A stretch of 64,000 nt of DNA from Commensalibacter papalotli (ex Servin-Garciduenas et al. 2014) (GTDB lineage Bacteria; Pseudomonadota; Alphaproteobacteria; Acetobacterales; Acetobacteraceae): positions 62,001 through 126,000 of the forward strand of contig NZ_ATSX01000002.1 in NCBI RefSeq assembly GCF_000527695.1, in the 5' to 3' direction. Numbering within the stretch: position 1 is the stretch's first letter; each line of letters begins with the position of its first letter. The notes under the pieces are model-generated. The model was not told the origin of the DNA and did no database searches. It was given only the letters and a program-made list of their open reading frames with translations. Position numbers and translations under genes: made by a program. This document shows positions 1 to 64,000 of this stretch, one piece after another.

Positions 1-1064
1 TCAGCAATAGGGCGATCTTTGATCGCATGCATACCCAAAATACCTGATTGAGGCATATTAATAATCGGGGTAGACATCAACGACCCATATATTCCACCAT
101 TGGTTATGGAAAAAGTACCTCCTGATAAATCGTCTAACTTTAACTGATTATTTTTAGCTTTTTGCGCAAAACCAATAATATTGCTTTCGATGTCCGCAAA
201 ACTCATTTGATCAGCATCACGTAATACTGGTACAACCAAACCATTAGGGCCACCAACCGCAATTCCCATATTAACAAAATTGCGATAAATCACATCTTCA
301 CCATCAATTTGAGCATTAATAGCTGGATATTCTTGTAAAGCAGAAATTGTTGCTTTTACGAAAAATGACATAAACCCAAGGCGCGCACCTTCGTGTTTTT
401 TATTAAATGCATCTTTATACTGACTACGCAATTTCATAACCGCAGACATGTTCACTTCATTAAAAGTGGTCAGCATCGCTGCTGTCTCTTGGGCATCTTT
501 TAAACGCCGTGCAATTGTACGACGTAAGCGAGTCATTTTTACACGTTCTTCACGAGGATCATCTCGACGTGTAGAAACCGCCGCAACATTTGCAACTGCT
601 GGTTTAGAACCACCACCAGCAACAAAATTAACCACATCATCACGCGTAATACGGCCATCTTTACCTGTACCATGCCCAATCTGAGATGCTGCAATTTGTT
701 TTTCTTCCATCATTTTACGTGCAGCAGGCATAGGTTGATGTGTTTCTGTTATCTGAGCTTCGACCTCTAAGACCTTAGGAGGTTCTACGGACTTTGGTGC
801 TGTTGGTGCAGCCACAGGTTTAGAACCACCCGCCTCAATTGTTGTCAGTATAGCACCAACCTCTACCTCGTCTCCTTCTGAAACCAAATGATTGCCCAAA
901 GCGCCTGCTTGGGGTGCTGCCACTTCAACACTTACCTTATCTGTTTCCAGCTCAACAACTGCTTCATCCATTTCAACATGCTCACCTGGTTGTTTCAACC
1001 ATTTAGCAATTGTCGCTACAGAGATACTTTCTCCAAGTTGTGGTACTTTAATTTCTACTGACAT
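1..1064 (-). CDS. sucB: Dihydrolipoamide succinyltransferase (E2 of 2-oxoglutarate dehydrogenase), C-terminus missing
   Basis: This is the E2 core of the 2-oxoglutarate dehydrogenase complex, which transfers the succinyl group from lipoamide to CoA in the TCA cycle. Translating the minus strand from the ATG at 1064 gives an N-terminal lipoyl domain with the lipoylated lysine in ETDKVSVEV (about residue 43). An Ala/Pro-rich linker, a peripheral subunit-binding domain (GTGKDGRITRDDV) and the start of the acyltransferase domain follow. About 354 codons are visible. The frame stays open to base 1, so the catalytic HxxxDG motif lies outside the window. The gene sits 51 bases downstream of sucA on the same strand, an arrangement typical of a sucAB operon. 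Confidence 0.95.
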   Translation of the reverse strand, partial: MSVEIKVPQLGESISVATIAKWLKQPGEHVEMDEAVVELETDKVSVEVAAPQAGALGNHLVSEGDEVEVGAILTTIEAGGSKPVAAPTAPKSVEPPKVLEVEAQITETHQPMPAARKMMEEKQIAASQIGHGTGKDGRITRDDVVNFVAGGGSKPAVANVAAVSTRRDDPREERVKMTRLRRTIARRLKDAQETAAMLTTFNEVNMSAVMKLRSQYKDAFNKKHEGARLGFMSFFVKATISALQEYPAINAQIDGEDVIYRNFVNMGIAVGGPNGLVVPVLRDADQMSFADIESNIIGFAQKAKNNQLKLDDLSGGTFSITNGGIYGSLMSTPIINMPQSGILGMHAIKDRPIA

Positions 1065-1115
1065 TATTAACTTACTTTCTTATTCTGTCTTGCATAGATT
1101 TTTATCGTAACAAAT

Positions 1116-3998
1116 TTAAGCTTTTTTATGACCTAAGGCCTCATCAATCAGAGTTTCTTGCTCTGTTTTATAAACAGAAGATAATCCTGTTGCAGGACTG
1201 GCAGCAGGCAATCTTCCTGTATATTGTACACAAGGCGATTTATGATTAAGTATTCGTAAAATTTTTTCAATTTTACGATCCACAAAATTCCATGCCCCCA
1301 TATTTTCGGGCTCTTCTTGACACCAAACAATCTCAGCATTCGGATATTGTGACAAAATATCGGATAATTCACGCTCTGGGAAAGGATAAAGCTGCTCTAT
1401 ACGTACCAAAGCTACTTGTTCGAATTGTAGCTCACAGCGCATATCAAGACGACGCATCCATAAATCATAATAAACTTTACCCGAACATAAAACGACCCGT
1501 TTGACTTTGCTCTTATCACTAACCACTGGATCAACCTCGTTAATTACAGGCATAAAACATGTATTATCTGTAAAAGCTGATAAAGGTGATTGTGCCAATT
1601 TATGTCGTAACAAAGATTTAGGAGACATAATTACCAAAGGTTGACGATAATTGCGTTTCATCTGACGGCGTAATGCATGGAAATAATTCGCAGGCGTTGT
1701 GATATTACAAACCTGCATATTATCATCTCCACAAAGTTGTAAAAAACGTTCCAAGCGAGCAGAAGAATGCTCAGCCCCTTGCCCTTCTTGAGAGTGCGGC
1801 AATAACAATACCAGACCAGACATTTGCAACCATTTACTCTCACCTGCACTGATGAATTGATCAATGATGATCTGAGCCCCATTGGCAAAATCACCAAACT
1901 GAGCCTCCCACAGCACTAATGTATTTGGGTTGGTGCAACTATAACCATATTCAAACCCAAGTACGGCAAATTCAGAAAGAAATGAATTATAAATATCCAA
2001 CTTGGCCTGTTCTGGTTGAATATGGTTTAATAAGATATAAGGTTGTTGTGTTATTTGATCAAATAATACGGCATTTCGATGACTGAAAGTGCCCCTTTGG
2101 CAATCCTGACCTGTCATACGCACAGGATGGCCTTCTATCAACAAACTACCGAATGCTAAAGCCTCACCCGTTGCCCAATCAATTCCGCCTTTACTGGCAA
2201 ACATTTGTGCCTTAGCCTCTAATTGACGTATTAATTTAGGGTGACACTCAAACCCTTCTGCATAAGAAGAAAGCGCCTTACCTATTGTTTGTGCAATTTC
2301 CTCAGAAATAGCTGTAGGCGTTTCTTGACGATCTTGGCCGCGCCATTTCATTTCTCGCCATTCTGAAGTAACCCATTGCATTTCATTTACACGGTAATCT
2401 TCAGAAGCTTTATAACTTGATTGCAAATATTCTTGAAATAAATTCCAATTTTTCTCACTCTCTGATGTGACCAAAATCCCTTCACGGGCAAGCTTATCTG
2501 CATAAATTTTGTAAATTGTTTCGCGTTTACGAATAGCTTGATACATTAAAGGTTGTGTAAACGCAGGCTCGTCTGATTCATTATGACCATTCCTACGATA
2601 ACAAACCAAATCAATAATAACATCTGTTGCAAATTGTGCTTGGAAATCCACCGCTAATTGCATCACCTTGACAACTGCCTCTGGATCATCCCCATTCACA
2701 TGAATAATCGGTGCACGCGCTACTTTACCAACATCAGTGCCATAATATCCTGAGAACGCAACATCAGGTTGTGTTGTAAACCCAATTTGGTTATTCGTGA
2801 CAACGTGAATTGTTCCACCCGTTTCATAACCTGGCAATTGGGACATTGCCAAAATCTCATATACGACCCCTTGTCCAGCAAAAGCCGCATCACCATGCAA
2901 AAGAACAGCTAAATGTTTTTGATGATCACGATCTTGCTCTGCTCGAACTTGCCCTTCGACAACCGCACCAACAGCTTCAAGATGAGATGGATTAAAAGCT
3001 AATGAAAGCTCCACCTCTTTTCCTGCCACTTCCACTTTTTTACGATAGCCCAGATGATACTTCACATCCGCTGCACCAGGGATTCCATCTGGTTTATAAG
3101 AACCACCCGAAAACTCATGGAACAAAGCAACAAAAGGCTTACCGATCACATTGGTTAATACATTTAATCGTCCACGATGAGCCATTCCCATAGCAATTGA
3201 TTTTACATCATATTGCGTAACGGCCTGGCGAATTAAGGCATGCAATGCAGGAATCGTTACTTCACCACCATCAAGACCAAAACGCTTTACCCCCACATAT
3301 CTTTTTTGGCAAAACGCCTCAAACCCCACCGCTTCGGTAAGTTGTTGTAAGATTCTTTTCTTATCATCACTAACCAGCGTAACAGAACCGAGTTTCTCTA
3401 TTTTTTGTTTTAACCATTGACGCTGCTCATTATCTTGCAAATACATATATTCCCAAGCAATAGAACGACAATATACTTTCTGTAATCCTGCAATAATTTC
3501 ACGTAACGGATGAATCTCTTTAGATAAAAAAGGAGCCGCATTTTTCCCTATAAAAATAAGACGGTTCATATCTTGAGCAGTAAAACCATATCTTTGAGGA
3601 TCCAGCTCTACAACCAAAGGTCTTTGTTCAAGTTGTAAAGGGTCAAGTTGTGCATATTGATGTCCAAAAACACGATAAGCATTAATCAACTGTATAGCAC
3701 GTATACTATCATATGCGGCTTGAGTGATCTGTCCTTTTATAGATTTCTCGGTTTTAGGAGCATCAGTATTAACCGCTTCATCTCCTTCAATCTCAACTTC
3801 GGTCAAAGGACGTGGAGACCAAGAAGCCCCTCTGGCATCTTTGGTGATAATATGTTGGGCATCATCCATTGCCACAAACAATTCAGAAAATGAAGGATCA
3901 ACACTGTGAGGGTCTTCTACCCACTGTGCATACAAATCCGCAAGATAGGCACTGTTCGATCCGCTGAACACACTTGCAATATGATCTTTCATCGCCAT
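1116..3998 (-). CDS. sucA: 2-oxoglutarate dehydrogenase E1 component
   Basis: This thiamine-diphosphate-dependent E1 subunit decarboxylates 2-oxoglutarate and passes the succinyl group to E2 lipoamide. At 960 residues it has the usual family length. The N-terminal segment has the E2-docking type sequence seen in OdhA (YLADLYAQW). The ThDP-binding half contains HGDAAFAGQG and TNNQIGFTT, and the transketolase-like C-terminal half contains GTFSHRNAV. The gene precedes sucB on the same strand. Together with sdhCDAB it implies an oxidative TCA branch, which some acetic acid bacteria lack. Confidence 0.97.
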   Translation of the reverse strand: MAMKDHIASVFSGSNSAYLADLYAQWVEDPHSVDPSFSELFVAMDDAQHIITKDARGASWSPRPLTEVEIEGDEAVNTDAPKTEKSIKGQITQAAYDSIRAIQLINAYRVFGHQYAQLDPLQLEQRPLVVELDPQRYGFTAQDMNRLIFIGKNAAPFLSKEIHPLREIIAGLQKVYCRSIAWEYMYLQDNEQRQWLKQKIEKLGSVTLVSDDKKRILQQLTEAVGFEAFCQKRYVGVKRFGLDGGEVTIPALHALIRQAVTQYDVKSIAMGMAHRGRLNVLTNVIGKPFVALFHEFSGGSYKPDGIPGAADVKYHLGYRKKVEVAGKEVELSLAFNPSHLEAVGAVVEGQVRAEQDRDHQKHLAVLLHGDAAFAGQGVVYEILAMSQLPGYETGGTIHVVTNNQIGFTTQPDVAFSGYYGTDVGKVARAPIIHVNGDDPEAVVKVMQLAVDFQAQFATDVIIDLVCYRRNGHNESDEPAFTQPLMYQAIRKRETIYKIYADKLAREGILVTSESEKNWNLFQEYLQSSYKASEDYRVNEMQWVTSEWREMKWRGQDRQETPTAISEEIAQTIGKALSSYAEGFECHPKLIRQLEAKAQMFASKGGIDWATGEALAFGSLLIEGHPVRMTGQDCQRGTFSHRNAVLFDQITQQPYILLNHIQPEQAKLDIYNSFLSEFAVLGFEYGYSCTNPNTLVLWEAQFGDFANGAQIIIDQFISAGESKWLQMSGLVLLLPHSQEGQGAEHSSARLERFLQLCGDDNMQVCNITTPANYFHALRRQMKRNYRQPLVIMSPKSLLRHKLAQSPLSAFTDNTCFMPVINEVDPVVSDKSKVKRVVLCSGKVYYDLWMRRLDMRCELQFEQVALVRIEQLYPFPERELSDILSQYPNAEIVWCQEEPENMGAWNFVDRKIEKILRILNHKSPCVQYTGRLPAASPATGLSSVYKTEQETLIDEALGHKKA

Positions 3999-4070
3999 CT
4001 TTTTTCTTCCTTACTTTAAGCTTTTAGCAACCGCTTATATACCTCATTATAATGAACAAGGTAATAATAG

Positions 4071-5189
4071 TTAGCGGCCCCGCATTGTAATTCCCCAGTT
4101 TTGCCCCTGCATTTCATTCAAGCGGGAAATTGTACGCTCAAAAAAAGCTCTGCGATCTTCTTTACGATAAATCTCTTCTAAGTCAGCTTCTGCAGAAACA
4201 TATAATTTAACATTTTGCTCATATAACACGTCAATTAACATCGTAAAACGCTCTATAACGTTCATATTTTCAGGATTGAACTGTGGAATATCATCTAAAA
4301 TAATTGTTTTAAAGCGTTGAGCAAGAACCAAATAATCCCCAACACCCAAGGCAACATCACATAAATCTTGGAATGAAAACCGTGCCACAACCCCGCAGGC
4401 ACAAGGAACATGAAGTGCTCTACCCATAACCATTAAGGTTTCTTCTTTGACGGGCCGACCATGAGTTTCATTTAAAAACACATGATCTAAACGTTCTTTA
4501 TTTTCTTGATTACAAGGCACCAACCAACGCTTTTCATCCTCGGGACGACCCAGACGGTAATCTTGGGCTGCATTCAGTTCTATCTGAGTCATTTGTTGAG
4601 ATAACACTTTTATAAAGGGTTTAAACGCATCAGACCCAGGCCTATTTTGAAAAAGCCCCTCTATTTTTACATTAGAGGTCGCAACAACCACAACACCTAG
4701 TGCAAAAAGTTGCTCAAATAAACGCCCTAATAAAACCGCATCCGCAATATCATTAATTTGAAACTCATCAAAACAAAGTAACCATGCTTTTTGCGCCAAC
4801 TCTTTGGCTAAATCAGGAATTGGATCGCCCCCTTTTCCCGATTGTTGTTTTAACGTATGAAATCTTTTGTAAGTATCTTGCATAAAGATATGAAAATGAG
4901 TTCTAAGTTTATGCTGAACTGGAACCTGCTCATAAAAAAGATCCATCAACATAGACTTACCCCGCCCAACAGAACCTACCAAATAAATCCCTTTTGGAGG
5001 GGGAAGAGGCTTTTGCCATAGACTTTTAAAAGAGCCAAACATACCTCCACTAGAATGCACTGATGGTTGATACGTGGATAATGATTTACATAACTGATCC
5101 AATAACATAACAACATTTTGTTGCGCATTATCTTGTTTTAAAATTCCTGCCTTTACTCTTGCCTGATAAACATTGCTTGGCAAATTCAT
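4071..5189 (-). CDS. zapE: Cell division protein ZapE (AFG1-family ATPase)
   Basis: This is a P-loop ATPase of the AFG1/ZapE family, known in E. coli as an FtsZ-associated division protein and in mitochondria as Lace1/Afg1. At 372 residues it matches the family. The Walker A motif GSVGRGKS lies at residues 72-79, and a Walker B region reads LLCFDEFQIND. In alphaproteobacteria the gene is commonly found near the sucAB/mdh region, as here. The stop codon lies 72 bases before the sucA start, so the two may be co-transcribed. Confidence 0.92.
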   Translation of the reverse strand: MNLPSNVYQARVKAGILKQDNAQQNVVMLLDQLCKSLSTYQPSVHSSGGMFGSFKSLWQKPLPPPKGIYLVGSVGRGKSMLMDLFYEQVPVQHKLRTHFHIFMQDTYKRFHTLKQQSGKGGDPIPDLAKELAQKAWLLCFDEFQINDIADAVLLGRLFEQLFALGVVVVATSNVKIEGLFQNRPGSDAFKPFIKVLSQQMTQIELNAAQDYRLGRPEDEKRWLVPCNQENKERLDHVFLNETHGRPVKEETLMVMGRALHVPCACGVVARFSFQDLCDVALGVGDYLVLAQRFKTIILDDIPQFNPENMNVIERFTMLIDVLYEQNVKLYVSAEADLEEIYRKEDRRAFFERTISRLNEMQGQNWGITMRGR

Positions 5190-5405
5190 ACGCTACTCTT
5201 TATATTCTTAGGTCAAAACTCGTTAAACTTTGTCTTTTCCTTTTTAAAGGGAACTATAAAAATTCATAGTTTTTTTTGCATATCTCCTACAATCGTGATC
5301 TATTTTTATGATTTTGGTTTTCTTCGTTTACATCCAAAAATAAACAGGTAAAGTATTAAATTCCGTTTTAAAATTTAAGAACCTAAATCTAAGGATAAAA
5401 GAACT

Positions 5406-6428
5406 ATGGGTTATCGCGTAGCCGTTATGGGCGCCACAGGAGCTGTTGGCAGAGAAATTTTAAAAATTCTTGCTGAACGGGACTTTCCAATTGATGATAT
5501 TGCAGCGCTTGCCTCTCCTCGTTCTACTGGCAAAGAAATTTCTTTTGGCGATAAAAAAGTTCTTAAGATTCAAAATCTTGAAACCTTTGACTTTAAGGGA
5601 TGGGATTTCGTATTAGCTTCTGCTGGAGCCTCTGTTTCAGCCATTTATGCACCCAAAGCTGCTGAAGCTGGATGTATTGTCGTTGATAACACCTCTTATT
5701 TCCGTATGGAACCCGATGTTCCTTTGGTGGTTCCAGAGGTCAATCCAGAAGCTTTAAAAAAAGCAAAACGGAATATTATTGCGAATCCCAACTGCTCTAC
5801 CATTCAAATGGTAGTGGCATTAAAACCTTTACATGAGCTTTTTAAAATCAAAAGAGTCGTGGTCTCTACTTATCAAGCAACAGGTGGTGCAGGTAAAAAA
5901 GGGATGGATGAGCTCTTTAATCAAACCAAAGCTTCTTTAATTGGAGAAAGCATTACACGCGGTAATTTTACCAAACAAATCGCATTTAACTGTATTCCTC
6001 ATATTGATAAATTTATGGATGATGGGTTTACCAAAGAAGAATGGAAAATGACAGTTGAGACCAGAAAAATTCTGGATCCAGATATTGCTGTTGTTGCAAC
6101 CTGTGTTCGTGTTCCCGTTTTCATTGGTCATGGTGAAGCAATCACCATTGAGTGTGAGCGCCCTGTTGATCTTGAAAAAGCGCGCAAAGCACTGCGTAAT
6201 GCTGATGGTGTAATTTTGTACGATGAACGCCAAGATGAAGGCTATGTTACCCAAATCGAAGCTGCTGGTGAAGACGCATCTTATGTTTCCAGATTACGCG
6301 TTGATCCAACCGTTCCTAATGGTTTAGCTTTTTGGTGCGTATCCGATAACCTTCGTAAAGGGGCTGCGTTAAATACTGTGCAAATTGCAGAATCAATGGT
6401 TGAACAGAATTTAGTTTCAAAAAAATAA
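5406..6428 (+). CDS. asd: Aspartate-semialdehyde dehydrogenase
   Basis: Asd reduces 4-aspartyl phosphate to aspartate semialdehyde with NADPH, the branch point to lysine/diaminopimelate, threonine and methionine. The N-terminal Rossmann motif reads GATGAVGREIL. The catalytic cysteine is C130 in the ANPNCSTIQ motif, and the length of 340 residues is normal. An AAGGATAAAAG ribosome-binding stretch lies just before the ATG. The gene is monocistronic: it diverges from zapE and is closed by a strong hairpin terminator 28 bases downstream. Confidence 0.96.
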   Translation: MGYRVAVMGATGAVGREILKILAERDFPIDDIAALASPRSTGKEISFGDKKVLKIQNLETFDFKGWDFVLASAGASVSAIYAPKAAEAGCIVVDNTSYFRMEPDVPLVVPEVNPEALKKAKRNIIANPNCSTIQMVVALKPLHELFKIKRVVVSTYQATGGAGKKGMDELFNQTKASLIGESITRGNFTKQIAFNCIPHIDKFMDDGFTKEEWKMTVETRKILDPDIAVVATCVRVPVFIGHGEAITIECERPVDLEKARKALRNADGVILYDERQDEGYVTQIEAAGEDASYVSRLRVDPTVPNGLAFWCVSDNLRKGAALNTVQIAESMVEQNLVSKK

Positions 6429-6456
6429 TTACTCCTCAGAAGTTTATAGATTAATT

Positions 6457-6483
6457 AAAGGCGAGTTTATTCTCGCCTTTTTT
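6457..6483 (+). terminator. Rho-independent terminator of asd
   Basis: A perfect 9-bp stem has arms AAAGGCGAG (6457-6465) and CTCGCCTTT (6472-6480) around a 6-base TTTATT loop. A T-tract of six follows when the end of the stem is included. It starts 28 bases after the asd stop codon. Confidence 0.88.
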
Positions 6484-6492
6484 ACTGTCTAA

Positions 6493-6720
6493 TTAGTCTG
6501 AAAACCATCTATAGCTAGCATATATTTTTATAATTATATAAAAATTATTTTGTGCTGGAATATGAGTCACTGAACTATTTATATTATATATTACATTGTT
6601 TGTTGGTTCACGTTTTAAAAATAACTGCTCAATTACCTGCAATGCTTCCTCATCAGATTATTGAACAATAACAGTCACATCATCAAATAAATTAGATAAA
6701 ACTCAAATAATATCTTTCAT
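6493..6720 (-). pseudogene. Decayed small gene with two in-frame stops
   Basis: Read on the minus strand from the ATG at 6720, one frame runs 76 codons to a TAA at 6493-6495. It is interrupted only at codon 6 (TGA) and codon 21 (TAA). The segment after the second stop is codon-like and acidic (SDEEALQVIEQLFLKREP). The first part also looks protein-like (VLSNLFDDVTVIVQ). I do not recognise the family. It lies in the otherwise gene-free stretch between asd and sdhC. It could be chance in AT-rich DNA, but a 55-codon stop-free run flanked by a plausible start makes a recently inactivated gene the better reading. Confidence 0.4.
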
Positions 6721-6770
6721 GCAAGAAATTATCATTTTTTTGATCAAAAAAACCTGTTTCTCCTAATTAA

Positions 6771-6802
6771 TTGACTAGACCGATTTAATTACGCGGTATA
6801 CT
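6771..6802 (+). promoter_or_regulatory. Candidate promoter of the sdhCDAB operon
   Basis: TTGACT (6771-6776) and TATACT (6797-6802) resemble -35 and -10 boxes about 60 bases before the sdhC start. The 20-base spacer is longer than the usual 16-18, so only the -10 box is reasonably convincing. Confidence 0.3.
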
Positions 6803-6861
6803 TTGGCATCAAAATAGTTTTTCTCGGCACCATGTCGAAAATGATACATTAGGAATTAATT

Positions 6862-7314
6862 ATGTCGGATATACGCGAAACTTTTTATGTTGGCCATACC
6901 AGCGACGGCTCTCTTAAAAAACGACCTATGTCACCACATTTGCAAGTTTACAAACCAATCCCGTCAATGACACTGTCTATTTTAAATCGTGTCACAGGGG
7001 CTGCCTTATCTTTTGGATCAGCCATTATGGTTGCATGGCTGGCTTCTGCTGCTAAGGGGCCTAAATCCTTTAAAAAAGTTCAAAAACTAACAGGCAGTTT
7101 TCCTGGGCAACTGGTTCTTTTTGGTTTTTCTGTTTCATTCTTTTTGCACTTTATCCGAGGCATCCGTCATCTAGTTTGGGATAGCACTGCTAAACGTTTG
7201 GAAAAAGAAGAAATTAACAAAGACAGTAAAATAGATATTATCAGCATTACTGCGTTAACCCTTGGGTTATGGACCATTATTATAGGCAAGCGTTTACGTA
7301 AAAAGAAAAAGTAA
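6862..7314 (+). CDS. sdhC: Succinate dehydrogenase cytochrome b556 subunit
   Basis: SdhC is one of two membrane anchors that bind heme b and ubiquinone in complex II. The 150-residue product has the signature RPMSPHLQVY near the N-terminus, followed by SILNRVTGAALS. Three hydrophobic helices include the FLHFIRGIRHLVWD segment, which carries the heme-ligand histidine. An AGGAAT ribosome-binding site precedes the ATG. It is the first gene of a four-gene sdhCDAB operon. Confidence 0.94.
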   Translation: MSDIRETFYVGHTSDGSLKKRPMSPHLQVYKPIPSMTLSILNRVTGAALSFGSAIMVAWLASAAKGPKSFKKVQKLTGSFPGQLVLFGFSVSFFLHFIRGIRHLVWDSTAKRLEKEEINKDSKIDIISITALTLGLWTIIIGKRLRKKKK

Positions 7315-7391
7315 TAAATTCTTTAATTATATTATCACTCAACATCCATAATTCTTTAATTTATTACTTATTTTCTTAGGAGAAAATATTA

Positions 7392-7802
7392 GTGACTAAT
7401 TCTTTCGATCACCCAAAAATTTTACGCTCGAACTTAGGTCGTATGCGCCAACTAGGTGCCAGCCACCATATTGTTGAGCATTGGAAAGCAGAACGCCTTA
7501 CCGCTATTGGCAGTGCACCTTTGTCCATTTGGTTTGTCATTCAAATGTTAAGACTAGCTGATGCAGACCATAAAACTGTTGTGCAATGGGCTGGTAAACC
7601 TGTTAATACTGTTCTTTTGCTTTCTTTGATGATCTTAACCTTTCATCATATGCAAATGGGTTTACAAGTCATCACCAGCGACTATTCTCGTGGTAAAAAC
7701 AAAACTATCCTTGACTTAATTATCAAAGGCGGAACTTTCTTTTTGGGGTTATTATCCGTTATTTCCATTCTAAAGCTTGCTTTGGCCCCTGCAAAAAAAT
7801 AA
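7392..7802 (+). CDS. sdhD: Succinate dehydrogenase hydrophobic membrane anchor
   Basis: This is the second membrane subunit of complex II, at 136 residues. It has the family pattern: an N-terminal LGRMRQLGASHHIVEHW segment followed by three transmembrane helices, with FHHMQMGLQVITSDY in the second. Translation appears to start at GTG (7392), preceded by TAGGAG. No ATG lies nearby in frame. It lies between sdhC and sdhA with short gaps of 77 and 34 bases. Confidence 0.93.
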   Translation: MTNSFDHPKILRSNLGRMRQLGASHHIVEHWKAERLTAIGSAPLSIWFVIQMLRLADADHKTVVQWAGKPVNTVLLLSLMILTFHHMQMGLQVITSDYSRGKNKTILDLIIKGGTFFLGLLSVISILKLALAPAKK

Positions 7803-7836
7803 TCAAAAAAATAAAAGAAACAGGATATATTAAATA

Positions 7837-9648
7837 ATGAATACCATAACCTTACCTTCACAACGCAGTTATCGCATTGTTGATCATGCATATGACGTTA
7901 TTGTTGTTGGCGCTGGTGGCTCTGGACTTCGTGCTACACTAGGAATGGGTGCTGCTGGGCTGAAAACTGCTTGTATTACCAAAGTTTTCCCGACACGCAG
8001 CCATACAACTGCTGCCCAAGGGGGAATTGCTGCATCTTTGGGAAATATGGCAGAGGATCATTGGCAATGGCATATGTATGATACCATCAAAGGATCAGAC
8101 TGGCTGGGCGACCAAGACGCTATTGAATATTTGTGCCGCGAGGCGGTTCCTGCTGTTTATGAACTTGAACATATGGGAGTTCCTTTTACCCGCACCGAAG
8201 ACGGAAGAATTTATCAACGTCCTTTTGGTGGGCATATGCGCGATTTCGGTAAAGAGCCTGTGCAACGTGCTTGTGCTGCCGCAGATAGAACAGGGCATGC
8301 AATTTTACACACTTTATACCAACAAAGCTTAAAACACGATGTTGAATTCTTTATTGAGTATTTTGCCATTGATTTAATTATGGATGACAAAGGGGCTTGT
8401 AAAGGCGTTATGGCTTGGTGCCTTGATGATGGCACTATGCACCGTTTCCGTGCTAATCTCGTTGTGCTTGCCACAGGTGGTTATGGACGTGCTTTTCAAT
8501 CTTGTACTTCTGCGCATACTTGTACTGGTGACGGTAATGCAATGGCAATGCGCGCTGGCATTCCAACTCAAGATATGGAATTCGTACAATTCCATCCAAC
8601 AGGTATTTTCCCAGCAGGTTGTCTATTAACCGAAGGTTGTCGTGGTGAAGGTGGATATCTGACCAACTCTGAAGGTGAACGTTTCATGGAACGCTATGCT
8701 CCCCACGCCAAAGATCTTGCCTCTCGTGACGTTGTATCTCGAGCTATGATCGTTGAAATTAACGAAGGGCGCGGTTGTGGTCCAAATAAAGACCATATTA
8801 TGTTACATTTGGAACATCTTGGTGCTGATATTTTACATGAACGCCTACCTAGTATCGTTGAAACATCAAAAGTTTTTGCTGGAATTGATGTAACCAAAGA
8901 TCCTGTGCCTGTATTACCAACCGTACATTATAATATGGGCGGAATTCCAACCAATATCCATGCCGAAGTTATCCGCCCAACCAAAGAGAATCCTGATGCA
9001 ACAGTTCCAGGCCTAATGGCCGTTGGTGAAGCTGCCTGCGTTTCGGTTCATGGTGCAAACCGTCTTGGGACAAACTCTTTGCTTGATTTGATCGTATTCG
9101 GTCGTGCTGCTGCATTACGTGCTAAAGAAATCGTAAAACCAAATAGCCATATTGCTCCATTACCCGAAAAAGCTGGTGAAGACGCAATCGCACGTTTAGA
9201 TGCGCTTCGATATGCCAAAGGCAATACCAGAGTGGCACAAATGCGCGATTCATTACAACGCACTATGCAACGCCATGCAGCTGTTTTCCGTAATAATGAA
9301 AACCTCAAAGGCGGTGTTGAGAAAATCGAAAAACTTTGGCCTGAGCTTGCTGATATTTCTGTTGCAGATGAATCATTAATTTGGAATACAGATTTAATGG
9401 AGGCGCTTGAATTCGAAAACCTTCTAGCCAATGCAACCGTAACCATGGTCAGTGCTGAAGCTCGCAAAGAAAGCCGTGGTGCGCACGCTCATGATGATTA
9501 TGAAGAGCGTGATGACAAAGATTGGTTAAAACACACTGTTTCTTTCCTTAATAACAAGGGTGAAGTTTCCTTAAGCTATCGTCCTGTTCATATGAACACA
9601 CTGACGGATGAGGTTCAAACCTTTCCACCAAAAAAACGGGTATACTAG
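7837..9648 (+). CDS. sdhA: Succinate dehydrogenase flavoprotein subunit
   Basis: SdhA oxidises succinate to fumarate using covalently bound FAD. The 603-residue product has an N-terminal dinucleotide-binding motif ([15 protein letters not shown]). The flavinylation histidine lies in [10 protein letters not shown]. Substrate-site motifs include HPTGIFPAG and RGEGGYLTN, and the C-terminal helical domain is present. It is the third gene of the sdh operon, with sdhB 21 bases downstream. Confidence 0.97.
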
Positions 9649-9669
9649 GAAAAGAAAGGTTATAAAATT

Positions 9670-10452
9670 ATGGTTGAATTAAGATTACCTCAAAATAGTC
9701 GTATTGGTGTTGGTAAAACTTTCCATGCGGCGCCTGATGCAAAAAACGTTAAACGGTTTAAAATCTATCGTTGGAGTCCTGACGATGATCGTAATCCTGT
9801 TACAGATACTTATGAAGTTGATTTAGATAAAATTGGTCCTATGGTATTGGATGCACTGATTTATATCAAAAATGAAATTGATCCCACTCTATCCTTCCGC
9901 CGTTCTTGTCGCGAAGGGGTTTGTGGTTCATGTGCAATGAATATTGACGGGCATAACACGCTGGCATGTTTGAAATATATCAAAGATATTAACTCTGACG
10001 TGCCAATTTATCCTTTGCCTCATATGCCTGTAGTCAAAGATCTTATCCCGGATCTTAGTGGCCCCTATGCGCAATTACGCGAAATCGATCCTTGGTTAAA
10101 AGCAGATACGCCTCCTCCACCTGATAAAGAGCGTTTGCAAAGTGAAGATGAACGCAAAAAGCTTGATGGTCTTTATGAATGCGTTTTATGTTTTTGTTGT
10201 TCAACATCCTGCCCATCTTATTGGTGGAATGGTGACAAGTATTTAGGCCCAGCAGTTTTATTGGCTGCCATGCGTTGGGTTTCAGATAGCCGTGATGAAT
10301 ACGCTGGAGAGCGTCTAAGTGAGTTAGAAGATTCTATGCGTTTATATGCTTGTCGTACAATTATGAACTGTACGCAAACCTGTCCAAAAGGATTAAACCC
10401 TGCAAAAGCAATTGCTGAGTTAAAGCATTTACAGGTTGAACGTAAGATGTAA
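9670..10452 (+). CDS. sdhB: Succinate dehydrogenase iron-sulfur subunit
   Basis: SdhB carries electrons from FAD to quinone through 2Fe-2S, 4Fe-4S and 3Fe-4S centres. The 260-residue product shows the plant-type ferredoxin motif [16 protein letters not shown]. Two bacterial-ferredoxin cysteine groups follow, [16 protein letters not shown] and [17 protein letters not shown]. An AAAGGT ribosome-binding site precedes the ATG. It completes the sdhCDAB set. Confidence 0.97.
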
Positions 10453-10470
10453 ATCCTATAAGGATGGATC

Positions 10471-11148
10471 ATGAGCAAGAAAATTTCATTTGATCCATCC
10501 CTTATACGTTTCTCTGACCATTTTAAAGCATGGTTAGACAGCCTATTTATTGATCATTCAATTTTTAGACTGGTATGGACAAATTTTAACACCGTAATCC
10601 CAAATAAAGTATATCGTTGTAACCATCCAACGCCCAGCCGATTACGCAAATTTTCGCAAAAATATCATATAAAAACGATTGTTAATCTACGGGGTCAACG
10701 AGATTGTGGATCAGATGCTTTATCTCGTAATGCTGCAAAACAACTTGGGATAACACAGCTTGATTTACCATTTGAAAGCCGTGGCGCTCCTCATAAAGAT
10801 CGTATCTTGAATCTTGCTGCAATTTATCCAACACTCGAATTTCCAATTTTAATTCATTGTAAATCTGGCGCAGATCGTGCAGGTTTGGTCTCAGCTTTAA
10901 TCATGTTATTTGAGCATAAAACGATAGAAAAGGCTATTAGCCAACTTTCTTGGAAATATGGTCACTTTAAACAAGCCAAAACTGGAATTTTAGATCAGTT
11001 TTTTGTTTATTATTTTCAAGAAACCCACGGTAAAAGTAATTTTTTAACTTGGGTTCAACATCATTATCATGAAGATGCTTTAAGAGAACAATTTAAAGCA
11101 AAAAAAACTTTTTCTTTTATAACAGATAAAATTCTCCACAGAGAATAA
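10471..11148 (+). CDS. Dual-specificity/tyrosine phosphatase-like protein
   Basis: The 225-residue cytosolic protein carries the CX5R active-site loop HCKSGADRAG (C130, R136). Upstream is an NLRGQRDCGSD segment typical of bacterial DSP/PTP-like phosphatases. The substrate cannot be told; candidates are phosphoproteins, inositol phosphates or a lipid phosphate. It starts 18 bases after sdhB with an AAGGAT ribosome-binding site, so it is probably transcribed with the sdh operon. It ends 7 bases before the convergent XRE regulator gene. Confidence 0.8.
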   Translation: MSKKISFDPSLIRFSDHFKAWLDSLFIDHSIFRLVWTNFNTVIPNKVYRCNHPTPSRLRKFSQKYHIKTIVNLRGQRDCGSDALSRNAAKQLGITQLDLPFESRGAPHKDRILNLAAIYPTLEFPILIHCKSGADRAGLVSALIMLFEHKTIEKAISQLSWKYGHFKQAKTGILDQFFVYYFQETHGKSNFLTWVQHHYHEDALREQFKAKKTFSFITDKILHRE

Positions 11149-11154
11149 CTTGTT

Positions 11155-11667
11155 TTATTTCTGATGACCCATAACATGAATTAAATGTAAAAGTTTTTGA
11201 CGCACTTCTGGTTCTTGAATAGCATAATAAGCCTTTAACAAGTTTGTCGTTTCTTTATTATTCATCAAATCGAAAGTATTTTCATTATGACATAAAGACA
11301 TATCAACTATTGTATCATCTATAATATTTTCTACGTCTTGTGCTGTAGCGGCAGAAGTAGAGTTTGTAGGTAATATTTTTTCTTCTATATAAATAGGGTT
11401 TAATAACTCATCAAAGAAAAAATTAATAGGCACTTGTAATATTTGTGCAATATCAAACAGCCTTGAAGCACCTACACGATTACTGCCCTTTTCATATTTT
11501 TGAACTTGCTGAAAAGAAAGCCCTAAGGCTAAAGCCAATTTTTCTTGAGAGTATCCTAACAATCTTCTTCTTAAACGAATCCGCCCCCCGACTCTTTTAT
11601 CAATTGAACTAGAGTCCGTATTATTTTCTTTCGAATGAAGATTCGGAGATTCTTGATTTGTAGTCAT
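11155..11667 (-). CDS. XRE-family transcriptional regulator (PraR-like)
   Basis: An N-terminal Cro/C1-type helix-turn-helix occupies roughly residues 25-80 (RIRLRRRLLGYSQEKLALAL ... FQQVQKYEKGSNRVGASRL). A short C-terminal tail (EPEVRQKLLHLIHVMG) follows, as in PraR-like alphaproteobacterial regulators. I place the start at the ATG at 11667, giving 170 residues. The longer frame to 11721 would add a hydrophobic leader not expected of a cytosolic regulator. Two 18-bp near-identical repeats lie upstream and may be its operators. The target genes are unknown. Confidence 0.82.
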   Translation of the reverse strand: MTTNQESPNLHSKENNTDSSSIDKRVGGRIRLRRRLLGYSQEKLALALGLSFQQVQKYEKGSNRVGASRLFDIAQILQVPINFFFDELLNPIYIEEKILPTNSTSAATAQDVENIIDDTIVDMSLCHNENTFDLMNNKETTNLLKAYYAIQEPEVRQKLLHLIHVMGHQK

Positions 11668-11793
11668 AAAAACACTTACTCTCATAGCGAAAAGAATTGT
11701 TAAACAAAAAAAAAATTTCATTTGAATAATAACTGAATATTAATAAATTAATAATTAACAGCAATGGAAAATAAATTCAAGTATAGTTAGTTT

Positions 11794-11811
11794 AATTTGA
11801 TCTACTTATCT
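11794..11811 (+). repeat. 18-bp direct repeat, copy 1
   Basis: AATTTGATCTACTTATCT matches copy 2 at 12004-12021 at 15 of 18 positions. The copies are 210 bases apart in the divergent region upstream of the XRE regulator and nadK. It is a possible operator pair. Confidence 0.4.
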
Positions 11812-12003
11812 CAAAAATAAAATATACATTAAAAATATTTATTATATTTACTAAAGGTTGAAAAATAAAACTATAAATTGTATTTTATCGGTGCTTACAA
11901 ATAGATTTTGTAACAGTTAGTTATTTATAATGACTTAATAAATAATAACCATACCTAATAATCATTTTTTGTTTTTGATATTTTATTTCTTTCCAAAAGG
12001 ACT

Positions 12004-12021
12004 AATTTAGTCTACCTATCT
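12004..12021 (+). repeat. 18-bp direct repeat, copy 2
   Basis: AATTTAGTCTACCTATCT is the second copy of the repeat at 11794-11811, in the same orientation. The shared core is TCTACYTATCT. Confidence 0.4.
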
Positions 12022-12144
12022 ATGATTATTTTAAAAACTAAGTATTATAGTTTTTCCGTTGTAAATATTTTTTGTAGAATCATTTGTTCAACATATCTTT
12101 ATATAAATAATAACGCACTCATCTAAATTAATTTTGGAAATATT

Positions 12145-12933
12145 ATGTGGCCACCAATTGATCCACCAAAAAAAATACATTTCTTATCTGTAGCTAATCC
12201 AAAAGCGGTACAATACAAAAGAAACTTGATTAAAAAATATGGAAATTCAGATATTAATAATACAGAAGTCATCATTTGCATTGGTGGTGATGGTTTTATG
12301 CTTGAAACATTGCATAATTATCTGAATTATCAAATACCTATTTATAGTATTAATTTTGGCTCTGTTGGTTTTTTAACCAATCCCATCGTGACCTTAGAAA
12401 AAGATTTGCCACTTATTTTACATGAAGCCCAACCAACCTGTCTGCATCCTTTATCGATGACCGCTTATACGGCAGACGGGAAAACACATACAGCATTAGC
12501 CTTTAATGATATTTTCCTTTATCGACAAACGAGGCAGGCTGCAAAAATTCAAATTATAACTAATGATGAAATAAGATTATCTGAGTTAATTTGTGATGGC
12601 ATTATTGTATCAACTCCAGCCGGGTCAACAGCTTACAACTTATCAGCACATGGCCCTATTGTTCCGCTTAACTCAGGCCTTTTACCATTAACACCTATCT
12701 GTCCTTTCCGCCCTCGTCGATGGAGAGGGGCATTATTACCATCTAATACTTCAATTCAATTTTTAACAATTGAAGAACAAAAGCGTCCTATTGCAGCTGT
12801 TGCTGACTTTACAGAAATAAGAGATGTTACCAAAGTTTTTGTCAGAGAAAATCGATATATCAAATCTCAGATTTTATTTAATCCAGGACATGAATTATCC
12901 GATAGGATTGTAGCAGAACAATTTACTGCTTAA
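12145..12933 (+). CDS. nadK: NAD kinase
   Basis: NAD kinase phosphorylates NAD to NADP with ATP. The 262-residue product has the diagnostic GGDG motif (CIGGDGFMLETLH, about residue 50). The second conserved region reads STPAGSTAYNLSAHGPIV, and the conserved NDIFLYR segment is also present. A TGGAAAT stretch before the ATG can serve as ribosome-binding site. It is monocistronic, converging with the CtrA-like gene 3 bases downstream. Confidence 0.93.
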   Translation: MWPPIDPPKKIHFLSVANPKAVQYKRNLIKKYGNSDINNTEVIICIGGDGFMLETLHNYLNYQIPIYSINFGSVGFLTNPIVTLEKDLPLILHEAQPTCLHPLSMTAYTADGKTHTALAFNDIFLYRQTRQAAKIQIITNDEIRLSELICDGIIVSTPAGSTAYNLSAHGPIVPLNSGLLPLTPICPFRPRRWRGALLPSNTSIQFLTIEEQKRPIAAVADFTEIRDVTKVFVRENRYIKSQILFNPGHELSDRIVAEQFTA

Positions 12934-12936
12934 TAA

Positions 12937-13647
12937 TTATGCTTGATGCAAATTATCTTTTACAGCAGGGTTAGATTGACGGAAAATATAGCCCTGCCCC
13001 CACATGGTTGAAATCAAATCTCCTGCACCAGCATTTTGTAGCTTTTTTCTAAGCTTACAAACAAAGACATCAATAATTTTCATATCTGGCTCGTCTACAC
13101 CATCAGGATATAAATAATTTAAAATTGTTATTTTACTAATTAAAACACCACGTCTTAAAATCAACATTTCTAAAATGGCATATTCTTTACCCGTTAGACG
13201 AACAATATTACCATTCACGAAAACTTCACGTGTTTCTAAATTGATCTGTAATTGATCAACCTTGATAATACGATCAGCAACAACTTTATCTGAGCGTCTT
13301 AAAACAGCCTTACACCGAGCTAATAACTCTTGCGTCGCAAAAGGGATAACAACATAATCATCGACTCCAGCTTGAAATGCTTGCACTTTTAATTCTACGT
13401 CTGCTTTTTTAGAGACAACAAGCATGGGTAGTTTATCATTGATTGATCTTAACAACTTAATCGTCGCAAAAAACTGCTTGTCTAAAGCATCTAGCTCAAC
13501 AATAATCATATCATAATCATAAAACCGAGAGGCTGACAAAATCTGTGGATCATATCCGACACGATCGATAGAAAAACCAGTTGCCTTCAACTCTTGATAG
13601 AAATCATGTTCGGAAAAAAATATTTCGCCCATAAGAAGAACATGCAT
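12937..13647 (-). CDS. CtrA-like winged-helix regulator with a degenerate (D51E) receiver
   Basis: This is an OmpR-class two-domain regulator of 236 residues when started at the ATG at 13647, which has GGAG upstream. The DNA-binding domain is close to CtrA (LTGKEYAILEMLILRRG and MKIIDVFVCKLRKKL). The receiver aligns without gaps to CtrA but has lost phosphorylation residues. The acidic pair D8/D9 is E8/I9, the phospho-acceptor D51 is E51 (YDYDMIIVEL), and the conserved Lys of the TKPF motif is I101 (VIPF). It is therefore probably phosphorylation-independent, perhaps constitutively active. Whether a normal CtrA exists elsewhere cannot be seen. The longer frame to 13707 lacks comparable initiation signals. 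Confidence 0.85.
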   Translation of the reverse strand: MHVLLMGEIFFSEHDFYQELKATGFSIDRVGYDPQILSASRFYDYDMIIVELDALDKQFFATIKLLRSINDKLPMLVVSKKADVELKVQAFQAGVDDYVVIPFATQELLARCKAVLRRSDKVVADRIIKVDQLQINLETREVFVNGNIVRLTGKEYAILEMLILRRGVLISKITILNYLYPDGVDEPDMKIIDVFVCKLRKKLQNAGAGDLISTMWGQGYIFRQSNPAVKDNLHQA

Positions 13648-13799
13648 TATATCTACTCCAGATAGTTCTTTATAATTAATTACTACCATAGGTTGAAAAT
13701 AAATCAATTAAAACTTAATAAAGTTATAATAAATATGAATCTATTATTTATAGAGTATTATTAAGGTTACTTCATAACCTCAATAATACTCGTTAAGAA

Positions 13800-14246
13800 T
13801 TAACTTTTTCCAAATATTTTTTTAATAAATTGCCAAATAAATCCTCGTAGATAACCACCTAAAGGACCACTAAGTGCACCTATTAATGCTGTAATAGCCA
13901 ACGAATTCCGTAATTCTTTTAAATTATGATTACGAACAATTTTTGCCTCAATCTCTGCCTCACCAATTCTTTGTCTGAATGCGCACAAAAATAAAAGCAA
14001 CATACATACAAGATCAAAAGCAAAAACAATTAAAGATGTTCCCAAAAATCCTGTATGAAGCAAACTCAAACAAAGTGCTGCCACAACGGCATGAATAGAA
14101 ATCAAAGCAAATAAACCAAAAAGAGCTCCAACCAAACATAAAATAACTTGCTTGCTAATTCTAATTGACTTTTTCTTAAGAAGCATAACCTCAGCATCGA
14201 CTGCGGCCTTACCGTATTCAGCAATCTTCATGGTTTTTAAAATCAC
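13800..14246 (-). CDS. Phage-holin-family (DUF1469-like) membrane protein
   Basis: The 148-residue protein has two long hydrophobic segments (about residues 33-60 and 66-90) followed by an amphipathic tail and a C-terminal hydrophobic stretch. This layout resembles the small membrane proteins classed as putative Actinobacteriophage holin superfamily III (DUF1469). These are usually cellular, not phage, genes found next to DUF883 genes, as here. An ATG five codons later (14231) is an alternative start. The function is unknown and probably envelope-related. Confidence 0.65.
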   Translation of the reverse strand: MILKTMKIAEYGKAAVDAEVMLLKKKSIRISKQVILCLVGALFGLFALISIHAVVAALCLSLLHTGFLGTSLIVFAFDLVCMLLLFLCAFRQRIGEAEIEAKIVRNHNLKELRNSLAITALIGALSGPLGGYLRGFIWQFIKKIFGKS

Positions 14247-14264
14247 TTTCTAATTAGGATGAAA

Positions 14265-14546
14265 TTAACGAATAACTCTTCCTAATAAATACCCAATGAC
14301 GATAGATAGAACAATAGCAATTAAAGGCTTTGATTGAACTTTATCAGAAACGTGCTTAATTTGATGATCGGTCATTTCTTTTGTATTGTGAACAACCTGA
14401 TCAGCTTTATCCGCTGCTTGAACAATTGCTGGTGTTACACGATCGTTTAGCAACTCTTCAACTTGATTTTTCAAAGATTTGATTTCTTCTTGTGCATTTT
14501 TTTGCAATGCAGCCACTTTTTTCTTATCTTTTTTACTAAAAAACAT
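14265..14546 (-). CDS. DUF883 (ElaB/YqjD-type) membrane-anchored protein
   Basis: This short protein of 93 residues has a charged coiled-coil-like N-terminal part (VAALQKNAQEEIKSLKNQVE). A single C-terminal transmembrane helix ends in GYLLGRVIR, the typical DUF883 C-terminus. In E. coli such proteins are inner-membrane, ribosome-associating and stationary-phase induced. The start at 14546 is chosen because AAAGGAAAC lies 7 bases upstream. The longer frame to 14582 lacks this. It forms an operon with the holin-like gene 19 bases downstream. Confidence 0.75.
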   Translation of the reverse strand: MFFSKKDKKKVAALQKNAQEEIKSLKNQVEELLNDRVTPAIVQAADKADQVVHNTKEMTDHQIKHVSDKVQSKPLIAIVLSIVIGYLLGRVIR

Positions 14547-14757
14547 TGCCGTTTCCTTTATATTGAATACTGAAAATCTCAATTACTTACAACAAAACAC
14601 TCATTACAATTATCTTACGAACCTAGTATAACTATATTTTAATAATTTATATATAAAAAATGAATGTTTCTTTGTTTTTTTATAAATTAATTTTACATAC
14701 TAACATAAACAATTTATAGTTTAAAAATTATTTTCACGTAATATTTATAAACTTTAC

Positions 14758-15696
14758 ATGTTCTCATATCGATTTTTGCTTTTATTTTTAGTTTCAATAA
14801 TATTAACCCCTTCTTTTTGCTTTGGAAATACCAGAGAAAAAAGAGCGAGTTTAGGTGTATTAAATGGTTATCAATTTTATTTTAAAAAATATTCAAACAG
14901 ATATCATTTCATCACTTGGGATGGTAATATTCAGACACTACAACAAGCACTTTCATTAAATAATAAAATTATAGATCTTTTGCTATTAAACAAAAAAACA
15001 GCAGAACAGGCATGTAATCTAGGATTACTAATACCTCTTCATGATGATTTACTATCGTCTAATAATAAACAATGTGATTTTCAAACATTCACTGATCATA
15101 TTGCTCTTGCATGGGATACACAAAAATTACATTTTAACCCTACTTGGAAAGATTTTTGGAATATCACACAATATCCAGGAAAAAGAGGATTACAAAAAGA
15201 CGCACTTAGTGCTTTATCCATCGCGCTATTAGCTGATGGGGTCTCTTCTGAGGATGTTATAGAGGTTTTATCGACCCCATCGGGGATTCTACGCGCTTTT
15301 AAAAAATTAAATCAGCTTCGTCCTTATATTGTTTGGTGGACAACTCCCAATGAAGCTAATTTTTTATTATATAAAAACCAAGTATTAATGACCAGCGCCT
15401 CTGTCCTAAGTATCAATGCGTTTCAACAACAGCACCCATTATCACACTTTCAATTTCAACATCAAAATACCGTTGAAAGTCCCATTGTATTAAGTATTCC
15501 TGTTACTATACAGACACATCGAATTAAAATGATTAATGATTTACTAAAAACACATCCTTTACATCCATTTTCCACTTCTAATCCAAAACATCGCATATGG
15601 CACACAAGCATTCCACAAGAATCCATCTCCCCTCAACAATCTTCTGTTTCTTTAGATGAAATATTTGATGAGTGGCTTCATTTAACAAAACAATAA
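14758..15696 (+). CDS. Orphan extracellular solute-binding protein
   Basis: The 312-residue exported protein has an N-terminal signal peptide (hydrophobic residues 6-20, likely cleavage after CFG). The fold signature resembles PotD/PotF-like polyamine-type binding proteins: LLLNKKTAEQACNLGLLIPL, then AWDTQKL, then WKDFWNITQYPGKRGL. No ABC permease or ATPase gene is adjacent. It would have to work with a distant transporter or act as a scavenger or sensor. The ligand cannot be assigned. Confidence 0.6.
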   Translation: MFSYRFLLLFLVSIILTPSFCFGNTREKRASLGVLNGYQFYFKKYSNRYHFITWDGNIQTLQQALSLNNKIIDLLLLNKKTAEQACNLGLLIPLHDDLLSSNNKQCDFQTFTDHIALAWDTQKLHFNPTWKDFWNITQYPGKRGLQKDALSALSIALLADGVSSEDVIEVLSTPSGILRAFKKLNQLRPYIVWWTTPNEANFLLYKNQVLMTSASVLSINAFQQQHPLSHFQFQHQNTVESPIVLSIPVTIQTHRIKMINDLLKTHPLHPFSTSNPKHRIWHTSIPQESISPQQSSVSLDEIFDEWLHLTKQ

Positions 15697-15776
15697 GTCA
15701 ATTAATTAACTAAAAGTGATGAAAATCTCTTGACTGAAAAAGAACAAAGACTTATTCGCATAGTATATTTAGAAAA

Positions 15777-16043
15777 ATGGAATATATATCTGCACCTTTT
15801 AAAAAACAGATATATCGAAACAGTTTTATGATGCTTCTTATGTCTTTTATACATAATCTTATCGCAAGTTTTTTTCAATTATCTTTCCTAGTAAAGATAT
15901 GTAGATTATTATCTATTACTTCCTCTATCGTAGTTATCTTCTTTTCTTATGTTACGTTGTCTGTAAACTGTATTCTTACTTTTTTTGAAATAATTCATAT
16001 TATAAAAAACCATAAAAATACCCTGTTAGTTCCTATGAAATGA
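15777..16043 (+). CDS. Possible small membrane protein preceding DUF1656 gene
   Basis: An 88-codon frame encodes a hydrophobic, basic protein with two likely membrane segments. It ends in an ATGA overlap with the DUF1656 gene, which suggests translational coupling. No ribosome-binding site is apparent and I do not recognise the family. In related loci this position holds a large FUSC-type pump (AaeB-like), but the frame is far too short and shows no FUSC motif. It may be spurious in AT-rich DNA. Confidence 0.3.
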   Translation: MEYISAPFKKQIYRNSFMMLLMSFIHNLIASFFQLSFLVKICRLLSITSSIVVIFFSYVTLSVNCILTFFEIIHIIKNHKNTLLVPMK

Positions 16044-16234
16044 TCGCAGAATTTGATTTTTTTGGCATTTTTATTGCCCCTTTTATTGTATACGCATTGC
16101 TTGCCTTGGTGGTGACAATGATTATACGCTCTATTTTATGGAGAACGGGTTTAATAAAAATGTTTTGGCACCTTGCTTTGTTTGAAGTAGCCTTATATTT
16201 TTGTATTCTATGTTTGCTTATTCTTTACGTATAA
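16040..16234 (+). CDS. DUF1656 (AaeX-like) inner-membrane protein
   Basis: This 64-residue two-helix membrane protein has the DUF1656 pattern: an EFDFFGIFIAPF start, a middle basic loop (WRTGL) and FWHLALFEVALY. Such proteins sit between FUSC and HlyD genes in aromatic-acid/drug efflux operons, where their role is unclear. The downstream HlyD gene starts 34 bases later. Confidence 0.8.
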   Translation: MIAEFDFFGIFIAPFIVYALLALVVTMIIRSILWRTGLIKMFWHLALFEVALYFCILCLLILYV

Positions 16235-16267
16235 CCCTTTTATTCCTATAAGTTTTGATCCTATATC

Positions 16268-17179
16268 ATGTTTTCTCTTAGCAATATCATCCGTATCAGT
16301 TTAACACTTATTGTTGTTATCATTGCCATTATTCTAGGGGTTACCCTTTGGGATACGTATATGATTGCCCCATGGACACGTGACGGACGGGTCAGGGTTT
16401 ATGTTGTTAAAATCGCCCCCGAAGTTGCTGGGACTGTTGTTCAAGTTCCTGTTAAAGATAACCAATATGTCCGTAAAGGCGAGCCTTTATTTATTATTGA
16501 TCCTGCACGTTTCAGGATTGCTATTCAGCAAGCACAGGCAAGCTTGGAAAATGCAGAAGCAAACCTAACCTTACAACGTCGTAACGCAATGCGTCGTAAA
16601 GGGCTTGAAGGCATCGTATCAACTGAAGAAAAAGAAGATTTTAATACTAAAGTTGCAACCGCGCAGGCCAGCGTTGATAGTGCAAAAGCTTCATTAGACG
16701 AAGCTAAATTGAATTTGCAGCGCTCTATTTTGTACTCGCCTGTTAATGGCTATATTACCAACTTGAACCTGCGGGTTGGGGATTACGTCAGTACAGGACA
16801 ATCCTATTTATCCGTTGTCGATGCCGATTCTTTTTGGGTTTATGGATATTTTGAAGAAACCAAGATGTGGGGTATTCACGTAGGTGACGTCGCCCGGATC
16901 AAATTAATGGGATATAAACAAATTCTGCCTGGGCATGTAGTCAGTATTGCTCGCGGTATTAATGATGCCAATGCTGATACGGATGCTTTTGGATTGCAAA
17001 ATGTTAACCCAATCTTTACTTGGGTCAGATTAGCCCAACGTATTCCCGTTAGAATTCATATTGATCATGTTCCTGATACTATGCACTTGTCTGCTGGTAT
17101 GACTGCAACCGTCAGTATTGGCCCTGAAACCAAAGGGCGCAGAGGTATTTTGGCCTCATGGTTGCAAAATCATTTATAA
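16268..17179 (+). CDS. HlyD/AaeA-type periplasmic adaptor of an efflux pump
   Basis: The 303-residue membrane-fusion protein has one N-terminal transmembrane helix (residues 7-27). The motif APWTRDGRVRVYVVKIAPEV follows, as in AaeA/EmrA-like adaptors. A split biotinyl-lipoyl domain flanks a helical hairpin (QAQASLENAEANLTLQRR), and a beta-barrel contains YFEETKMWGIHVGD. It should link an inner-membrane pump to the NodT-type outer-membrane channel encoded next. The cognate FUSC-type pump is not in this locus. Confidence 0.88.
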   Translation: MFSLSNIIRISLTLIVVIIAIILGVTLWDTYMIAPWTRDGRVRVYVVKIAPEVAGTVVQVPVKDNQYVRKGEPLFIIDPARFRIAIQQAQASLENAEANLTLQRRNAMRRKGLEGIVSTEEKEDFNTKVATAQASVDSAKASLDEAKLNLQRSILYSPVNGYITNLNLRVGDYVSTGQSYLSVVDADSFWVYGYFEETKMWGIHVGDVARIKLMGYKQILPGHVVSIARGINDANADTDAFGLQNVNPIFTWVRLAQRIPVRIHIDHVPDTMHLSAGMTATVSIGPETKGRRGILASWLQNHL

Positions 17180-17190
17180 GGAACAATTTT

Positions 17191-18699
17191 ATGTATAAAC
17201 AATTTCTTCGTTATACAATGCCAATTGTTCTTTTATGTGGATTAGCAGCATGTACAGTCGGCCCTGATTTTCGTCGAGATCACATGAAGATCCCAGACCA
17301 ATGGACAGAAAAAGTTTGGAAAAAACCTGCTACCGCGGAACAAATTGCTCAAGCAACCAATGATATGAAACGTTGGTGGGAACAATTTCATGATCCGTTG
17401 TTAAACCACCTTGTTGAAGAAGCCATCAATAATAATTATGATCTTAAAACGGCGGGGCAACGTATCTTATCGGCTCAGGCCTTAAGAGATAAAAATGCAG
17501 CCAGTTGGTACCCGCAATTAGATGGCTCTGCAGGATATGGCTATCAAACAACTTCCTATACAACATCGCAAACCATTGCACAAAACGGTAATGCGAATAA
17601 CGCTGCTATCAGACGTTATGGCGCCACTTTCAGTTGGCAGATTGATGCTTTTGGACAAATAAGGCGTATGGTTCAATCTCAAGAAGAAGCTGTTAAAGTT
17701 TCTATTGAAGAAAGACGCTCTATTTTATTAACGATGCTTTCTCAATTGGCAAATAATTACGTAACGTTACGCAATATGCAACTTCGCCTTAGAATTGCAG
17801 ATGAAAATGTTGCTATTGCTCAATATGTTTACAATTTAGCCCAAAAACAATATCTTGAAGGTACTGGTACAACGCTAAGCACAGCGCAAGCTCAGGCCGA
17901 GTTGGAAGCTCAAAGAGCATCCAGAGAGCCAATTAAAACCAGCATTACACAAATTACACATGCCATTGACGTTCTGATTGGGCAAGTTCCAGGAACAACC
18001 GAGGCTTTACTTAAAGAAGAAAAACCTCAGCCTGATCTTCCTCCTTATCCACCCTCTATACCCTCCATTGCCCTTGCCAACCGTCCTGACGTTAGAATGG
18101 CAGAGCGGCAATACGCAATGGCTACAGCTAATATTGGTGTTGCGGTTTCTCAACTCTATCCACAATTCTCTATTGATATGAGCGCAATGCCGACGACTTC
18201 TTTTACCAGTCAAATGGCTAACATTGCCAGCTTAGTATCAAGCAGCTTTATTAACATGTCCATTCCAGGATTACATGGTGGTCGTTTAAGTGCCCAGGTT
18301 AAAGGTGCGCAAGCTGATGCAGAAGCAGCAAGGTTACAATATCGCCAAACCATCCTAAACGCTCTGAAAGAAGTTGAAGATGTCATCGCGGCATGGGGTG
18401 ATGATTCAGAGCATGTAGAACTGTTGCACAAATCAAAGTTAAGCAGCCAATTAGCTTTAGAGCGCGCTCAAAAACTTTATAAAGCGGGTTTGACAGGATA
18501 TTTGGACGTTCTTACCTCTCAAAGAACAGCTACCACAGCTGCCAATGCAGAAGCAGTTGCAATTTTAGATCGCTTCCAAGATGCTGTTAACTTATTCACT
18601 GCATTAGGTGCAGGATGGCAAGGAGTGGATATCACTAAAACAGAACTGCCGGTTACTTTGGAACAACAAAATATATGGGCAAAGGCTATTAAACAATAA
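17191..18699 (+). CDS. NodT-family outer-membrane efflux lipoprotein
   Basis: This TolC-like outer-membrane channel has 502 residues from the ATG at 17191, chosen because AAGGAAC lies upstream. A longer frame to 17158 would overlap the HlyD gene. The N-terminus is a lipoprotein signal with lipobox LAAC, followed by TVGPDF, as in NodT proteins. Two outer-membrane efflux repeats follow (QRILSAQALRDKNAASWYP and AERQYAMATANIGVAVSQLY). It is the last gene of the DUF1656-HlyD-NodT operon. Confidence 0.9.
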   Translation: MYKQFLRYTMPIVLLCGLAACTVGPDFRRDHMKIPDQWTEKVWKKPATAEQIAQATNDMKRWWEQFHDPLLNHLVEEAINNNYDLKTAGQRILSAQALRDKNAASWYPQLDGSAGYGYQTTSYTTSQTIAQNGNANNAAIRRYGATFSWQIDAFGQIRRMVQSQEEAVKVSIEERRSILLTMLSQLANNYVTLRNMQLRLRIADENVAIAQYVYNLAQKQYLEGTGTTLSTAQAQAELEAQRASREPIKTSITQITHAIDVLIGQVPGTTEALLKEEKPQPDLPPYPPSIPSIALANRPDVRMAERQYAMATANIGVAVSQLYPQFSIDMSAMPTTSFTSQMANIASLVSSSFINMSIPGLHGGRLSAQVKGAQADAEAARLQYRQTILNALKEVEDVIAAWGDDSEHVELLHKSKLSSQLALERAQKLYKAGLTGYLDVLTSQRTATTAANAEAVAILDRFQDAVNLFTALGAGWQGVDITKTELPVTLEQQNIWAKAIKQ

Positions 18700-18714
18700 C
18701 AGCACTGATAACGA

Positions 18715-18933
18715 TTATATTTCGTTATCACGCCCCATAATTGCAATCCGATAACTCGACCAAGCAATTAAAACAATTCCTATAATTGTTAGAATAATTG
18801 GAATAGTCAAAGAATAACCATCTACATAAATATGCATTGCTATATACACAAGATCTGTAAAAGTTAAAATAATACCTAGTAGTAATGCAATTAAAGCATG
18901 AGATAAGCTTTTTAATAAAAAATAATCTTCCAT
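18715..18933 (-). CDS. Small two-helix membrane protein of unknown function
   Basis: The 72-residue product has two strongly predicted membrane helices (about residues 13-34 and 43-60) and a charged C-terminus (RDNEI). AAAAGGT lies a few bases before the ATG, which supports real translation. It is convergent with the NodT gene and divergent from the DUF475 gene. No family was recognised. Confidence 0.5.
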   Translation of the reverse strand: MEDYFLLKSLSHALIALLLGIILTFTDLVYIAMHIYVDGYSLTIPIILTIIGIVLIAWSSYRIAIMGRDNEI

Positions 18934-19133
18934 TTTACCTTTTCTTTCAATCTTCTTAAATAGTATATAAGATGTAAATTATAAGAAACAAATACAAAAT
19001 CTTTATATTTCTCTATAATTTAATAATCGTCTTTAATATTCTATTACGATAGAAATTGTGAATAATGCTGGTAATTTCATTAATAAACGCTTATTACCAA
19101 CTTTTATCGACCTCACTTACTGGATATTCACAA

Positions 19134-20165
19134 ATGAAATATTTTAAAGGCTCTTTTGTCTTTACATTTATTTGCCTGGGCTTGGCCGCAGTGCTTGGAT
19201 ACAATATGACGGGCACGTTATCAGGTACATTATCAACCGTGTTTATCTGTGCAATCTTAGGTGTCTTAGAAGTCTCATTATCATTTGATAATGCGGTGGT
19301 GAATGCTACGGTTTTAAGAGATATGAGCCCATTATGGCAAAGACGTTTTTTAACCTGGGGGATTTTAATTGCTGTATTTGGAATGCGATTATTATTCCCA
19401 TTGATTATCGTGGGGATTGCAGCACATCTTAATCCAATTTCCGCTTTAAAACTCGCTATTGAACAACCTAGTCAATATGCTCAGATTTTGTCTGGGGCAC
19501 ATATTGGTATTATGGGATTTGGAGGTTCTTTCTTAGGACTAGTCGGATTAAAATTCTTTTTTAACGCAGAGAAAGATGTACATTGGGTTGCATATATCGA
19601 GCAATTTTTAACAAAATTTTCAAGAGTCCAATCTATTGAAGTCGTCGTTGTACTTTTGTCTCTATTAGGGGTTGCAAAATTCATCCCCAATGAAGAAGCT
19701 CTGACTTTTATCACTGCGGGTATTTTTGGAATTATCGTATTTGTGTTGGTTGAAGCTTTGGGAGTTTTACTTGAAAAAGAAAACACAACAACGACAGTTG
19801 CCAAAGCTGGCTTAGGAACATTTATTTATCTTGAAATCCTTGATGCATCCTTTAGCTTTGATGGGGTTATTGGGGCGTTTGCATTGTCTAATAATTTATT
19901 TATTATTGTACTGGGTCTCAGTATTGGAGCAATGTTTGTACGATCCTTGACCATTATGTTAGTACAGTTAAATACCTTAACCAAATATCGCTATTTAGAA
20001 CATGGTGCTTTTTGGGCGATCTTGGCTTTGTCAGGATTAATGTTCGCCAGCGTCTGTAAAGAAATCCCTGAAGTTGTAACGGGCTTAATTGGGGCTGCTT
20101 TCATTATCCTTGCTTTGCTCACCTCCATACGCTGGAACAAGTTAAATCCAGACAAGACAAAATAA
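19134..20165 (+). CDS. DUF475 / TerC-superfamily membrane protein
   Basis: This polytopic membrane protein has about 343 residues when started at MKYFKGSF (19134), the usual start of the family. An upstream in-frame ATG at 19065 would add 23 residues. Conserved acidic membrane motifs, SLSFDNAVVNATVL and SFSFDGVIGAFALS, are the internal repeats of the TerC/DUF475 superfamily. Members are linked to metal (Mn, tellurite) handling, but the activity of DUF475 itself is not established. It has no operon partner. Confidence 0.85.
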   Translation: MKYFKGSFVFTFICLGLAAVLGYNMTGTLSGTLSTVFICAILGVLEVSLSFDNAVVNATVLRDMSPLWQRRFLTWGILIAVFGMRLLFPLIIVGIAAHLNPISALKLAIEQPSQYAQILSGAHIGIMGFGGSFLGLVGLKFFFNAEKDVHWVAYIEQFLTKFSRVQSIEVVVVLLSLLGVAKFIPNEEALTFITAGIFGIIVFVLVEALGVLLEKENTTTTVAKAGLGTFIYLEILDASFSFDGVIGAFALSNNLFIIVLGLSIGAMFVRSLTIMLVQLNTLTKYRYLEHGAFWAILALSGLMFASVCKEIPEVVTGLIGAAFIILALLTSIRWNKLNPDKTK

Positions 20166-20230
20166 TAACTCTGTAGGCATTGAAAAGGGTTTTAATCAAT
20201 TATAAATGCAAGCATTGGTATCAAAATCAC

Positions 20231-20626
20231 ATTATTCCAAAAATAGGCCCAACTCAGCCTTAATACCCTTTTATTCTGATTTGTCGCTATGTTTTCCTTC
20301 AAGAGCAATGGGGTTATTCTCTTACCTTTAGAGGTAATACGGCTTGCTACACCTTTAATTATTTGCTTTGTCACCATGTTTAAAATAAGTTTTTTATCAG
20401 CAAATGGAAAGGAGCGACTTACTCCACTACCACTGTAATTTCTTTTAGAGCAGCAGTAAATAATTTTGAGCTTGCTTTAGCCGTTGCAATTGCAACATTT
20501 AGATTAAGCTCTTCTGTTGCGTTTAAAACTGTAATCAGGCCCTTTGTAGAGCTCTCAGCTCTTATTTTATTGGTAATTGTCGCTTTACAATTTAAACGTA
20601 ACTATTTTAACAAAGAACAATCATAA
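20231..20626 (+). pseudogene. C-terminal remnant of an ACR3-type arsenite efflux transporter
   Basis: Three frames read in succession match the C-terminal third of ACR3 permeases. First comes IIPKIGP from 20231. After a frame change comes NTLLF-stop-FVAMFSFK, then NGVILLPLEVIRLATPLIIC from 20262. After a second frame change comes AAVNNFELALAVAIATF, then SSVAFKTVIRPFVELSALIL, to a stop at 20624-20626. There are at least two frameshifts and one in-frame TGA, and several conserved glycines are replaced. The N-terminal two thirds are absent, replaced by the DUF475 gene. This is seen directly in translation; the family call rests on the recalled ACR3 consensus. Confidence 0.75.
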
Positions 20627-20654
20627 TAGACCCACTCAATTTATTTATTACTTT

Positions 20655-21611
20655 TTATTTACTACTTTTTGTTTTTTCACAAACAGCTGGAGGAAGTGAA
20701 AAGTTAGGATTGGTAATAAATTTCTGATCAGTGAGAGAGTTTAAAAACGCGATTAATTCATTTATTTCTTGCTGAGAAAGTTTTGGGACATTCGTTTTGC
20801 TTGGGCTGTGACCTATAATGGCCTCTTGTATCGTTGCTATAGAGCCATCGTGAAAATATGGAGCCGTTAATTCAATATTACGTAAAGTTGGAGTGCGAAT
20901 TTCTGATTTTATGTGATCATTAATCTTATAAAATTTTTGATCTGTAAAAAGGGGTGGCGTATGACAATTTGTACATTGTCCTTTACCAAAAAAGATTGTT
21001 TCACCCTGTTGCATTTCAAAGGAGAATCCTTTTTTTGTATCCCAAATACTCTGATTTGTAATTAAAGTTCGCTCAAAATCACTAATGGCCTGTATAATGT
21101 GATCTATGGTAACCTTGTTTTTACTATCCCCTTGAGCATCAGGAAAAGCCTTATTAAACAATTCAACATAACAAGGATTAGCAGCAATACGCCGTTCAAT
21201 TTCTTTTTCTTGTTGATTCATTCCCATTTCAACAGGAATAGTTCCTGTAATTGGAATAACAGCATGTTGTTCAAGAGTTCTTACATTTTGATTTTCCCAT
21301 GTAAGATGATTGAACTCACCTATATTTCCCAATGTAGGAACATTGAAAATCCCCTCATCATTATTCACTCCGGGATGTGTTTTATTTCCATCAGTGAAGG
21401 CGTGTTTTTGCCTGTGACAGGTGCCACATGACATGCTGCCATCCTTAGACAAATCACCATCATAAAACAGATAACGCCCCAGCTTTATTTTTTCTTGAGC
21501 AGCAGGAACCTGTGCTGAATGAATCTCTGTTTTTCTTGGTTGTGCATAAAGCAAAGCGCCTGTGCTTGTGCCTATGATACAAAAAGTTGCGAATATTATT
21601 TTGAGGTTCAT
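20655..21611 (-). CDS. MbnH/MauG-like di-heme cytochrome c peroxidase-family enzyme
   Basis: The 318-residue periplasmic protein has a signal peptide (residues 1-23) and two c-type heme sites, CGTCH (C62/C65/H66) and CTNCH (C213/C216/H217). Between them lies the block HLTWENQNVRTLEQHAVIP with PVEMGM. I associate this block with the MbnH branch of the bCcP/MauG family, whose studied members oxidise a tryptophan of a partner protein. Others reduce peroxide. The gene is followed on its upstream side, 26 bases away and in the same operon, by a His/Cys-rich periplasmic protein gene, and then by a divergent TonB receptor gene. A metal-related role is inferred. Confidence 0.82.
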   Translation of the reverse strand: MNLKIIFATFCIIGTSTGALLYAQPRKTEIHSAQVPAAQEKIKLGRYLFYDGDLSKDGSMSCGTCHRQKHAFTDGNKTHPGVNNDEGIFNVPTLGNIGEFNHLTWENQNVRTLEQHAVIPITGTIPVEMGMNQQEKEIERRIAANPCYVELFNKAFPDAQGDSKNKVTIDHIIQAISDFERTLITNQSIWDTKKGFSFEMQQGETIFFGKGQCTNCHTPPLFTDQKFYKINDHIKSEIRTPTLRNIELTAPYFHDGSIATIQEAIIGHSPSKTNVPKLSQQEINELIAFLNSLTDQKFITNPNFSLPPAVCEKTKSSK

Positions 21612-21637
21612 TGTAACAAAGCTAGCTTTTTTAATGG

Positions 21638-22165
21638 TTATTGAGTGACTGGGATAATCATGAATTTAATAGTCTCTTTACCATTAGCTGTTAATTCAAT
21701 CACATAACGACCAGGAGTAAGAGGAAAATCTAATACTTTTTCCATTCCCCAACATTTTTCACCATGCTGATGTTTACTAGAGTCTATAATTTTACCATTT
21801 TGAACAATTTCTACCCAAGGACGACCATTAGTAATAATGCGATAGGTTGATTTCTTAGTAATATCGAATTTTAAAGTTCCCGCAAAACTCACACTTCCTC
21901 CACGCTCTTGTGGTGAAACAGGAAATTCTACTGAACGTGCAGGAAACAAAGAGGCTTCAACAGTTTGTGAAATAGGAACAGGATTTGCTTGTTTTAAATT
22001 TGCAATCGTTTGAGAGGTTTTTACTATAAGAGGTTTATTCCATGATGCCAAATTTCCAGTAAGTGGCGTACAAGAATGATCTTCATGAGCATATACAGTT
22101 GCAGAACCTATAGCTAAATAAGTTGTGAATGAAACAAGTAAAAATAGATAATGACGGTATGACAT
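21638..22165 (-). CDS. Periplasmic His/Cys-containing protein, possible partner of the di-heme enzyme
   Basis: The 175-residue exported protein has a signal peptide with probable cleavage after VYA (residue 26). The mature N-terminus is HEDHSC (H27, H30, C32). A second polar metal-ligand-like patch, KHQHGEKCWG, lies at residues 131-140, with Trp139 next to Cys138. The rest looks like a beta-sandwich (GSVSFAGTLKFDITKKSTY and LTPGRYVIELTANG). I do not recognise a named family. It is first in the operon with the MauG/MbnH-like gene. The two cysteines could form a disulfide or bind copper. Confidence 0.7.
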   Translation of the reverse strand: MSYRHYLFLLVSFTTYLAIGSATVYAHEDHSCTPLTGNLASWNKPLIVKTSQTIANLKQANPVPISQTVEASLFPARSVEFPVSPQERGGSVSFAGTLKFDITKKSTYRIITNGRPWVEIVQNGKIIDSSKHQHGEKCWGMEKVLDFPLTPGRYVIELTANGKETIKFMIIPVTQ

Positions 22166-22330
22166 AAAAAACCCTTCAATATTTTTATATAAAACGATTT
22201 TACAAAAAATATGAATATAGGAAATACCCCTTTTGGACTAATCCTTTTGGTGTATTGACTGAAACCATATACATAATATTCATTACATCTCAGAGTATGC
22301 ACCAACGAATTATTTGAACGTAGAATTATT

Positions 22331-24469
22331 ATGAATAATACTTTTAGATTTTTTTGTATTTCGACATGTTCATTATTTTTAATTGCATCCTCTAATGCAA
22401 TCGCAGAAGAAACTACAAGATCTAAAGATACAGATTCTGTATCAACAAAAGAAAAGAATAAAAAATTAATTCCCTCGAATGATCAGTACAAAAATATTTC
22501 TGATGTGAAGACATATTTCCCACAACCATCTTCTGAGGAAATAACAGTCTATGGAAAACAGAATAAAACACTCATTGGTAACTCTGTTGTAACACAAAAG
22601 GCTATGGATAAGCTGAACTTAAACACATTAGATGAAGCTGTTAATATTTTGCCTGGTGTCAATATAGGATCAACAGGAAACTCACGTAATGAACGTACAA
22701 TTTATGTACGTGGTTTCAGTCGTTTGCAGGTCCCTTTGCTACTTGATGGAATTAGGATTTATTTACCTTATGATAATCGACTAGATTTTGGTCGTTTCGT
22801 AACCCCTGATATTAGTGAAATTCAAATTAGCAAAGGATATGCCTCAGTCATTGATGGACCAGATGGCATGGGCGGATTAATCAACCTCGTTACCCGTAAG
22901 CCAAAAAAGGAAATTGATGCCGAAGTTCGAAGCAACGTCAATCTTGGCCATAACGCTGAATATGGTGGATATAATGTTTTTGGCTTTATCGGTACTCGTC
23001 AGGAAAAATGGTATACTCAATTCAGCTTTGATGAGAATAATATTGATCATACAGATGTATCATCTAAATATACCCCAACTGCCTCACAAGGCAAAGGTAG
23101 GCGATTACTGTCTGATTCTTTGGATTGGAGAATTAATACAAAAATTGGTATTACCCCCAATGATACCGACGAGTATGTATTAAGTTATACTAGGCAAGAA
23201 GGACAAAAAAACGCTCCATTAAACACGATCGACCCGCCGTCATATCAAAAGGTTTGGTCATGGCCAACCTGGAATATCGATTCATTATCAATTATGACGA
23301 ATACAAAATTAAAAGATAATTTAACCCTTAAATTCCGCCTTTATCGAAATACATTTGACAATCTTTTACGTAGTTTTGATAATATTTCTCAGACTACTCA
23401 AAATATGAAAAAATCATTTAACAGCTATTACTACGATGTAGGATATGGTGGGGACACACGTTTAACATGGGATATCAGCCAGCGAGATTCACTTAATTTT
23501 GCATTTTATGGCCGTCTGGATCAACATAACGAACATACTCAAAATTTTCCTGGGGGATATAATCAACCAAACCAAAAATCAATCGAAGAAAGTTATAGTA
23601 CTGCCCTTGAAAATACGTTCTATATTCTACCAGAGTTAAAATTAACTACAGGAGGCAGTTACGATTGGCGAAAGTTAGATCAAGCGGAGGGTTTCTCCTC
23701 AGATACAAAAAATATTATTTCTTATCCAACCAAAAACAAAGGCGCTTTGAACGGTCAGGCAAGATTAGCATGGCAAATAAATACCAAAACTAGTTCTTAT
23801 ATCAGTTTTTCCGATAGGGTAAGATTTCCCTCTTTGTTTGAGCGATTCAGCACGCGTTTTGGTGGCGCAGTTTCCAACCCAGCATTAAAGCCAGAACGAG
23901 CCAAAAATTATGAAATTGGAATAAGTCATAATTTCAATCGAGTTAACATTACAGCAGCTTTATTTTATTCTCAATTAACCAATGCAATTGTTGCTTTTCC
24001 GATGCTGTACGAAGGTGTTTCAGTCAACCAAAACCGTAATGTAGGACACGGAGATTATTATGGGTTCGAGATTTCTACCGAAATTGAAATTTTAAAGAAT
24101 TTATCAGTGGGTGGTAACTATACCTATATTCATCGCAACTTGAATGATCCCAATATTCAAAATTATCACCCTACTGATGTGCCAAAACATAAAGCCTTTG
24201 TTTATGCGACATGGAAACCCATTAAGAAATTACAATTTTTACCCACGTTGGATATCGCCTCAAATCGTTGGACTACTGATAGCACAGGGATAGATTACTT
24301 TAAAACAGGTCATTATGTGAATCTATCCATAAATGCTCTCTATCAAGTCACAGATCAACTAGAGCTTGGGGTTGGTGCTAAAAACTTGCTTGATCAAAAC
24401 TATCAACTCGCCGCAGGATACCCAGAGCAAGGACGGAATTTCTATGTTAAATTGAGATTTGTATATTAG
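22331..24469 (+). CDS. TonB-dependent outer-membrane receptor
   Basis: The 712-residue protein has a signal peptide (cleavage near AIAEE). A plug domain follows (EEITVYGKQ, then LDEAVNILPGVNI, then RTIYVRGFSR), and then a 22-stranded-barrel-type C-terminus ending in an aromatic residue (KLRFVY). The barrel motif NPALKPERAKNYEIGI is typical of siderophore/metal receptors. It diverges from the His/Cys-protein and di-heme enzyme operon, with a shared 165-base control region. The substrate is unknown; a metal chelate is the likely class. Confidence 0.9.
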   Translation: MNNTFRFFCISTCSLFLIASSNAIAEETTRSKDTDSVSTKEKNKKLIPSNDQYKNISDVKTYFPQPSSEEITVYGKQNKTLIGNSVVTQKAMDKLNLNTLDEAVNILPGVNIGSTGNSRNERTIYVRGFSRLQVPLLLDGIRIYLPYDNRLDFGRFVTPDISEIQISKGYASVIDGPDGMGGLINLVTRKPKKEIDAEVRSNVNLGHNAEYGGYNVFGFIGTRQEKWYTQFSFDENNIDHTDVSSKYTPTASQGKGRRLLSDSLDWRINTKIGITPNDTDEYVLSYTRQEGQKNAPLNTIDPPSYQKVWSWPTWNIDSLSIMTNTKLKDNLTLKFRLYRNTFDNLLRSFDNISQTTQNMKKSFNSYYYDVGYGGDTRLTWDISQRDSLNFAFYGRLDQHNEHTQNFPGGYNQPNQKSIEESYSTALENTFYILPELKLTTGGSYDWRKLDQAEGFSSDTKNIISYPTKNKGALNGQARLAWQINTKTSSYISFSDRVRFPSLFERFSTRFGGAVSNPALKPERAKNYEIGISHNFNRVNITAALFYSQLTNAIVAFPMLYEGVSVNQNRNVGHGDYYGFEISTEIEILKNLSVGGNYTYIHRNLNDPNIQNYHPTDVPKHKAFVYATWKPIKKLQFLPTLDIASNRWTTDSTGIDYFKTGHYVNLSINALYQVTDQLELGVGAKNLLDQNYQLAAGYPEQGRNFYVKLRFVY

Positions 24470-24484
24470 GTGCAGCGTTCTAAT

Positions 24485-24958
24485 TTAAAAATTAAACTCT
24501 CCACTTTTTCCCCCTTGCTTTTTAACTAAATGAATATCTTGAATGATCATTTTTTTATCTACTGCTTTTAACATATCATAAATTGTTAATAACCCTGCAG
24601 ACGCTCCTGTTAAAGCTTCCATTTCAACACCTGTTTTACCAACCGTTTCAGCAGTGACCTCAATGGTGACGCTTGAATTGATTTCATCTTTGTAAAACTC
24701 AACATGCACATGACTTAAAGACAAAGGATGACATAAAGGAATAATAGTGGCAGTCATCTTTGTCCCCTGAATTGCTGCAATACGAGCAATCCCCAATACA
24801 TCTCCTTTATGGCTGGCATTAAACTCTAATAATTGAAATGCCTCTGCACACATTATAATTGTACCAGTAGCAATCGCTGTACGTTTTGTTGCTTCTTTAT
24901 TCGCAATATCGACCATATGCGCTTGCCCTGAAGCATCAAAATGAGATAACTTAGTCAT
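24485..24958 (-). CDS. moaC: Cyclic pyranopterin monophosphate synthase MoaC
   Basis: MoaC converts the MoaA product to cPMP in molybdenum cofactor synthesis. The 157-residue sequence shows the family motifs PLCHPLSLSHVHVEF, GKTGVEMEALTGAS and a KKQGGKSGEF C-terminus. The gene diverges from moaD with only 58 bases between the starts, so the promoters must overlap. It converges with the TonB-receptor gene. Confidence 0.96.
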   Translation of the reverse strand: MTKLSHFDASGQAHMVDIANKEATKRTAIATGTIIMCAEAFQLLEFNASHKGDVLGIARIAAIQGTKMTATIIPLCHPLSLSHVHVEFYKDEINSSVTIEVTAETVGKTGVEMEALTGASAGLLTIYDMLKAVDKKMIIQDIHLVKKQGGKSGEFNF

Positions 24959-25016
24959 GTGTTTTTCCTATTATAATTTGCTTTAACCATCATAAACATA
25001 TGATACGAAGGAAACC

Positions 25017-25265
25017 ATGATTAAAATTCGTTATTTTGGATTTTTAAAAGAAATTTTAAACCTTGAAGAAGAACAAATAGAATGGCCACAGGGCGATTCA
25101 CAAGCTTTATTAACCTATTTAAGATCCCGCAGCGATTTTTGGGCAGAAAGCCTTTCTGAACAAAATATTTTCCGCTTGGCCATTAATCAAAAAATTATTT
25201 ATCAGACTTCCCCCATTTCTTCAGGAGATGAAGTCGCTATCCTCCCTCCCGTTACAGGAGGATAA
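25017..25265 (+). CDS. moaD: Molybdopterin synthase sulfur-carrier subunit MoaD
   Basis: This 82-residue ubiquitin-like protein ends in VAILPPVTGG, with the C-terminal Gly-Gly that is adenylated by MoeB and thiocarboxylated. A GAAGGAAACC ribosome-binding site lies before the ATG. moaE follows 2 bases downstream. It is the first gene of the plus-strand moaD-moaE-mobA-moeA-mog run. Confidence 0.95.
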   Translation: MIKIRYFGFLKEILNLEEEQIEWPQGDSQALLTYLRSRSDFWAESLSEQNIFRLAINQKIIYQTSPISSGDEVAILPPVTGG

Positions 25266-25267
25266 AA

Positions 25268-25732
25268 ATGTTTTGGGTAAAAATCCAAGAGTCCCCTTTT
25301 GATGCAGAAATTCCAGTTCTAGATCAACAAATCCAAATTAATAATTGTGGCGCAATCGTCAGTTTTAAAGGCATTGTCCGTGGGTATGATGAACAAGAAC
25401 CATTAAGCCACCTTTATTTGGAACATTTTCCTGGAGTTACCGAACAGGAAATTGAACGTATTTTACAACAAGCAAAAGAATATTGGCCAATAGAAAGTGC
25501 AATTGTAATCCACCGTGTCGGCAGACTAAACATAGGGGAAAGCATTGTGCTGGTTATGGTTGCGGCTTCTCATCGTAAAGCGGCCTTTGAAGCATCTCAA
25601 TTTATTATGGATTATTTAAAAACAGAAGCACCATTCTGGAAAAAGGAATTTTTTCAAAATGAAACATCTCGTTGGGTTAAAGCCAAAGAGTCAGACATAG
25701 AACAAAAAAAACGCTGGCAACTTCCGTCATGA
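25268..25732 (+). CDS. moaE: Molybdopterin synthase catalytic subunit MoaE
   Basis: MoaE inserts the two dithiolene sulfurs into cPMP using MoaD thiocarboxylate. The 154-residue protein contains the conserved IVSFKGIVRG and HRVGRLNIGE segments. The catalytic-lysine region reads HRKAAFEASQFIMDYLKTEA, followed by FWKKE. Its last codons overlap the mobA start by an ATGA junction, indicating coupling. Confidence 0.96.
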   Translation: MFWVKIQESPFDAEIPVLDQQIQINNCGAIVSFKGIVRGYDEQEPLSHLYLEHFPGVTEQEIERILQQAKEYWPIESAIVIHRVGRLNIGESIVLVMVAASHRKAAFEASQFIMDYLKTEAPFWKKEFFQNETSRWVKAKESDIEQKKRWQLPS

Positions 25733-26319
25733 AACCAAAACTTGTTATTACAGGCATTATCCTAGCAGGCGGTGAGGGACAACGTATGGGAAGGAAAAAT
25801 AAAGGGCTCATTCCTTTCAATAACTTACCTCTTATTCACTATGTTATTCAACAATTACGCCCTCAACTAGATCACATCATCATCAGTGCTAATGAGGACA
25901 TTTCAACATATCAAAACTTTGGGTTTCCTGTTATTTCGGATCAAACTGAATGGCAAAACAAAGGACCTCTTGCTGGTATTCTCAGCACCACTCCTTTTAT
26001 TCCCCAAGATACTGATGCCATTCTAACTGTACCTTGTGATACCCCTTTCCTACCCATTCATCTAGTATCTACATTAACAAATGCTTTATATAATCAAGCA
26101 GAACATGAGATCGCGTATGCTGCAACGCCATCCCAAATTCACCCCAGCATCTTTTTATATAAGCCAACAATTAACAATCAATTAGCAGAGCATCTAAGGC
26201 AACAACACTATAGTTTGAAATCTTGGATTTTTAAACATAATGCAATTAAAACTGTTTTTGAAGATGAGCATGCATTTACAAATATGAATGACATGAAAAC
26301 ACTTCACCAAAACCAATAG
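25729..26319 (+). CDS. mobA: Molybdenum cofactor guanylyltransferase MobA
   Basis: MobA attaches GMP to molybdopterin to make the (bis-)MGD form needed by NarG. The 196-residue protein has the N-terminal nucleotide-binding signature LAGGEGQRMGRKNKGL. Asn replaces the more usual Asp before KGL. The conserved segments GPLAGIL and VPCDTPFLP are also present. It overlaps moaE by four bases, and moeA follows 9 bases downstream. Confidence 0.94.
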   Translation: MKPKLVITGIILAGGEGQRMGRKNKGLIPFNNLPLIHYVIQQLRPQLDHIIISANEDISTYQNFGFPVISDQTEWQNKGPLAGILSTTPFIPQDTDAILTVPCDTPFLPIHLVSTLTNALYNQAEHEIAYAATPSQIHPSIFLYKPTINNQLAEHLRQQHYSLKSWIFKHNAIKTVFEDEHAFTNMNDMKTLHQNQ

Positions 26320-26328
26320 GAACCTATC

Positions 26329-27540
26329 ATGCTCGATTATTATCAAGCACTCCATAATTTATTAACCCAAAACACCCCTTCTTTAACAAAACAAACTGTT
26401 CCTTTAACCGAAGCGGATCGCCTTATTTTAGCTGAAAATTTAACCGTCCAATATGACACCCCTTTTTTTAGCAATAGTGCAATGGATGGTTATGCTCTAG
26501 GCGGTGATATTGACGCATGTCAAGAATGGACAATCATTCATCGTATTGCAGCAGGCGATACAGCACAATCAATGACTTTAAAAACTGGCGAAGCAGCAAG
26601 AATATTTACAGGAGCCCCCATCCCAGAGGGAACAATCGCTGTTATTCAACAAGAAAATACTGAAGTTAATGGTAATATTTTAACCGTTACTTCAACACTT
26701 AGAAAAGGGCAGAATATTCGCTATCAAGCCGAAGAGTTAAAAAAAGGAGATGTATTCCTATCTTCTGGCCAGTATATTACCCCTGCAGTTATTGCACTAC
26801 TGGCGAGTCAAGGATACGCTGAAATCCCTGTATTTAAACCATTAACAATTTATGTATTTTCAACAGGAAATGAACTGCTAAATCCAGAAGAACCTCTAAC
26901 TGCTGGAAAAATTTACGATGCTAATCGCTATTTATTGTTATCATGGTTAAAACAAACGCCTCACCAGATCATTGATGCAGGCACTTTACCTGATAACAAA
27001 GAAGCAACAGAACAAGCGCTAAGTGATGCCAGTCAAAAAGCAGATATTATTATCACTTCAGGTGGTGTTTCTGTTGGGGAGGAAGATCACGTCCATACAG
27101 CGATTACAAAATTAGGTAAGCTTACTTTATGGAAACTTGCTATCAAACCAGGAAAACCTTTCGCATGGGGAGAGATTGATAACACAACGGTCTTTATGCT
27201 TCCTGGAAATCCTGTCAGTACCTTTGTGACTTTCCAACAGCTCGTCGTTCCAGCCCTAAAAAGATTATCAGGAATTGATATTGAACAATGTATGCCAAAA
27301 GCCATCATGGCCAAAGCAACATTCTCTACCAAGAAAACACAAAGCCGCAAAGAGTTTCTTAGGGTTCAATTACAACCGAGTGCAACTGGACTTTATGTAA
27401 AGCTGCTTTCACATCAAGGGTCTGCCATGCTCTCCGCATTCACACAAGCTGATGCTTTGGCAGAAATACCAGAAAATACTCTGGTGCATGAAAATGACTA
27501 TATCAAAGTCTATCCTCTTTCTTACAATTTTAACACTTAA
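26329..27540 (+). CDS. moeA: Molybdopterin molybdenumtransferase MoeA
   Basis: MoeA inserts molybdate into adenylated molybdopterin. The 403-residue protein has the domain order of the family: SAMDGYAL, GEAARIFTGAPIPEG, then the MogA-like domain with TSGGVSVGEEDHV and MLPGNPVSTFVTF, and a C-terminal domain. It is preceded by AGGAACC and followed by mog after 19 bases. Confidence 0.96.
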   Translation: MLDYYQALHNLLTQNTPSLTKQTVPLTEADRLILAENLTVQYDTPFFSNSAMDGYALGGDIDACQEWTIIHRIAAGDTAQSMTLKTGEAARIFTGAPIPEGTIAVIQQENTEVNGNILTVTSTLRKGQNIRYQAEELKKGDVFLSSGQYITPAVIALLASQGYAEIPVFKPLTIYVFSTGNELLNPEEPLTAGKIYDANRYLLLSWLKQTPHQIIDAGTLPDNKEATEQALSDASQKADIIITSGGVSVGEEDHVHTAITKLGKLTLWKLAIKPGKPFAWGEIDNTTVFMLPGNPVSTFVTFQQLVVPALKRLSGIDIEQCMPKAIMAKATFSTKKTQSRKEFLRVQLQPSATGLYVKLLSHQGSAMLSAFTQADALAEIPENTLVHENDYIKVYPLSYNFNT

Positions 27541-27559
27541 AATCATCTGAGTATTTATT

Positions 27560-28126
27560 ATGGAAAAAATTAAAATTGGTCTTATTTCTATCAGCGACAG
27601 AGCCAGCAAAGGCATCTACGAAGATAAAGGCCTCCCTGCACTTAAAGATTGGTTAGATCTTGCTGTTTTAAACGACAAAGAATATGTTGAGCATCTAATC
27701 CCAGATGAGCAAGATCTTATCGAGAAAACACTGATTGAACTGGTTGACCAAGAAAAATGCCCTCTTGTATTAACAACAGGTGGAACTGGCCCTTATATTC
27801 GTGACGTAACACCAGATGCAACCTTAGCTGTTGCAGATAAAGTTATGCCAGGATTTGGTGAACAAATGCGCCAAGTAAGCTTATATTACGTGCCAACAGC
27901 AATTCTATCCAGACAAGTTGGGGTTATTCGTAAGCAAAGCTTAATCTTGAATCTTCCTGGTCGTCCAAATGCTATCAAAGAAACCTTAGAGGGCGTTAAA
28001 GACGACAATGGCAAAATAAAAATTCATGGTGTTTTTGCTTCTGTTCCAATGTGCATAGAGGTCATTGGCGGCCCAAGAATGGAAACAGACGAAAAAATCG
28101 TCAAAGCCTTTTTACCTAAAATATAA
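27560..28126 (+). CDS. mog: Molybdopterin adenylyltransferase (MogA type)
   Basis: Mog adenylates molybdopterin before metal insertion by MoeA. The 188-residue protein has the MogA start (IGLISISDRASKGIYEDKG), the TTGGTGPYIRDVTPDAT nucleotide/MPT-binding loop and LNLPGRPNAIKETL. The length and the ISDRASKG start favour MogA over MoaB. It closes the plus-strand moco run and converges with moaA, with the stops 1-2 bases apart. Confidence 0.93.
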   Translation: MEKIKIGLISISDRASKGIYEDKGLPALKDWLDLAVLNDKEYVEHLIPDEQDLIEKTLIELVDQEKCPLVLTTGGTGPYIRDVTPDATLAVADKVMPGFGEQMRQVSLYYVPTAILSRQVGVIRKQSLILNLPGRPNAIKETLEGVKDDNGKIKIHGVFASVPMCIEVIGGPRMETDEKIVKAFLPKI

Positions 28127-28127
28127 A

Positions 28128-29105
28128 TCAGCCCCCTGTCATTGACATTATACGGTTGATTTTTTTTGGCTTTTCTAGGAAATCATGAGATTGAGGTTTT
28201 AACTTGATGGCTTGCATTATAGCATTTTGTAATTCCTCATCGCTACATTGATTTCTTAGAAAAGGTTTCAACTGAAAACTATTGTCTTGCCCTAAACACA
28301 TCAATAACGTGCCATCTACCGTTAATCGAACACGATTACAAGTTTCACAAAAATGCTGAGATAATGGGGTAATCAATCCTAAATTAACAAACCCGCTTGC
28401 TGTTTCCCAATACCGAGCAGGCCCATTCCCGATTTTCTTGGTTGTTGGCTGTAGGTTAAACTTTATTTCTAGTTTTTTAACGCTCTCTTGCAAATAGACA
28501 GAAGCTGTACTCCGCCCACTTTCGCCCATCGGCATGACTTCAATCAAACATAAAATATATTGATGTTGAATACAAAACCGTAGCATTTCCTCGACTTCAT
28601 CAAAGTTACGATCTGGCATCACAACCATATTAATGCGAACCTTTTGAAACCCTGCTTTTTTAGCTGCAGATAACCCAGCCAAAATAGTATCTAAACAATT
28701 ACTTCCTGTTATTTCCTCCATATGTTTAGAGCTAAGAGAATCAAGACTAATATTTAATCGATCCAAACCTGCTTCAAATAATGATTCGGCTTTATCTGCC
28801 AATAAAGTCGCATTGGTTGTCATAGACAAATCTTTGACCTGATCCATTGCCTTCATATCACGCACCAATTCGACAATATTTTTGCGAAGTAAAGGCTCTC
28901 CACCTGTCAGGCGAAAATGATGTGTTCCTAATACAGAGAAATTATAAACAATTCTTAAAATTTCTTCAGTAGATATCCAATTATCAGAGGCTTCAAACCC
29001 CTTAAAACCTTTAGGAATACAATAATTACATCTTAAATTACAACGATCTGTAACAGATATTCTTAAGTAATCTATTTTTCTACCAAAATCATCTATGAGC
29101 ATCAT
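28128..29105 (-). CDS. moaA: GTP 3',8-cyclase MoaA (radical SAM)
   Basis: MoaA starts Moco synthesis by rearranging GTP. The N-terminal radical-SAM cluster is CNLRCNYC, the SAM-binding motif is RLTGGEPLLR, and the C-terminal cluster motif is CETCNRVRLTVDG with a third Cys in LMCLG. The C-terminal Gly-Gly, essential in studied homologues, is present (MSMTGG). I use the ATG at 29105. A longer reading starts with TTG at 29120. It lies downstream of modC on the same strand and is likely the last gene of the nar-mod transcript. Confidence 0.95.
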   Translation of the reverse strand: MMLIDDFGRKIDYLRISVTDRCNLRCNYCIPKGFKGFEASDNWISTEEILRIVYNFSVLGTHHFRLTGGEPLLRKNIVELVRDMKAMDQVKDLSMTTNATLLADKAESLFEAGLDRLNISLDSLSSKHMEEITGSNCLDTILAGLSAAKKAGFQKVRINMVVMPDRNFDEVEEMLRFCIQHQYILCLIEVMPMGESGRSTASVYLQESVKKLEIKFNLQPTTKKIGNGPARYWETASGFVNLGLITPLSQHFCETCNRVRLTVDGTLLMCLGQDNSFQLKPFLRNQCSDEELQNAIMQAIKLKPQSHDFLEKPKKINRIMSMTGG

Positions 29106-29174
29106 ACAGACCGTTCTCAAAACTATATTTTAAAATTATATATATTCTACATTTTCACACTAAGTATTTAATCT

Positions 29175-29840
29175 TTAACGTTCCATTTTTCCATTCTTTA
29201 AAGACAAAACGTCATCAGCAAAAAAATTTATATCTTCTGGATCATGAGAAATAATAAGTAATAAACAATTTATTTGCTGTTGAATGTATTTTACTTCAAC
29301 ACGTAACCGTTGGCGTAACTGATAATCCAACATTGAAAAAGGTTCATCAAGTAAGAGAAGTTTAGGCTTAGTTATTAATGCTCTTGCCAAGGCAACTCTT
29401 TGTTGTTGTCCACCCGATAATTCATGAGGATATTGATGCGCTAAATTCGATAATTCAAACTGTTCTAATAACTCAGAAACCTCTGTATTATATCGGTGTT
29501 TGCCTGGATTTAAAAACCCTTTTTTAAGAGAAAATGCAATATTTTGTTGCACTGTCAAATGAGGAAATAAACTATAAGTTTGAAAAAAATACGCTAAATT
29601 TCTTTGTTGTGGTTTTAAATTAATCTTTTGTTTATCGTCAAAAAAAACATTATTTTTAATTGTAATAGACCCTGCATCAGGGATCATTAACCCTGCTATT
29701 ATTTTAATTAAAGTTGTTTTTCCTGCACCTGATGGACCAAAAATCGCAATAGATTGGCAAGATGAAGCATATTCAAGGTTTAATTGAAAAGAAGATTGAT
29801 TGGTCAACAATGTTTTTTGAATATTCCAATTAAAATTCAT
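29175..29840 (-). CDS. modC: Molybdate ABC transporter ATP-binding protein, short form
   Basis: The 221-residue ATPase has Walker A (GPSGAGKTTLIK), Q-loop, signature LSGGQQQRVALARAL, Walker B (LLLLDEPFSML) and switch His (IISHD). It lacks the C-terminal Mop/TOBE molybdate-binding domain of full-length ModC (about 350 residues), so it cannot carry that regulatory site. Its position directly after modB and modA, and the Moco genes around it, support the assignment. Confidence 0.9.
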   Translation of the reverse strand: MNFNWNIQKTLLTNQSSFQLNLEYASSCQSIAIFGPSGAGKTTLIKIIAGLMIPDAGSITIKNNVFFDDKQKINLKPQQRNLAYFFQTYSLFPHLTVQQNIAFSLKKGFLNPGKHRYNTEVSELLEQFELSNLAHQYPHELSGGQQQRVALARALITKPKLLLLDEPFSMLDYQLRQRLRVEVKYIQQQINCLLLIISHDPEDINFFADDVLSLKNGKMER

Positions 29841-29849
29841 ATTAAATCT

Positions 29850-30518
29850 TTAATAAAATATCTTATAGCCAGTTAGTTTTTTGGCAATAAATAAAACAAC
29901 AATACAAACAAAAGATAAAATAATCACAGCTATATTTGCAGCATGATCATTTCCCTCTTGAACTGCTTCATAAATGGATATGGATAATGTTTCTGTCTTT
30001 CCTGGAATACTTCCTGCGACCATTAAGGTTGCTCCAAATTCTCCCAAAGCTCTGGCAAAAGATAATAATAATCCTGCAAAAATTCCTCGCCAAGCAAGTG
30101 GCAAGGTAATTCGAAAGAAAATAGAAATATCTGATACTCCAAGCACTCTTGCCGCTTGCTCGTAACAAGGATTTACACTTTCAAAAGCGGTTCGAGTTGG
30201 TTTAAAAACCAACGGAAAAGTAACAATTGTTGCGGCGATTACCGCCCCTTGCCATGTGAAAATTAAATTAATATCAAAATAAATCTCTAAAATCTGTCCA
30301 ACCCAGCCATGCCGACCTAAAAGAACCAATAAATAATATCCTAAAACGGTTGGCGGCATTACCATAGGCAATGTTAAAATTGTATCTAAAAATTCTTTAC
30401 CAACAAATTTTTTACGAGCAAGTAAAAAACCAATTGGAACAGCAATCAGAAAATTAACAACAACTGAGCATCCAGCAACTTTTAATGATAAAAACAATGC
30501 ACCCCAAGCAAAATTCAT
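29850..30518 (-). CDS. modB: Molybdate ABC transporter permease
   Basis: The 222-residue inner-membrane protein has about five to six helices and the EAA loop (ARVLGVSDISIFFRITLPLA, then RALGEFGATLMVAGSIPGKT). This is the ModB/CysT permease signature. It starts 9 bases after modA and ends 9 bases before modC. It forms the channel of the molybdate importer that supplies the nitrate reductase cofactor. Confidence 0.94.
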   Translation of the reverse strand: MNFAWGALFLSLKVAGCSVVVNFLIAVPIGFLLARKKFVGKEFLDTILTLPMVMPPTVLGYYLLVLLGRHGWVGQILEIYFDINLIFTWQGAVIAATIVTFPLVFKPTRTAFESVNPCYEQAARVLGVSDISIFFRITLPLAWRGIFAGLLLSFARALGEFGATLMVAGSIPGKTETLSISIYEAVQEGNDHAANIAVIILSFVCIVVLFIAKKLTGYKIFY

Positions 30519-30527
30519 TATATTTTT

Positions 30528-31319
30528 CTATCGAGAAACACTGGTGAAACCATATTTATTTAAAATATTTTGCCCTGTAGAGGATAAAATAAAATCAATA
30601 AACCCTTGAGCTTTTGTATTTTCTGTCTTTTGTTTAACCAATGCAATTGGATAGCGGATAGAATGGCTTAAAGGAAAATCTAGCAAGATTTTAACCTTAT
30701 TCGATAAAATCGTAGCATCACTGTGGTAAACAAATCCAACATTTACCTCATCACGCGCAACATAATCCAAAACTTGTCTGACATTTTGCCCAATAATTAA
30801 CTTATTTTGCAATTTATCCCACAACTGATTTTGTTGTAAAAATTTTTGTGTATATCTACCTGCTGGAACAATCTTTGGCTGACCTACAGCAATTTTTTGA
30901 ACGGTAGGCTGTAATAAATTTCCTGCATTGTGTATATCTAAATTACTATGAATCGGAGCAATCAATACAAGACTATTATTAGTAAAATCTTTTCGACTAT
31001 TCTCTATAATCAGGCCTTTTTTTACAGCCTGATCCATGGTTTCTTCATCAGCAGAAGCAAAAATATCCGTTGGTGCGCCTTGGTCAATTTGCTGAAGCAA
31101 ACTGCCAGAAGCACCAAAGTTAAATAAAATTTTATCCATAGGGTGTTTTGCCTCATATAAAGCAGCTATTTCTTTAAAAGCATTACTGAGACTGATTGCA
31201 GCTGAAACATTAATTTCATTTGCTTTCGCATAATGTAACCCACTAAAAAGAATAGTTGCTATAACTAAAAATTGTCGAACAACCCTTTGGAGAAAATAGT
31301 ATTTTTTCATAATTTTCAT
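30528..31319 (-). CDS. modA: Molybdate-binding periplasmic protein
   Basis: The 263-residue exported protein has a signal peptide ending near ANEINVSAA. The oxyanion-binding segments are AISLSNAFKEIAALYE, FNFGASGSLLQQIDQGAPTD and DIFASADEETM, as in ModA. It follows narI by 12 bases on the same strand, so molybdate uptake appears to be transcribed with the nitrate reductase genes. Confidence 0.95.
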   Translation of the reverse strand: MKIMKKYYFLQRVVRQFLVIATILFSGLHYAKANEINVSAAISLSNAFKEIAALYEAKHPMDKILFNFGASGSLLQQIDQGAPTDIFASADEETMDQAVKKGLIIENSRKDFTNNSLVLIAPIHSNLDIHNAGNLLQPTVQKIAVGQPKIVPAGRYTQKFLQQNQLWDKLQNKLIIGQNVRQVLDYVARDEVNVGFVYHSDATILSNKVKILLDFPLSHSIRYPIALVKQKTENTKAQGFIDFILSSTGQNILNKYGFTSVSR

Positions 31320-31331
31320 TTGCTCTTTACA

Positions 31332-32015
31332 TTAACGAGGCCTTACCAATTGCCATTTACGTGTAATATAGGTGACCATCCCAAATCCACTAAAAATATG
31401 TACTAGTCGAGTAAATGGGAAAATAGCAAATAAACTCATTCCCATAAATAAGTGAATTTTAAAAATAATAGAAGCGTTCATAACATAATTTGCTGCATCC
31501 CCACGTACTGTCACTACATGTTGTGCCCATGTCATCAAACGCACCATTTCATGACCATCTAAATGTTGAGCAGAAACAACAATCGTTGATAGCCCAAGAC
31601 ATAACGTAACAAACAACCATAAAAGTAATAATTTATCACGCCAGTTGCTGTTTTGTACCAATCGATCTACAGAAAAACGTCTGTGTATTAAGATAACCAA
31701 CCCAATAAAGCACATGCTGCCCATAATTCCACCAGCAGTCATTGCCACCATTTGTTTTAAAGAGTGGCTGACCCCTAATGTATCCCATACAATCACTGGG
31801 GTTAATAACCCTACGAGATGACCAAAAAATAAACCTAATATGCCTACATGAAATAAGATACTGCCAACACGTAATTGCCCACGATATAATAACTGGCTGG
31901 AATCACTTTTCCAAGAATACTGTTCACGTTCAAACCGAACAAGGCAGCCAACAACAAAAATTACTAATACAATATAGGGATAAATTCCAAAAATAAATTT
32001 ATCTAGATAATCCAT
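31332..32015 (-). CDS. narI: Respiratory nitrate reductase gamma subunit
   Basis: NarI is the cytochrome b membrane anchor that takes electrons from quinol and passes them to NarH. The protein has 227 residues from the ATG at 32015, which has a near-perfect AAGGAGG ribosome-binding site. The longer frame to 32063 lacks one. It contains five membrane helices (YIVLVIFVVGCLVRF, then HVGILGLFFGHLVGLL) and histidines for two b hemes. It overlaps the 3' end of narJ by 17 bases. Confidence 0.95.
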   Translation of the reverse strand: MDYLDKFIFGIYPYIVLVIFVVGCLVRFEREQYSWKSDSSQLLYRGQLRVGSILFHVGILGLFFGHLVGLLTPVIVWDTLGVSHSLKQMVAMTAGGIMGSMCFIGLVILIHRRFSVDRLVQNSNWRDKLLLLWLFVTLCLGLSTIVVSAQHLDGHEMVRLMTWAQHVVTVRGDAANYVMNASIIFKIHLFMGMSLFAIFPFTRLVHIFSGFGMVTYITRKWQLVRPR

Positions 32016-32655
32016 GACTTCCTCCTTTATTTTGATCATAGGTTGGACAAATTTTACAAGCATTTGGTTGTAATAAAGGCTCTACACCTTCTATGTTCGG
32101 TCCAAATTTTTCTAATGCCTCATCCATATCTCGAATAGGAGGAGTTACCAAGGGAACTGGTTTTGCTGTTGAATATTGCTCTAAGAGTGAAAAAATACCA
32201 ATATAAGCAGATTTTGTCTCTTGCAGCTTTTTACCAATATGACCAATGACATCAATTGCTGATGTTAATAGTTCTATTGCTTGTTTTTTTTCACAAACAG
32301 ATAAATATTCCAAAAATAAAGGTAAATAATCAGGAAGCTCATCTATCACAGAAAGCTCAAACCCATGATTTTTATATTCGTTCATTAAATCAACCAGAGC
32401 TTGTCCGCGAATGCGATCCTCTCCATGAATATGCTCAAACATATGTAAAGAGTGATTACGACTACGGTCAAAAATATTTACATAATTTTCTTGTAAAACA
32501 AGCAAATCTTGCTCGCCTAACTCTTTTAGTAAAGGAGAAAGAAAATTAGGATCTATTTTTAGTTTTTCCAAGCGTGCAACCAACTCAGGAACAGCATCAA
32601 TAAGATCTTGCTCTGGATAACAAAGAAGCACTGAAAGGATTTTAAAAATTTCCAT
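31999..32655 (-). CDS. narJ: Nitrate reductase molybdenum-cofactor assembly chaperone
   Basis: NarJ binds apo-NarG and allows cofactor insertion; it is not part of the final enzyme. The 218-residue helical protein has the TorD/NarJ-family start (ILSVLLCYPEQDLID). It also has YVNIFDRSRNHSLHMFEHIHG and DELPDYLPLFLEYL. Its start shares one base with the narH stop (TAATG), and its 3' end overlaps narI, indicating tight translational coupling. Confidence 0.95.
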   Translation of the reverse strand: MEIFKILSVLLCYPEQDLIDAVPELVARLEKLKIDPNFLSPLLKELGEQDLLVLQENYVNIFDRSRNHSLHMFEHIHGEDRIRGQALVDLMNEYKNHGFELSVIDELPDYLPLFLEYLSVCEKKQAIELLTSAIDVIGHIGKKLQETKSAYIGIFSLLEQYSTAKPVPLVTPPIRDMDEALEKFGPNIEGVEPLLQPNACKICPTYDQNKGGSHGLSR

Positions 32656-34211
32656 TAGCTATTACTTTCTTTTTCTTTGTTATGGTTACGATCATTCATC
32701 ATATCTGTGAAAATAATAGGAGATTGTTTTTTACCAAATAGATTTTCTTTACTAACGCCATCAGAGCATCCGTTTCCAAAAGAAAAACCACAAGAAGCTT
32801 TATCTTTAAACGCATCCTCAACCATTTCTTTATGAGAGGAGGGAATAACAAAACGATCTTCATAATTGGCAATCGCCATAATTTGATACATTTCATTAAT
32901 TTGTTCTTCAGATACATGAAGATTTTCTATTGTTGATAAATCTGCTTGAGAACCAACTGATTTGCTACGCATGTAACGACGCATTGCAATCATTGTTTCT
33001 AATGCTTCAACAATTGGTTCTTCTTTGCCAGCTGTTAATAGATTAGCAAGATAGCGAACAGGAATACGTAGCTCTTTAATACCAGGAATAATTCCTTTTT
33101 CCCCAATGACGCCTTGTTCAACAGCTGATTGAATCGGAGATAGAGGTGGAATATACCAAACCATTGGTAATGTACGATATTCGGGATGTAGTGGGAAAGC
33201 AACTTTCCAATCCACTGCCATTTTATAAACAGGTGATTTCTTTGCAGCGTCCAACCAACTTTGTGGAATTCCTTGCTTCAATGCTTCAGCAATCACTTCT
33301 GGATCATTAGGATCCAAAAATAAATCTAATTGAGATTGATATAAATCTTTTGGATCTTCAGCAGAAGCTGCATCTTCAATTTTATCAGCATCATACAATA
33401 AAACACCAAGGTAACGAATACGTCCTACACAAGTTTCAGAACAAACTGTTGGTTGACCGCCCTCAATTCTTGGATAGCAGAAAATACATTTTTCAGATTT
33501 TCCAGAAACCCAGTTATAATAAATTTTTTTATATGGACATCCAGAAACGCACATACGCCAACCACGACATTTATCTTGATCGATCAAAACAATACCGTCA
33601 TCTTCACGTTTATAAATAGATCCAGAAGGACAACTTGCAACACAAGCTGGATTTAAACAATGTTCACACAATCTTGGTAAATACATCATAAATGTATTTT
33701 CGAATGTGGACATCATTTCCTTTTGAATGCCCTCAAACAGTGCATCTTTTGATCTTTTAGAGAATTCACCTCCAAGATCATCTTCCCAGTTTGGCCCCCA
33801 TTTAATCTTATCCATTTTTTTGCCAGTTAAGACAGAAACAGGGCGTGCCGTTGGTGGGGTTTTCATATCAGGAGCATTTTGTAGATGTTCATAATCATAC
33901 GTAAATGGCTCATAATAATCATCAATTTGAGGCAAGTCTGGATTGGCAAATATATTTGCCATAATTTTTAACTTACCCCCTTGGCGAGGTTTTAACTTAT
34001 TATTTTTTAAAACCCATCCACCATTATATTTATCTTGATTCTCCCACTCTTTTGGATAACCAACACCAGGCTTTGTTTCAACATTGTTAAACCATGCATA
34101 TTCAACACCATCACGGCTGGTCCAAACATTTTTACAAGTTACTGAACAAGTATGACATCCAATACATTTGTCCAGATTTAACACCATACCAATTTGTGCT
34201 CTAATTTTCAT
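32655..34211 (-). CDS. narH: Respiratory nitrate reductase beta subunit
   Basis: NarH is the electron-transfer subunit with three 4Fe-4S and one 3Fe-4S cluster on the cytoplasmic side. The 518-residue product shows all four cysteine groups: CIGCHTCSVTCKNVW, CEHCLNPACVASCPSG, CRGWRMCVSGCP (the Trp replacing Cys marks the 3Fe-4S site) and CIFCYPRIEGGQPTVCSETC. The gene lies between narG and narJ with minimal gaps. Confidence 0.97.
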   Translation of the reverse strand: MKIRAQIGMVLNLDKCIGCHTCSVTCKNVWTSRDGVEYAWFNNVETKPGVGYPKEWENQDKYNGGWVLKNNKLKPRQGGKLKIMANIFANPDLPQIDDYYEPFTYDYEHLQNAPDMKTPPTARPVSVLTGKKMDKIKWGPNWEDDLGGEFSKRSKDALFEGIQKEMMSTFENTFMMYLPRLCEHCLNPACVASCPSGSIYKREDDGIVLIDQDKCRGWRMCVSGCPYKKIYYNWVSGKSEKCIFCYPRIEGGQPTVCSETCVGRIRYLGVLLYDADKIEDAASAEDPKDLYQSQLDLFLDPNDPEVIAEALKQGIPQSWLDAAKKSPVYKMAVDWKVAFPLHPEYRTLPMVWYIPPLSPIQSAVEQGVIGEKGIIPGIKELRIPVRYLANLLTAGKEEPIVEALETMIAMRRYMRSKSVGSQADLSTIENLHVSEEQINEMYQIMAIANYEDRFVIPSSHKEMVEDAFKDKASCGFSFGNGCSDGVSKENLFGKKQSPIIFTDMMNDRNHNKEKESNS

Positions 34212-34226
34212 AATACTGACCTCTTA

Positions 34227-37200
34227 TTACGCTTTGACATTTTGTTGAGCTAAATCAGCGGTTTCTTGTAACCAATCAACATTTTTCATTTTACGAATAA
34301 CCACGAATTCATCACGATTAGAACCAACCGTTCCATAATAGTTAAATCCATAAGAAAGCTGAGCATAACCACCAATCATATGCGTTGGTTTCAAAACAGT
34401 TCTCGTCACAGAATTATGAATACCGCCGCGTTTTTTAGAAACTTCAGCGCCTGGAACATTAATAATTTTTTCTTGAGCATGGTACATCAAGGTCATTCCT
34501 TCTGGAACACGTTGGCTGACCACAGCTCTTGCAGTTAAAGTGCCATTTAGGTTGAAGGCCTCAATCCAATCATTATCAACAATTCCAGCTTTTCTAGCGT
34601 CAATCTCAGAAATCCAAACATGAGGCCCACCACGTGATAAAGTAAGCATTCTAATATTGTCAGAATAAGTACTATGAATGCCCCATTTTTGGTGTGGTGT
34701 AATAAAGTTCAATACAATTTCGGTATTGCCATTTCCATGTTTGCCCAATACTTGTTTTGTCGTCTTGAGATCAACAGCAGGTTTATATACACATAAGCTT
34801 TCACCAAAAGCACGCATCCATTGATGATCTTGATAAAATTGTTGACGCCCTGTAATAGTTCTCCAGGGTATTAACTCATGAACATTGGTATAACCAGCAT
34901 TATAACTGACAGTTTCACTTTCCAAACCAGACCAAGTAGGAGAAGAAATAATCTTACGAGGTTGTGCTTGTATATCTCTAAAGCGAATAGTGTCATGCTC
35001 TCTGGGTAAAGCCAATGGTGTATGATCTAAGCCTGTAATCTTAGACAAAGCACCCCATGCCTTCACCGCAATATGACCATTTGTTTCAGGTGCCAGCGCC
35101 AAAATCATTTCTGCAGCATCAATTGCTGTATCCAGCTTAGGTTGCCCCTTGGCTATTCCTTCCGAAACAGTTTTATTTAGCCCACGTAAAACTTCTACTT
35201 CGTGTTTTGTATCCCAACTGATTCCTTTACCACCATTCCCTATTTTTTCGAGCAAAGGCCCAATAGACGTAAATTGTTGGTAAACAGCACTATAATTGCG
35301 TTCAACAACCGTCATTGCCGGCATTGTTTTTCCTGGAATAGGATCACATTCACCTTTCTTCCAATCTTTAACATCAAAAGGCTGTCCGAGCTCTTGAGGC
35401 GTATCATGCATTAACGGGGTTAAAACTAAATCTTTTTGAACACCCAAGTAATCTTCTGCTAATTCAGAGAATTTCTTGGAAATCCCTTTAAAGATTTCCC
35501 AATCACTTTTGCTTTGCCATAAAGGTTGTACAGCTTCACTTAATGGGTGAATAAAAGGATGCATATCTGAGGTATTTAAGTCGTCTTTTTCATACCAAGT
35601 TGCTGTTGGTAAAATCACATCAGCATATAAACACGTCGTGGACATACGGAAATCAAGTACAACCATCAAATCTAACTTGCCTTCAGCAGCAGGTCTTACT
35701 GTGATTTCTTGTGGTTTAATACATTGTGTCTCTTCACTCAACACTGCATTTTGTGTGCCTAGTAAATATTTCAGAAAATATTCATGTCCTTTTCCAGAGG
35801 ATCCCAATATATTTGAGCGCCATACAAACATATTTCTTGGAAAATTCTTTGGATTGTCAGGATCATTACAAGACATGTCCAATGAACCATCTTTTAACCC
35901 ATCAACAGCATAAGCAATTGGATCTTTTGACGCAGCAATTGCCTGTTGCGTAACTTGTAACGGGTTGGTTGTTAATTGTGGCGCAGAAGGTAACCACCCC
36001 ATCCGTTCAGCTTTGGCATTACAATCAATTAATGATAATCCTTCAAAATCACTCAATGCTGTTGAAGAGGTAATTTCATCAAGATGTAATTTTTCATGAC
36101 GCCATTGGCTGGTATGATTATAAAAGAATGAGGTTCCGTTCATTTGACGTACTGGGCGATACCAATCCAAACCAAAAGCAAGCGGTGTCCACCCTGTTTG
36201 TGGTCTTAACTTTTCTTGTCCCACATAATGGCACCAACCCCCACCACTTTGTCCAATACAACCACACATCATCAACATATTGATAATACCACGATAGGTC
36301 ATATCCATATGATACCAATGGTTTAAGGCTGCCCCAACAATAACCATACTTTTACCCTGGGTTTGGTCTGCATTTTGTGCAAATTCACGAGCCACTTGAA
36401 TAACAAGCTCTGGCTTTACCCCAGTATGTTTTTGTTGCCATGCAGGTGTATAAGGAACATCATCAAAATAATCCTTTGCCCCATCTCCTAATCCACGATC
36501 AATACTGTAATTTGCAGCCATCAAATCAAAAACAGTGGTTACAAAAGCTTCTGACCCATCTGCTAATTTGATTTTTTTTACAGGAACTTTACGCACAAAT
36601 TGCTCATTATTTCCCTCACCAGCAAAATAATCAAAAGCAACATCCAGAACTTGATCATGCATATCTAAAAGGGAAAGTTGTGCTTCAACAGCTCTTCCTT
36701 GACTATCTTGCTCTTGCAAGTTCCATTTACCATCATCACCCCATCTAAACCCAATAGATCCTTTGGGAGCAACAATATTCCCTGTTGCACCATCAATAAC
36801 TAGGGTTTTCCATTCTGGGTTCGTTTTTTCATTTAAATTGTCATCTAAATGACTAGCTCTTAGGAAATAATTTGGTAAGTAATGGTCGCCTTTATTGTCC
36901 AACATAACCAGCATAGGCATATCTGTATATTGGCGACAATAATTTGTAAAATATTCTGAAGGCTTATCTAAGTGAAACTCTTTAAAAATTACATGCCCCA
37001 TTGCCATAGCAAGGGCAGCATCTGTACCTTGTTTAGGAGCAAGCCAAATATCACCAAATTTAACCATTTCACCATAGTCAGAAGATACAGCAACAGTTTT
37101 CGTACCTTTATAACGAACCTCTGTATAAAAATGAGCATCAGGGGTTCTGGTCATAGGAACATTTGATCCCCAAACCATTAAATAAGTAGAATTATACCAA

Positions 37201-37925
37201 TCTGCAGATTCTGGAACATCCGTTTGCTCTCCCCAAACTTGAGGGCTAGCAGGAGGTAAGTCACAATACCAGTCATAAAAAGATAAAGGAACACCACCAA
37301 TTAAAGACAAATATCTGGAACCAGAAGCATAGCTAACCATTGACATTGCAGGGATTGGAGAAAAACCAACAACACGATCAGGACCAAATTCTTTGACTGT
37401 AAAACTATTAGCAGCTGCTATAATCTCGTTCACTTCATCCCAGTTAGAACGAACAAACCCTCCCAAACCACGACGAGATTTATAAGATTTCGCAATATCT
37501 GGAGTTTGACTAATATATTCCCAAGCTGCAATTGGATCTTTACTCTTGCGAACCTCACGCCATAATTGAGCAAGCCTCCCTCTTAACATTGGATATTTTA
37601 CGCGTTGAGCTGAATAAACATACCAACTATAGGAAGCACCACGAGGACATCCCCTGGGTTCATGATTGGGTAAATCAGGGCGCGTGCGAGGATAGTTTAC
37701 TTGTTGCGTTTCCCATGTAATCAATCCACTTTTTACATAAATTTGCCAGCTACAAGAACCCGTGCAATTCACACCATGTGTTGAACGAACAATTTTATCA
37801 TGTTGCCAACGTTGACGGTATGCGTCCTCCCATTTTCTATCTTCTTGAACAACAGCACCATGACCATTGGCGAAATTACTTTTAGTTCTTTTAAAAAAGG
37901 ATAAACGATCTAATAAGTGACTCAT
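34227..37925 (-). CDS. narG: Respiratory nitrate reductase alpha subunit
   Basis: NarG is the bis-MGD catalytic subunit reducing nitrate to nitrite on the cytoplasmic side of the membrane. From the ATG at 37925 it has 1232 residues. The FS0 cluster ligands fall at H50, C54, C58 (HGVNCTGSC) and C93 (RGCPRGASYS). The Mo-ligand aspartate is at D222 (WYCDLPPASP). All are in the same register as the E. coli enzyme. An upstream TTG at 37937 is a less likely start. No Tat-type signal is present, as expected for a Nar-type enzyme. Confidence 0.98.
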   Translation of the reverse strand: MSHLLDRLSFFKRTKSNFANGHGAVVQEDRKWEDAYRQRWQHDKIVRSTHGVNCTGSCSWQIYVKSGLITWETQQVNYPRTRPDLPNHEPRGCPRGASYSWYVYSAQRVKYPMLRGRLAQLWREVRKSKDPIAAWEYISQTPDIAKSYKSRRGLGGFVRSNWDEVNEIIAAANSFTVKEFGPDRVVGFSPIPAMSMVSYASGSRYLSLIGGVPLSFYDWYCDLPPASPQVWGEQTDVPESADWYNSTYLMVWGSNVPMTRTPDAHFYTEVRYKGTKTVAVSSDYGEMVKFGDIWLAPKQGTDAALAMAMGHVIFKEFHLDKPSEYFTNYCRQYTDMPMLVMLDNKGDHYLPNYFLRASHLDDNLNEKTNPEWKTLVIDGATGNIVAPKGSIGFRWGDDGKWNLQEQDSQGRAVEAQLSLLDMHDQVLDVAFDYFAGEGNNEQFVRKVPVKKIKLADGSEAFVTTVFDLMAANYSIDRGLGDGAKDYFDDVPYTPAWQQKHTGVKPELVIQVAREFAQNADQTQGKSMVIVGAALNHWYHMDMTYRGIINMLMMCGCIGQSGGGWCHYVGQEKLRPQTGWTPLAFGLDWYRPVRQMNGTSFFYNHTSQWRHEKLHLDEITSSTALSDFEGLSLIDCNAKAERMGWLPSAPQLTTNPLQVTQQAIAASKDPIAYAVDGLKDGSLDMSCNDPDNPKNFPRNMFVWRSNILGSSGKGHEYFLKYLLGTQNAVLSEETQCIKPQEITVRPAAEGKLDLMVVLDFRMSTTCLYADVILPTATWYEKDDLNTSDMHPFIHPLSEAVQPLWQSKSDWEIFKGISKKFSELAEDYLGVQKDLVLTPLMHDTPQELGQPFDVKDWKKGECDPIPGKTMPAMTVVERNYSAVYQQFTSIGPLLEKIGNGGKGISWDTKHEVEVLRGLNKTVSEGIAKGQPKLDTAIDAAEMILALAPETNGHIAVKAWGALSKITGLDHTPLALPREHDTIRFRDIQAQPRKIISSPTWSGLESETVSYNAGYTNVHELIPWRTITGRQQFYQDHQWMRAFGESLCVYKPAVDLKTTKQVLGKHGNGNTEIVLNFITPHQKWGIHSTYSDNIRMLTLSRGGPHVWISEIDARKAGIVDNDWIEAFNLNGTLTARAVVSQRVPEGMTLMYHAQEKIINVPGAEVSKKRGGIHNSVTRTVLKPTHMIGGYAQLSYGFNYYGTVGSNRDEFVVIRKMKNVDWLQETADLAQQNVKA

Positions 37926-37957
37926 AATTTTTTCCAATTCTTAAGCTATAATACCAA

Positions 37958-39337
37958 TTAACATGCGCTTGCTGCGCTTTTACGAAGGTAAAACCACCAA
38001 TTTACCAACAAACAAGTGCAGTAATAAGCAATAAAACAACAAAAAGCTAAATAGAAAGATCCTGTATAAGCTACTGTTGTTCCGCAAAGTTTTGGAATAA
38101 TAAACCCGCCATAAGCACCAATTGCACCCATAAACCCAAGAACAGCGCCTGTTTCTTTAATAGCATTTTTGGCAGATTCTTCAGTATTTTGATTTGTGAG
38201 AGCTGCAAGCTTACGATGAAATATACCAAACACAACAGGGGTTTGTGCAAACACAGATCCGTTCCCTAAACCAACGAAAACAAAAACAAACATAAAGCTA
38301 ATAAAGAAGCCCATGAAATTTCCATCTTGCCCATGATCTGGTAGGAAATATAAAACAGCTAATGTGCATACAACCACACCAACAAAAGCAATCTGCGTAA
38401 CAATAGTGGCACGAATTTTGTCAGAAATCATTCCACCAACAACTCTAAAAATCGATCCTAATAACGGACCTAAAAATGCATATTTTAGTGGGTCAATATT
38501 AGCAAACTCGTGTTTAACCAACATTGGAAATACAGCCGAATACCCAATAAAAGACCCGAACATGCCTAAGTATAACCAACATAAAATCCAATTATCTTTG
38601 CGACCAAAAATAACAGATTGATCTGAAAATGATGCTTTTGCAGAAGCAAGATCATTCATTCCAAAGAAAATAAAAAATAAAACTAATACAATTAATGGAA
38701 CCCAAACAAAGCCAATATTTTGAATCCAGATAGAAGTATCATGGCCATTCTGTACAATTGCTTTAGCATCACCACCAAAAGCACCAAAAATACCCATACC
38801 GATCACTAAAGGTGCTGCAAATTGCAATACGGAAACCCCAATATTACCTAAACCAGCATTAACCCCTGTTGCATATCCTTTTTCTGATTTTGGAAAAAAA
38901 TATCCAATATTGGCCATGGATGAGCTAAAATTCCCTCCACCAAAACCACATAGTAAGGCGATAATCGCCATTGTTGTAAAGCTTGTATCTGGATTTTGAA
39001 CACTTATTCCAAACCATACCAAGGGAATTAACAAAGTTGCAGTAGAGAAAAAAGTCCATTTTCTGCCACCAAAAATAGGCACCATAAATGCATAAAATAT
39101 TCGTAATGTTGCACCAGATAATGCAGGTAAAGCAGTTAATAACATCAACTGATTTGCATCATACTTAAACCCCAGTTTGGGTAAGTAAATAACAACTACA
39201 CTCCACAAAGACCATACGACAAAAGCAAGTAAAAGTGCTGGTACTGAAATCCATAGATTTCTTGTTGCTATCTTTTTCCCTTGCTTTTGCCAAAAATCTT
39301 TATTTTCTGGCTCCCAGTTGGTTATATATTTGGACAT
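37958..39337 (-). CDS. narK: Nitrate/nitrite transporter NarK (MFS)
   Basis: The 12-helix major facilitator protein takes up nitrate and/or exports nitrite. It has 459 residues from the ATG at 39337, which has AGGAAA upstream. A frame to 39394 would add 19 residues without a ribosome-binding site. Conserved NarK segments are LPALSGATLRIFYAF, CGFGGGNFSSSMANIGYFFP and YATGVNAGLGNIGVS. It is the first gene of the minus-strand narK-narGHJI-modABC run, 32 bases before narG. Confidence 0.95.
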   Translation of the reverse strand: MSKYITNWEPENKDFWQKQGKKIATRNLWISVPALLLAFVVWSLWSVVVIYLPKLGFKYDANQLMLLTALPALSGATLRIFYAFMVPIFGGRKWTFFSTATLLIPLVWFGISVQNPDTSFTTMAIIALLCGFGGGNFSSSMANIGYFFPKSEKGYATGVNAGLGNIGVSVLQFAAPLVIGMGIFGAFGGDAKAIVQNGHDTSIWIQNIGFVWVPLIVLVLFFIFFGMNDLASAKASFSDQSVIFGRKDNWILCWLYLGMFGSFIGYSAVFPMLVKHEFANIDPLKYAFLGPLLGSIFRVVGGMISDKIRATIVTQIAFVGVVVCTLAVLYFLPDHGQDGNFMGFFISFMFVFVFVGLGNGSVFAQTPVVFGIFHRKLAALTNQNTEESAKNAIKETGAVLGFMGAIGAYGGFIIPKLCGTTVAYTGSFYLAFCCFIAYYCTCLLVNWWFYLRKSAASAC

Positions 39338-39827
39338 GTATAATTTCCTATTACAAGATAATTTCTTGTGTAATTTGCCAAATAAAAGATTCAATATAGT
39401 TAATATTTCTTATTCTGGCTTAAAATTACATATCAATTTAATACATTTGAAATTGTAAACCTATTCAACTAAGGGGCAAAAAAAACCATATACTTGGCTA
39501 GGTATTATCTAGTACTTTCGGACTAGTTTTTGTTATTGTTTTTAATGTTATAGATTAAAATTCATATTTAGTATAATGGTTGGAAAAGTATAAAATAAAT
39601 TAAGAGTAACAATATCTCTCAGTTATTAATTAATTTTTTATTGGGTTTATTGGTATCTTGTAATCTATAAAAAAAATTGCTTATGCTATTGCCTTATTCT
39701 CCACAATAAAGAAAAGACCAAGATCCAACAGGTTCTATTAATACCGATACATAATTAACGTGAACACATCAATTTACATCGAAACTTGACTTTAAATATA
39801 CTGACGAACACTTATATCAAATAAAAT
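39338..39827. promoter_or_regulatory. Divergent control region of narK-narGHJI and narXL
   Basis: About 490 gene-free bases lie between the divergent narK and narX starts. Three CTAG tetramers lie within 29 bases (39498, 39509, 39523). The last two are part of the inverted repeat CTAGT-N8-ACTAG at 39509-39526. A single FNR-like half-site (ATCAA at 39432) is present, but no full TTGAT-N4-ATCAA site was seen. NarL and an FNR-type regulator would be expected to act here by analogy; the sites are not proven. Confidence 0.45.
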
Positions 39828-41774
39828 ATGACAGTTACTCAAAAAATTAACCATACAAAAAATGAGATGAAAAAAATATCAAGACGACATAGCCTCTCTC
39901 TTAAATTACTCATTTCAATTATTGTATGGGTAACAGGAGCTATTTTTTTTACGGGATATGCTCTTACCTTACTTTGGCAGCTAGAAAATGCAGGTAAAGA
40001 TATTAATTATGCAGGTAGTTTACGCATGAAAATCTATCATATGATTACCTTAGTTTCTCAACCTGATCATCAAAAAGCATTACAATCTGAACAAAATGAT
40101 TTTGTATTTATTCTGAATAATTTGTTAAAATCAGACAGAAATAATTTTATTTTTCCAAATAATGCCAAAATTGATAAACAAATAGAGGTTATAGAACAAT
40201 ATTATCAAAAAAATGTCTTACCCTTACTAAACAAGCCCTATGCTTTTAATACTATTTTATCCCCAAAAGAGTTACAAGTTGCAGATCAGTTTGTAGGGTA
40301 TATTAATCAACTCGTAAAATTAATTGAAAATCAAAATACTCAAAATATTATTTGGTTAAGATTTATACAAACCATCTTAATTATTATGGTTATTTTTACT
40401 GCTTTTTCTGCCATTTATCTTTTATATAAGTTTGTAATAAGTCCCTTAACACGCTTACAAAATGCCATTCAACAATTAAGCATTGGCAATTTATCTGAAC
40501 GTATCGTTATTACAAACAAAGATGAGTTTAGCGTTGTATCAGCTGGTTTCAATAAAATGGCAGATAATTTACAAGATTTATATAATAATCTTGAACAAAA
40601 AGTATCTCAAAAAACAATTGCATTAGAAGAAAAAAACCACGAACTTGCGATTCTGTATGATATGACAATTTTTTTACATGAAAGTCATATGCAAGATACT
40701 ATTTTAGAAAGTTTTCTAAATAAAATCATTTCACTAGGATATGCAGATGGTGGTTTTATCGGGGTTCTTAATAAGGATAAGACCTCTCTTGATTTTCTAT
40801 ATAGTCAAGGACTGCCAAAACAATCAGACATTGTAAAAAAATGCTATTTTTCTTCACATTGTTTTTTTGATGTAACTGTATTACCTAAAAATCCAAACCC
40901 TATATATATTCAAACCAAACAACAAAATAAATTAGACCTTTCAATTCCAAATTGTATAGAAGCAGCTTTTGACCATTTTGTTATTTTTCCTATTTGGCAT
41001 AATAATAATGAAATAGGAATGGTTGTTTTGTATTTTAAGAATCCAAGAACTTCTTCTGAAAAAGAAAATCAAAATCATTATTTAATTAAAACACTAACCA
41101 AGCAATTAGCAATTTCTATAGAAAATCAACAACTTACACTAAAAGAAAAACAACTTGCTATTCTCGAAGAAAGAAATATGATTGCACAAGGCTTACATGA
41201 CAGTATAGCGCAATCCCTTTCCTTTTTGAATTTACAAACGCAAATGCTAGAAAAAGCAATTAATCAAAAAGATTATAATAGAATTCTACAAAATCTAAAT
41301 TTCATACAAAAAGGTATCCAAGAATCCTATGAAGATGTCAGAGAGCTCCTTTTAAATTTCAGAACTAAAATCAACCATACTGAAAATTTTCAAGAAGTCG
41401 TTCAAAAAGTCTTAAAACGTTTTAAAGCTCAAACTTCAATACCAATTGAAACCAATAATCTAAATCAACATTTTTTTCTAACCCAACAACAACAATTACA
41501 AGTTGTTTTTATTTTGCAAGAAGCATTGTCCAATATCCGCAAACACTCCTCTTGCAGCCAAGCAAAAGTTACTTTTGAAAATGGAAAAAACTTTATTATG
41601 CGTATCGAAGATGATGGTATTGGTTTTGATATAGAGATAATTAAAAAGAAAAAATTAAGTCATGTAGGTTTATCTATCATGAAAGAAAGAACTGAAAAAG
41701 CCTGTGGAATCATTAATATAACCTCTATTTTACAACATGGAACAACCATTGAATTAATAATTCCACAACAATAA
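39828..41774 (+). CDS. narX: NarX-type nitrate/nitrite sensor histidine kinase
   Basis: The 648-residue membrane kinase has a helix at about residues 26-47. A periplasmic domain beginning with the P-box DINYAGSLRMKIYHM (residues 58-72) follows, as in NarX/NarQ. A second helix lies near 183-205, followed by HAMP, a GAF-like region, and a HisKA_3/HATPase core with H457 in LHDSIAQSLSFL and the ATP lid GIGFDIEI. It should sense nitrate and phosphorylate the NarL encoded next, with which it shares a TAATG stop-start overlap. Confidence 0.9.
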   Translation: MTVTQKINHTKNEMKKISRRHSLSLKLLISIIVWVTGAIFFTGYALTLLWQLENAGKDINYAGSLRMKIYHMITLVSQPDHQKALQSEQNDFVFILNNLLKSDRNNFIFPNNAKIDKQIEVIEQYYQKNVLPLLNKPYAFNTILSPKELQVADQFVGYINQLVKLIENQNTQNIIWLRFIQTILIIMVIFTAFSAIYLLYKFVISPLTRLQNAIQQLSIGNLSERIVITNKDEFSVVSAGFNKMADNLQDLYNNLEQKVSQKTIALEEKNHELAILYDMTIFLHESHMQDTILESFLNKIISLGYADGGFIGVLNKDKTSLDFLYSQGLPKQSDIVKKCYFSSHCFFDVTVLPKNPNPIYIQTKQQNKLDLSIPNCIEAAFDHFVIFPIWHNNNEIGMVVLYFKNPRTSSEKENQNHYLIKTLTKQLAISIENQQLTLKEKQLAILEERNMIAQGLHDSIAQSLSFLNLQTQMLEKAINQKDYNRILQNLNFIQKGIQESYEDVRELLLNFRTKINHTENFQEVVQKVLKRFKAQTSIPIETNNLNQHFFLTQQQQLQVVFILQEALSNIRKHSSCSQAKVTFENGKNFIMRIEDDGIGFDIEIIKKKKLSHVGLSIMKERTEKACGIINITSILQHGTTIELIIPQQ

Positions 41775-42448
41775 TGGAAATAACTATGACCCATCCTATA
41801 ATCAAAATTTTATTAATTGACGATCATGCTCTTTTTCGCTCGGGATTAAAATTTTTACTCGAAACTGAAAAAGATTTTGAAATCGTTGGTGAAGCACAAG
41901 ATGGCCTGCAAGGGGTAAAACTTGCTGGAGCCCTCCATCCAGATATTATTTTACTTGACCTTGACATGCCTGTTATGGCTGGTAAAGAAACATTACAACA
42001 ATTATTAAATACTGATCCTACTTTAAAAATATTAATTTTAACTGTTTCTGAAGATGATGAAGATTTGTTGGAATGTATGAAAATTGGAGCCAAAGGATAT
42101 CTATTAAAAAATATCGATACCGATTTTTTATTAAATAGCATTCGCAAAACATTAGAGGGCAATAATATCTTATCCCCTGAAATGACAACGAAGTTAATTG
42201 GGCAATTTAAATCCTCAAAACAACATAATGATGAACCTTATAACCTGTACGAAACATTAACGCCAAGAGAAAAAGAAATTCTGGCATGGTTAACCAAAGG
42301 TGTCAGCAATAAAGAAATTGCTCGTTTTTTTAATTTGTCCGAAAGCACAATCAAATTGCATGTGCAAAATATTTTACGCAAATTAAATATACATAGCCGC
42401 GTTCAGGCAGCTGTTTTTGCACTTGAACACGGGTTTAATAAAATATAA
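41774..42448 (+). CDS. narL: NarL-type response regulator
   Basis: The 224-residue regulator has an intact receiver: acidic pair D16/D17 (LIDDHALF), phospho-acceptor D62 (ILLDLDMP) and the conserved Lys of GYLLKN. A LuxR/FixJ helix-turn-helix follows (LTPREKEILAWLTKGVSNKE, then STIKLHVQNIL). It should activate narK/narG in response to NarX. The ATG at 41774 overlaps the narX stop. A second ATG at 41786 with GGAAA upstream is also possible. Confidence 0.92.
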   Translation: MEITMTHPIIKILLIDDHALFRSGLKFLLETEKDFEIVGEAQDGLQGVKLAGALHPDIILLDLDMPVMAGKETLQQLLNTDPTLKILILTVSEDDEDLLECMKIGAKGYLLKNIDTDFLLNSIRKTLEGNNILSPEMTTKLIGQFKSSKQHNDEPYNLYETLTPREKEILAWLTKGVSNKEIARFFNLSESTIKLHVQNILRKLNIHSRVQAAVFALEHGFNKI

Positions 42449-42449
42449 A

Positions 42450-43193
42450 TTAATGACCACAGATTTTACAGCTAGGATTACGATCAAAAGCAACTTGGTA
42501 AAACTGTGCATTTAATGCATTATAATGAAGTAATCTTCCTGTAACAATATCGCCAATATTTAAAATAATTTTCAAAGCTTCTGCAGCTTGCATTGAACCA
42601 ATAACGCTGACCAGCGGCGAAAAAACACCTGAAAAAGAACAACTATCTTGCCCATTATCCTGTCCATCGAATAAACAAGCATAACATGGAGACGATATAT
42701 TGCGACTATTAAAAACGCTTAACTGTCCTTCAAAACGAAGTGCTGAGCCAAATACCAGTGGAGTTTTACTGGTAAAAGCCGCCTGATTAACATTATGTCG
42801 AGTTTGTAAATTATCACTGCAATCAATTACGATATCATGCTGTTTACATAATAAAATCAAGTCATCTACGATTAATCTTTGAGTTATGGTATGGACTTGT
42901 ACATCTTGATTTTGCTTTTGTATAAAGGCTTTCATTACCTCTGCTTTATATTTCCCAATATCAGCATGTATATAATGTGTTTGCCTTTGCAAATTTGATA
43001 AATCCACTTTGTCATCATCAACACAAGTTAAACCCCCAATACCCGCAGCTGCTAGTAAAGGAATAACAGCACACCCTAATCCCCCACAGCCGATGATGAG
43101 TATTTTACTGTTCAATAGCGTTCGTTGCCCTTTTAAATCAATTTGGGGCAATAATATATGTCGGCTATATCGTATTAATTGAGAATCATCCAT
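42450..43193 (-). CDS. moeB: MoeB/HesA/ThiF-family adenylyltransferase
   Basis: This protein adenylates the C-terminal glycine of MoaD to allow sulfur transfer. The 247-residue sequence has the N-terminal SRHILLPQIDLKGQ, the ATP-binding IIGCGGLGCAVIPLLAAAG, and two zinc CxxC pairs (CYAC and CKIC). ThiF is a paralogous alternative, but the setting beside nar and Moco genes favours MoeB. It converges with narL, with the stops 1-2 bases apart. Confidence 0.9.
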   Translation of the reverse strand: MDDSQLIRYSRHILLPQIDLKGQRTLLNSKILIIGCGGLGCAVIPLLAAAGIGGLTCVDDDKVDLSNLQRQTHYIHADIGKYKAEVMKAFIQKQNQDVQVHTITQRLIVDDLILLCKQHDIVIDCSDNLQTRHNVNQAAFTSKTPLVFGSALRFEGQLSVFNSRNISSPCYACLFDGQDNGQDSCSFSGVFSPLVSVIGSMQAAEALKIILNIGDIVTGRLLHYNALNAQFYQVAFDRNPSCKICGH

Positions 43194-43401
43194 TTGGTTA
43201 TTACTATAAAAATAAAAATTTAATTATAGTCTTTTTTTTCTTGAATATTCTATTACTAAAATAGGTAGTTCGTATTATTCAAAAGTATATAGTTTGTCTG
43301 TGCTCAATAACTATAATTTATACACTTCAAGCCAATAGGATTAAAAATTTAAAAAGATAAGATAAGATAAAGTTACTCTAATTAAAAAGCGACGTTATAT
43401 C

Positions 43402-45090
43402 ATGAATGATAACCAAATGCTTATTTATAAAAAATTAAAAACAATCACTTTATTGCTATCTTGTACTTTTATCTCTTTTTCACCTAGCTTTGCACAAACC
43501 GTTACAAAAATAAGCTCCTCTGCTAATAGTTCCATTGATGATAACACATTGATTGATAAGCGTTGTAAAAAAGTTGTTACTGCTGCAGGAAAATATGGAG
43601 AAAGCAGGCATCCAGATTGGGGAAGTGCCTTTAACAATAATAAAGGAGCTGCTGCTGGTTTTGGTGCCGTCGGTAACTATTCATGGTATGGTTTTGGAAA
43701 TAATGCACCATATGCACAAGCGCGCTGGGCTGAAGACTGGAGTGGATTATGCAATGACCCCAATAGAAACAAAGATTGGTTTAATCGCTTAAAATATATT
43801 CCTCTTAATGATTCTGGTACAATTTGGCTAAGTTTAAATGGAAATGAGCGTTTACGTTATGTTTATGATTCTCAGCCTTATCTAGGATATACAACCAAAA
43901 AGAATTCTAATAAGCTTCTTTTACGCAGTTTATATGGTGCTGATCTACATATTGGCCAACATGTTCGTGCATATGCCGAGCTTATTAATGCCGTTGCTGG
44001 AGGCAGCAATACTTTTGGATATCAAACAGGTTTTCAACGTAAAAGGCTTGATCTTCAACAAGGTTTTTTAGAGTTAAAAGTAAACTTGCTTGGGGCTAAG
44101 ATGGGGGTTATGGGGGGAAGACAATTTTTTGTGGATGCTCCACTATCTCTAACCTCACCACGCGAAATTACAAACGTCAGGCAAAGTTGGGATGGAGTCA
44201 GAGGTTACGCCATATGGGAGCGTTTTCGCGTTGACCTTTTTGATTTTTGGCAAACAGATTTAACCGATAGAAAAATTTTTGGATACGGTCCCAGCTGGAA
44301 TGCTCGACTTTATGGTGGATATGCAAGCTTAGCCCTACCAACATTTACTGCTTTTGGGAAAAAAAGCCAGCTTTATGTTGATAGTTTCTTTATGGGATAT
44401 TTATACAGTGGAACACCGGCCTCTATTCCAACATCAAGTATTGGAGGTTGGCAAAAGGGATCAAGCCGCCGAGATAATATTGGTGGAAGAATAGGTGGAA
44501 ATATTGGAGATATTAACCTTGAAATCATTGGTATCTATCAAGGAGGAGAATTCAGACCTGCAAAAGGAGGAGATTCACGCCCTGTAAGTGCTTTTGCATT
44601 CAATACGTTGTTTTCTTACACTTTTACAAACATTGCAGGTAAACCAACCCTAGGGTTACAAAGTGACTATTACTCTGGGGGAAATTATAAAAAAACAAAA
44701 GGTGCTATTCATAATTTTGCCTCCCCTTATTTCCCAACAGCCAATTATCAAGATATGACTCTTTATATGAATTTATCTAACGTTATTAGTACAGGGCCTT
44801 TAATTACTTATAACCCAACACCAAAAACTTTACTTAAACTTCATGCTCCTGTGATGTGGAGAGCAAGCACTAATGATACGATTTATGGTATTGGTATTAA
44901 TTATCCCCTCAGAGAAAATTTTTCAGGCGGATTTGTTGGTGCTTTACCTCAATTTACCTTTGCTTATGCCATTGCGCCTCATCTTGTTTTAACGAATGAT
45001 TTTGCAGGGTTTATTGGGTCTAAATCAATAAGAAATGCTGGTGCAAAAAATGGTGCTTTTGTTATGGAAACCCTAGATTTTAGATTCTAG
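43402..45090 (+). CDS. Alginate-export-family outer-membrane porin
   Basis: The 562-residue exported beta-barrel has a signal peptide (cleavage near SFAQT) and a long stretch of the alginate_exp (AlgE-like) family. It begins at SLNGNERLRYVYDSQPYLGY, then LRSLYGADLHIG, FLELKVNLLGAKMGVMGGRQ and TNVRQSWDGVRGYAIW. It ends in an aromatic residue (DFRF). No alginate genes are nearby. Its place at the end of the nitrate block suggests a general anion porin, perhaps for nitrate or nitrite; this is inference. M6 is an alternative start. Confidence 0.8.
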   Translation: MNDNQMLIYKKLKTITLLLSCTFISFSPSFAQTVTKISSSANSSIDDNTLIDKRCKKVVTAAGKYGESRHPDWGSAFNNNKGAAAGFGAVGNYSWYGFGNNAPYAQARWAEDWSGLCNDPNRNKDWFNRLKYIPLNDSGTIWLSLNGNERLRYVYDSQPYLGYTTKKNSNKLLLRSLYGADLHIGQHVRAYAELINAVAGGSNTFGYQTGFQRKRLDLQQGFLELKVNLLGAKMGVMGGRQFFVDAPLSLTSPREITNVRQSWDGVRGYAIWERFRVDLFDFWQTDLTDRKIFGYGPSWNARLYGGYASLALPTFTAFGKKSQLYVDSFFMGYLYSGTPASIPTSSIGGWQKGSSRRDNIGGRIGGNIGDINLEIIGIYQGGEFRPAKGGDSRPVSAFAFNTLFSYTFTNIAGKPTLGLQSDYYSGGNYKKTKGAIHNFASPYFPTANYQDMTLYMNLSNVISTGPLITYNPTPKTLLKLHAPVMWRASTNDTIYGIGINYPLRENFSGGFVGALPQFTFAYAIAPHLVLTNDFAGFIGSKSIRNAGAKNGAFVMETLDFRF

Positions 45091-45662
45091 ATTTAAGTTT
45101 TAACAATAGATTATGGGGTATAGATTACTGTTTTTTATAATAGGCGACCCCATTTAATCTTAAACATTGGCAGCTTTATTATAAAATTCTTTTATTTTAA
45201 TATCGTAAATATACTTTTTTTTATTTTTTGCGTTGCTGCCATTATTGTCAGGCAGCTACTCAATCAACTATTTACAATTTCTTGCGCCCAGCCCTGTTGA
45301 ATAATGAGGTTCTTTTTCACCACAAAACTCAGTAATTCCTCGAATGATATTATAATATCGTTATCAATTTCATTACTTTGATTGATATAGGTCTTAATCT
45401 TTCAAATTATTCATTCATTAAACGATAAGGTTCAATATTAAATTATCAGCAACTTTGTCATTTTTTATAACTAAAAAAATGAATTACACTTTTTCCGACT
45501 ATTTAATATAATGAGAAATTTTTTTAATATAGGAAATTATTTGAGATCTTTTTGCAAATATCGGAATTTTCGTATTTTATAAATTGATCTGACAAAACCC
45601 AAGCTTAGGTTATGTATAACCTGATGAAACTAGTATTATCAATGGATTAAAACAAACATCAA
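45091..45662. other. Gene-free region between the porin gene and tRNA-Leu
   Basis: About 570 bases with no supported gene. Just after the porin stop lies an imperfect inverted repeat with arms 45108-45119 and 45147-45160 (TGGGGT/ACCCCA core). It lacks a T-tract, so it is only a weak 3'-end structure. A 45-codon stop-free minus-strand run at 45264-45401 (FEELLSFVVKKNLIIQ) may be a gene scrap. A short hairpin AGGTTA-TGTA-TAACCT lies at 45607-45622. Confidence 0.4.
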
Positions 45663-45748
45663 TGGTGCGAACTGTGGGACTTGAACCCACACGTCCAATT
45701 GGACACAAGATTTTAAGTCTTGAGCGTCTACCATTCCGCCAAGCTCGC
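45663..45748 (-). tRNA. tRNA-Leu (anticodon UAA)
   Basis: The 86-base gene on the minus strand runs from 45748 to the encoded CCA at 45663-45665. The acceptor arms GCGAGCT and AGTTCGC pair over seven bases including one G-U. The D-loop contains GGAATGGTAGACGC. The anticodon arm CAAGACTTAAAATCTTG places TAA in the loop. A long variable arm (TGTCCAATTGGACG) marks a class II tRNA, and GGTTCAAGTCC is the T arm. Confidence 0.96.
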
Positions 45749-45767
45749 TCTTGATGTTTGTATGGTA

Positions 45768-45795
45768 TTAATAGCATGAAGATCTAAAAGGTCAA
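45768..45795 (-). promoter_or_regulatory. Candidate promoter of tRNA-Leu(UAA)
   Basis: On the minus strand, TTGACC (plus coordinates 45790-45795) and TATTAA (45768-45773) are separated by 16 bases. The predicted start, about 6-7 bases further on, falls near 45761. This would leave a 13-base leader before the mature tRNA. Confidence 0.55.
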
Positions 45796-45893
45796 ATAAA
45801 TAATTGCAAAAAAAACAATTTTTTTTATTGCTATTAAAAAAACTAAAATTTTCAAAGGGTAAAGGTTAAACCGCCACTTTATGTTGCTTTAAC

Positions 45894-46334
45894 TTACGAT
45901 TCTTGTGCTGGCCAATCAACAATATAATCCTCTATATCACCAGCATCTCGTTCGTTAATTACGCGCCCCTTAACGGAAATTCCTGAGCTATGGACTGTAT
46001 CAAAACTTCCAGAACGCAAATAATGCCATTCAGGCAAATTTTTTCCTTCTGAAACAAGACGATACGCACATGTAGGAGGCAACCAATCAATTTCAGATAG
46101 CATTTCTTGAGTCAGCTGAATGCAATCAGGAATACGAATTTTTCTGCGACAATAATCCGAACATTGCCCTGTTTGCGTATCTAATAATCGACACGCAACA
46201 TTGGTATAAGCAATTTCATTTGTGTCTTCATCACGTAATTTATGCAAACAACAGCGACCACAACGATCACACAGAGCCTCCCATTGCTCTTTATCCATCT
46301 GCTCAAGAGATAGTTCCTGCCAGTATGTTTCCAT
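45894..46334 (-). CDS. YcgN/UPF0260-type cysteine-cluster protein
   Basis: The 146-residue cytosolic protein has many conserved cysteines in the UPF0260 pattern: CDRCGRCCLHKLRDEDT, then ACRLLDTQTGQCSDYCRRK, IPDC and LPPTCAYR. The family is related to YkgJ Fe-S/zinc cluster proteins, and its molecular function is not established. It is monocistronic, between tRNA-Leu and xseA. Confidence 0.88.
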   Translation of the reverse strand: METYWQELSLEQMDKEQWEALCDRCGRCCLHKLRDEDTNEIAYTNVACRLLDTQTGQCSDYCRRKIRIPDCIQLTQEMLSEIDWLPPTCAYRLVSEGKNLPEWHYLRSGSFDTVHSSGISVKGRVINERDAGDIEDYIVDWPAQES

Positions 46335-46547
46335 ATTATTTATTTATTAACACCAAAAATATAATCTCAATCTTTTATATGTACTATACAATTCCAGATT
46401 TAAATAAAGAGCTTTTTTATTATCTAATCGGATATGTATGATTTAAAATAATCTTTTATAACAAAATAATATAAATTAAAATTATATTTGTCCTCTTAAG
46501 ATCACTTAATCAATCAATTACCTGTCCTAAATTACATCAAATAATTA

Positions 46548-47999
46548 TTATATATCTAACATTTCTTGACGTTTATCTTGCTCTTTAACAACCCGAACTG
46601 TTTTTTCTCCGTCATAAAAAATCAAGTTTAGTTCAGAACCTGCCCTCAATTTCCTAGCTTGAGTAACCGTATTCCCATGTTTATCTTTAACAAACACATA
46701 ACCGCGCGACAGCACAGCATGAGGTGATAACGCTTCTAAACGTGCAGATAAACCTTCCAAACGCAAGGTTTTCTCTCTAGATAATGTTTTAATAGTTGAT
46801 ACAGAAAAAAATGGAAGTGCGCTTTTCTGCTGTTGCACATAATGTCGCCAAGAGGACGCCATTTGCATCTTATTCATTTCTAGATAATTTTTAAAACGAT
46901 GAATTAAACCAACAACATATTGATCTACAGGTTTTATAGCCGATAAGCGATGACGGCGTTTCATCACCAAAGCAGGCAATGCCAAATCCAAGCGATATGA
47001 ACGATCATCCAAACGCATCCGACTTTGTGCCAGTAAGGTAGGAATATCAGGAAGTTTAGCAACTGCTTTATTAAGCTGCAAACGATAAGCCTGATTAAGA
47101 TGAATCAATCCTTTACTTAACCGTGTGGTATATTGCATCAATCCTGCGATCATATCCGCTTTTGATGGCACAGCCATTTCAGCAGCAGCCGTCGGTGTTG
47201 GTGCTCTACGATCAGACGCAAAGTCAATTAAAGTTGTATCTGTTTCATGCCCCACAGCAGAAATCAACGGAATTTGCGAGTTCGCAGCCGCTCTGACGAC
47301 GCGTTCATCATTAAACGCCATCAAATCTTCAAGAGAACCACCCCCTCTGGCAACGATAAGAATATCCGGACGAGAAATTGGCGTTTCCGAGTTAAACTGA
47401 TTAAACCCTTCAATCGCTAAAGCAATTTGCTCTGCAGCTCCATCCCCCTGAACAGCAACAGGCCAAATAATAATGTCTCTGGGAAAGCGCCGTGCAATCG
47501 TTGTTTTAATATCATGTAAAACCGCCCCTTTGGGAGAAGTAATCACACCAACCGTTTGAGGCAATAAAGGAATTAACCGTTTTCGTTCCTGAGCAAAAAG
47601 TCCCTCTTCTTCTAATTTTTTACGCAGCTTTTCGATTCGGGCAAGCATTGCTCCCTCACCTGCATAATCGACTTGATCCACAATCAACTGATACGAAGAA
47701 CGCTCACCATAAGAAGAGATTTTACCTGTGGCAACAATTTCAATTCCATTTTCCAGCTGCATTTTCAATTTGGCGGCTGTAAAGCGCCAAATAATTGCGG
47801 TCAGTTTCCCTTGCTCATCTTTCAATGAAAAATAAATATGACCCGAAGGATATTGCTTTAACTCTGTAACTTCTCCACGAACTTTTACCCGTGAAAAATT
47901 CCCTTCTAAAATACGTTTAATCGCTGTAGAGATATCCCCTACGGTAAATTCTGGTATATTATCAGTCATCGAATCAGAAAGTTGGTCATTCATAGACAT
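46548..47999 (-). CDS. xseA: Exodeoxyribonuclease VII large subunit
   Basis: XseA with XseB degrades single-stranded DNA to oligonucleotides. The 483-residue protein has an N-terminal OB-fold (VRGEVTELKQYPSGHIYFSL). The catalytic core contains GVITSPKGAVLHDIKTTIARR and ILIVARGGGSLEDLMAFNDE, then ISAVGHETDTTLIDFASDRR. The C-terminal segment carries HAVLSRGYVFV. The gene diverges from purD, with 54 bases between the starts. xseB is not adjacent. Confidence 0.96.
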   Translation of the reverse strand: MSMNDQLSDSMTDNIPEFTVGDISTAIKRILEGNFSRVKVRGEVTELKQYPSGHIYFSLKDEQGKLTAIIWRFTAAKLKMQLENGIEIVATGKISSYGERSSYQLIVDQVDYAGEGAMLARIEKLRKKLEEEGLFAQERKRLIPLLPQTVGVITSPKGAVLHDIKTTIARRFPRDIIIWPVAVQGDGAAEQIALAIEGFNQFNSETPISRPDILIVARGGGSLEDLMAFNDERVVRAAANSQIPLISAVGHETDTTLIDFASDRRAPTPTAAAEMAVPSKADMIAGLMQYTTRLSKGLIHLNQAYRLQLNKAVAKLPDIPTLLAQSRMRLDDRSYRLDLALPALVMKRRHRLSAIKPVDQYVVGLIHRFKNYLEMNKMQMASSWRHYVQQQKSALPFFSVSTIKTLSREKTLRLEGLSARLEALSPHAVLSRGYVFVKDKHGNTVTQARKLRAGSELNLIFYDGEKTVRVVKEQDKRQEMLDI

Positions 48000-48053
48000 A
48001 AAATATGATAAACCTTACTTAAGTAAAGAATATAAAAAAGGAAAGAAATCACA

Positions 48054-49325
48054 ATGCGAGTTTTACTGGTCGGTTCAGGAGGCAGAGAACACGCCATTGC
48101 CATGGCTATTGCCCGTTCCCCAAAACTTACAGAGCTATTTATCGCACCAGGAAATCCAGGTACTGCTCAATATGGTAAAAATATTGATATCAAAGTCGAT
48201 AATATCACTGATTTAATAAAATTTGCACAAGAAAATCATGTTGACCTTGTCATTCCTGGCCCAGAATTACCACTTGTCAAAGGGTTAACCGATGCGTGTA
48301 ATGCTGTCAATATACTCTGCGCAGGGCCTACGCAAGAAGCCGCACAATTAGAAGGCAGTAAAAGCTTTACTAAAATCGTTTGTGATGCTGCCAATATACC
48401 AACAGCTCAATGGCAAGAATTTACCAATTGTGATGCCGCAATTTCCTATCTTAAAACACAAACTTTCCCAATTGTTATCAAGGCTGATGGCTTGGCCGCA
48501 GGTAAAGGTGTTATTATCGCCGCTGATTTTACAGAAGCCGAACAAACAGTTAAAGATATGCTGGGAGGCTCTGCTTTCGGACAAGCTGGGCACAAGGTCG
48601 TTATTGAAGAATTCCTAACGGGTGAAGAAGTTTCCCTATTCGCATTTTGTGATGGAGAAACAGCCGTGCTTATTGGTGCTGCGCAAGATCATAAACGTAT
48701 TGGTGATGACGATACTGGCCCCAATACAGGCGGAATGGGTGCGGTATCTCCTCCACCTTTCTTTGATAAAGCTGCTCAAGAACACGCACTTGATCTGACC
48801 GTGCGTCCGATGCTCAAAGAAATGAGCCAAAGAGAAACGCCGTTCCGTGGCGTAATTTTTGCTGGACTAATGCTGACTGATAAAGGGCCATATCTTATCG
48901 AATATAATACACGTTTTGGTGACCCCGAAGCCGAAGTGTTATTACCCCGTTTACAATCTGATTTACTGGAAATCCTCTTTAACCTTAGCCAAGGCAAACT
49001 TGCACAATCAGAAATCAAATTTTCCGATCAAGCTGGGATTTGTATTATCATGGCTGCCAAAGGCTATCCTGGAACCCCAACAACAGGTGGTGTTATTTCC
49101 AATATAGAAGCAGCAGAAGCTTTACCGAATGTCAAAGTATTTCACGCTGGAACGACTATGAATAATAACGAACTTTGTGCTGCGGGGGGACGTGTATTAT
49201 GCGTCTCTGTCTTACACGATGATCTAGCTAAAGCCCAAGAGATTGCTTATCAAGCTGTTCGTAAAATTGAATGGAAAGATGGCATTTGGCGCAATGATAT
49301 TGGTAATCGCGCGTTAAGAAAATAA
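48054..49325 (+). CDS. purD: Phosphoribosylamine-glycine ligase
   Basis: PurD makes glycinamide ribonucleotide in de novo purine synthesis. The 423-residue ATP-grasp enzyme begins with MRVLLVGSGGREHAIA. It contains VIKADGLAAGKGVIIA, FLTGEEVSLFAF, TGPNTGGMGA and EYNTRFGDPEAEVLLPRL. AAAGGAAAG precedes the start. A hairpin lies shortly after the stop. Confidence 0.97.
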   Translation: MRVLLVGSGGREHAIAMAIARSPKLTELFIAPGNPGTAQYGKNIDIKVDNITDLIKFAQENHVDLVIPGPELPLVKGLTDACNAVNILCAGPTQEAAQLEGSKSFTKIVCDAANIPTAQWQEFTNCDAAISYLKTQTFPIVIKADGLAAGKGVIIAADFTEAEQTVKDMLGGSAFGQAGHKVVIEEFLTGEEVSLFAFCDGETAVLIGAAQDHKRIGDDDTGPNTGGMGAVSPPPFFDKAAQEHALDLTVRPMLKEMSQRETPFRGVIFAGLMLTDKGPYLIEYNTRFGDPEAEVLLPRLQSDLLEILFNLSQGKLAQSEIKFSDQAGICIIMAAKGYPGTPTTGGVISNIEAAEALPNVKVFHAGTTMNNNELCAAGGRVLCVSVLHDDLAKAQEIAYQAVRKIEWKDGIWRNDIGNRALRK

Positions 49326-49343
49326 TTACTTTTTTTTTTAATA

Positions 49344-49376
49344 TTGCCTATGAACTAAAATACAGTTTGTAGGCAA
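49344..49376 (+). terminator. Hairpin downstream of purD
   Basis: Arms 49344-49356 and 49364-49376 form a 13-bp stem with two wobble pairs (outer core TTGCCTA/TAGGCAA) around a 7-base loop. It lies 18 bases after the purD stop. The T-run precedes the stem instead of following it, so its action as an intrinsic terminator is uncertain. Confidence 0.4.
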
Positions 49377-49387
49377 AACTAAAGGGA

Positions 49388-49903
49388 TTAATTGTGAACA
49401 ATATTAAATTTTAGATATGTCCTTAATCCTGGTGGTCTTTCTAATAAACGACCACAGGATCTATCATCCATATCTGAATATAAATAACAACGTGGTTTTT
49501 CTAAAATTTCTAACTTCCAAATACTTTTAAAAAACTTAAAAGTCATTTCATTAGAAGATACAAACTTAAAATCTGTTAACTCTCCAGAATATGTGTCTTC
49601 ATCTATTAAACCAAAAAGAGCATTTAAATCATCTTGTAAATAAGAAGCATAAATTTTGGCTTTATCTATTTTCTTTTCTTTATTATTAAACAAATAAACA
49701 TTCGATACATATATCATATCCTCTTCATAAGTTATAAATAATAAATAATAAGAATAAACTTGAATGCACTTATATAAAATTTCTCCATAAACTTTATAAC
49801 GAGTATGATGTCCATTGATCAAAACACGACTTTTCTCACTAAATGAACCGTTCCATTTCAAAATAGGTTTTAATGAAAAAGTGTTATCTGTAATAAACTT
49901 CAT
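49388..49903 (-). CDS. Hypothetical protein, no recognised family
   Basis: The 171-residue cytosolic-looking protein is rich in Tyr, Lys, Phe and acidic residues. It has no signal peptide or membrane helix. Recurrent aromatic strands (YGEILYKCIQVYSYYLLFIT) suggest a beta-rich fold. No catalytic motif was recognised. The ribosome-binding site before the ATG is weak. It lies alone between purD and a flavin oxidoreductase gene and may be a lineage-specific orphan. Confidence 0.55.
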   Translation of the reverse strand: MKFITDNTFSLKPILKWNGSFSEKSRVLINGHHTRYKVYGEILYKCIQVYSYYLLFITYEEDMIYVSNVYLFNNKEKKIDKAKIYASYLQDDLNALFGLIDEDTYSGELTDFKFVSSNEMTFKFFKSIWKLEILEKPRCYLYSDMDDRSCGRLLERPPGLRTYLKFNIVHN

Positions 49904-49990
49904 TTTATCGAACTTATTTTAAATATATTTATCTTTTTTTTACCCTAATAAAAAGTTATTTTTCCTAAATGCCAAATTTATTGTTCGATA

Positions 49991-50023
49991 TCAAAAAAGC
50001 CCTCTAAATTATTAGAGGGCTTT
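49991..50023 (-). terminator. Rho-independent terminator after the flavin oxidoreductase gene
   Basis: A perfect 12-bp stem has arms 49996-50007 and 50012-50023 (core AGCCCTCTAA/TTAGAGGGCT) with a 4-base loop. Read on the minus strand it is followed by six T residues. It lies 11 bases after the stop of the gene ending at 50034. Confidence 0.9.
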
Positions 50024-50033
50024 GCAAACGTTT

Positions 50034-51452
50034 TTAATATCCCGTTAAAATACGGTCAACTAACTCTTTGACGGTCGGGGTAAATCCATTCGCATAAAAT
50101 GGATCAGAACCAAAACGCCAACCTTGAGTTCCACTGAACATCAAATTATTATCAACGATGTAATCTGCATTGTCACCAGAAGCATGTGCAATATCTTGCA
50201 ATGTTCTTTGAATACAAAAGGATCGAGGATCTGGACGATTCCCTGTTGTATATTCTGGGCCATGTTGTGACCAATTAGAAAAACGACACATGGATAAACA
50301 ACCCATACAATCAGCTTGATCTTTTTGAATAGATTTCGCTTGTTCAGGCGTTACAAAAACATAAGTATTGTCTGGGGTTAACAAAAGTTGGGTAAACCCT
50401 TGTTGTTCCCATTGCTCAATATATTCACGATCCGTAGAGGTCACATAAATCACACGACCACGTGCACCATATTCATAAGGAACAGTCATCTCTCCTTCTG
50501 GTTCTTTGGCAAAAGAAACCTGACGTTCTGAACGTGCTTTTAAATCCAACAAAAAGCTATTTTTAACCGCAGAAGAGTAAAACCCAGTTGGCGAGAATTG
50601 ATTAAGATAAATATCACCTTGTTTTAGCGTGCGTAACCGATTTTTCCATGCTTGTGGAATAGGACTTTCTTTGGTTAACAAAGGCCGCGTTCCAAATTGA
50701 AAAGCAATCGGGCCAAGATCTGGATTATCGATCCAATCCTCATATTCTGACAACCACCAAACACTTCCTGCCATAATAATAGGCGTATTATCCAATCCAT
50801 ATTGACGCATGACGCGTCTCAACTCTAAAACCCTTGGGAATGGATCTTGAGGTACTAATGGATCTTCACTATTTGATAGTCCATTATGTCCGCCAGCCCG
50901 CCAAGGATCTTCATACACAACCCCACCCAACCATTCAGGATTTTTTTTATAAGATCTGCGCCATAACGCATTAAACGCACGGCCAGAAGAAATAATCGGG
51001 TAATAATATACACCATATTGAGATGCAATTTCAGATAATCTGAACGGCATACCAGCACCACAGGTAACACCCGTAATCGTTCCTTTGGCTTGCTCTAATA
51101 CTGCTGAAATAACAGGCTCACACCCACCCATTTCCCACATTACATTGGCATGAATAGGAGCATCAGGCCCTGCAATCTCACGTGCTATCTTAGCTTGGCT
51201 AATACCACCAGAAATTGCGTATTGTATCAATTCCTCATGACGTTCACGTCGTGTTTTTTTGTGATAAACCTGGGGAATAATATGTCCATGAACATCATAG
51301 CTATCTGCATTCACGATAGAAACAGTACCAACACCACCAGCAGCAGACCAATGCCCTGCAGAGACACCTGTGGAAATTGCGACCCCTTTGCCCCCTTCAA
51401 TTAGTGGTAAAACTTCTTTACCACCCATGAGAATTGGATTAACTGATTTCAT
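50034..51452 (-). CDS. Nitronate monooxygenase-like NAD(P)H-dependent flavin oxidoreductase
   Basis: The 472-residue protein belongs to the NMO/2-nitropropane dioxygenase-FabK TIM-barrel group. It contains MGGCEPVISAVLEQ, GVTCGAGMPFRLSEIA, VYEDPWRAGGHNGLSN and TPIIMAGSVWWLSEYEDW, then IAFQFGTRPLLTKES. It is about 120 residues longer than typical NMOs. The extra C-terminal part contains a cysteine cluster, DCMGCLSMCRFSNW, not expected in the core family. The substrate is unknown. It lies downstream of pnp on the same strand and ends at a strong terminator. Confidence 0.78.
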   Translation of the reverse strand: MKSVNPILMGGKEVLPLIEGGKGVAISTGVSAGHWSAAGGVGTVSIVNADSYDVHGHIIPQVYHKKTRRERHEELIQYAISGGISQAKIAREIAGPDAPIHANVMWEMGGCEPVISAVLEQAKGTITGVTCGAGMPFRLSEIASQYGVYYYPIISSGRAFNALWRRSYKKNPEWLGGVVYEDPWRAGGHNGLSNSEDPLVPQDPFPRVLELRRVMRQYGLDNTPIIMAGSVWWLSEYEDWIDNPDLGPIAFQFGTRPLLTKESPIPQAWKNRLRTLKQGDIYLNQFSPTGFYSSAVKNSFLLDLKARSERQVSFAKEPEGEMTVPYEYGARGRVIYVTSTDREYIEQWEQQGFTQLLLTPDNTYVFVTPEQAKSIQKDQADCMGCLSMCRFSNWSQHGPEYTTGNRPDPRSFCIQRTLQDIAHASGDNADYIVDNNLMFSGTQGWRFGSDPFYANGFTPTVKELVDRILTGY

Positions 51453-51530
51453 TACTGCTCCAGCTCACAATGCAAATACCTAACATAAATTCTTAAAGTA
51501 AAGTCTTTTACTCATATAAAATATTTTTTT

Positions 51531-51571
51531 CTAGTGGAAAAAAGAAAAACTTTCATTCCTTTTCCCACCAG
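51531..51571 (-). other. Hairpin downstream of pnp
   Basis: Inverted arms CTAGTGG (51531-51537) and CCACCAG (51565-51571) lie 10 bases after the pnp stop, with purine/pyrimidine-rich inner arms that can extend pairing. The T-run follows on the plus strand, not in the pnp direction, so this is a 3'-end structure rather than a clear terminator. Confidence 0.35.
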
Positions 51572-51581
51572 TTTTTTAATT

Positions 51582-53750
51582 TTATGACCTTCTTTGAGGA
51601 CGATCTGTTCTGTTACGGCTTGGTGATGGCGCGCGTGGAGGGAGGCTTTCGCTGATATCAGCTCCAGTTTCTTGATCAACTTCTCGCATAGAAAGTTTAA
51701 TCTTACCACGATCATCAAAACCAACCACTTTAACTTTAACAATATCGTCAACTTTAACAATATCGCTGGTACGGGCAACACGACCTTCTGCAAGCTCAGA
51801 AATATGAACCAACCCGTCACGTGCACCCATAAAGTTTACAAAAGCACCAAAATCAGCAACTTTTACAACTTTACCAGAGTAAACACGACCGACTTCTGGC
51901 TCAACAACAATCGCTTCGATACGTTCTCTTGCTCTTGCTTCTTGATCACTTGAAGTAACCGCAATTTTTATCGTACCATCATCTTCAATATCGATCTTAC
52001 AACCCGCATATTCAACAATCTCACGAATAGTTTTTCCGCCAGCGCCAATCAGATCTCTGATTTTTTCTTTTGGAATATTCATAATAATAACATGAGGTGC
52101 ATTTTCAGAAATTTCAGCACGGCTTTCCGTTAATGCTTTAGCCATTTCACTAAGAATATGCATACGACCGTCTTTGGCCTGTGCCAATGCTTGTTTCATA
52201 ATATCAGGCGTAATAGACGTAATTTTAATATCCATCTGTAACGCGGTGATACCCTGGTCTGTTCCTGCAACTTTAAAATCCATATCCCCAAGATGATCTT
52301 CATCCCCAAGAATATCGGTTAAGACTGCAACGCCTTTATCTTCTTTGATCAGCCCCATTGCAATCCCTGCAACTGGACGAGCCATAGGAACCCCAGCATC
52401 CATCAAGGATAAGGATGTACCACAAACGGTTGCCATAGAAGATGAGCCATTACTTTCGGTAATTTCTGAAACAACACGCATTGTATATGGGAATTGCTCT
52501 TTATTAGGGAGTAAAGGGCGAATTGCACGCCAAGCAAGCTTGCCATGGCCAATTTCACGGCGACCAGGCGCACCCATACGGCCACATTCACCAACAGAGT
52601 ATGGAGGGAAATTATAGTGCAACATAAAGTTAGAACGATGTTCACCCTCTAATGCATCAACAATTTGCTCATCTTGAGCAGTACCCAATGTTGTGACCAC
52701 CAATGCTTGCGTTTCACCACGAGTAAATAGTGCAGAACCATGTGTTCTTGGTAAAATACCAACTTCACCAATAATAGGGCGAACCGTTGTTAAATCACGG
52801 CCATCAATACGAATACCTGTTTTTAACACTGATGTACGAACGATATCTGCTTCAAGATTATCAATCACAGAAACAGCTTTTTCTGCATCCAACTCTTCTT
52901 CGGTGATCTTCTCAATAATTTTAGCACGAGCTTCACCAAGGGCAGCATATCGTTTTTGTTTTTCTTTTTCTTTATAAGCATCTGCTAAAATCTTACGACC
53001 GACTTTATCAACACGTGTTTTTAATTTTTTCTCTTCAGCAGTAGGTTCAATTAAATCCCAAGGTTGACGCGCTGCATGTTCAGCCAATGCAATAATCGCG
53101 TCAATCACAGCTTGTCCTGCTTGGTGACCGAAATTAACCGCACCCAACATCACTTCTTCACTTAATTCTTTAGCTTCTGATTCAACCATCAAAACGCCTT
53201 CAGTTGTACCAGCAACCACCAAATCGAGTTCACTATCTTCAACTTCGGATAACGTTGGGTTTAAAATGTACTCGCCATTTTTATAACCAACGCGACAACC
53301 TGCAATTGGACCCAAGAAAGGAATACCTGATAAAGTCAATGCAGCAGAACAACCAATCAAAGCAACAATCGCTGGATCATTTTCAAGGTCATGACTTAAT
53401 ACGGTTGCAATAACTTGCACTTCATTCTTGAAATTTTCAGGAAATAATGGACGAATAGGACGGTCAATTAAACGAGAGTTTAACGTTTCTGCCTCAGAAG
53501 CACGTCCTTCGCGTTTGAAGAACCCACCTGGAATTTTACCAACAGCAAATGCTTTTTCTTGATAGTGCACTGTTAATGGAAAAAAATCCTGACCTGGTTT
53601 AGCTTTTTTATCCCCAACAGCTGTACATAAAACAACCGTTCCACCATAAGTCACAACAACAGCACCATCAGCCTGACGAGCAATTTTTCCTGTTTCCAGG
53701 ATAAGAGGGCGACCGCCCCATTCAATTTCTTTACGATAATATTTAAACAT
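51582..53750 (-). CDS. pnp: Polyribonucleotide nucleotidyltransferase (PNPase)
   Basis: PNPase is the 3'-5' phosphorolytic exoribonuclease of mRNA decay. The 722-residue product has two RNase PH domains ([20 protein letters not shown] and [20 protein letters not shown], then [16 protein letters not shown]). A KH domain ([20 protein letters not shown]) and an S1 domain ([20 protein letters not shown]) follow. A long imperfect hairpin in its 5' leader is consistent with the autoregulatory RNase III site known in enterobacteria. It lies downstream of rpsO in the usual order. Confidence 0.97.
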
Positions 53751-53820
53751 TAATTATGTCCTATTTTAAGATAAATTATAGGAAAAATTTAAATCACTCT
53801 TACACCTTAGGCTGCAAATG

Positions 53821-53893
53821 ACAGCGTCTCGGACGGCATGGAACTTTATTTTGCATTTATTAATTAATCGCACCATGTGGCCTGAAACGCTGT
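53821..53893 (-). promoter_or_regulatory. Long stem-loop in the pnp leader
   Basis: Arms 53821-53841 and 53873-53893 pair at 18 of 21 positions (two wobbles), including seven outer pairs ACAGCGT/ACGCTGT and five inner pairs CATGG/CCATG. The loop is 31 bases. It starts about 70 bases before the pnp ATG. In E. coli a comparable pnp leader stem is cut by RNase III and mediates PNPase autocontrol; the same role here is inferred. Confidence 0.55.
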
Positions 53894-53953
53894 AAACGGG
53901 ATCTAAATATTTCTCTTTAACCTTTATCTATCCTCTTTGTATAATTTCAAAAT

Positions 53954-53988
53954 AGGAGCTGACTTAATTATATATCAAGCCAGCCCCT
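53954..53988 (-). terminator. Terminator or attenuator after rpsO
   Basis: Twelve paired positions (two G-U) join arms 53954-53965 and 53977-53988, 8 bases after the rpsO stop, followed by ATTTTG on the minus strand. This matches the rpsO-pnp intercistronic terminator position in other bacteria. The short T-tract suggests partial read-through to pnp. Confidence 0.6.
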
Positions 53989-53996
53989 AATAATAA

Positions 53997-54266
53997 CTAA
54001 CGGCGTAAACCTAGACGTTTGATTAAGTTTTCATAACGACCTTGGTCTTTATTACGCAAATAGCTTAATAAACGGCGACGTTGTCCAACCAATTTTAACA
54101 AACCACGACGTGAATGAAAGTCTTTTGCATGTTCTTTCATATGTTCGGTTAAGTTAACAATTCTCTCAGTTAATAAAGCCACTTGAACTTCTGGAGAACC
54201 TGTATCATTCTCTTTGGTTTGGTATTCTTTCATTAACTCTGTACGACGTACTGCTGTAATCGACAT
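53997..54266 (-). CDS. rpsO: Small ribosomal subunit protein uS15
   Basis: S15 binds the central domain of 16S rRNA. From the ATG at 54266, with AAGGATAT upstream, the protein has 89 residues, the usual length. It contains [16 protein letters not shown] and [20 protein letters not shown], then [13 protein letters not shown] frame to 54317 would overlap truB and add no family sequence. Confidence 0.97.
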
Positions 54267-54289
54267 CGTGATATCCTTTTTTCTAAAAA

Positions 54290-55210
54290 TTAAAATATAC
54301 GAATTGGACGTAGACATTCATTATCTAAACGGCATAATCCAACAAAACGCTTCCCATCCACAGCACGAACAATTCCATCAGGAATATTCGTAAATTGTGA
54401 AACGCGATCCTCGATTTGACCCCGTTCTAGAACACGGCCAAAACCAAGCTCTGTGGCTTCATCTGACGTTAGGGCTAGAGCCGGGATGTCGTCCAGCGCA
54501 GTCTCAACAGGCAGAATCAAATCCAAAGAAGCTTCTCCTTTGTTGTCGTTTCCGACAATTTTGTCCAGTAAAAATGCATCTGCTACATCAAAAGGACCAA
54601 CTTTTAGACGGCGCAACTCGGATATATATCCAACAGATCGACATGCAACCGCTAAATCTCTGGCTAAAGAGCGCATATAGACGCCTTTTCCAGAAATAAC
54701 TTCAAATTTAGCACGATCTTTGTCCAAACGCTTGATTAAACGAAAAGAATCAATACGCGCTGGACGTTTCTTAAGCTCTGGAATTTCCCCTTGTCGGGCA
54801 AGATCATAAGAACGTTTCCCTTCTACTTTTATCGCAGAAAAGATAGGAGGCACTTGTAAAATTTCACCTTGAAACAACTCAAGGGCTTTATTGATTTCTT
54901 CATCACTAGGTCTGATATCAGAACGTGCAAGCACTTCACCCTCGGCATCATCCGTTGTCCGTGATTCCCCAAAGGTCAGTGTAAAATGATATTTTTTTTC
55001 TTTGTCTAAAATATAAGGGATAGTTTTAGTCGCTTTTCCAAAAGCAATCGGTAATAGCCCTGTTGCCAAAGGGTCAAGAGTACCACTATGTCCAACTTTA
55101 CGTGCATCAAAAGCATATTTTACTTTATTTACAATAAAAGCTGATGTTTTCTCTAGTGGCTTATCAATTAACAACCAACCATCAACAGTTTGTCCACGCC
55201 TATTACGCAT
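54290..55210 (-). CDS. truB: tRNA pseudouridine-55 synthase
   Basis: TruB makes pseudouridine 55 in the T arm of tRNAs. From the ATG at 55210 it has 306 residues. It starts with [20 protein letters not shown] and has the catalytic aspartate D46 in [24 protein letters not shown] 33 bases upstream (55243) is a less likely start. rpsO follows on the same strand. The normally adjacent rbfA is displaced by the mla operon. Confidence 0.95.
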
Positions 55211-55438
55211 GAATACGATATCTCTCCTAATATCCTGACTCAATAATCAAGAACATCTTAATCTTTTGTATTCATTACCACGGTAAGCGATGAAAATAAA
55301 ATGATATATTCTATACAAAGCAAGAATTTTATAATATGGTAACGGGAAATCAGAAAAAGCAATACCAAATGATTGTGTTTATTCTAATAATAAACATATT
55401 TATTACAATGGGATTATATATATCAGTAAGGTTTTCAC

Positions 55439-56590
55439 TTGACGATTAATAATAAATCAAGTTCGCCATCTCAACCACCTCAATGGACGTTAAAGTTCGA
55501 AAATAATAAACCAATACTTGTTATAAGTGGGGATTGGCTGGCAAAAAACAATAACATACCACAATTACCAGATGATATTTTCAAGAACTGTTCTGTAAAT
55601 GTATCTGTTCAAATGAATACAGATCAACTGGGATCATGGGACAGCGGTTTAGTAGTTTTTTTGTGGGATGTAAAAAATCTTGCAACCCTCAAAGAAATTT
55701 CTATTGATAAAGACAGTTTACCCGTTGCCGCACAGCAATTGGTTGGTCTTCTTAATGACAGAAAGCCAGAACCAACATCACCTCCAAAATCTAGATTCCG
55801 TCCTATATACGATCTAGGGGAATGGACTATTAACTCTTTAAATAGTCTAGGCATGACGTTTCAACTTTTTATTTTTGCTTTAAAAGGCGTTTTTAAATTC
55901 TTTATGGGGCGTTCTTATATGCGCCTCAATGATTTACTCAGAGATATTAAAGCTGCTGGGCCTTCTGCTTTAATCATTATCAGTGTAGTTAATTTCTTGA
56001 TGGGTTCTATTCTAGCCTTTGTTGGTGCAGTGCAATTACGCAAATTCTCGGCTGATGCTTATGTTGCAAACCTTGTCGGGATTGCAACGGTCAGAGAACT
56101 GGCTGCTGTGATGACGGCTATCGTCATTTCTGGTCGAACAGGTGGCGCTTATGCTGCTCGTATTGCAACTATGCAAGGGAATGAAGAGATTGATGCATTG
56201 AAAGTATTTGGTATTCCAGTAACTGAATATTTAATTTTACCTTCTATGTTATCATTAGTCATCACAATGCCAATCATGTATTTATATGCATGTTTGATGA
56301 GCATTTTCGGTGGATTAATAGTCTCTATTTTAATGTTAAAAGTCTCAGTTATTGGCTTTTTATACCAAACATTTGGCGCCGTTCCATTTAACCAATTTAT
56401 CTTTGGTGGAACTAAAACTATTGCTTTTGCAATGTTCATTGGGGTTAGTAGCTGTTACATAGGAATGAAATCTGGACGCAGTGCCGCTGATGTGGGTGTT
56501 GCTGCAACAAAAGCCGTTGTGGCGGGTATTGTTGGGGTGATTGCTTTGGATGCTGTTTTTGCAGTTCTAGCCGACATTATTGGTATATAA
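55439..56590 (+). CDS. mlaE: MlaE-type lipid ABC transporter permease with N-terminal STAS domain
   Basis: The 383-residue inner-membrane permease belongs to the Mla/Ttg2 family that moves phospholipids between the outer and inner membranes. The first 110 residues form a STAS-like domain. The MlaE core follows, with GAVQLRKFSADAYVANLVGI, ELAAVMTAIVISGRTGGAYA and GNEEIDALKVFGI. The start is a TTG (55439) preceded by TAAGG, because no in-frame ATG lies nearby. It is the first gene of a four-gene operon. Confidence 0.92.
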   Translation: MTINNKSSSPSQPPQWTLKFENNKPILVISGDWLAKNNNIPQLPDDIFKNCSVNVSVQMNTDQLGSWDSGLVVFLWDVKNLATLKEISIDKDSLPVAAQQLVGLLNDRKPEPTSPPKSRFRPIYDLGEWTINSLNSLGMTFQLFIFALKGVFKFFMGRSYMRLNDLLRDIKAAGPSALIIISVVNFLMGSILAFVGAVQLRKFSADAYVANLVGIATVRELAAVMTAIVISGRTGGAYAARIATMQGNEEIDALKVFGIPVTEYLILPSMLSLVITMPIMYLYACLMSIFGGLIVSILMLKVSVIGFLYQTFGAVPFNQFIFGGTKTIAFAMFIGVSSCYIGMKSGRSAADVGVAATKAVVAGIVGVIALDAVFAVLADIIGI

Positions 56591-56592
56591 TT

Positions 56593-57369
56593 ATGAACGC
56601 AACATCTCCTCAAAATATCTTATTATCGGTTGAAAATCTAACTGTTGGTTATGGCGAACGTATTATTCAACAAGATCTTACTTTCACTGTAAAAAAAGGC
56701 AGCATATTTGCTTTAATGGGCGGCAGCGGGTGTGGTAAAAGCACATTATTAAAATCCATGATTGGTCTGCTACCACCCAAAAACGGTGATTTTTTAGTTA
56801 AAGGTGAAAATTACTGGCGAGCAAACAAAAATCATCGTGTTGAAATCGGGCGCAAATTTGGGGTTTTATTTCAAAGTGCTGCCTTATGGAGCTCCATGAC
56901 CGTCGGTGAAAATATTGCTTTACCACTACAACTATTCACAAAACTTTCTTCGACTATGATACAACGCTTGGTTGAAATGAAATTGGGTCTTGTTGGAATG
57001 AGCCATGCAGTTAATTTATATCCCTCCGAACTGAGTGGCGGAATGAAAAAACGATGTGGCTTGGCTCGAGCACTAGCATTAGACCCAGAAATATTATTTT
57101 TTGACGAACCTTCTGCGGGATTAGACCCTATTACCTCAAAACGGCTGGATGATCTAATTTTAAATCTGCGCGATGGGTTGGGAACAACAATTATTATTGT
57201 CAGTCACGAATTACCCAGTCTTTTCACCATTGCTGATGATGGGATATTCCTTGATGCAGAAACGAAAAGACCTATTGCTCATGGTTCCCCCAGAGCATTA
57301 CGAGATAATCCACCCTGTGAATTGGTCAATGATTTCATGCATCGCCAAACCGTTCAAAATCCGAAATAG
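56593..57369 (+). CDS. mlaF: MlaF-type lipid ABC transporter ATP-binding protein
   Basis: The 258-residue ATPase has Walker A (GGSGCGKSTLLKSMIGL) and an FQSAALWSSMTVGENIALPL Q-loop region characteristic of MlaF. The signature is LSGGMKKRCGLARALALDP, the Walker B is ILFFDEPSAGLDP and the switch is VSHEL. It lies 2 bases after the permease gene. Confidence 0.95.
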   Translation: MNATSPQNILLSVENLTVGYGERIIQQDLTFTVKKGSIFALMGGSGCGKSTLLKSMIGLLPPKNGDFLVKGENYWRANKNHRVEIGRKFGVLFQSAALWSSMTVGENIALPLQLFTKLSSTMIQRLVEMKLGLVGMSHAVNLYPSELSGGMKKRCGLARALALDPEILFFDEPSAGLDPITSKRLDDLILNLRDGLGTTIIIVSHELPSLFTIADDGIFLDAETKRPIAHGSPRALRDNPPCELVNDFMHRQTVQNPK

Positions 57370-57383
57370 AAAGACTATCCATT

Positions 57384-58334
57384 ATGGCAATCACTAAACA
57401 AACATCTATTGGAGCATTTGTTCTAGGAGGGATTATTCTTGCTTTGGCGGCGATTATCCTTTTTGGAAATTTCAACTTATTTTCTTCTAAAAAACAAGCA
57501 ATTGTTGTATTTCCTGGGTCTGTGACAGGGCTATCTATCGGTGCTCCAGTTAATTTTAGAGGGGTGCAAGTCGGAACAGTCAATTCTATTACGTTGCAAT
57601 TTGATCCCAAAGATCACCAAGCCTATATCCCTGTTGTCGTCAGTATTGATCCAAAAAAAATACGTCTTGATACACACTATAAAAATTATAAAGACTTTAT
57701 GGATACGATGATAGCAAACGGCTTGCGTGCTGAAATTAGCACTGAAAGTTTTGTAACTGGATCATCTAATATATTTTTAGATTTTTATCCAAATGATAAA
57801 CCTATTTTTCATCCGCAATTAATCAATGGATTAATTGAGATTCCATCTCATCCATCGACGATTCAACAAATCAAATCTGAATTGATGAATCTTCAATTAG
57901 AAAAATTATCTAACGATTTAAATGAAACAATTCTAAAAGTTGGAAAACTTGCAGACACATTAAATGAACAAATCCCACCTTTGTTAAATAATGTTACCAA
58001 AACATCAGAAAGTAGTAATAAATTAATTGCAAATGTAGATCATAAACTTGATAAATTATTTGTTAATTTAAATACATTACTTATTGATGGAGACCAACAA
58101 ATCAAGAGTAAAGGTGCTGAAATCCACAAGGTATTAATAAATACCAATAAAACTTTATCCAATGCTTCTGATGTTTTACAAAATTTAAAATCTATGACAT
58201 CTGTTCGTTCTACAGCTCGTAATAATTTAGAAATTATTTTGCAAAATCTAGCAGATGCCGCTACCTCATTACGTGGATTTTCTACTCAAATTGAACGCAA
58301 TCCTAAAATCTTACTGACAGGTCGTCGCCAATGA
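57384..58334 (+). CDS. mlaD: MlaD-type MCE-domain substrate-binding protein
   Basis: The 316-residue protein has one N-terminal transmembrane helix (about residues 10-30) and one periplasmic MCE domain (FPGSVTGLSIGAPVNFRGVQ, then VGTV). A long C-terminal helical region rich in Asn/Leu follows, likely a coiled coil (LNLETILKVGKLADTLNEQI-like repeats). It is longer than E. coli MlaD. It forms the lipid-binding ring of the transporter and overlaps the next gene by four bases. Confidence 0.92.
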   Translation: MAITKQTSIGAFVLGGIILALAAIILFGNFNLFSSKKQAIVVFPGSVTGLSIGAPVNFRGVQVGTVNSITLQFDPKDHQAYIPVVVSIDPKKIRLDTHYKNYKDFMDTMIANGLRAEISTESFVTGSSNIFLDFYPNDKPIFHPQLINGLIEIPSHPSTIQQIKSELMNLQLEKLSNDLNETILKVGKLADTLNEQIPPLLNNVTKTSESSNKLIANVDHKLDKLFVNLNTLLIDGDQQIKSKGAEIHKVLINTNKTLSNASDVLQNLKSMTSVRSTARNNLEIILQNLADAATSLRGFSTQIERNPKILLTGRRQ

Positions 58335-58927
58335 ATAAATTAATACCTTGCTGTGCTATCGCCACCTTTTCTTTATTGATTGGGTGCGCGGCTCCTGCGT
58401 TACAATATTATACATTAACAGAAGGTGTCACAGCACCAAAACCTGCTCAGGTATATAATACAAACAATACATCTGTGATTTATATCTCACGTGTAACGGT
58501 ACCTGACTATCTCAATACAGCTGATATTACGACACGTAATGGAACGGCATTAAACCATAGTGTAAATGGAAGAATGAGCAGCATTTTATCCATTGGTGCT
58601 ACAGGATTAATTACAAACCTTCTAACCGATAAAAATCCTAATTTGTGGATTACAGATCAAGCTCCGGTCAGCCCACCTACTTATCAAATCAGAATCAACA
58701 TCAGACGTTTTGATTTACAAGCCCAAGCAAATCAAACGGGAATTTTAACCGTAGAAGCATCGTGGTCTATTATTCCACAAGACGCACAAGCCCCTGTACA
58801 AAAACAAAGGATAAGCTTTGTTAATCAAGGAACAATACAAACTGATAATGATATTGTGAAATTAGAACAAAATGCGCTAACGCAGTTAGCAGGTAATATT
58901 AATAATACTATCCAGCAACTACGTTAG
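58331..58927 (+). CDS. ABC-type transport auxiliary lipoprotein (PqiC/LinL-like)
   Basis: The 198-residue lipoprotein has a signal ending in lipobox LIGC. The ALQYYTLTEG start and the conserved ISRVTVPDYLNTADI segment are typical of PqiC/LinL-type accessory proteins of MCE transporters. It is the last gene of the mla operon, coupled to mlaD by an ATGA overlap. It probably links the system to the outer membrane. Confidence 0.88.
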   Translation: MNKLIPCCAIATFSLLIGCAAPALQYYTLTEGVTAPKPAQVYNTNNTSVIYISRVTVPDYLNTADITTRNGTALNHSVNGRMSSILSIGATGLITNLLTDKNPNLWITDQAPVSPPTYQIRINIRRFDLQAQANQTGILTVEASWSIIPQDAQAPVQKQRISFVNQGTIQTDNDIVKLEQNALTQLAGNINNTIQQLR

Positions 58928-58931
58928 AACT

Positions 58932-59351
58932 TTATTCTTTATCTAAGTCTCTTAAAACTTCAGGGCTATGTAACAAAACATCGATTTTTGCAGCATAGTC
59001 CAATCCTGTATCCGCTTGAAAACGAAGCTCAGGGGAAAATTTCATTCGTAATTTTTGACTTAATTGTGTACGAAGAAAAGGTGCTACTCTTTTCAAAGCA
59101 GGTAGTAATTCTTCTACATTACTTTGCCCCAAACGAACCACATAAATAATTGCATTACGTAGATCAGGAGTCATTCTTACTTCGGTTACCGTTAGACGCT
59201 TATCGCGCAACTCAGGATCTCGGAACTCCGTACGTGCAAAGAGATCAGAAAGCACATGCCTCACTTCTTCTGCAACACGTAATTGTCTTTGGGATGGCCC
59301 CTTAGGCATATTGCCTAAGGAACCTTTTCCTGTAAATAAAGGCTTACTCAT
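58932..59351 (-). CDS. rbfA: Ribosome-binding factor A
   Basis: RbfA is a KH-like protein for 30S maturation and 16S 5'-end processing. The 139-residue product has [37 protein letters not shown] and the C-terminal [17 protein letters not shown]. Its start overlaps the infB stop by one base. It converges with the mla operon. Confidence 0.95.
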
Positions 59352-62218
59352 TACGCTTCAATAGTTTCCATTTCGTAACACTCAACAACATCGCCTTCGC
59401 GTAAATCATTAAATCCTGCGAAAGAAAGACCGCATTCATATTCATGCGTTACTTCTTTAACGTCATCTTTAAAGCGTTTCAATTGACTTAAGTTACCTGC
59501 ATGGATAACCACATTATCACGTAACAAACGTACACCACATCCACGACGGACGACGCCTTGTGTTACATAACAACCTGCAACCTTAACAGTCTTGCCAATA
59601 GAGAATACTTTGCGGATTTCAGCATAACCCAAGAATTTTTCACGCTGTTTAGGCGCAATACGTCCTTTAATTATTTTTTCGATATCATCAATAACTTGAT
59701 AAATAATAGAATAATAATGAATACCAACATTTTCTTGTTGGGCAAGCTCTCTTGCTTGAACAGTCGCACGAACGTTAAAGGCAACAATAATTGCATTAGA
59801 AGCCTTTGCCAATTGAACATCACTTTCTGTGATTTGCCCAACTGTTGCAGAAATTACATTTACCTTAATTTCTTCATGCTCTAATTTAATTACAGTTGTT
59901 TGAATAGCTTCAGCAGAACCTTGAACGTCAGCTTTAATCAAGACAGCAACTTCTTTTTGTTCACCAGCTTGAATACGCTCTAACATTTGATCCAAAGTTC
60001 CACGCGCAGCTAGACGAACAGCAGCTTGCTTTTCACGAACTTTACGTTGCCTAAACTCAGAAATCTCTCTGGCTTTACTTTCACTATCAACGACAACAAA
60101 AGGCTCACCTGCACGAGGCACCCCGGTCAACCCAAGTAACTCAACAGGAGCAGATGGACCCGCGTGCTTCATATTAACGTTTTTATCGTCAAGCATCGCA
60201 CGAACACGACCCCATTCAGCACCAGCAACAACCACATCCCCTTTATTCAAGGTTCCTTTTTGTACTAATAATGTTGCAACAGGTCCACGTCCTTTGTCCA
60301 AACGACTTTCAATAACAGCACCTTCGGCGATACGATTTGGATTGGCCTTCAACTCTTGCAATTCTGCTAATAAAATAATAGCTTCCTCAAGTTTATCTAA
60401 ACCAATACGTTTTTTAGCTGAAACTTCAACATCCTGAGTATCACCACCCATTTGCTCGACAACAATTTCATGTTGCAATAATTCTTGTCGAACACGATCA
60501 GGATTAGCACCAGGAAGATCACATTTGTTGATTGCAACAATAATTGGAACCCCAGCAGCTTTAGCATGTTTAATTGCTTCAATTGTTTGGGGCATTACAC
60601 CATCATCCGCAGCAACAACCAACACAACAATATCCGTCACAGATGCACCACGAGAACGCATTGCCGTAAAGGCTTCGTGACCTGGTGTATCAAGGAATGT
60701 AATTCTTGCACCAGAAGGTAATTTTATTTGGTATGCACCAATATGCTGGGTAATTCCCCCTGCTTCGCCTCTGGCTGTATCGGTTGTACGTAATGCATCT
60801 AATAGCGACGTTTTACCATGATCAACATGCCCCATGACCGTAACTACAGGTGGTCGTGAAACTTGATTTTCATCAGTATCTGCAAATTTTTCAATACCGA
60901 GTTCAACATCACTATCTGCAACCCTATGAACACGATGACCAAATTCTTCAATCACTAATTCAGCGGTATCGGCATCCAAAGACTGGTTAACTGTAGCCAT
61001 CACGCCCATTTTCATCAAGGCTTTGATAACATCCCCCTGACGAGCAGCCATACGATTAGCAAGTTCTTGCACAGTAATTGTTTCAGGCAATGTTACATCT
61101 CGAACCACTTTAACTTGGTCTGCACGCAACTTTTCAAGCTCAGCTTGACGACGTTCACGTTCTCTTTGACGACGAACAGATGCTAAAGAACGAACTTTAT
61201 CATCTTCGCCCTCTATTGCAGCTTGAATATCAATTTTTCCTGAACGGCGGTTATCACCGCTTTTTCCACGTCCACTACCTGCTTTACGTCCAGCACCAAC
61301 ACCAGCACCTGGACCAGCCCCGGCGCCAGCGCCACGGCGAGCTCCACGACGACCATCACTATCTTCACCTTCTGCATCACCACGCAATTCAGGACGGGCA
61401 CGCACAAAGTCGTTAGATTTTTTTACAACTTTATCATCTTTATCCGCCTTATTGCGTCCGCCATATCCTGCGTTTTTCTCGTTTTCCATACCAGGAATAA
61501 CAGGGGTTGTTTTCGCAACAGGCCTACTTGACATAACAGCACGTTTTGCAAGCGGCTCAACTCTTCTTGGAGTCGGAGCAAGCGTTACCTCACCAGGAAT
61601 CGGTGTATGTGAAACTTTTGTTCTGCGAGCTGTCAAAGATTGACCTTGAGGTTTTCTTGCCTCAGGTGCTGTTTGTTGCTTTGTAGCTGCTTCTTTAGCT
61701 ATACTTCTTTTTTCAACTTCGGCTTTCACCGCTACGGCTGCAGCTTCCAGACGGGCTTTTTCGGCTTCTTTTGCAGCTAAAGCAGCTTCTGTTTCTTGCT
61801 GTAACTTCTCTTCTTCACGACGCTTTGCTTCTTCAGCAGCAGATAGAATCGCAATTTTTTCTTGCTCTCTGCGCTCTACTTCTTTGCGTTGTATATCAAT
61901 GCGTTGTTCATCTAATACGCGTTGACGTGTTGCTAATTCAGACGCTGTTAATGCGCGTTTACCAGAAACACTACCTGCCGTTTTCTTTGCTGCGGGTTTA
62001 CGTGCAACCCCAGTTGTGCTTCCTGGAGCTTTTTCATTACCACCAGACGCACCACGTTTTTTTCGCACTTCAACTTGTACAACTTTAGTCCGCCCGTGAC
62101 TAAAACTTTGTCTAATTGACCCGGCATCGACAGTATGTCCTGAATCTTGCCTTACTGACGAACGTAAAGATAGACGTTTTTTACCTTGTCCTTGTTCTTG
62201 ATCGTTGCCTTCGCTCAT
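59351..62218 (-). CDS. infB: Translation initiation factor IF-2
   Basis: IF-2 is the GTPase that brings initiator tRNA to the 30S subunit. The 955-residue product has a long charged, low-complexity N-terminal part (residues 1-370), including a Gly/Ala/Arg-rich run near 290-325 and an alpha-helical Glu/Lys/Ala stretch near 100-180. The IF2_N domain and the G domain follow, with GHVDHGKT (463-470), DTPGHEAF and NKCDLPGA, and then domains II-IV. It belongs to the nusA-ylxR-infB-rbfA operon. Confidence 0.97.
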
Positions 62219-62270
62219 ATACCTGCCTGTTCTTTATCCCATTAACGAGTAATCTCGTTAAATCCAACCC

Positions 62271-62852
62271 TTAATTAATAAACCCTGCCAAACGTTTACT
62301 GTCATTTAAAAGACGATCAGTAAACGGGCCTGCGTGAATTGCCGCATGAACTATATGATCACGACCAAAGAACTTGCCTAATTCTTCACTCGTAAAAATT
62401 GTTACTACTGGCAAATATTTAGCCCCAGAGAGTAAACGTTTTTTTTCGTCTTCACTACCATCTGTGGCTTGTATGATTAACCCAACATTATTTTGAGAAA
62501 TCTTTTCCCTTACTTTTACAAAACCATATGTAATCTGTCCAGCACGTCTTGCAAGACCTAAGCCATCTTTTATCCTGAACTTTAACCCGTCAACGATCAT
62601 CGATAACAAATTATCAGGAATTTTTACTTGGCACTGTGCTGCTCTAGAAAACACGCGACGCTGTATAGCCGTATGTAGCACATTTTGACTTGCTTGCAAC
62701 CACATTCCACGCCCAGGAAGACGTTCTGTCAAATCAGGAACCACCATTTCATCGGGTGAGACAACAAAACGAATCAATTCTTCTGGACGACCTTTCTCTC
62801 TTGTGACCAAACAACATCGTTGCTCTTTTGGTGCTTCAGATTTCTTCATCAA
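62271..62852 (-). CDS. YlxR-family RNA-binding protein with L7Ae-like C-terminal half
   Basis: The 193-residue protein has an N-terminal YlxR/DUF448 domain (RCCLVTREKGRPEELIRFVV, then PDLTERLPGRGMWLQAS). The C-terminal half (GLARRAGQITYGFVKVREKI) resembles ribosomal L7Ae/YlxQ RNA-binding proteins. This fusion is common between nusA and infB in alphaproteobacteria. It probably binds RNA, though the exact role is not established. Confidence 0.88.
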   Translation of the reverse strand: MMKKSEAPKEQRCCLVTREKGRPEELIRFVVSPDEMVVPDLTERLPGRGMWLQASQNVLHTAIQRRVFSRAAQCQVKIPDNLLSMIVDGLKFRIKDGLGLARRAGQITYGFVKVREKISQNNVGLIIQATDGSEDEKKRLLSGAKYLPVVTIFTSEELGKFFGRDHIVHAAIHAGPFTDRLLNDSKRLAGFIN

Positions 62853-62922
62853 TACCGCAGTTCATCAAGAATTAAAAGAGGTTTAATCAAAACAGCACTA
62901 AATATTACGACAATATACTTAA

Positions 62923-64000
62923 TTACTTTTCTTCTTCCTGTGTTTTATCGACTTCTTCATCTTCAAACCAATGCTCTCTGGCACTCATAATAATCGCATT
63001 TGCAGTTTCTTCATCCAAAGAATCTGCACCCAAGATCTCAATCAGCTCATCACTAGCAAGGTCAGCAAGGTCATCAAGTGTTTTCACACCCTTTTCACCC
63101 AATAATATTAACATTTGTGGAGTAAAACAATCAAGCTCAACAATATCATCTGTTACACCAAGCTCTTGACGTTGTTGATCCAAAGAATCTTGCTGTTTAA
63201 CCAAGAACTCTTCTGCACGTTGCACTAACTCTTGAGCAATATTTTCATCAAACCCATCAATCTCAGCAATTTCTTCTGGTGCTGCAAAAGCGAGCTCGTC
63301 AATATTTTGGAAACCTTCTGTAACTAATAGACCCGCAATAACATCATCAACATCTAAATCATTAACAAGTGCTGACGTTCTTGTTTTGAACTCTTCTTGT
63401 CTGCGTTCTGATTCTTCGGTTTCCGTTAGAATATCAATATCCCAACGGGTTAATTGACTTGCTAAGCGGACATTTTGACCACGGCGACCAATCGCTAGAC
63501 TAAGTTGATCATCTGGAACAACCACTTCAACTCTACCAGCCTCCTCATCCATAACCACTTTAGTTACTTCAGCTGGAGCAAGTGCGTTCACAACAAAGGT
63601 TGCTGCCTGACCACTCCAAGGAACGATATCAATTTTTTCACCTTGCAACTCTTGCACAACAGCTTGAACGCGAGAACCTCTGACACCTACGCATGCACCC
63701 ACTGGATCAATAGTAGCATCTTTAGAAGTCACAGCCATTTTAGCGCGAGAGCCTGGATCTCTAGCAACTGCTTTAATCTCTATAATACCATCATAAATTT
63801 CAGGTACTTCTTGAGCAAATAGTTTTGCCAAAAATGCTGGATGAGAGCGAGATAAGAAAATTTGTGGACCACGAGGCTCTTTACGCACATCATAAATATA
63901 AGCACGTACCCGTTCAGAGTTGCGGAAATTTTCACGAGGAATCAGCTCATCACGACGTAACAATGCCTCTGAACTGCCAATTTCAACCAATAGATTACCA
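62923..64000 (-). CDS. nusA: Transcription termination/antitermination factor NusA, N-terminus missing
   Basis: NusA binds RNA polymerase and modulates pausing, termination and antitermination. About 359 codons are visible and the frame is still open at base 64000, so the N-terminal RNAP-binding domain lies outside. Seen in order are the end of the S1 domain, KH1 (DPVGACVGVRGSRVQAVVQE), KH2 (LAIGRRGQNVRLASQLTRWD) and a C-terminal helix-hairpin-helix repeat region with an acidic tail. The apparent start at 63990 is an internal TTG. Confidence 0.95.
   Translation of the reverse strand, partial: GNLLVEIGSSEALLRRDELIPRENFRNSERVRAYIYDVRKEPRGPQIFLSRSHPAFLAKLFAQEVPEIYDGIIEIKAVARDPGSRAKMAVTSKDATIDPVGACVGVRGSRVQAVVQELQGEKIDIVPWSGQAATFVVNALAPAEVTKVVMDEEAGRVEVVVPDDQLSLAIGRRGQNVRLASQLTRWDIDILTETEESERRQEEFKTRTSALVNDLDVDDVIAGLLVTEGFQNIDELAFAAPEEIAEIDGFDENIAQELVQRAEEFLVKQQDSLDQQRQELGVTDDIVELDCFTPQMLILLGEKGVKTLDDLADLASDELIEILGADSLDEETANAIIMSAREHWFEDEEVDKTQEEEK

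Follow-up and report, generated by a model that had tools for sequence, protein, structure and literature searches.

Among bacterial master regulators gated by phosphate, CtrA serves as the standard example, and the known aspartyl chemistry of its receiver requires Asp51, an acidic pair and Lys101. In Caulobacter, the Ala-Ala tail of CtrA is its ClpXP degron, and the delta3-omega modification removes the C-terminus of the protein. An allele combining this modification with a glutamate at position 51, ctrA(D51E)delta3-omega, has been described as 'stable and active' (PMC5189948), in agreement with a preliminary description of the gene studied below, which had pointed to D51E as an active-mimic allele in Caulobacter. 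Phosphate can also be dispensed with altogether, as in the pseudo-receivers of ChxR and HP1043, which are described as dimerising and binding DNA phosphate-free via alpha4-beta5-alpha5 (PMC3960148).

Loss of genes of the CckA-ChpT phosphorelay is partly known as well. Rickettsiales (Wolbachia, Anaplasma, Ehrlichia) keep CtrA where two reports record no ChpT; these bacteria still have CckA, which is regarded there as the partner of CtrA (PMC4426382, PMC2877005). Brilli et al. (2010) describe a Rhodospirillales cluster whose relay is degenerate, lacking chpT and with cckA reported in part of it (PMC2877005), and a survey gives ctrA, gcrA and ccrM in 72-82% of Rhodospirillales genomes and chpT, cckA and divL in 27-36%, with the caveat that detection may be a problem (PMC8116508). 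Since these two sources already document relay-gene loss in part, what appears to be new is its coupling to a natural D51E; among the open-licence matches listed, no paper addresses loss of Asp51, D51E or loss of ChpT in acetic acid bacteria by name.

The gene considered here lies in a 64,000-nucleotide stretch of the Commensalibacter papalotli genome (hereafter the window; 36.8% G+C). The genome assembly, of 12 contigs and 2.33 Mb in total, has a completeness rating of 100%, and the eight congeners we sampled have genomes of 1.9-2.6 Mb; published figures are 1.99-2.51 Mb and 36.7-37.7% G+C for Commensalibacter species and 2.35 Mb and 36.68% for C. papalotli (PMC10149009). Positions 12937-13647 hold, on the minus strand, 236 codons and a stop, with the ATG start at 13647, and the forward reading of the same interval is full of stops. 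The 236-residue product is an OmpR/PhoB-type regulator that shares with the CtrA of Caulobacter and other Alphaproteobacteria a receiver alignable without gaps, the order of its domains and the recognition helix. Its receiver (REC) domain (residues 1-118; 13294-13647, minus strand) has a predicted intact receiver fold, and its winged-helix DNA-binding domain (residues 127-225; 12973-13269, minus strand) has a conserved recognition helix.

Against this background of similarity, with residues numbered as in the CtrA of Caulobacter sp. BK020 (L079), the usual features of a phosphorylated receiver are missing. On the minus strand, codons 8-9 (13621-13626) specify Glu-Ile where CtrA usually has its metal-binding Asp-Asp, codon 51 (GAG, 13495-13497) specifies Glu in place of the phosphoacceptor Asp, and codon 101 (ATC, 13345-13347) specifies Ile in place of the catalytic Lys, such that VIPF replaces TKPF; Ser79 and Tyr98 are retained. 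The C-terminal Ala-Ala is also absent, and the loop preceding the recognition helix is altered. The alignment thus bears out the preliminary description of the receiver, including its coordinates and its proposal that a protein with E51, E8/I9 and I101 is unable to take phosphate by the known chemistry. Its view of the DNA-binding domain as CtrA-like also holds: the stretch KIIDVF(I/V)CKLRKKL of the recognition helix is retained, and the best NCBIfam model for the protein is a CtrA model, NF045991, which scores 212 bits and does not reach its cut-off of 350. No other CtrA model matched the protein; this one is a Rhodobacterales model by name and does not define CtrA as a whole.

The unusual residues are characteristic of the genus. 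Glu51 and Ile101 occur together in eight of the nine genus genomes (our own included), and Asn51 and Ala101 in the ninth. Both GAA and GAG are used for Glu51 across these eight, and both ATC and ATT for Ile101, which rules out sequencing error at the key codons. All nine genomes therefore carry a pseudo-receiver that has lost Asp51 and Lys101 along with the second Asp of the acidic pair.

The preliminary description had taken the gene for a paralogue of the cell-cycle regulator and had proposed a search for a second, intact ctrA. There is none in the genome, where the next match reaches 62 bits at 30% identity, and a plasmid DNA search gave no match. Exactly one ctrA match per genome was found, at the search threshold, in all nine genus genomes, with intact frames throughout. 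In addition, the gene order of the window matches that of the ctrA locus of a basal relative (G063), whose CtrA has Asp51. In G063 the order is a solute-binding gene, two small genes, fliJ, fliI, ctrA and an NAD kinase gene, the names fliI and fliJ being given from sequence and position alone, and the window has the same order minus fliJ and fliI. Here the solute-binding protein gene (14758-15696, plus strand), which is also found in the syntenic blocks of G063 and G002, is followed by genes for a 105-residue protein (14265-14582, minus strand) and a 148-residue protein with hydrophobic stretches recognised by eye (13800-14246, minus strand), both of them without a Pfam match and syntenic with G063. 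Beyond ctrA lies the convergent NAD kinase gene (12145-12933, plus strand), which adjoins ctrA in G063 and in the three congeners viewed. Because gene order matches the locus of the basal relative and there is one copy per genome, the window's gene is the single CtrA of its genome, an orthologue, and the paralogue reading is rejected. As a separate observation, a phosphatase-like gene lies near the NAD kinase gene, at 10471-11148 (Pfam Y_phosphatase3, with PTP-NADK just above the cut-off), and Pfam includes a family in which that phosphatase is fused to NAD kinase.

To place these residues in a wider context, we compared 95 CtrA loci, from 94 family genomes and one Caulobacter. Position 51, readable in 93 of them, is D in 57, E in 27, R in 4, A in 2, and N, H and S in one each. 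The 27 with Glu51 are eight of the nine genomes of the window's genus, the ninth (G001, basal in the genus) having Asn51, and 19 genomes outside it, in which residue 101 is Lys (16 genomes) or Arg (3). Within the 95-locus sample, the combination of Glu51 with a hydrophobic residue at 101 is confined to the window's genus. A separate search, covering the best 80 of at least 589 relatives with titled records, gave D in 76, E in 3 and N in 1 at this position. Glu51 belongs here to Acetobacter musti, Novacetimonas maltaceti and Gluconacetobacter tumulicola, and Asn51 to Acetobacter garciniae; D51E accompanied by Lys or Arg at 101 is known in named members of Acetobacter, Novacetimonas and Gluconacetobacter, and it is on the named species of this search that the label 'acetic acid bacteria' for a clade rests. 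Given Glu51 in 19 other genomes and three named species, D51E is found across acetic acid bacteria, as judged from these sequences, and the window's genus represents a further step. D51E as a genus-specific trait is accordingly rejected, and the special standing that the substitution had been given in this gene does not survive the comparison.

We next consider the relay itself. A family-specific ChpT profile run over 80 chosen genomes gave bimodal scores, with 28 genomes at E 3.6e-28 or better and the other 52 no better than 1.4e-11; the weaker matches, among those listed, sit inside frames of at least 393 residues. ChpT was found in none of the nine genus genomes, either with this profile or in a Pfam search of 74 genomes. 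With a CckA core profile, 23 of the 28 ChpT-bearing genomes score at least 324 bits; the other 52 genomes all stay below this mark, and the next score down is 295 bits. One further ChpT-bearing genome (G011), at 293 bits, has its candidate inside the CckA clade of a kinase tree (support 100/99), and in four others (G018, G032, G059, G124) no clear whole CckA was found. Only 33 CckA candidates were scored in large genomes; in the nine genus genomes every first-look candidate was scored, and at E 1e-75 none of the nine yielded a CckA. In our genome the two kinases that most resemble CckA, L183 (REC-PAS-kinase) and L185 (PAS-kinase-REC, its REC scoring below Pfam's cut-off), both fall outside the CckA clade, and the kinase tree does not support L183 as a diverged CckA. 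The expectation that this CtrA is cut off from CckA/ChpT control is consistent with these results, as neither ChpT nor a CckA-clade kinase was found in its genome. The cckA reported by Brilli et al. for part of their cluster counts against relay loss (PMC2877005). In retaining CckA, Rickettsiales differ from the window's genus.

L183 (C3:194833-198192 of our genome) has the architecture REC-PAS-HisKA-HATPase there. In the kinase tree it groups with L254 of G001 and others in a clade whose nine rows all come from genomes lacking ChpT. It is possible that this clade constitutes a replacement sensor. A rival reading is that CtrA is still phosphorylated, on another residue or by another kinase such as L183, which is the genome's best match to the CckA model and has its close kin in ChpT-less genomes. 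The only genome sampled from the neighbouring genus (G021; CtrA locus L205) is also relevant here, since it combines a kinase of the L183 clade with a complete receiver (DD, D51, K101) and no ChpT or CckA match, and another kinase may serve CtrA in that organism. In the window's genus, however, none of the nine genomes retains Asp51, Lys101 or the second Asp of the acidic pair, and we consider continued phosphorylation there very improbable. Orthologues with a normal Asp51 and Lys101 in sister species, which the preliminary description had set against its own reading, are thus absent throughout the genus and present in the single genome sampled from the neighbouring genus.

Across the family, loss of Asp51 occurs only in sampled genomes that lack ChpT. 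Position 51 is readable in 73 of the 80 genomes (five have no CtrA at the usual score and two have a truncated gene). Asp51 is present in all 27 readable ChpT-bearing genomes, one of which (G144) has a weak CtrA match, and has been lost in 36 of the 46 ChpT-less genomes (D 10, E 27, R 4, A 2, and N, H and S one each). Fisher's test gives p 1.6e-10 over 68 genomes with kinship ignored, a rough estimate from branch lengths gives p about 0.03, and a comparison of independent pairs, which are too few, is not significant. A one-directional association between the loss of ChpT and that of Asp51 is therefore plausible but not proven. In a GyrB tree of 75 rows (65 in a careful rerun, with 10 close relatives dropped), the window's genus belongs to a ChpT-less clade of 33 rows (100/99), which also holds 18 of the 19 other Glu51 genomes or their dropped relatives; outside it lies G136, a Glu51 genome available as a draft of 300 contigs. 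Asp51 recurs inside the Glu51 clade, in G067, G038, G053 and G021, either by reversal or by retention.

A second ChpT-less clade (G123, G194, G151, G207, G031; loci L167-L171) has Arg or Ser at position 51, Ala79 and no Lys101. It is placed among ChpT-bearing lineages in the GyrB tree (87/85 with its neighbour group), and apparently represents an independent loss. The receiver of this clade diverges much faster than its DNA-binding domain.

The loss of active-site residues might be taken to mean that the receiver, or the whole protein, is decaying. One such possibility is that the gene is being lost, and that CtrA survives for a short while as a relic once relay and flagellum have gone. A search of 46 genomes recovered FlhA from 24, none of them among the nine of the genus, such that CtrA is retained here without it, and a flagellar job for this CtrA is unlikely. 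A fliI-like gene stands beside ctrA in 9 of the 20 neighbourhoods viewed and is gone from the locus in the window and in the three congeners viewed, and five ChpT-less genomes of the family (G037, G171, G132, G155, G172) have no CtrA match above paralogue level, as might be expected if the gene can be discarded. Patterns of substitution argue otherwise. In the genus (36 possible pairs), dN/dS of the receiver is 0.006-0.21 in the seven computable of eight pairs, the eighth being saturated, and that of the DNA-binding domain is 0.01-0.22 in seven of eight pairs, with 0.55 for the near-identical pair G006/G008, which has very few changes; synonymous change is near saturation in several pairs. The ratio of receiver to DNA-binding divergence stands at 1.20 for the genus and 1.26 for ChpT-bearing genomes, compared with 1.66 for Glu51 genomes of other genera and 2.46 for the Arg/Ser51 clade. 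By these measures both domains are under purifying selection and, because the ratio in the genus is no higher than in ChpT-bearing genomes, constraint on the receiver is not relaxed. With low dN/dS, nine intact frames and an unraised divergence ratio, neither decay of an inert receiver nor a passing relic is expected; decay as the main reading is rejected, and we see little chance that the gene is simply being lost.

Site by site, the receiver is less well kept: of the positions conserved in ChpT-bearing genomes, only 21 of 44 in the receiver are unchanged in all nine genus genomes, against 33 of 50 in the DNA-binding domain (including nearly the whole recognition helix). The residues K87, D96, D97, E107, R111 and R118, which we take to form the alpha4-beta5-alpha5 dimer face of the OmpR/PhoB family, are retained in all nine, and the predicted dimer face of the receiver thus appears intact. 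A structural model built from 58 sequences has a pLDDT of 89 and both expected folds, and a fold search matched its receiver to those of KdpE and PmrA, with Z near 17 and rmsd of 1.8-2.4.

A different explanation of this constraint is that the receiver has become a sensor, in which dimerisation or DNA binding is switched when a small molecule or a partner protein occupies the former active-site pocket. This idea draws on the same low dN/dS and unraised divergence ratio, and on the motif LLMG(E/D)xFF beside the old active site, a set of conserved residues peculiar to the genus and present in all nine genomes; ligand-binding pseudo-receivers are said often to use regions that differ from those of receivers (PMC12632262). 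On the other hand, dimerisation alone also explains the constraint, and neither the gene neighbourhood nor the fold searches point to a ligand or partner. The latter returned ordinary OmpR/PhoB relatives with no ligand-binding relative prominent, which is no evidence of absence. We regard a sensing role as rather unlikely, though better placed than continued phosphorylation or gradual loss.

The DNA-binding domain, although conserved overall, carries changes of its own in the genus, which the preliminary description had overlooked. The loop before the recognition helix reads PDGVDEPD instead of GGxDEPE, with a one-residue insertion in six of the nine genomes, and in the wing Arg is replaced by Gln at alignment position 217 in eight of nine. 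The loop is altered in the window's genus and unchanged in the 18 Glu51 relatives compared. In the OmpR/PhoB family this loop can contact RNA polymerase, and so its alteration suggests that contacts with DNA or polymerase may differ from those of usual CtrA and that activation may differ from DNA binding.

Upstream of ctrA (13648-13799) there is no exact TTAA-N7-TTAA within 330 bases and a single GANTC within 300 bases, and an exact TTAA-N7-TTAA is found upstream of ctrA in one of the nine genus genomes. The form TTAACC-N(2-8)-TTAA is not in excess in our genome, its 136 matches falling short of the 158 obtained with the reversed control. Among the 100 matches listed of the 136, spacings N2 to N8 number 13, 23, 12, 6, 25, 13 and 8; there is thus no peak at the canonical N5, which is the rarest spacing, and a codon effect may account for the peaks at N3 and N6. 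In several Glu51 relatives, and more weakly in the window's genus, a short motif of the form CAACyTnnGGTAGTAA can be discerned by eye some 30-70 bases upstream of the ctrA start, as a possible promoter or operator element (loci L017, L018, L020, L023, L024 and L008-L011).

These observations lead us to favour, with reasonable though far from complete confidence, the view that the single ctrA of this genome has turned into a phosphorylation-independent regulator that has outlived both its phosphorelay and the flagellum. In the sequence of events that we envisage, an ancestor of acetic acid bacteria would have lost the CckA-ChpT relay, and CtrA would then have been freed from phosphorylation, first through the acidic D51E with Lys101 mostly kept, a natural state resembling the active mimic. 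In the window's genus the receiver would subsequently have been rebuilt, with the Asp/Lys/Mg chemistry no longer needed. The protein would most likely form a standing dimer via its alpha4-beta5-alpha5 face and bind DNA whenever it is present, and control would be exerted through the level of synthesis or degradation, or through contacts of the altered pocket, instead of through phosphate. As far as sequence comparison can tell, this CtrA is probably constitutively DNA-binding.

The parallel with the Caulobacter allele is instructive but partial. Like ctrA(D51E)delta3-omega, the window's CtrA combines Glu51 with the absence of a C-terminal Ala-Ala, which is found in none of the nine genus genomes, in 14 of the 27 readable ChpT-bearing genomes and in 5 of the 19 other Glu51 genomes. 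It differs from that allele in being natural and in having lost Lys101 and the acidic pair as well. Glu51 may mimic phosphate together with Lys101 in the relatives that carry both. In the window's genus this phosphomimetic logic is weaker, because Lys101 is also gone, and without Lys101 and the acidic pair Glu51 may fail to mimic phosphate. Moreover, the basal G001 has Asn51, indicating that a negative charge at this position is not essential. For both reasons, charge mimicry by Glu51 appears doubtful in the genus. The best reading is instead by analogy with ChxR and HP1043, regulators of other lineages: the window's CtrA may work as they do, yet is CtrA by descent, and it retains typical dimer-face residues where the receiver dimer interface of ChxR is atypical.

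A fuller evolutionary account can be offered more tentatively, and we place it slightly on the doubtful side. Acetic acid bacteria would have fixed D51E after loss of the relay, and the insect-gut lineage would have rebuilt the receiver as a selected dimerisation or sensing module governing a non-flagellar regulon. Separate losses of the relay in the family (the Arg51/Ser51 clade and perhaps G136) would have been accompanied by separate losses of Asp51.

In a protein that exemplifies control by phosphate, evolution seems to have retained the regulator while discarding its gate, and many species serve as replicates. This makes it possible to test what role an always-on CtrA plays, whether D51E offers a natural way around the loss of the relay, and what is gained from a rewired receiver. 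A CtrA phosphorelay should probably also be assigned with care when genomes of acetic acid bacteria, which include industrial ones, are annotated.
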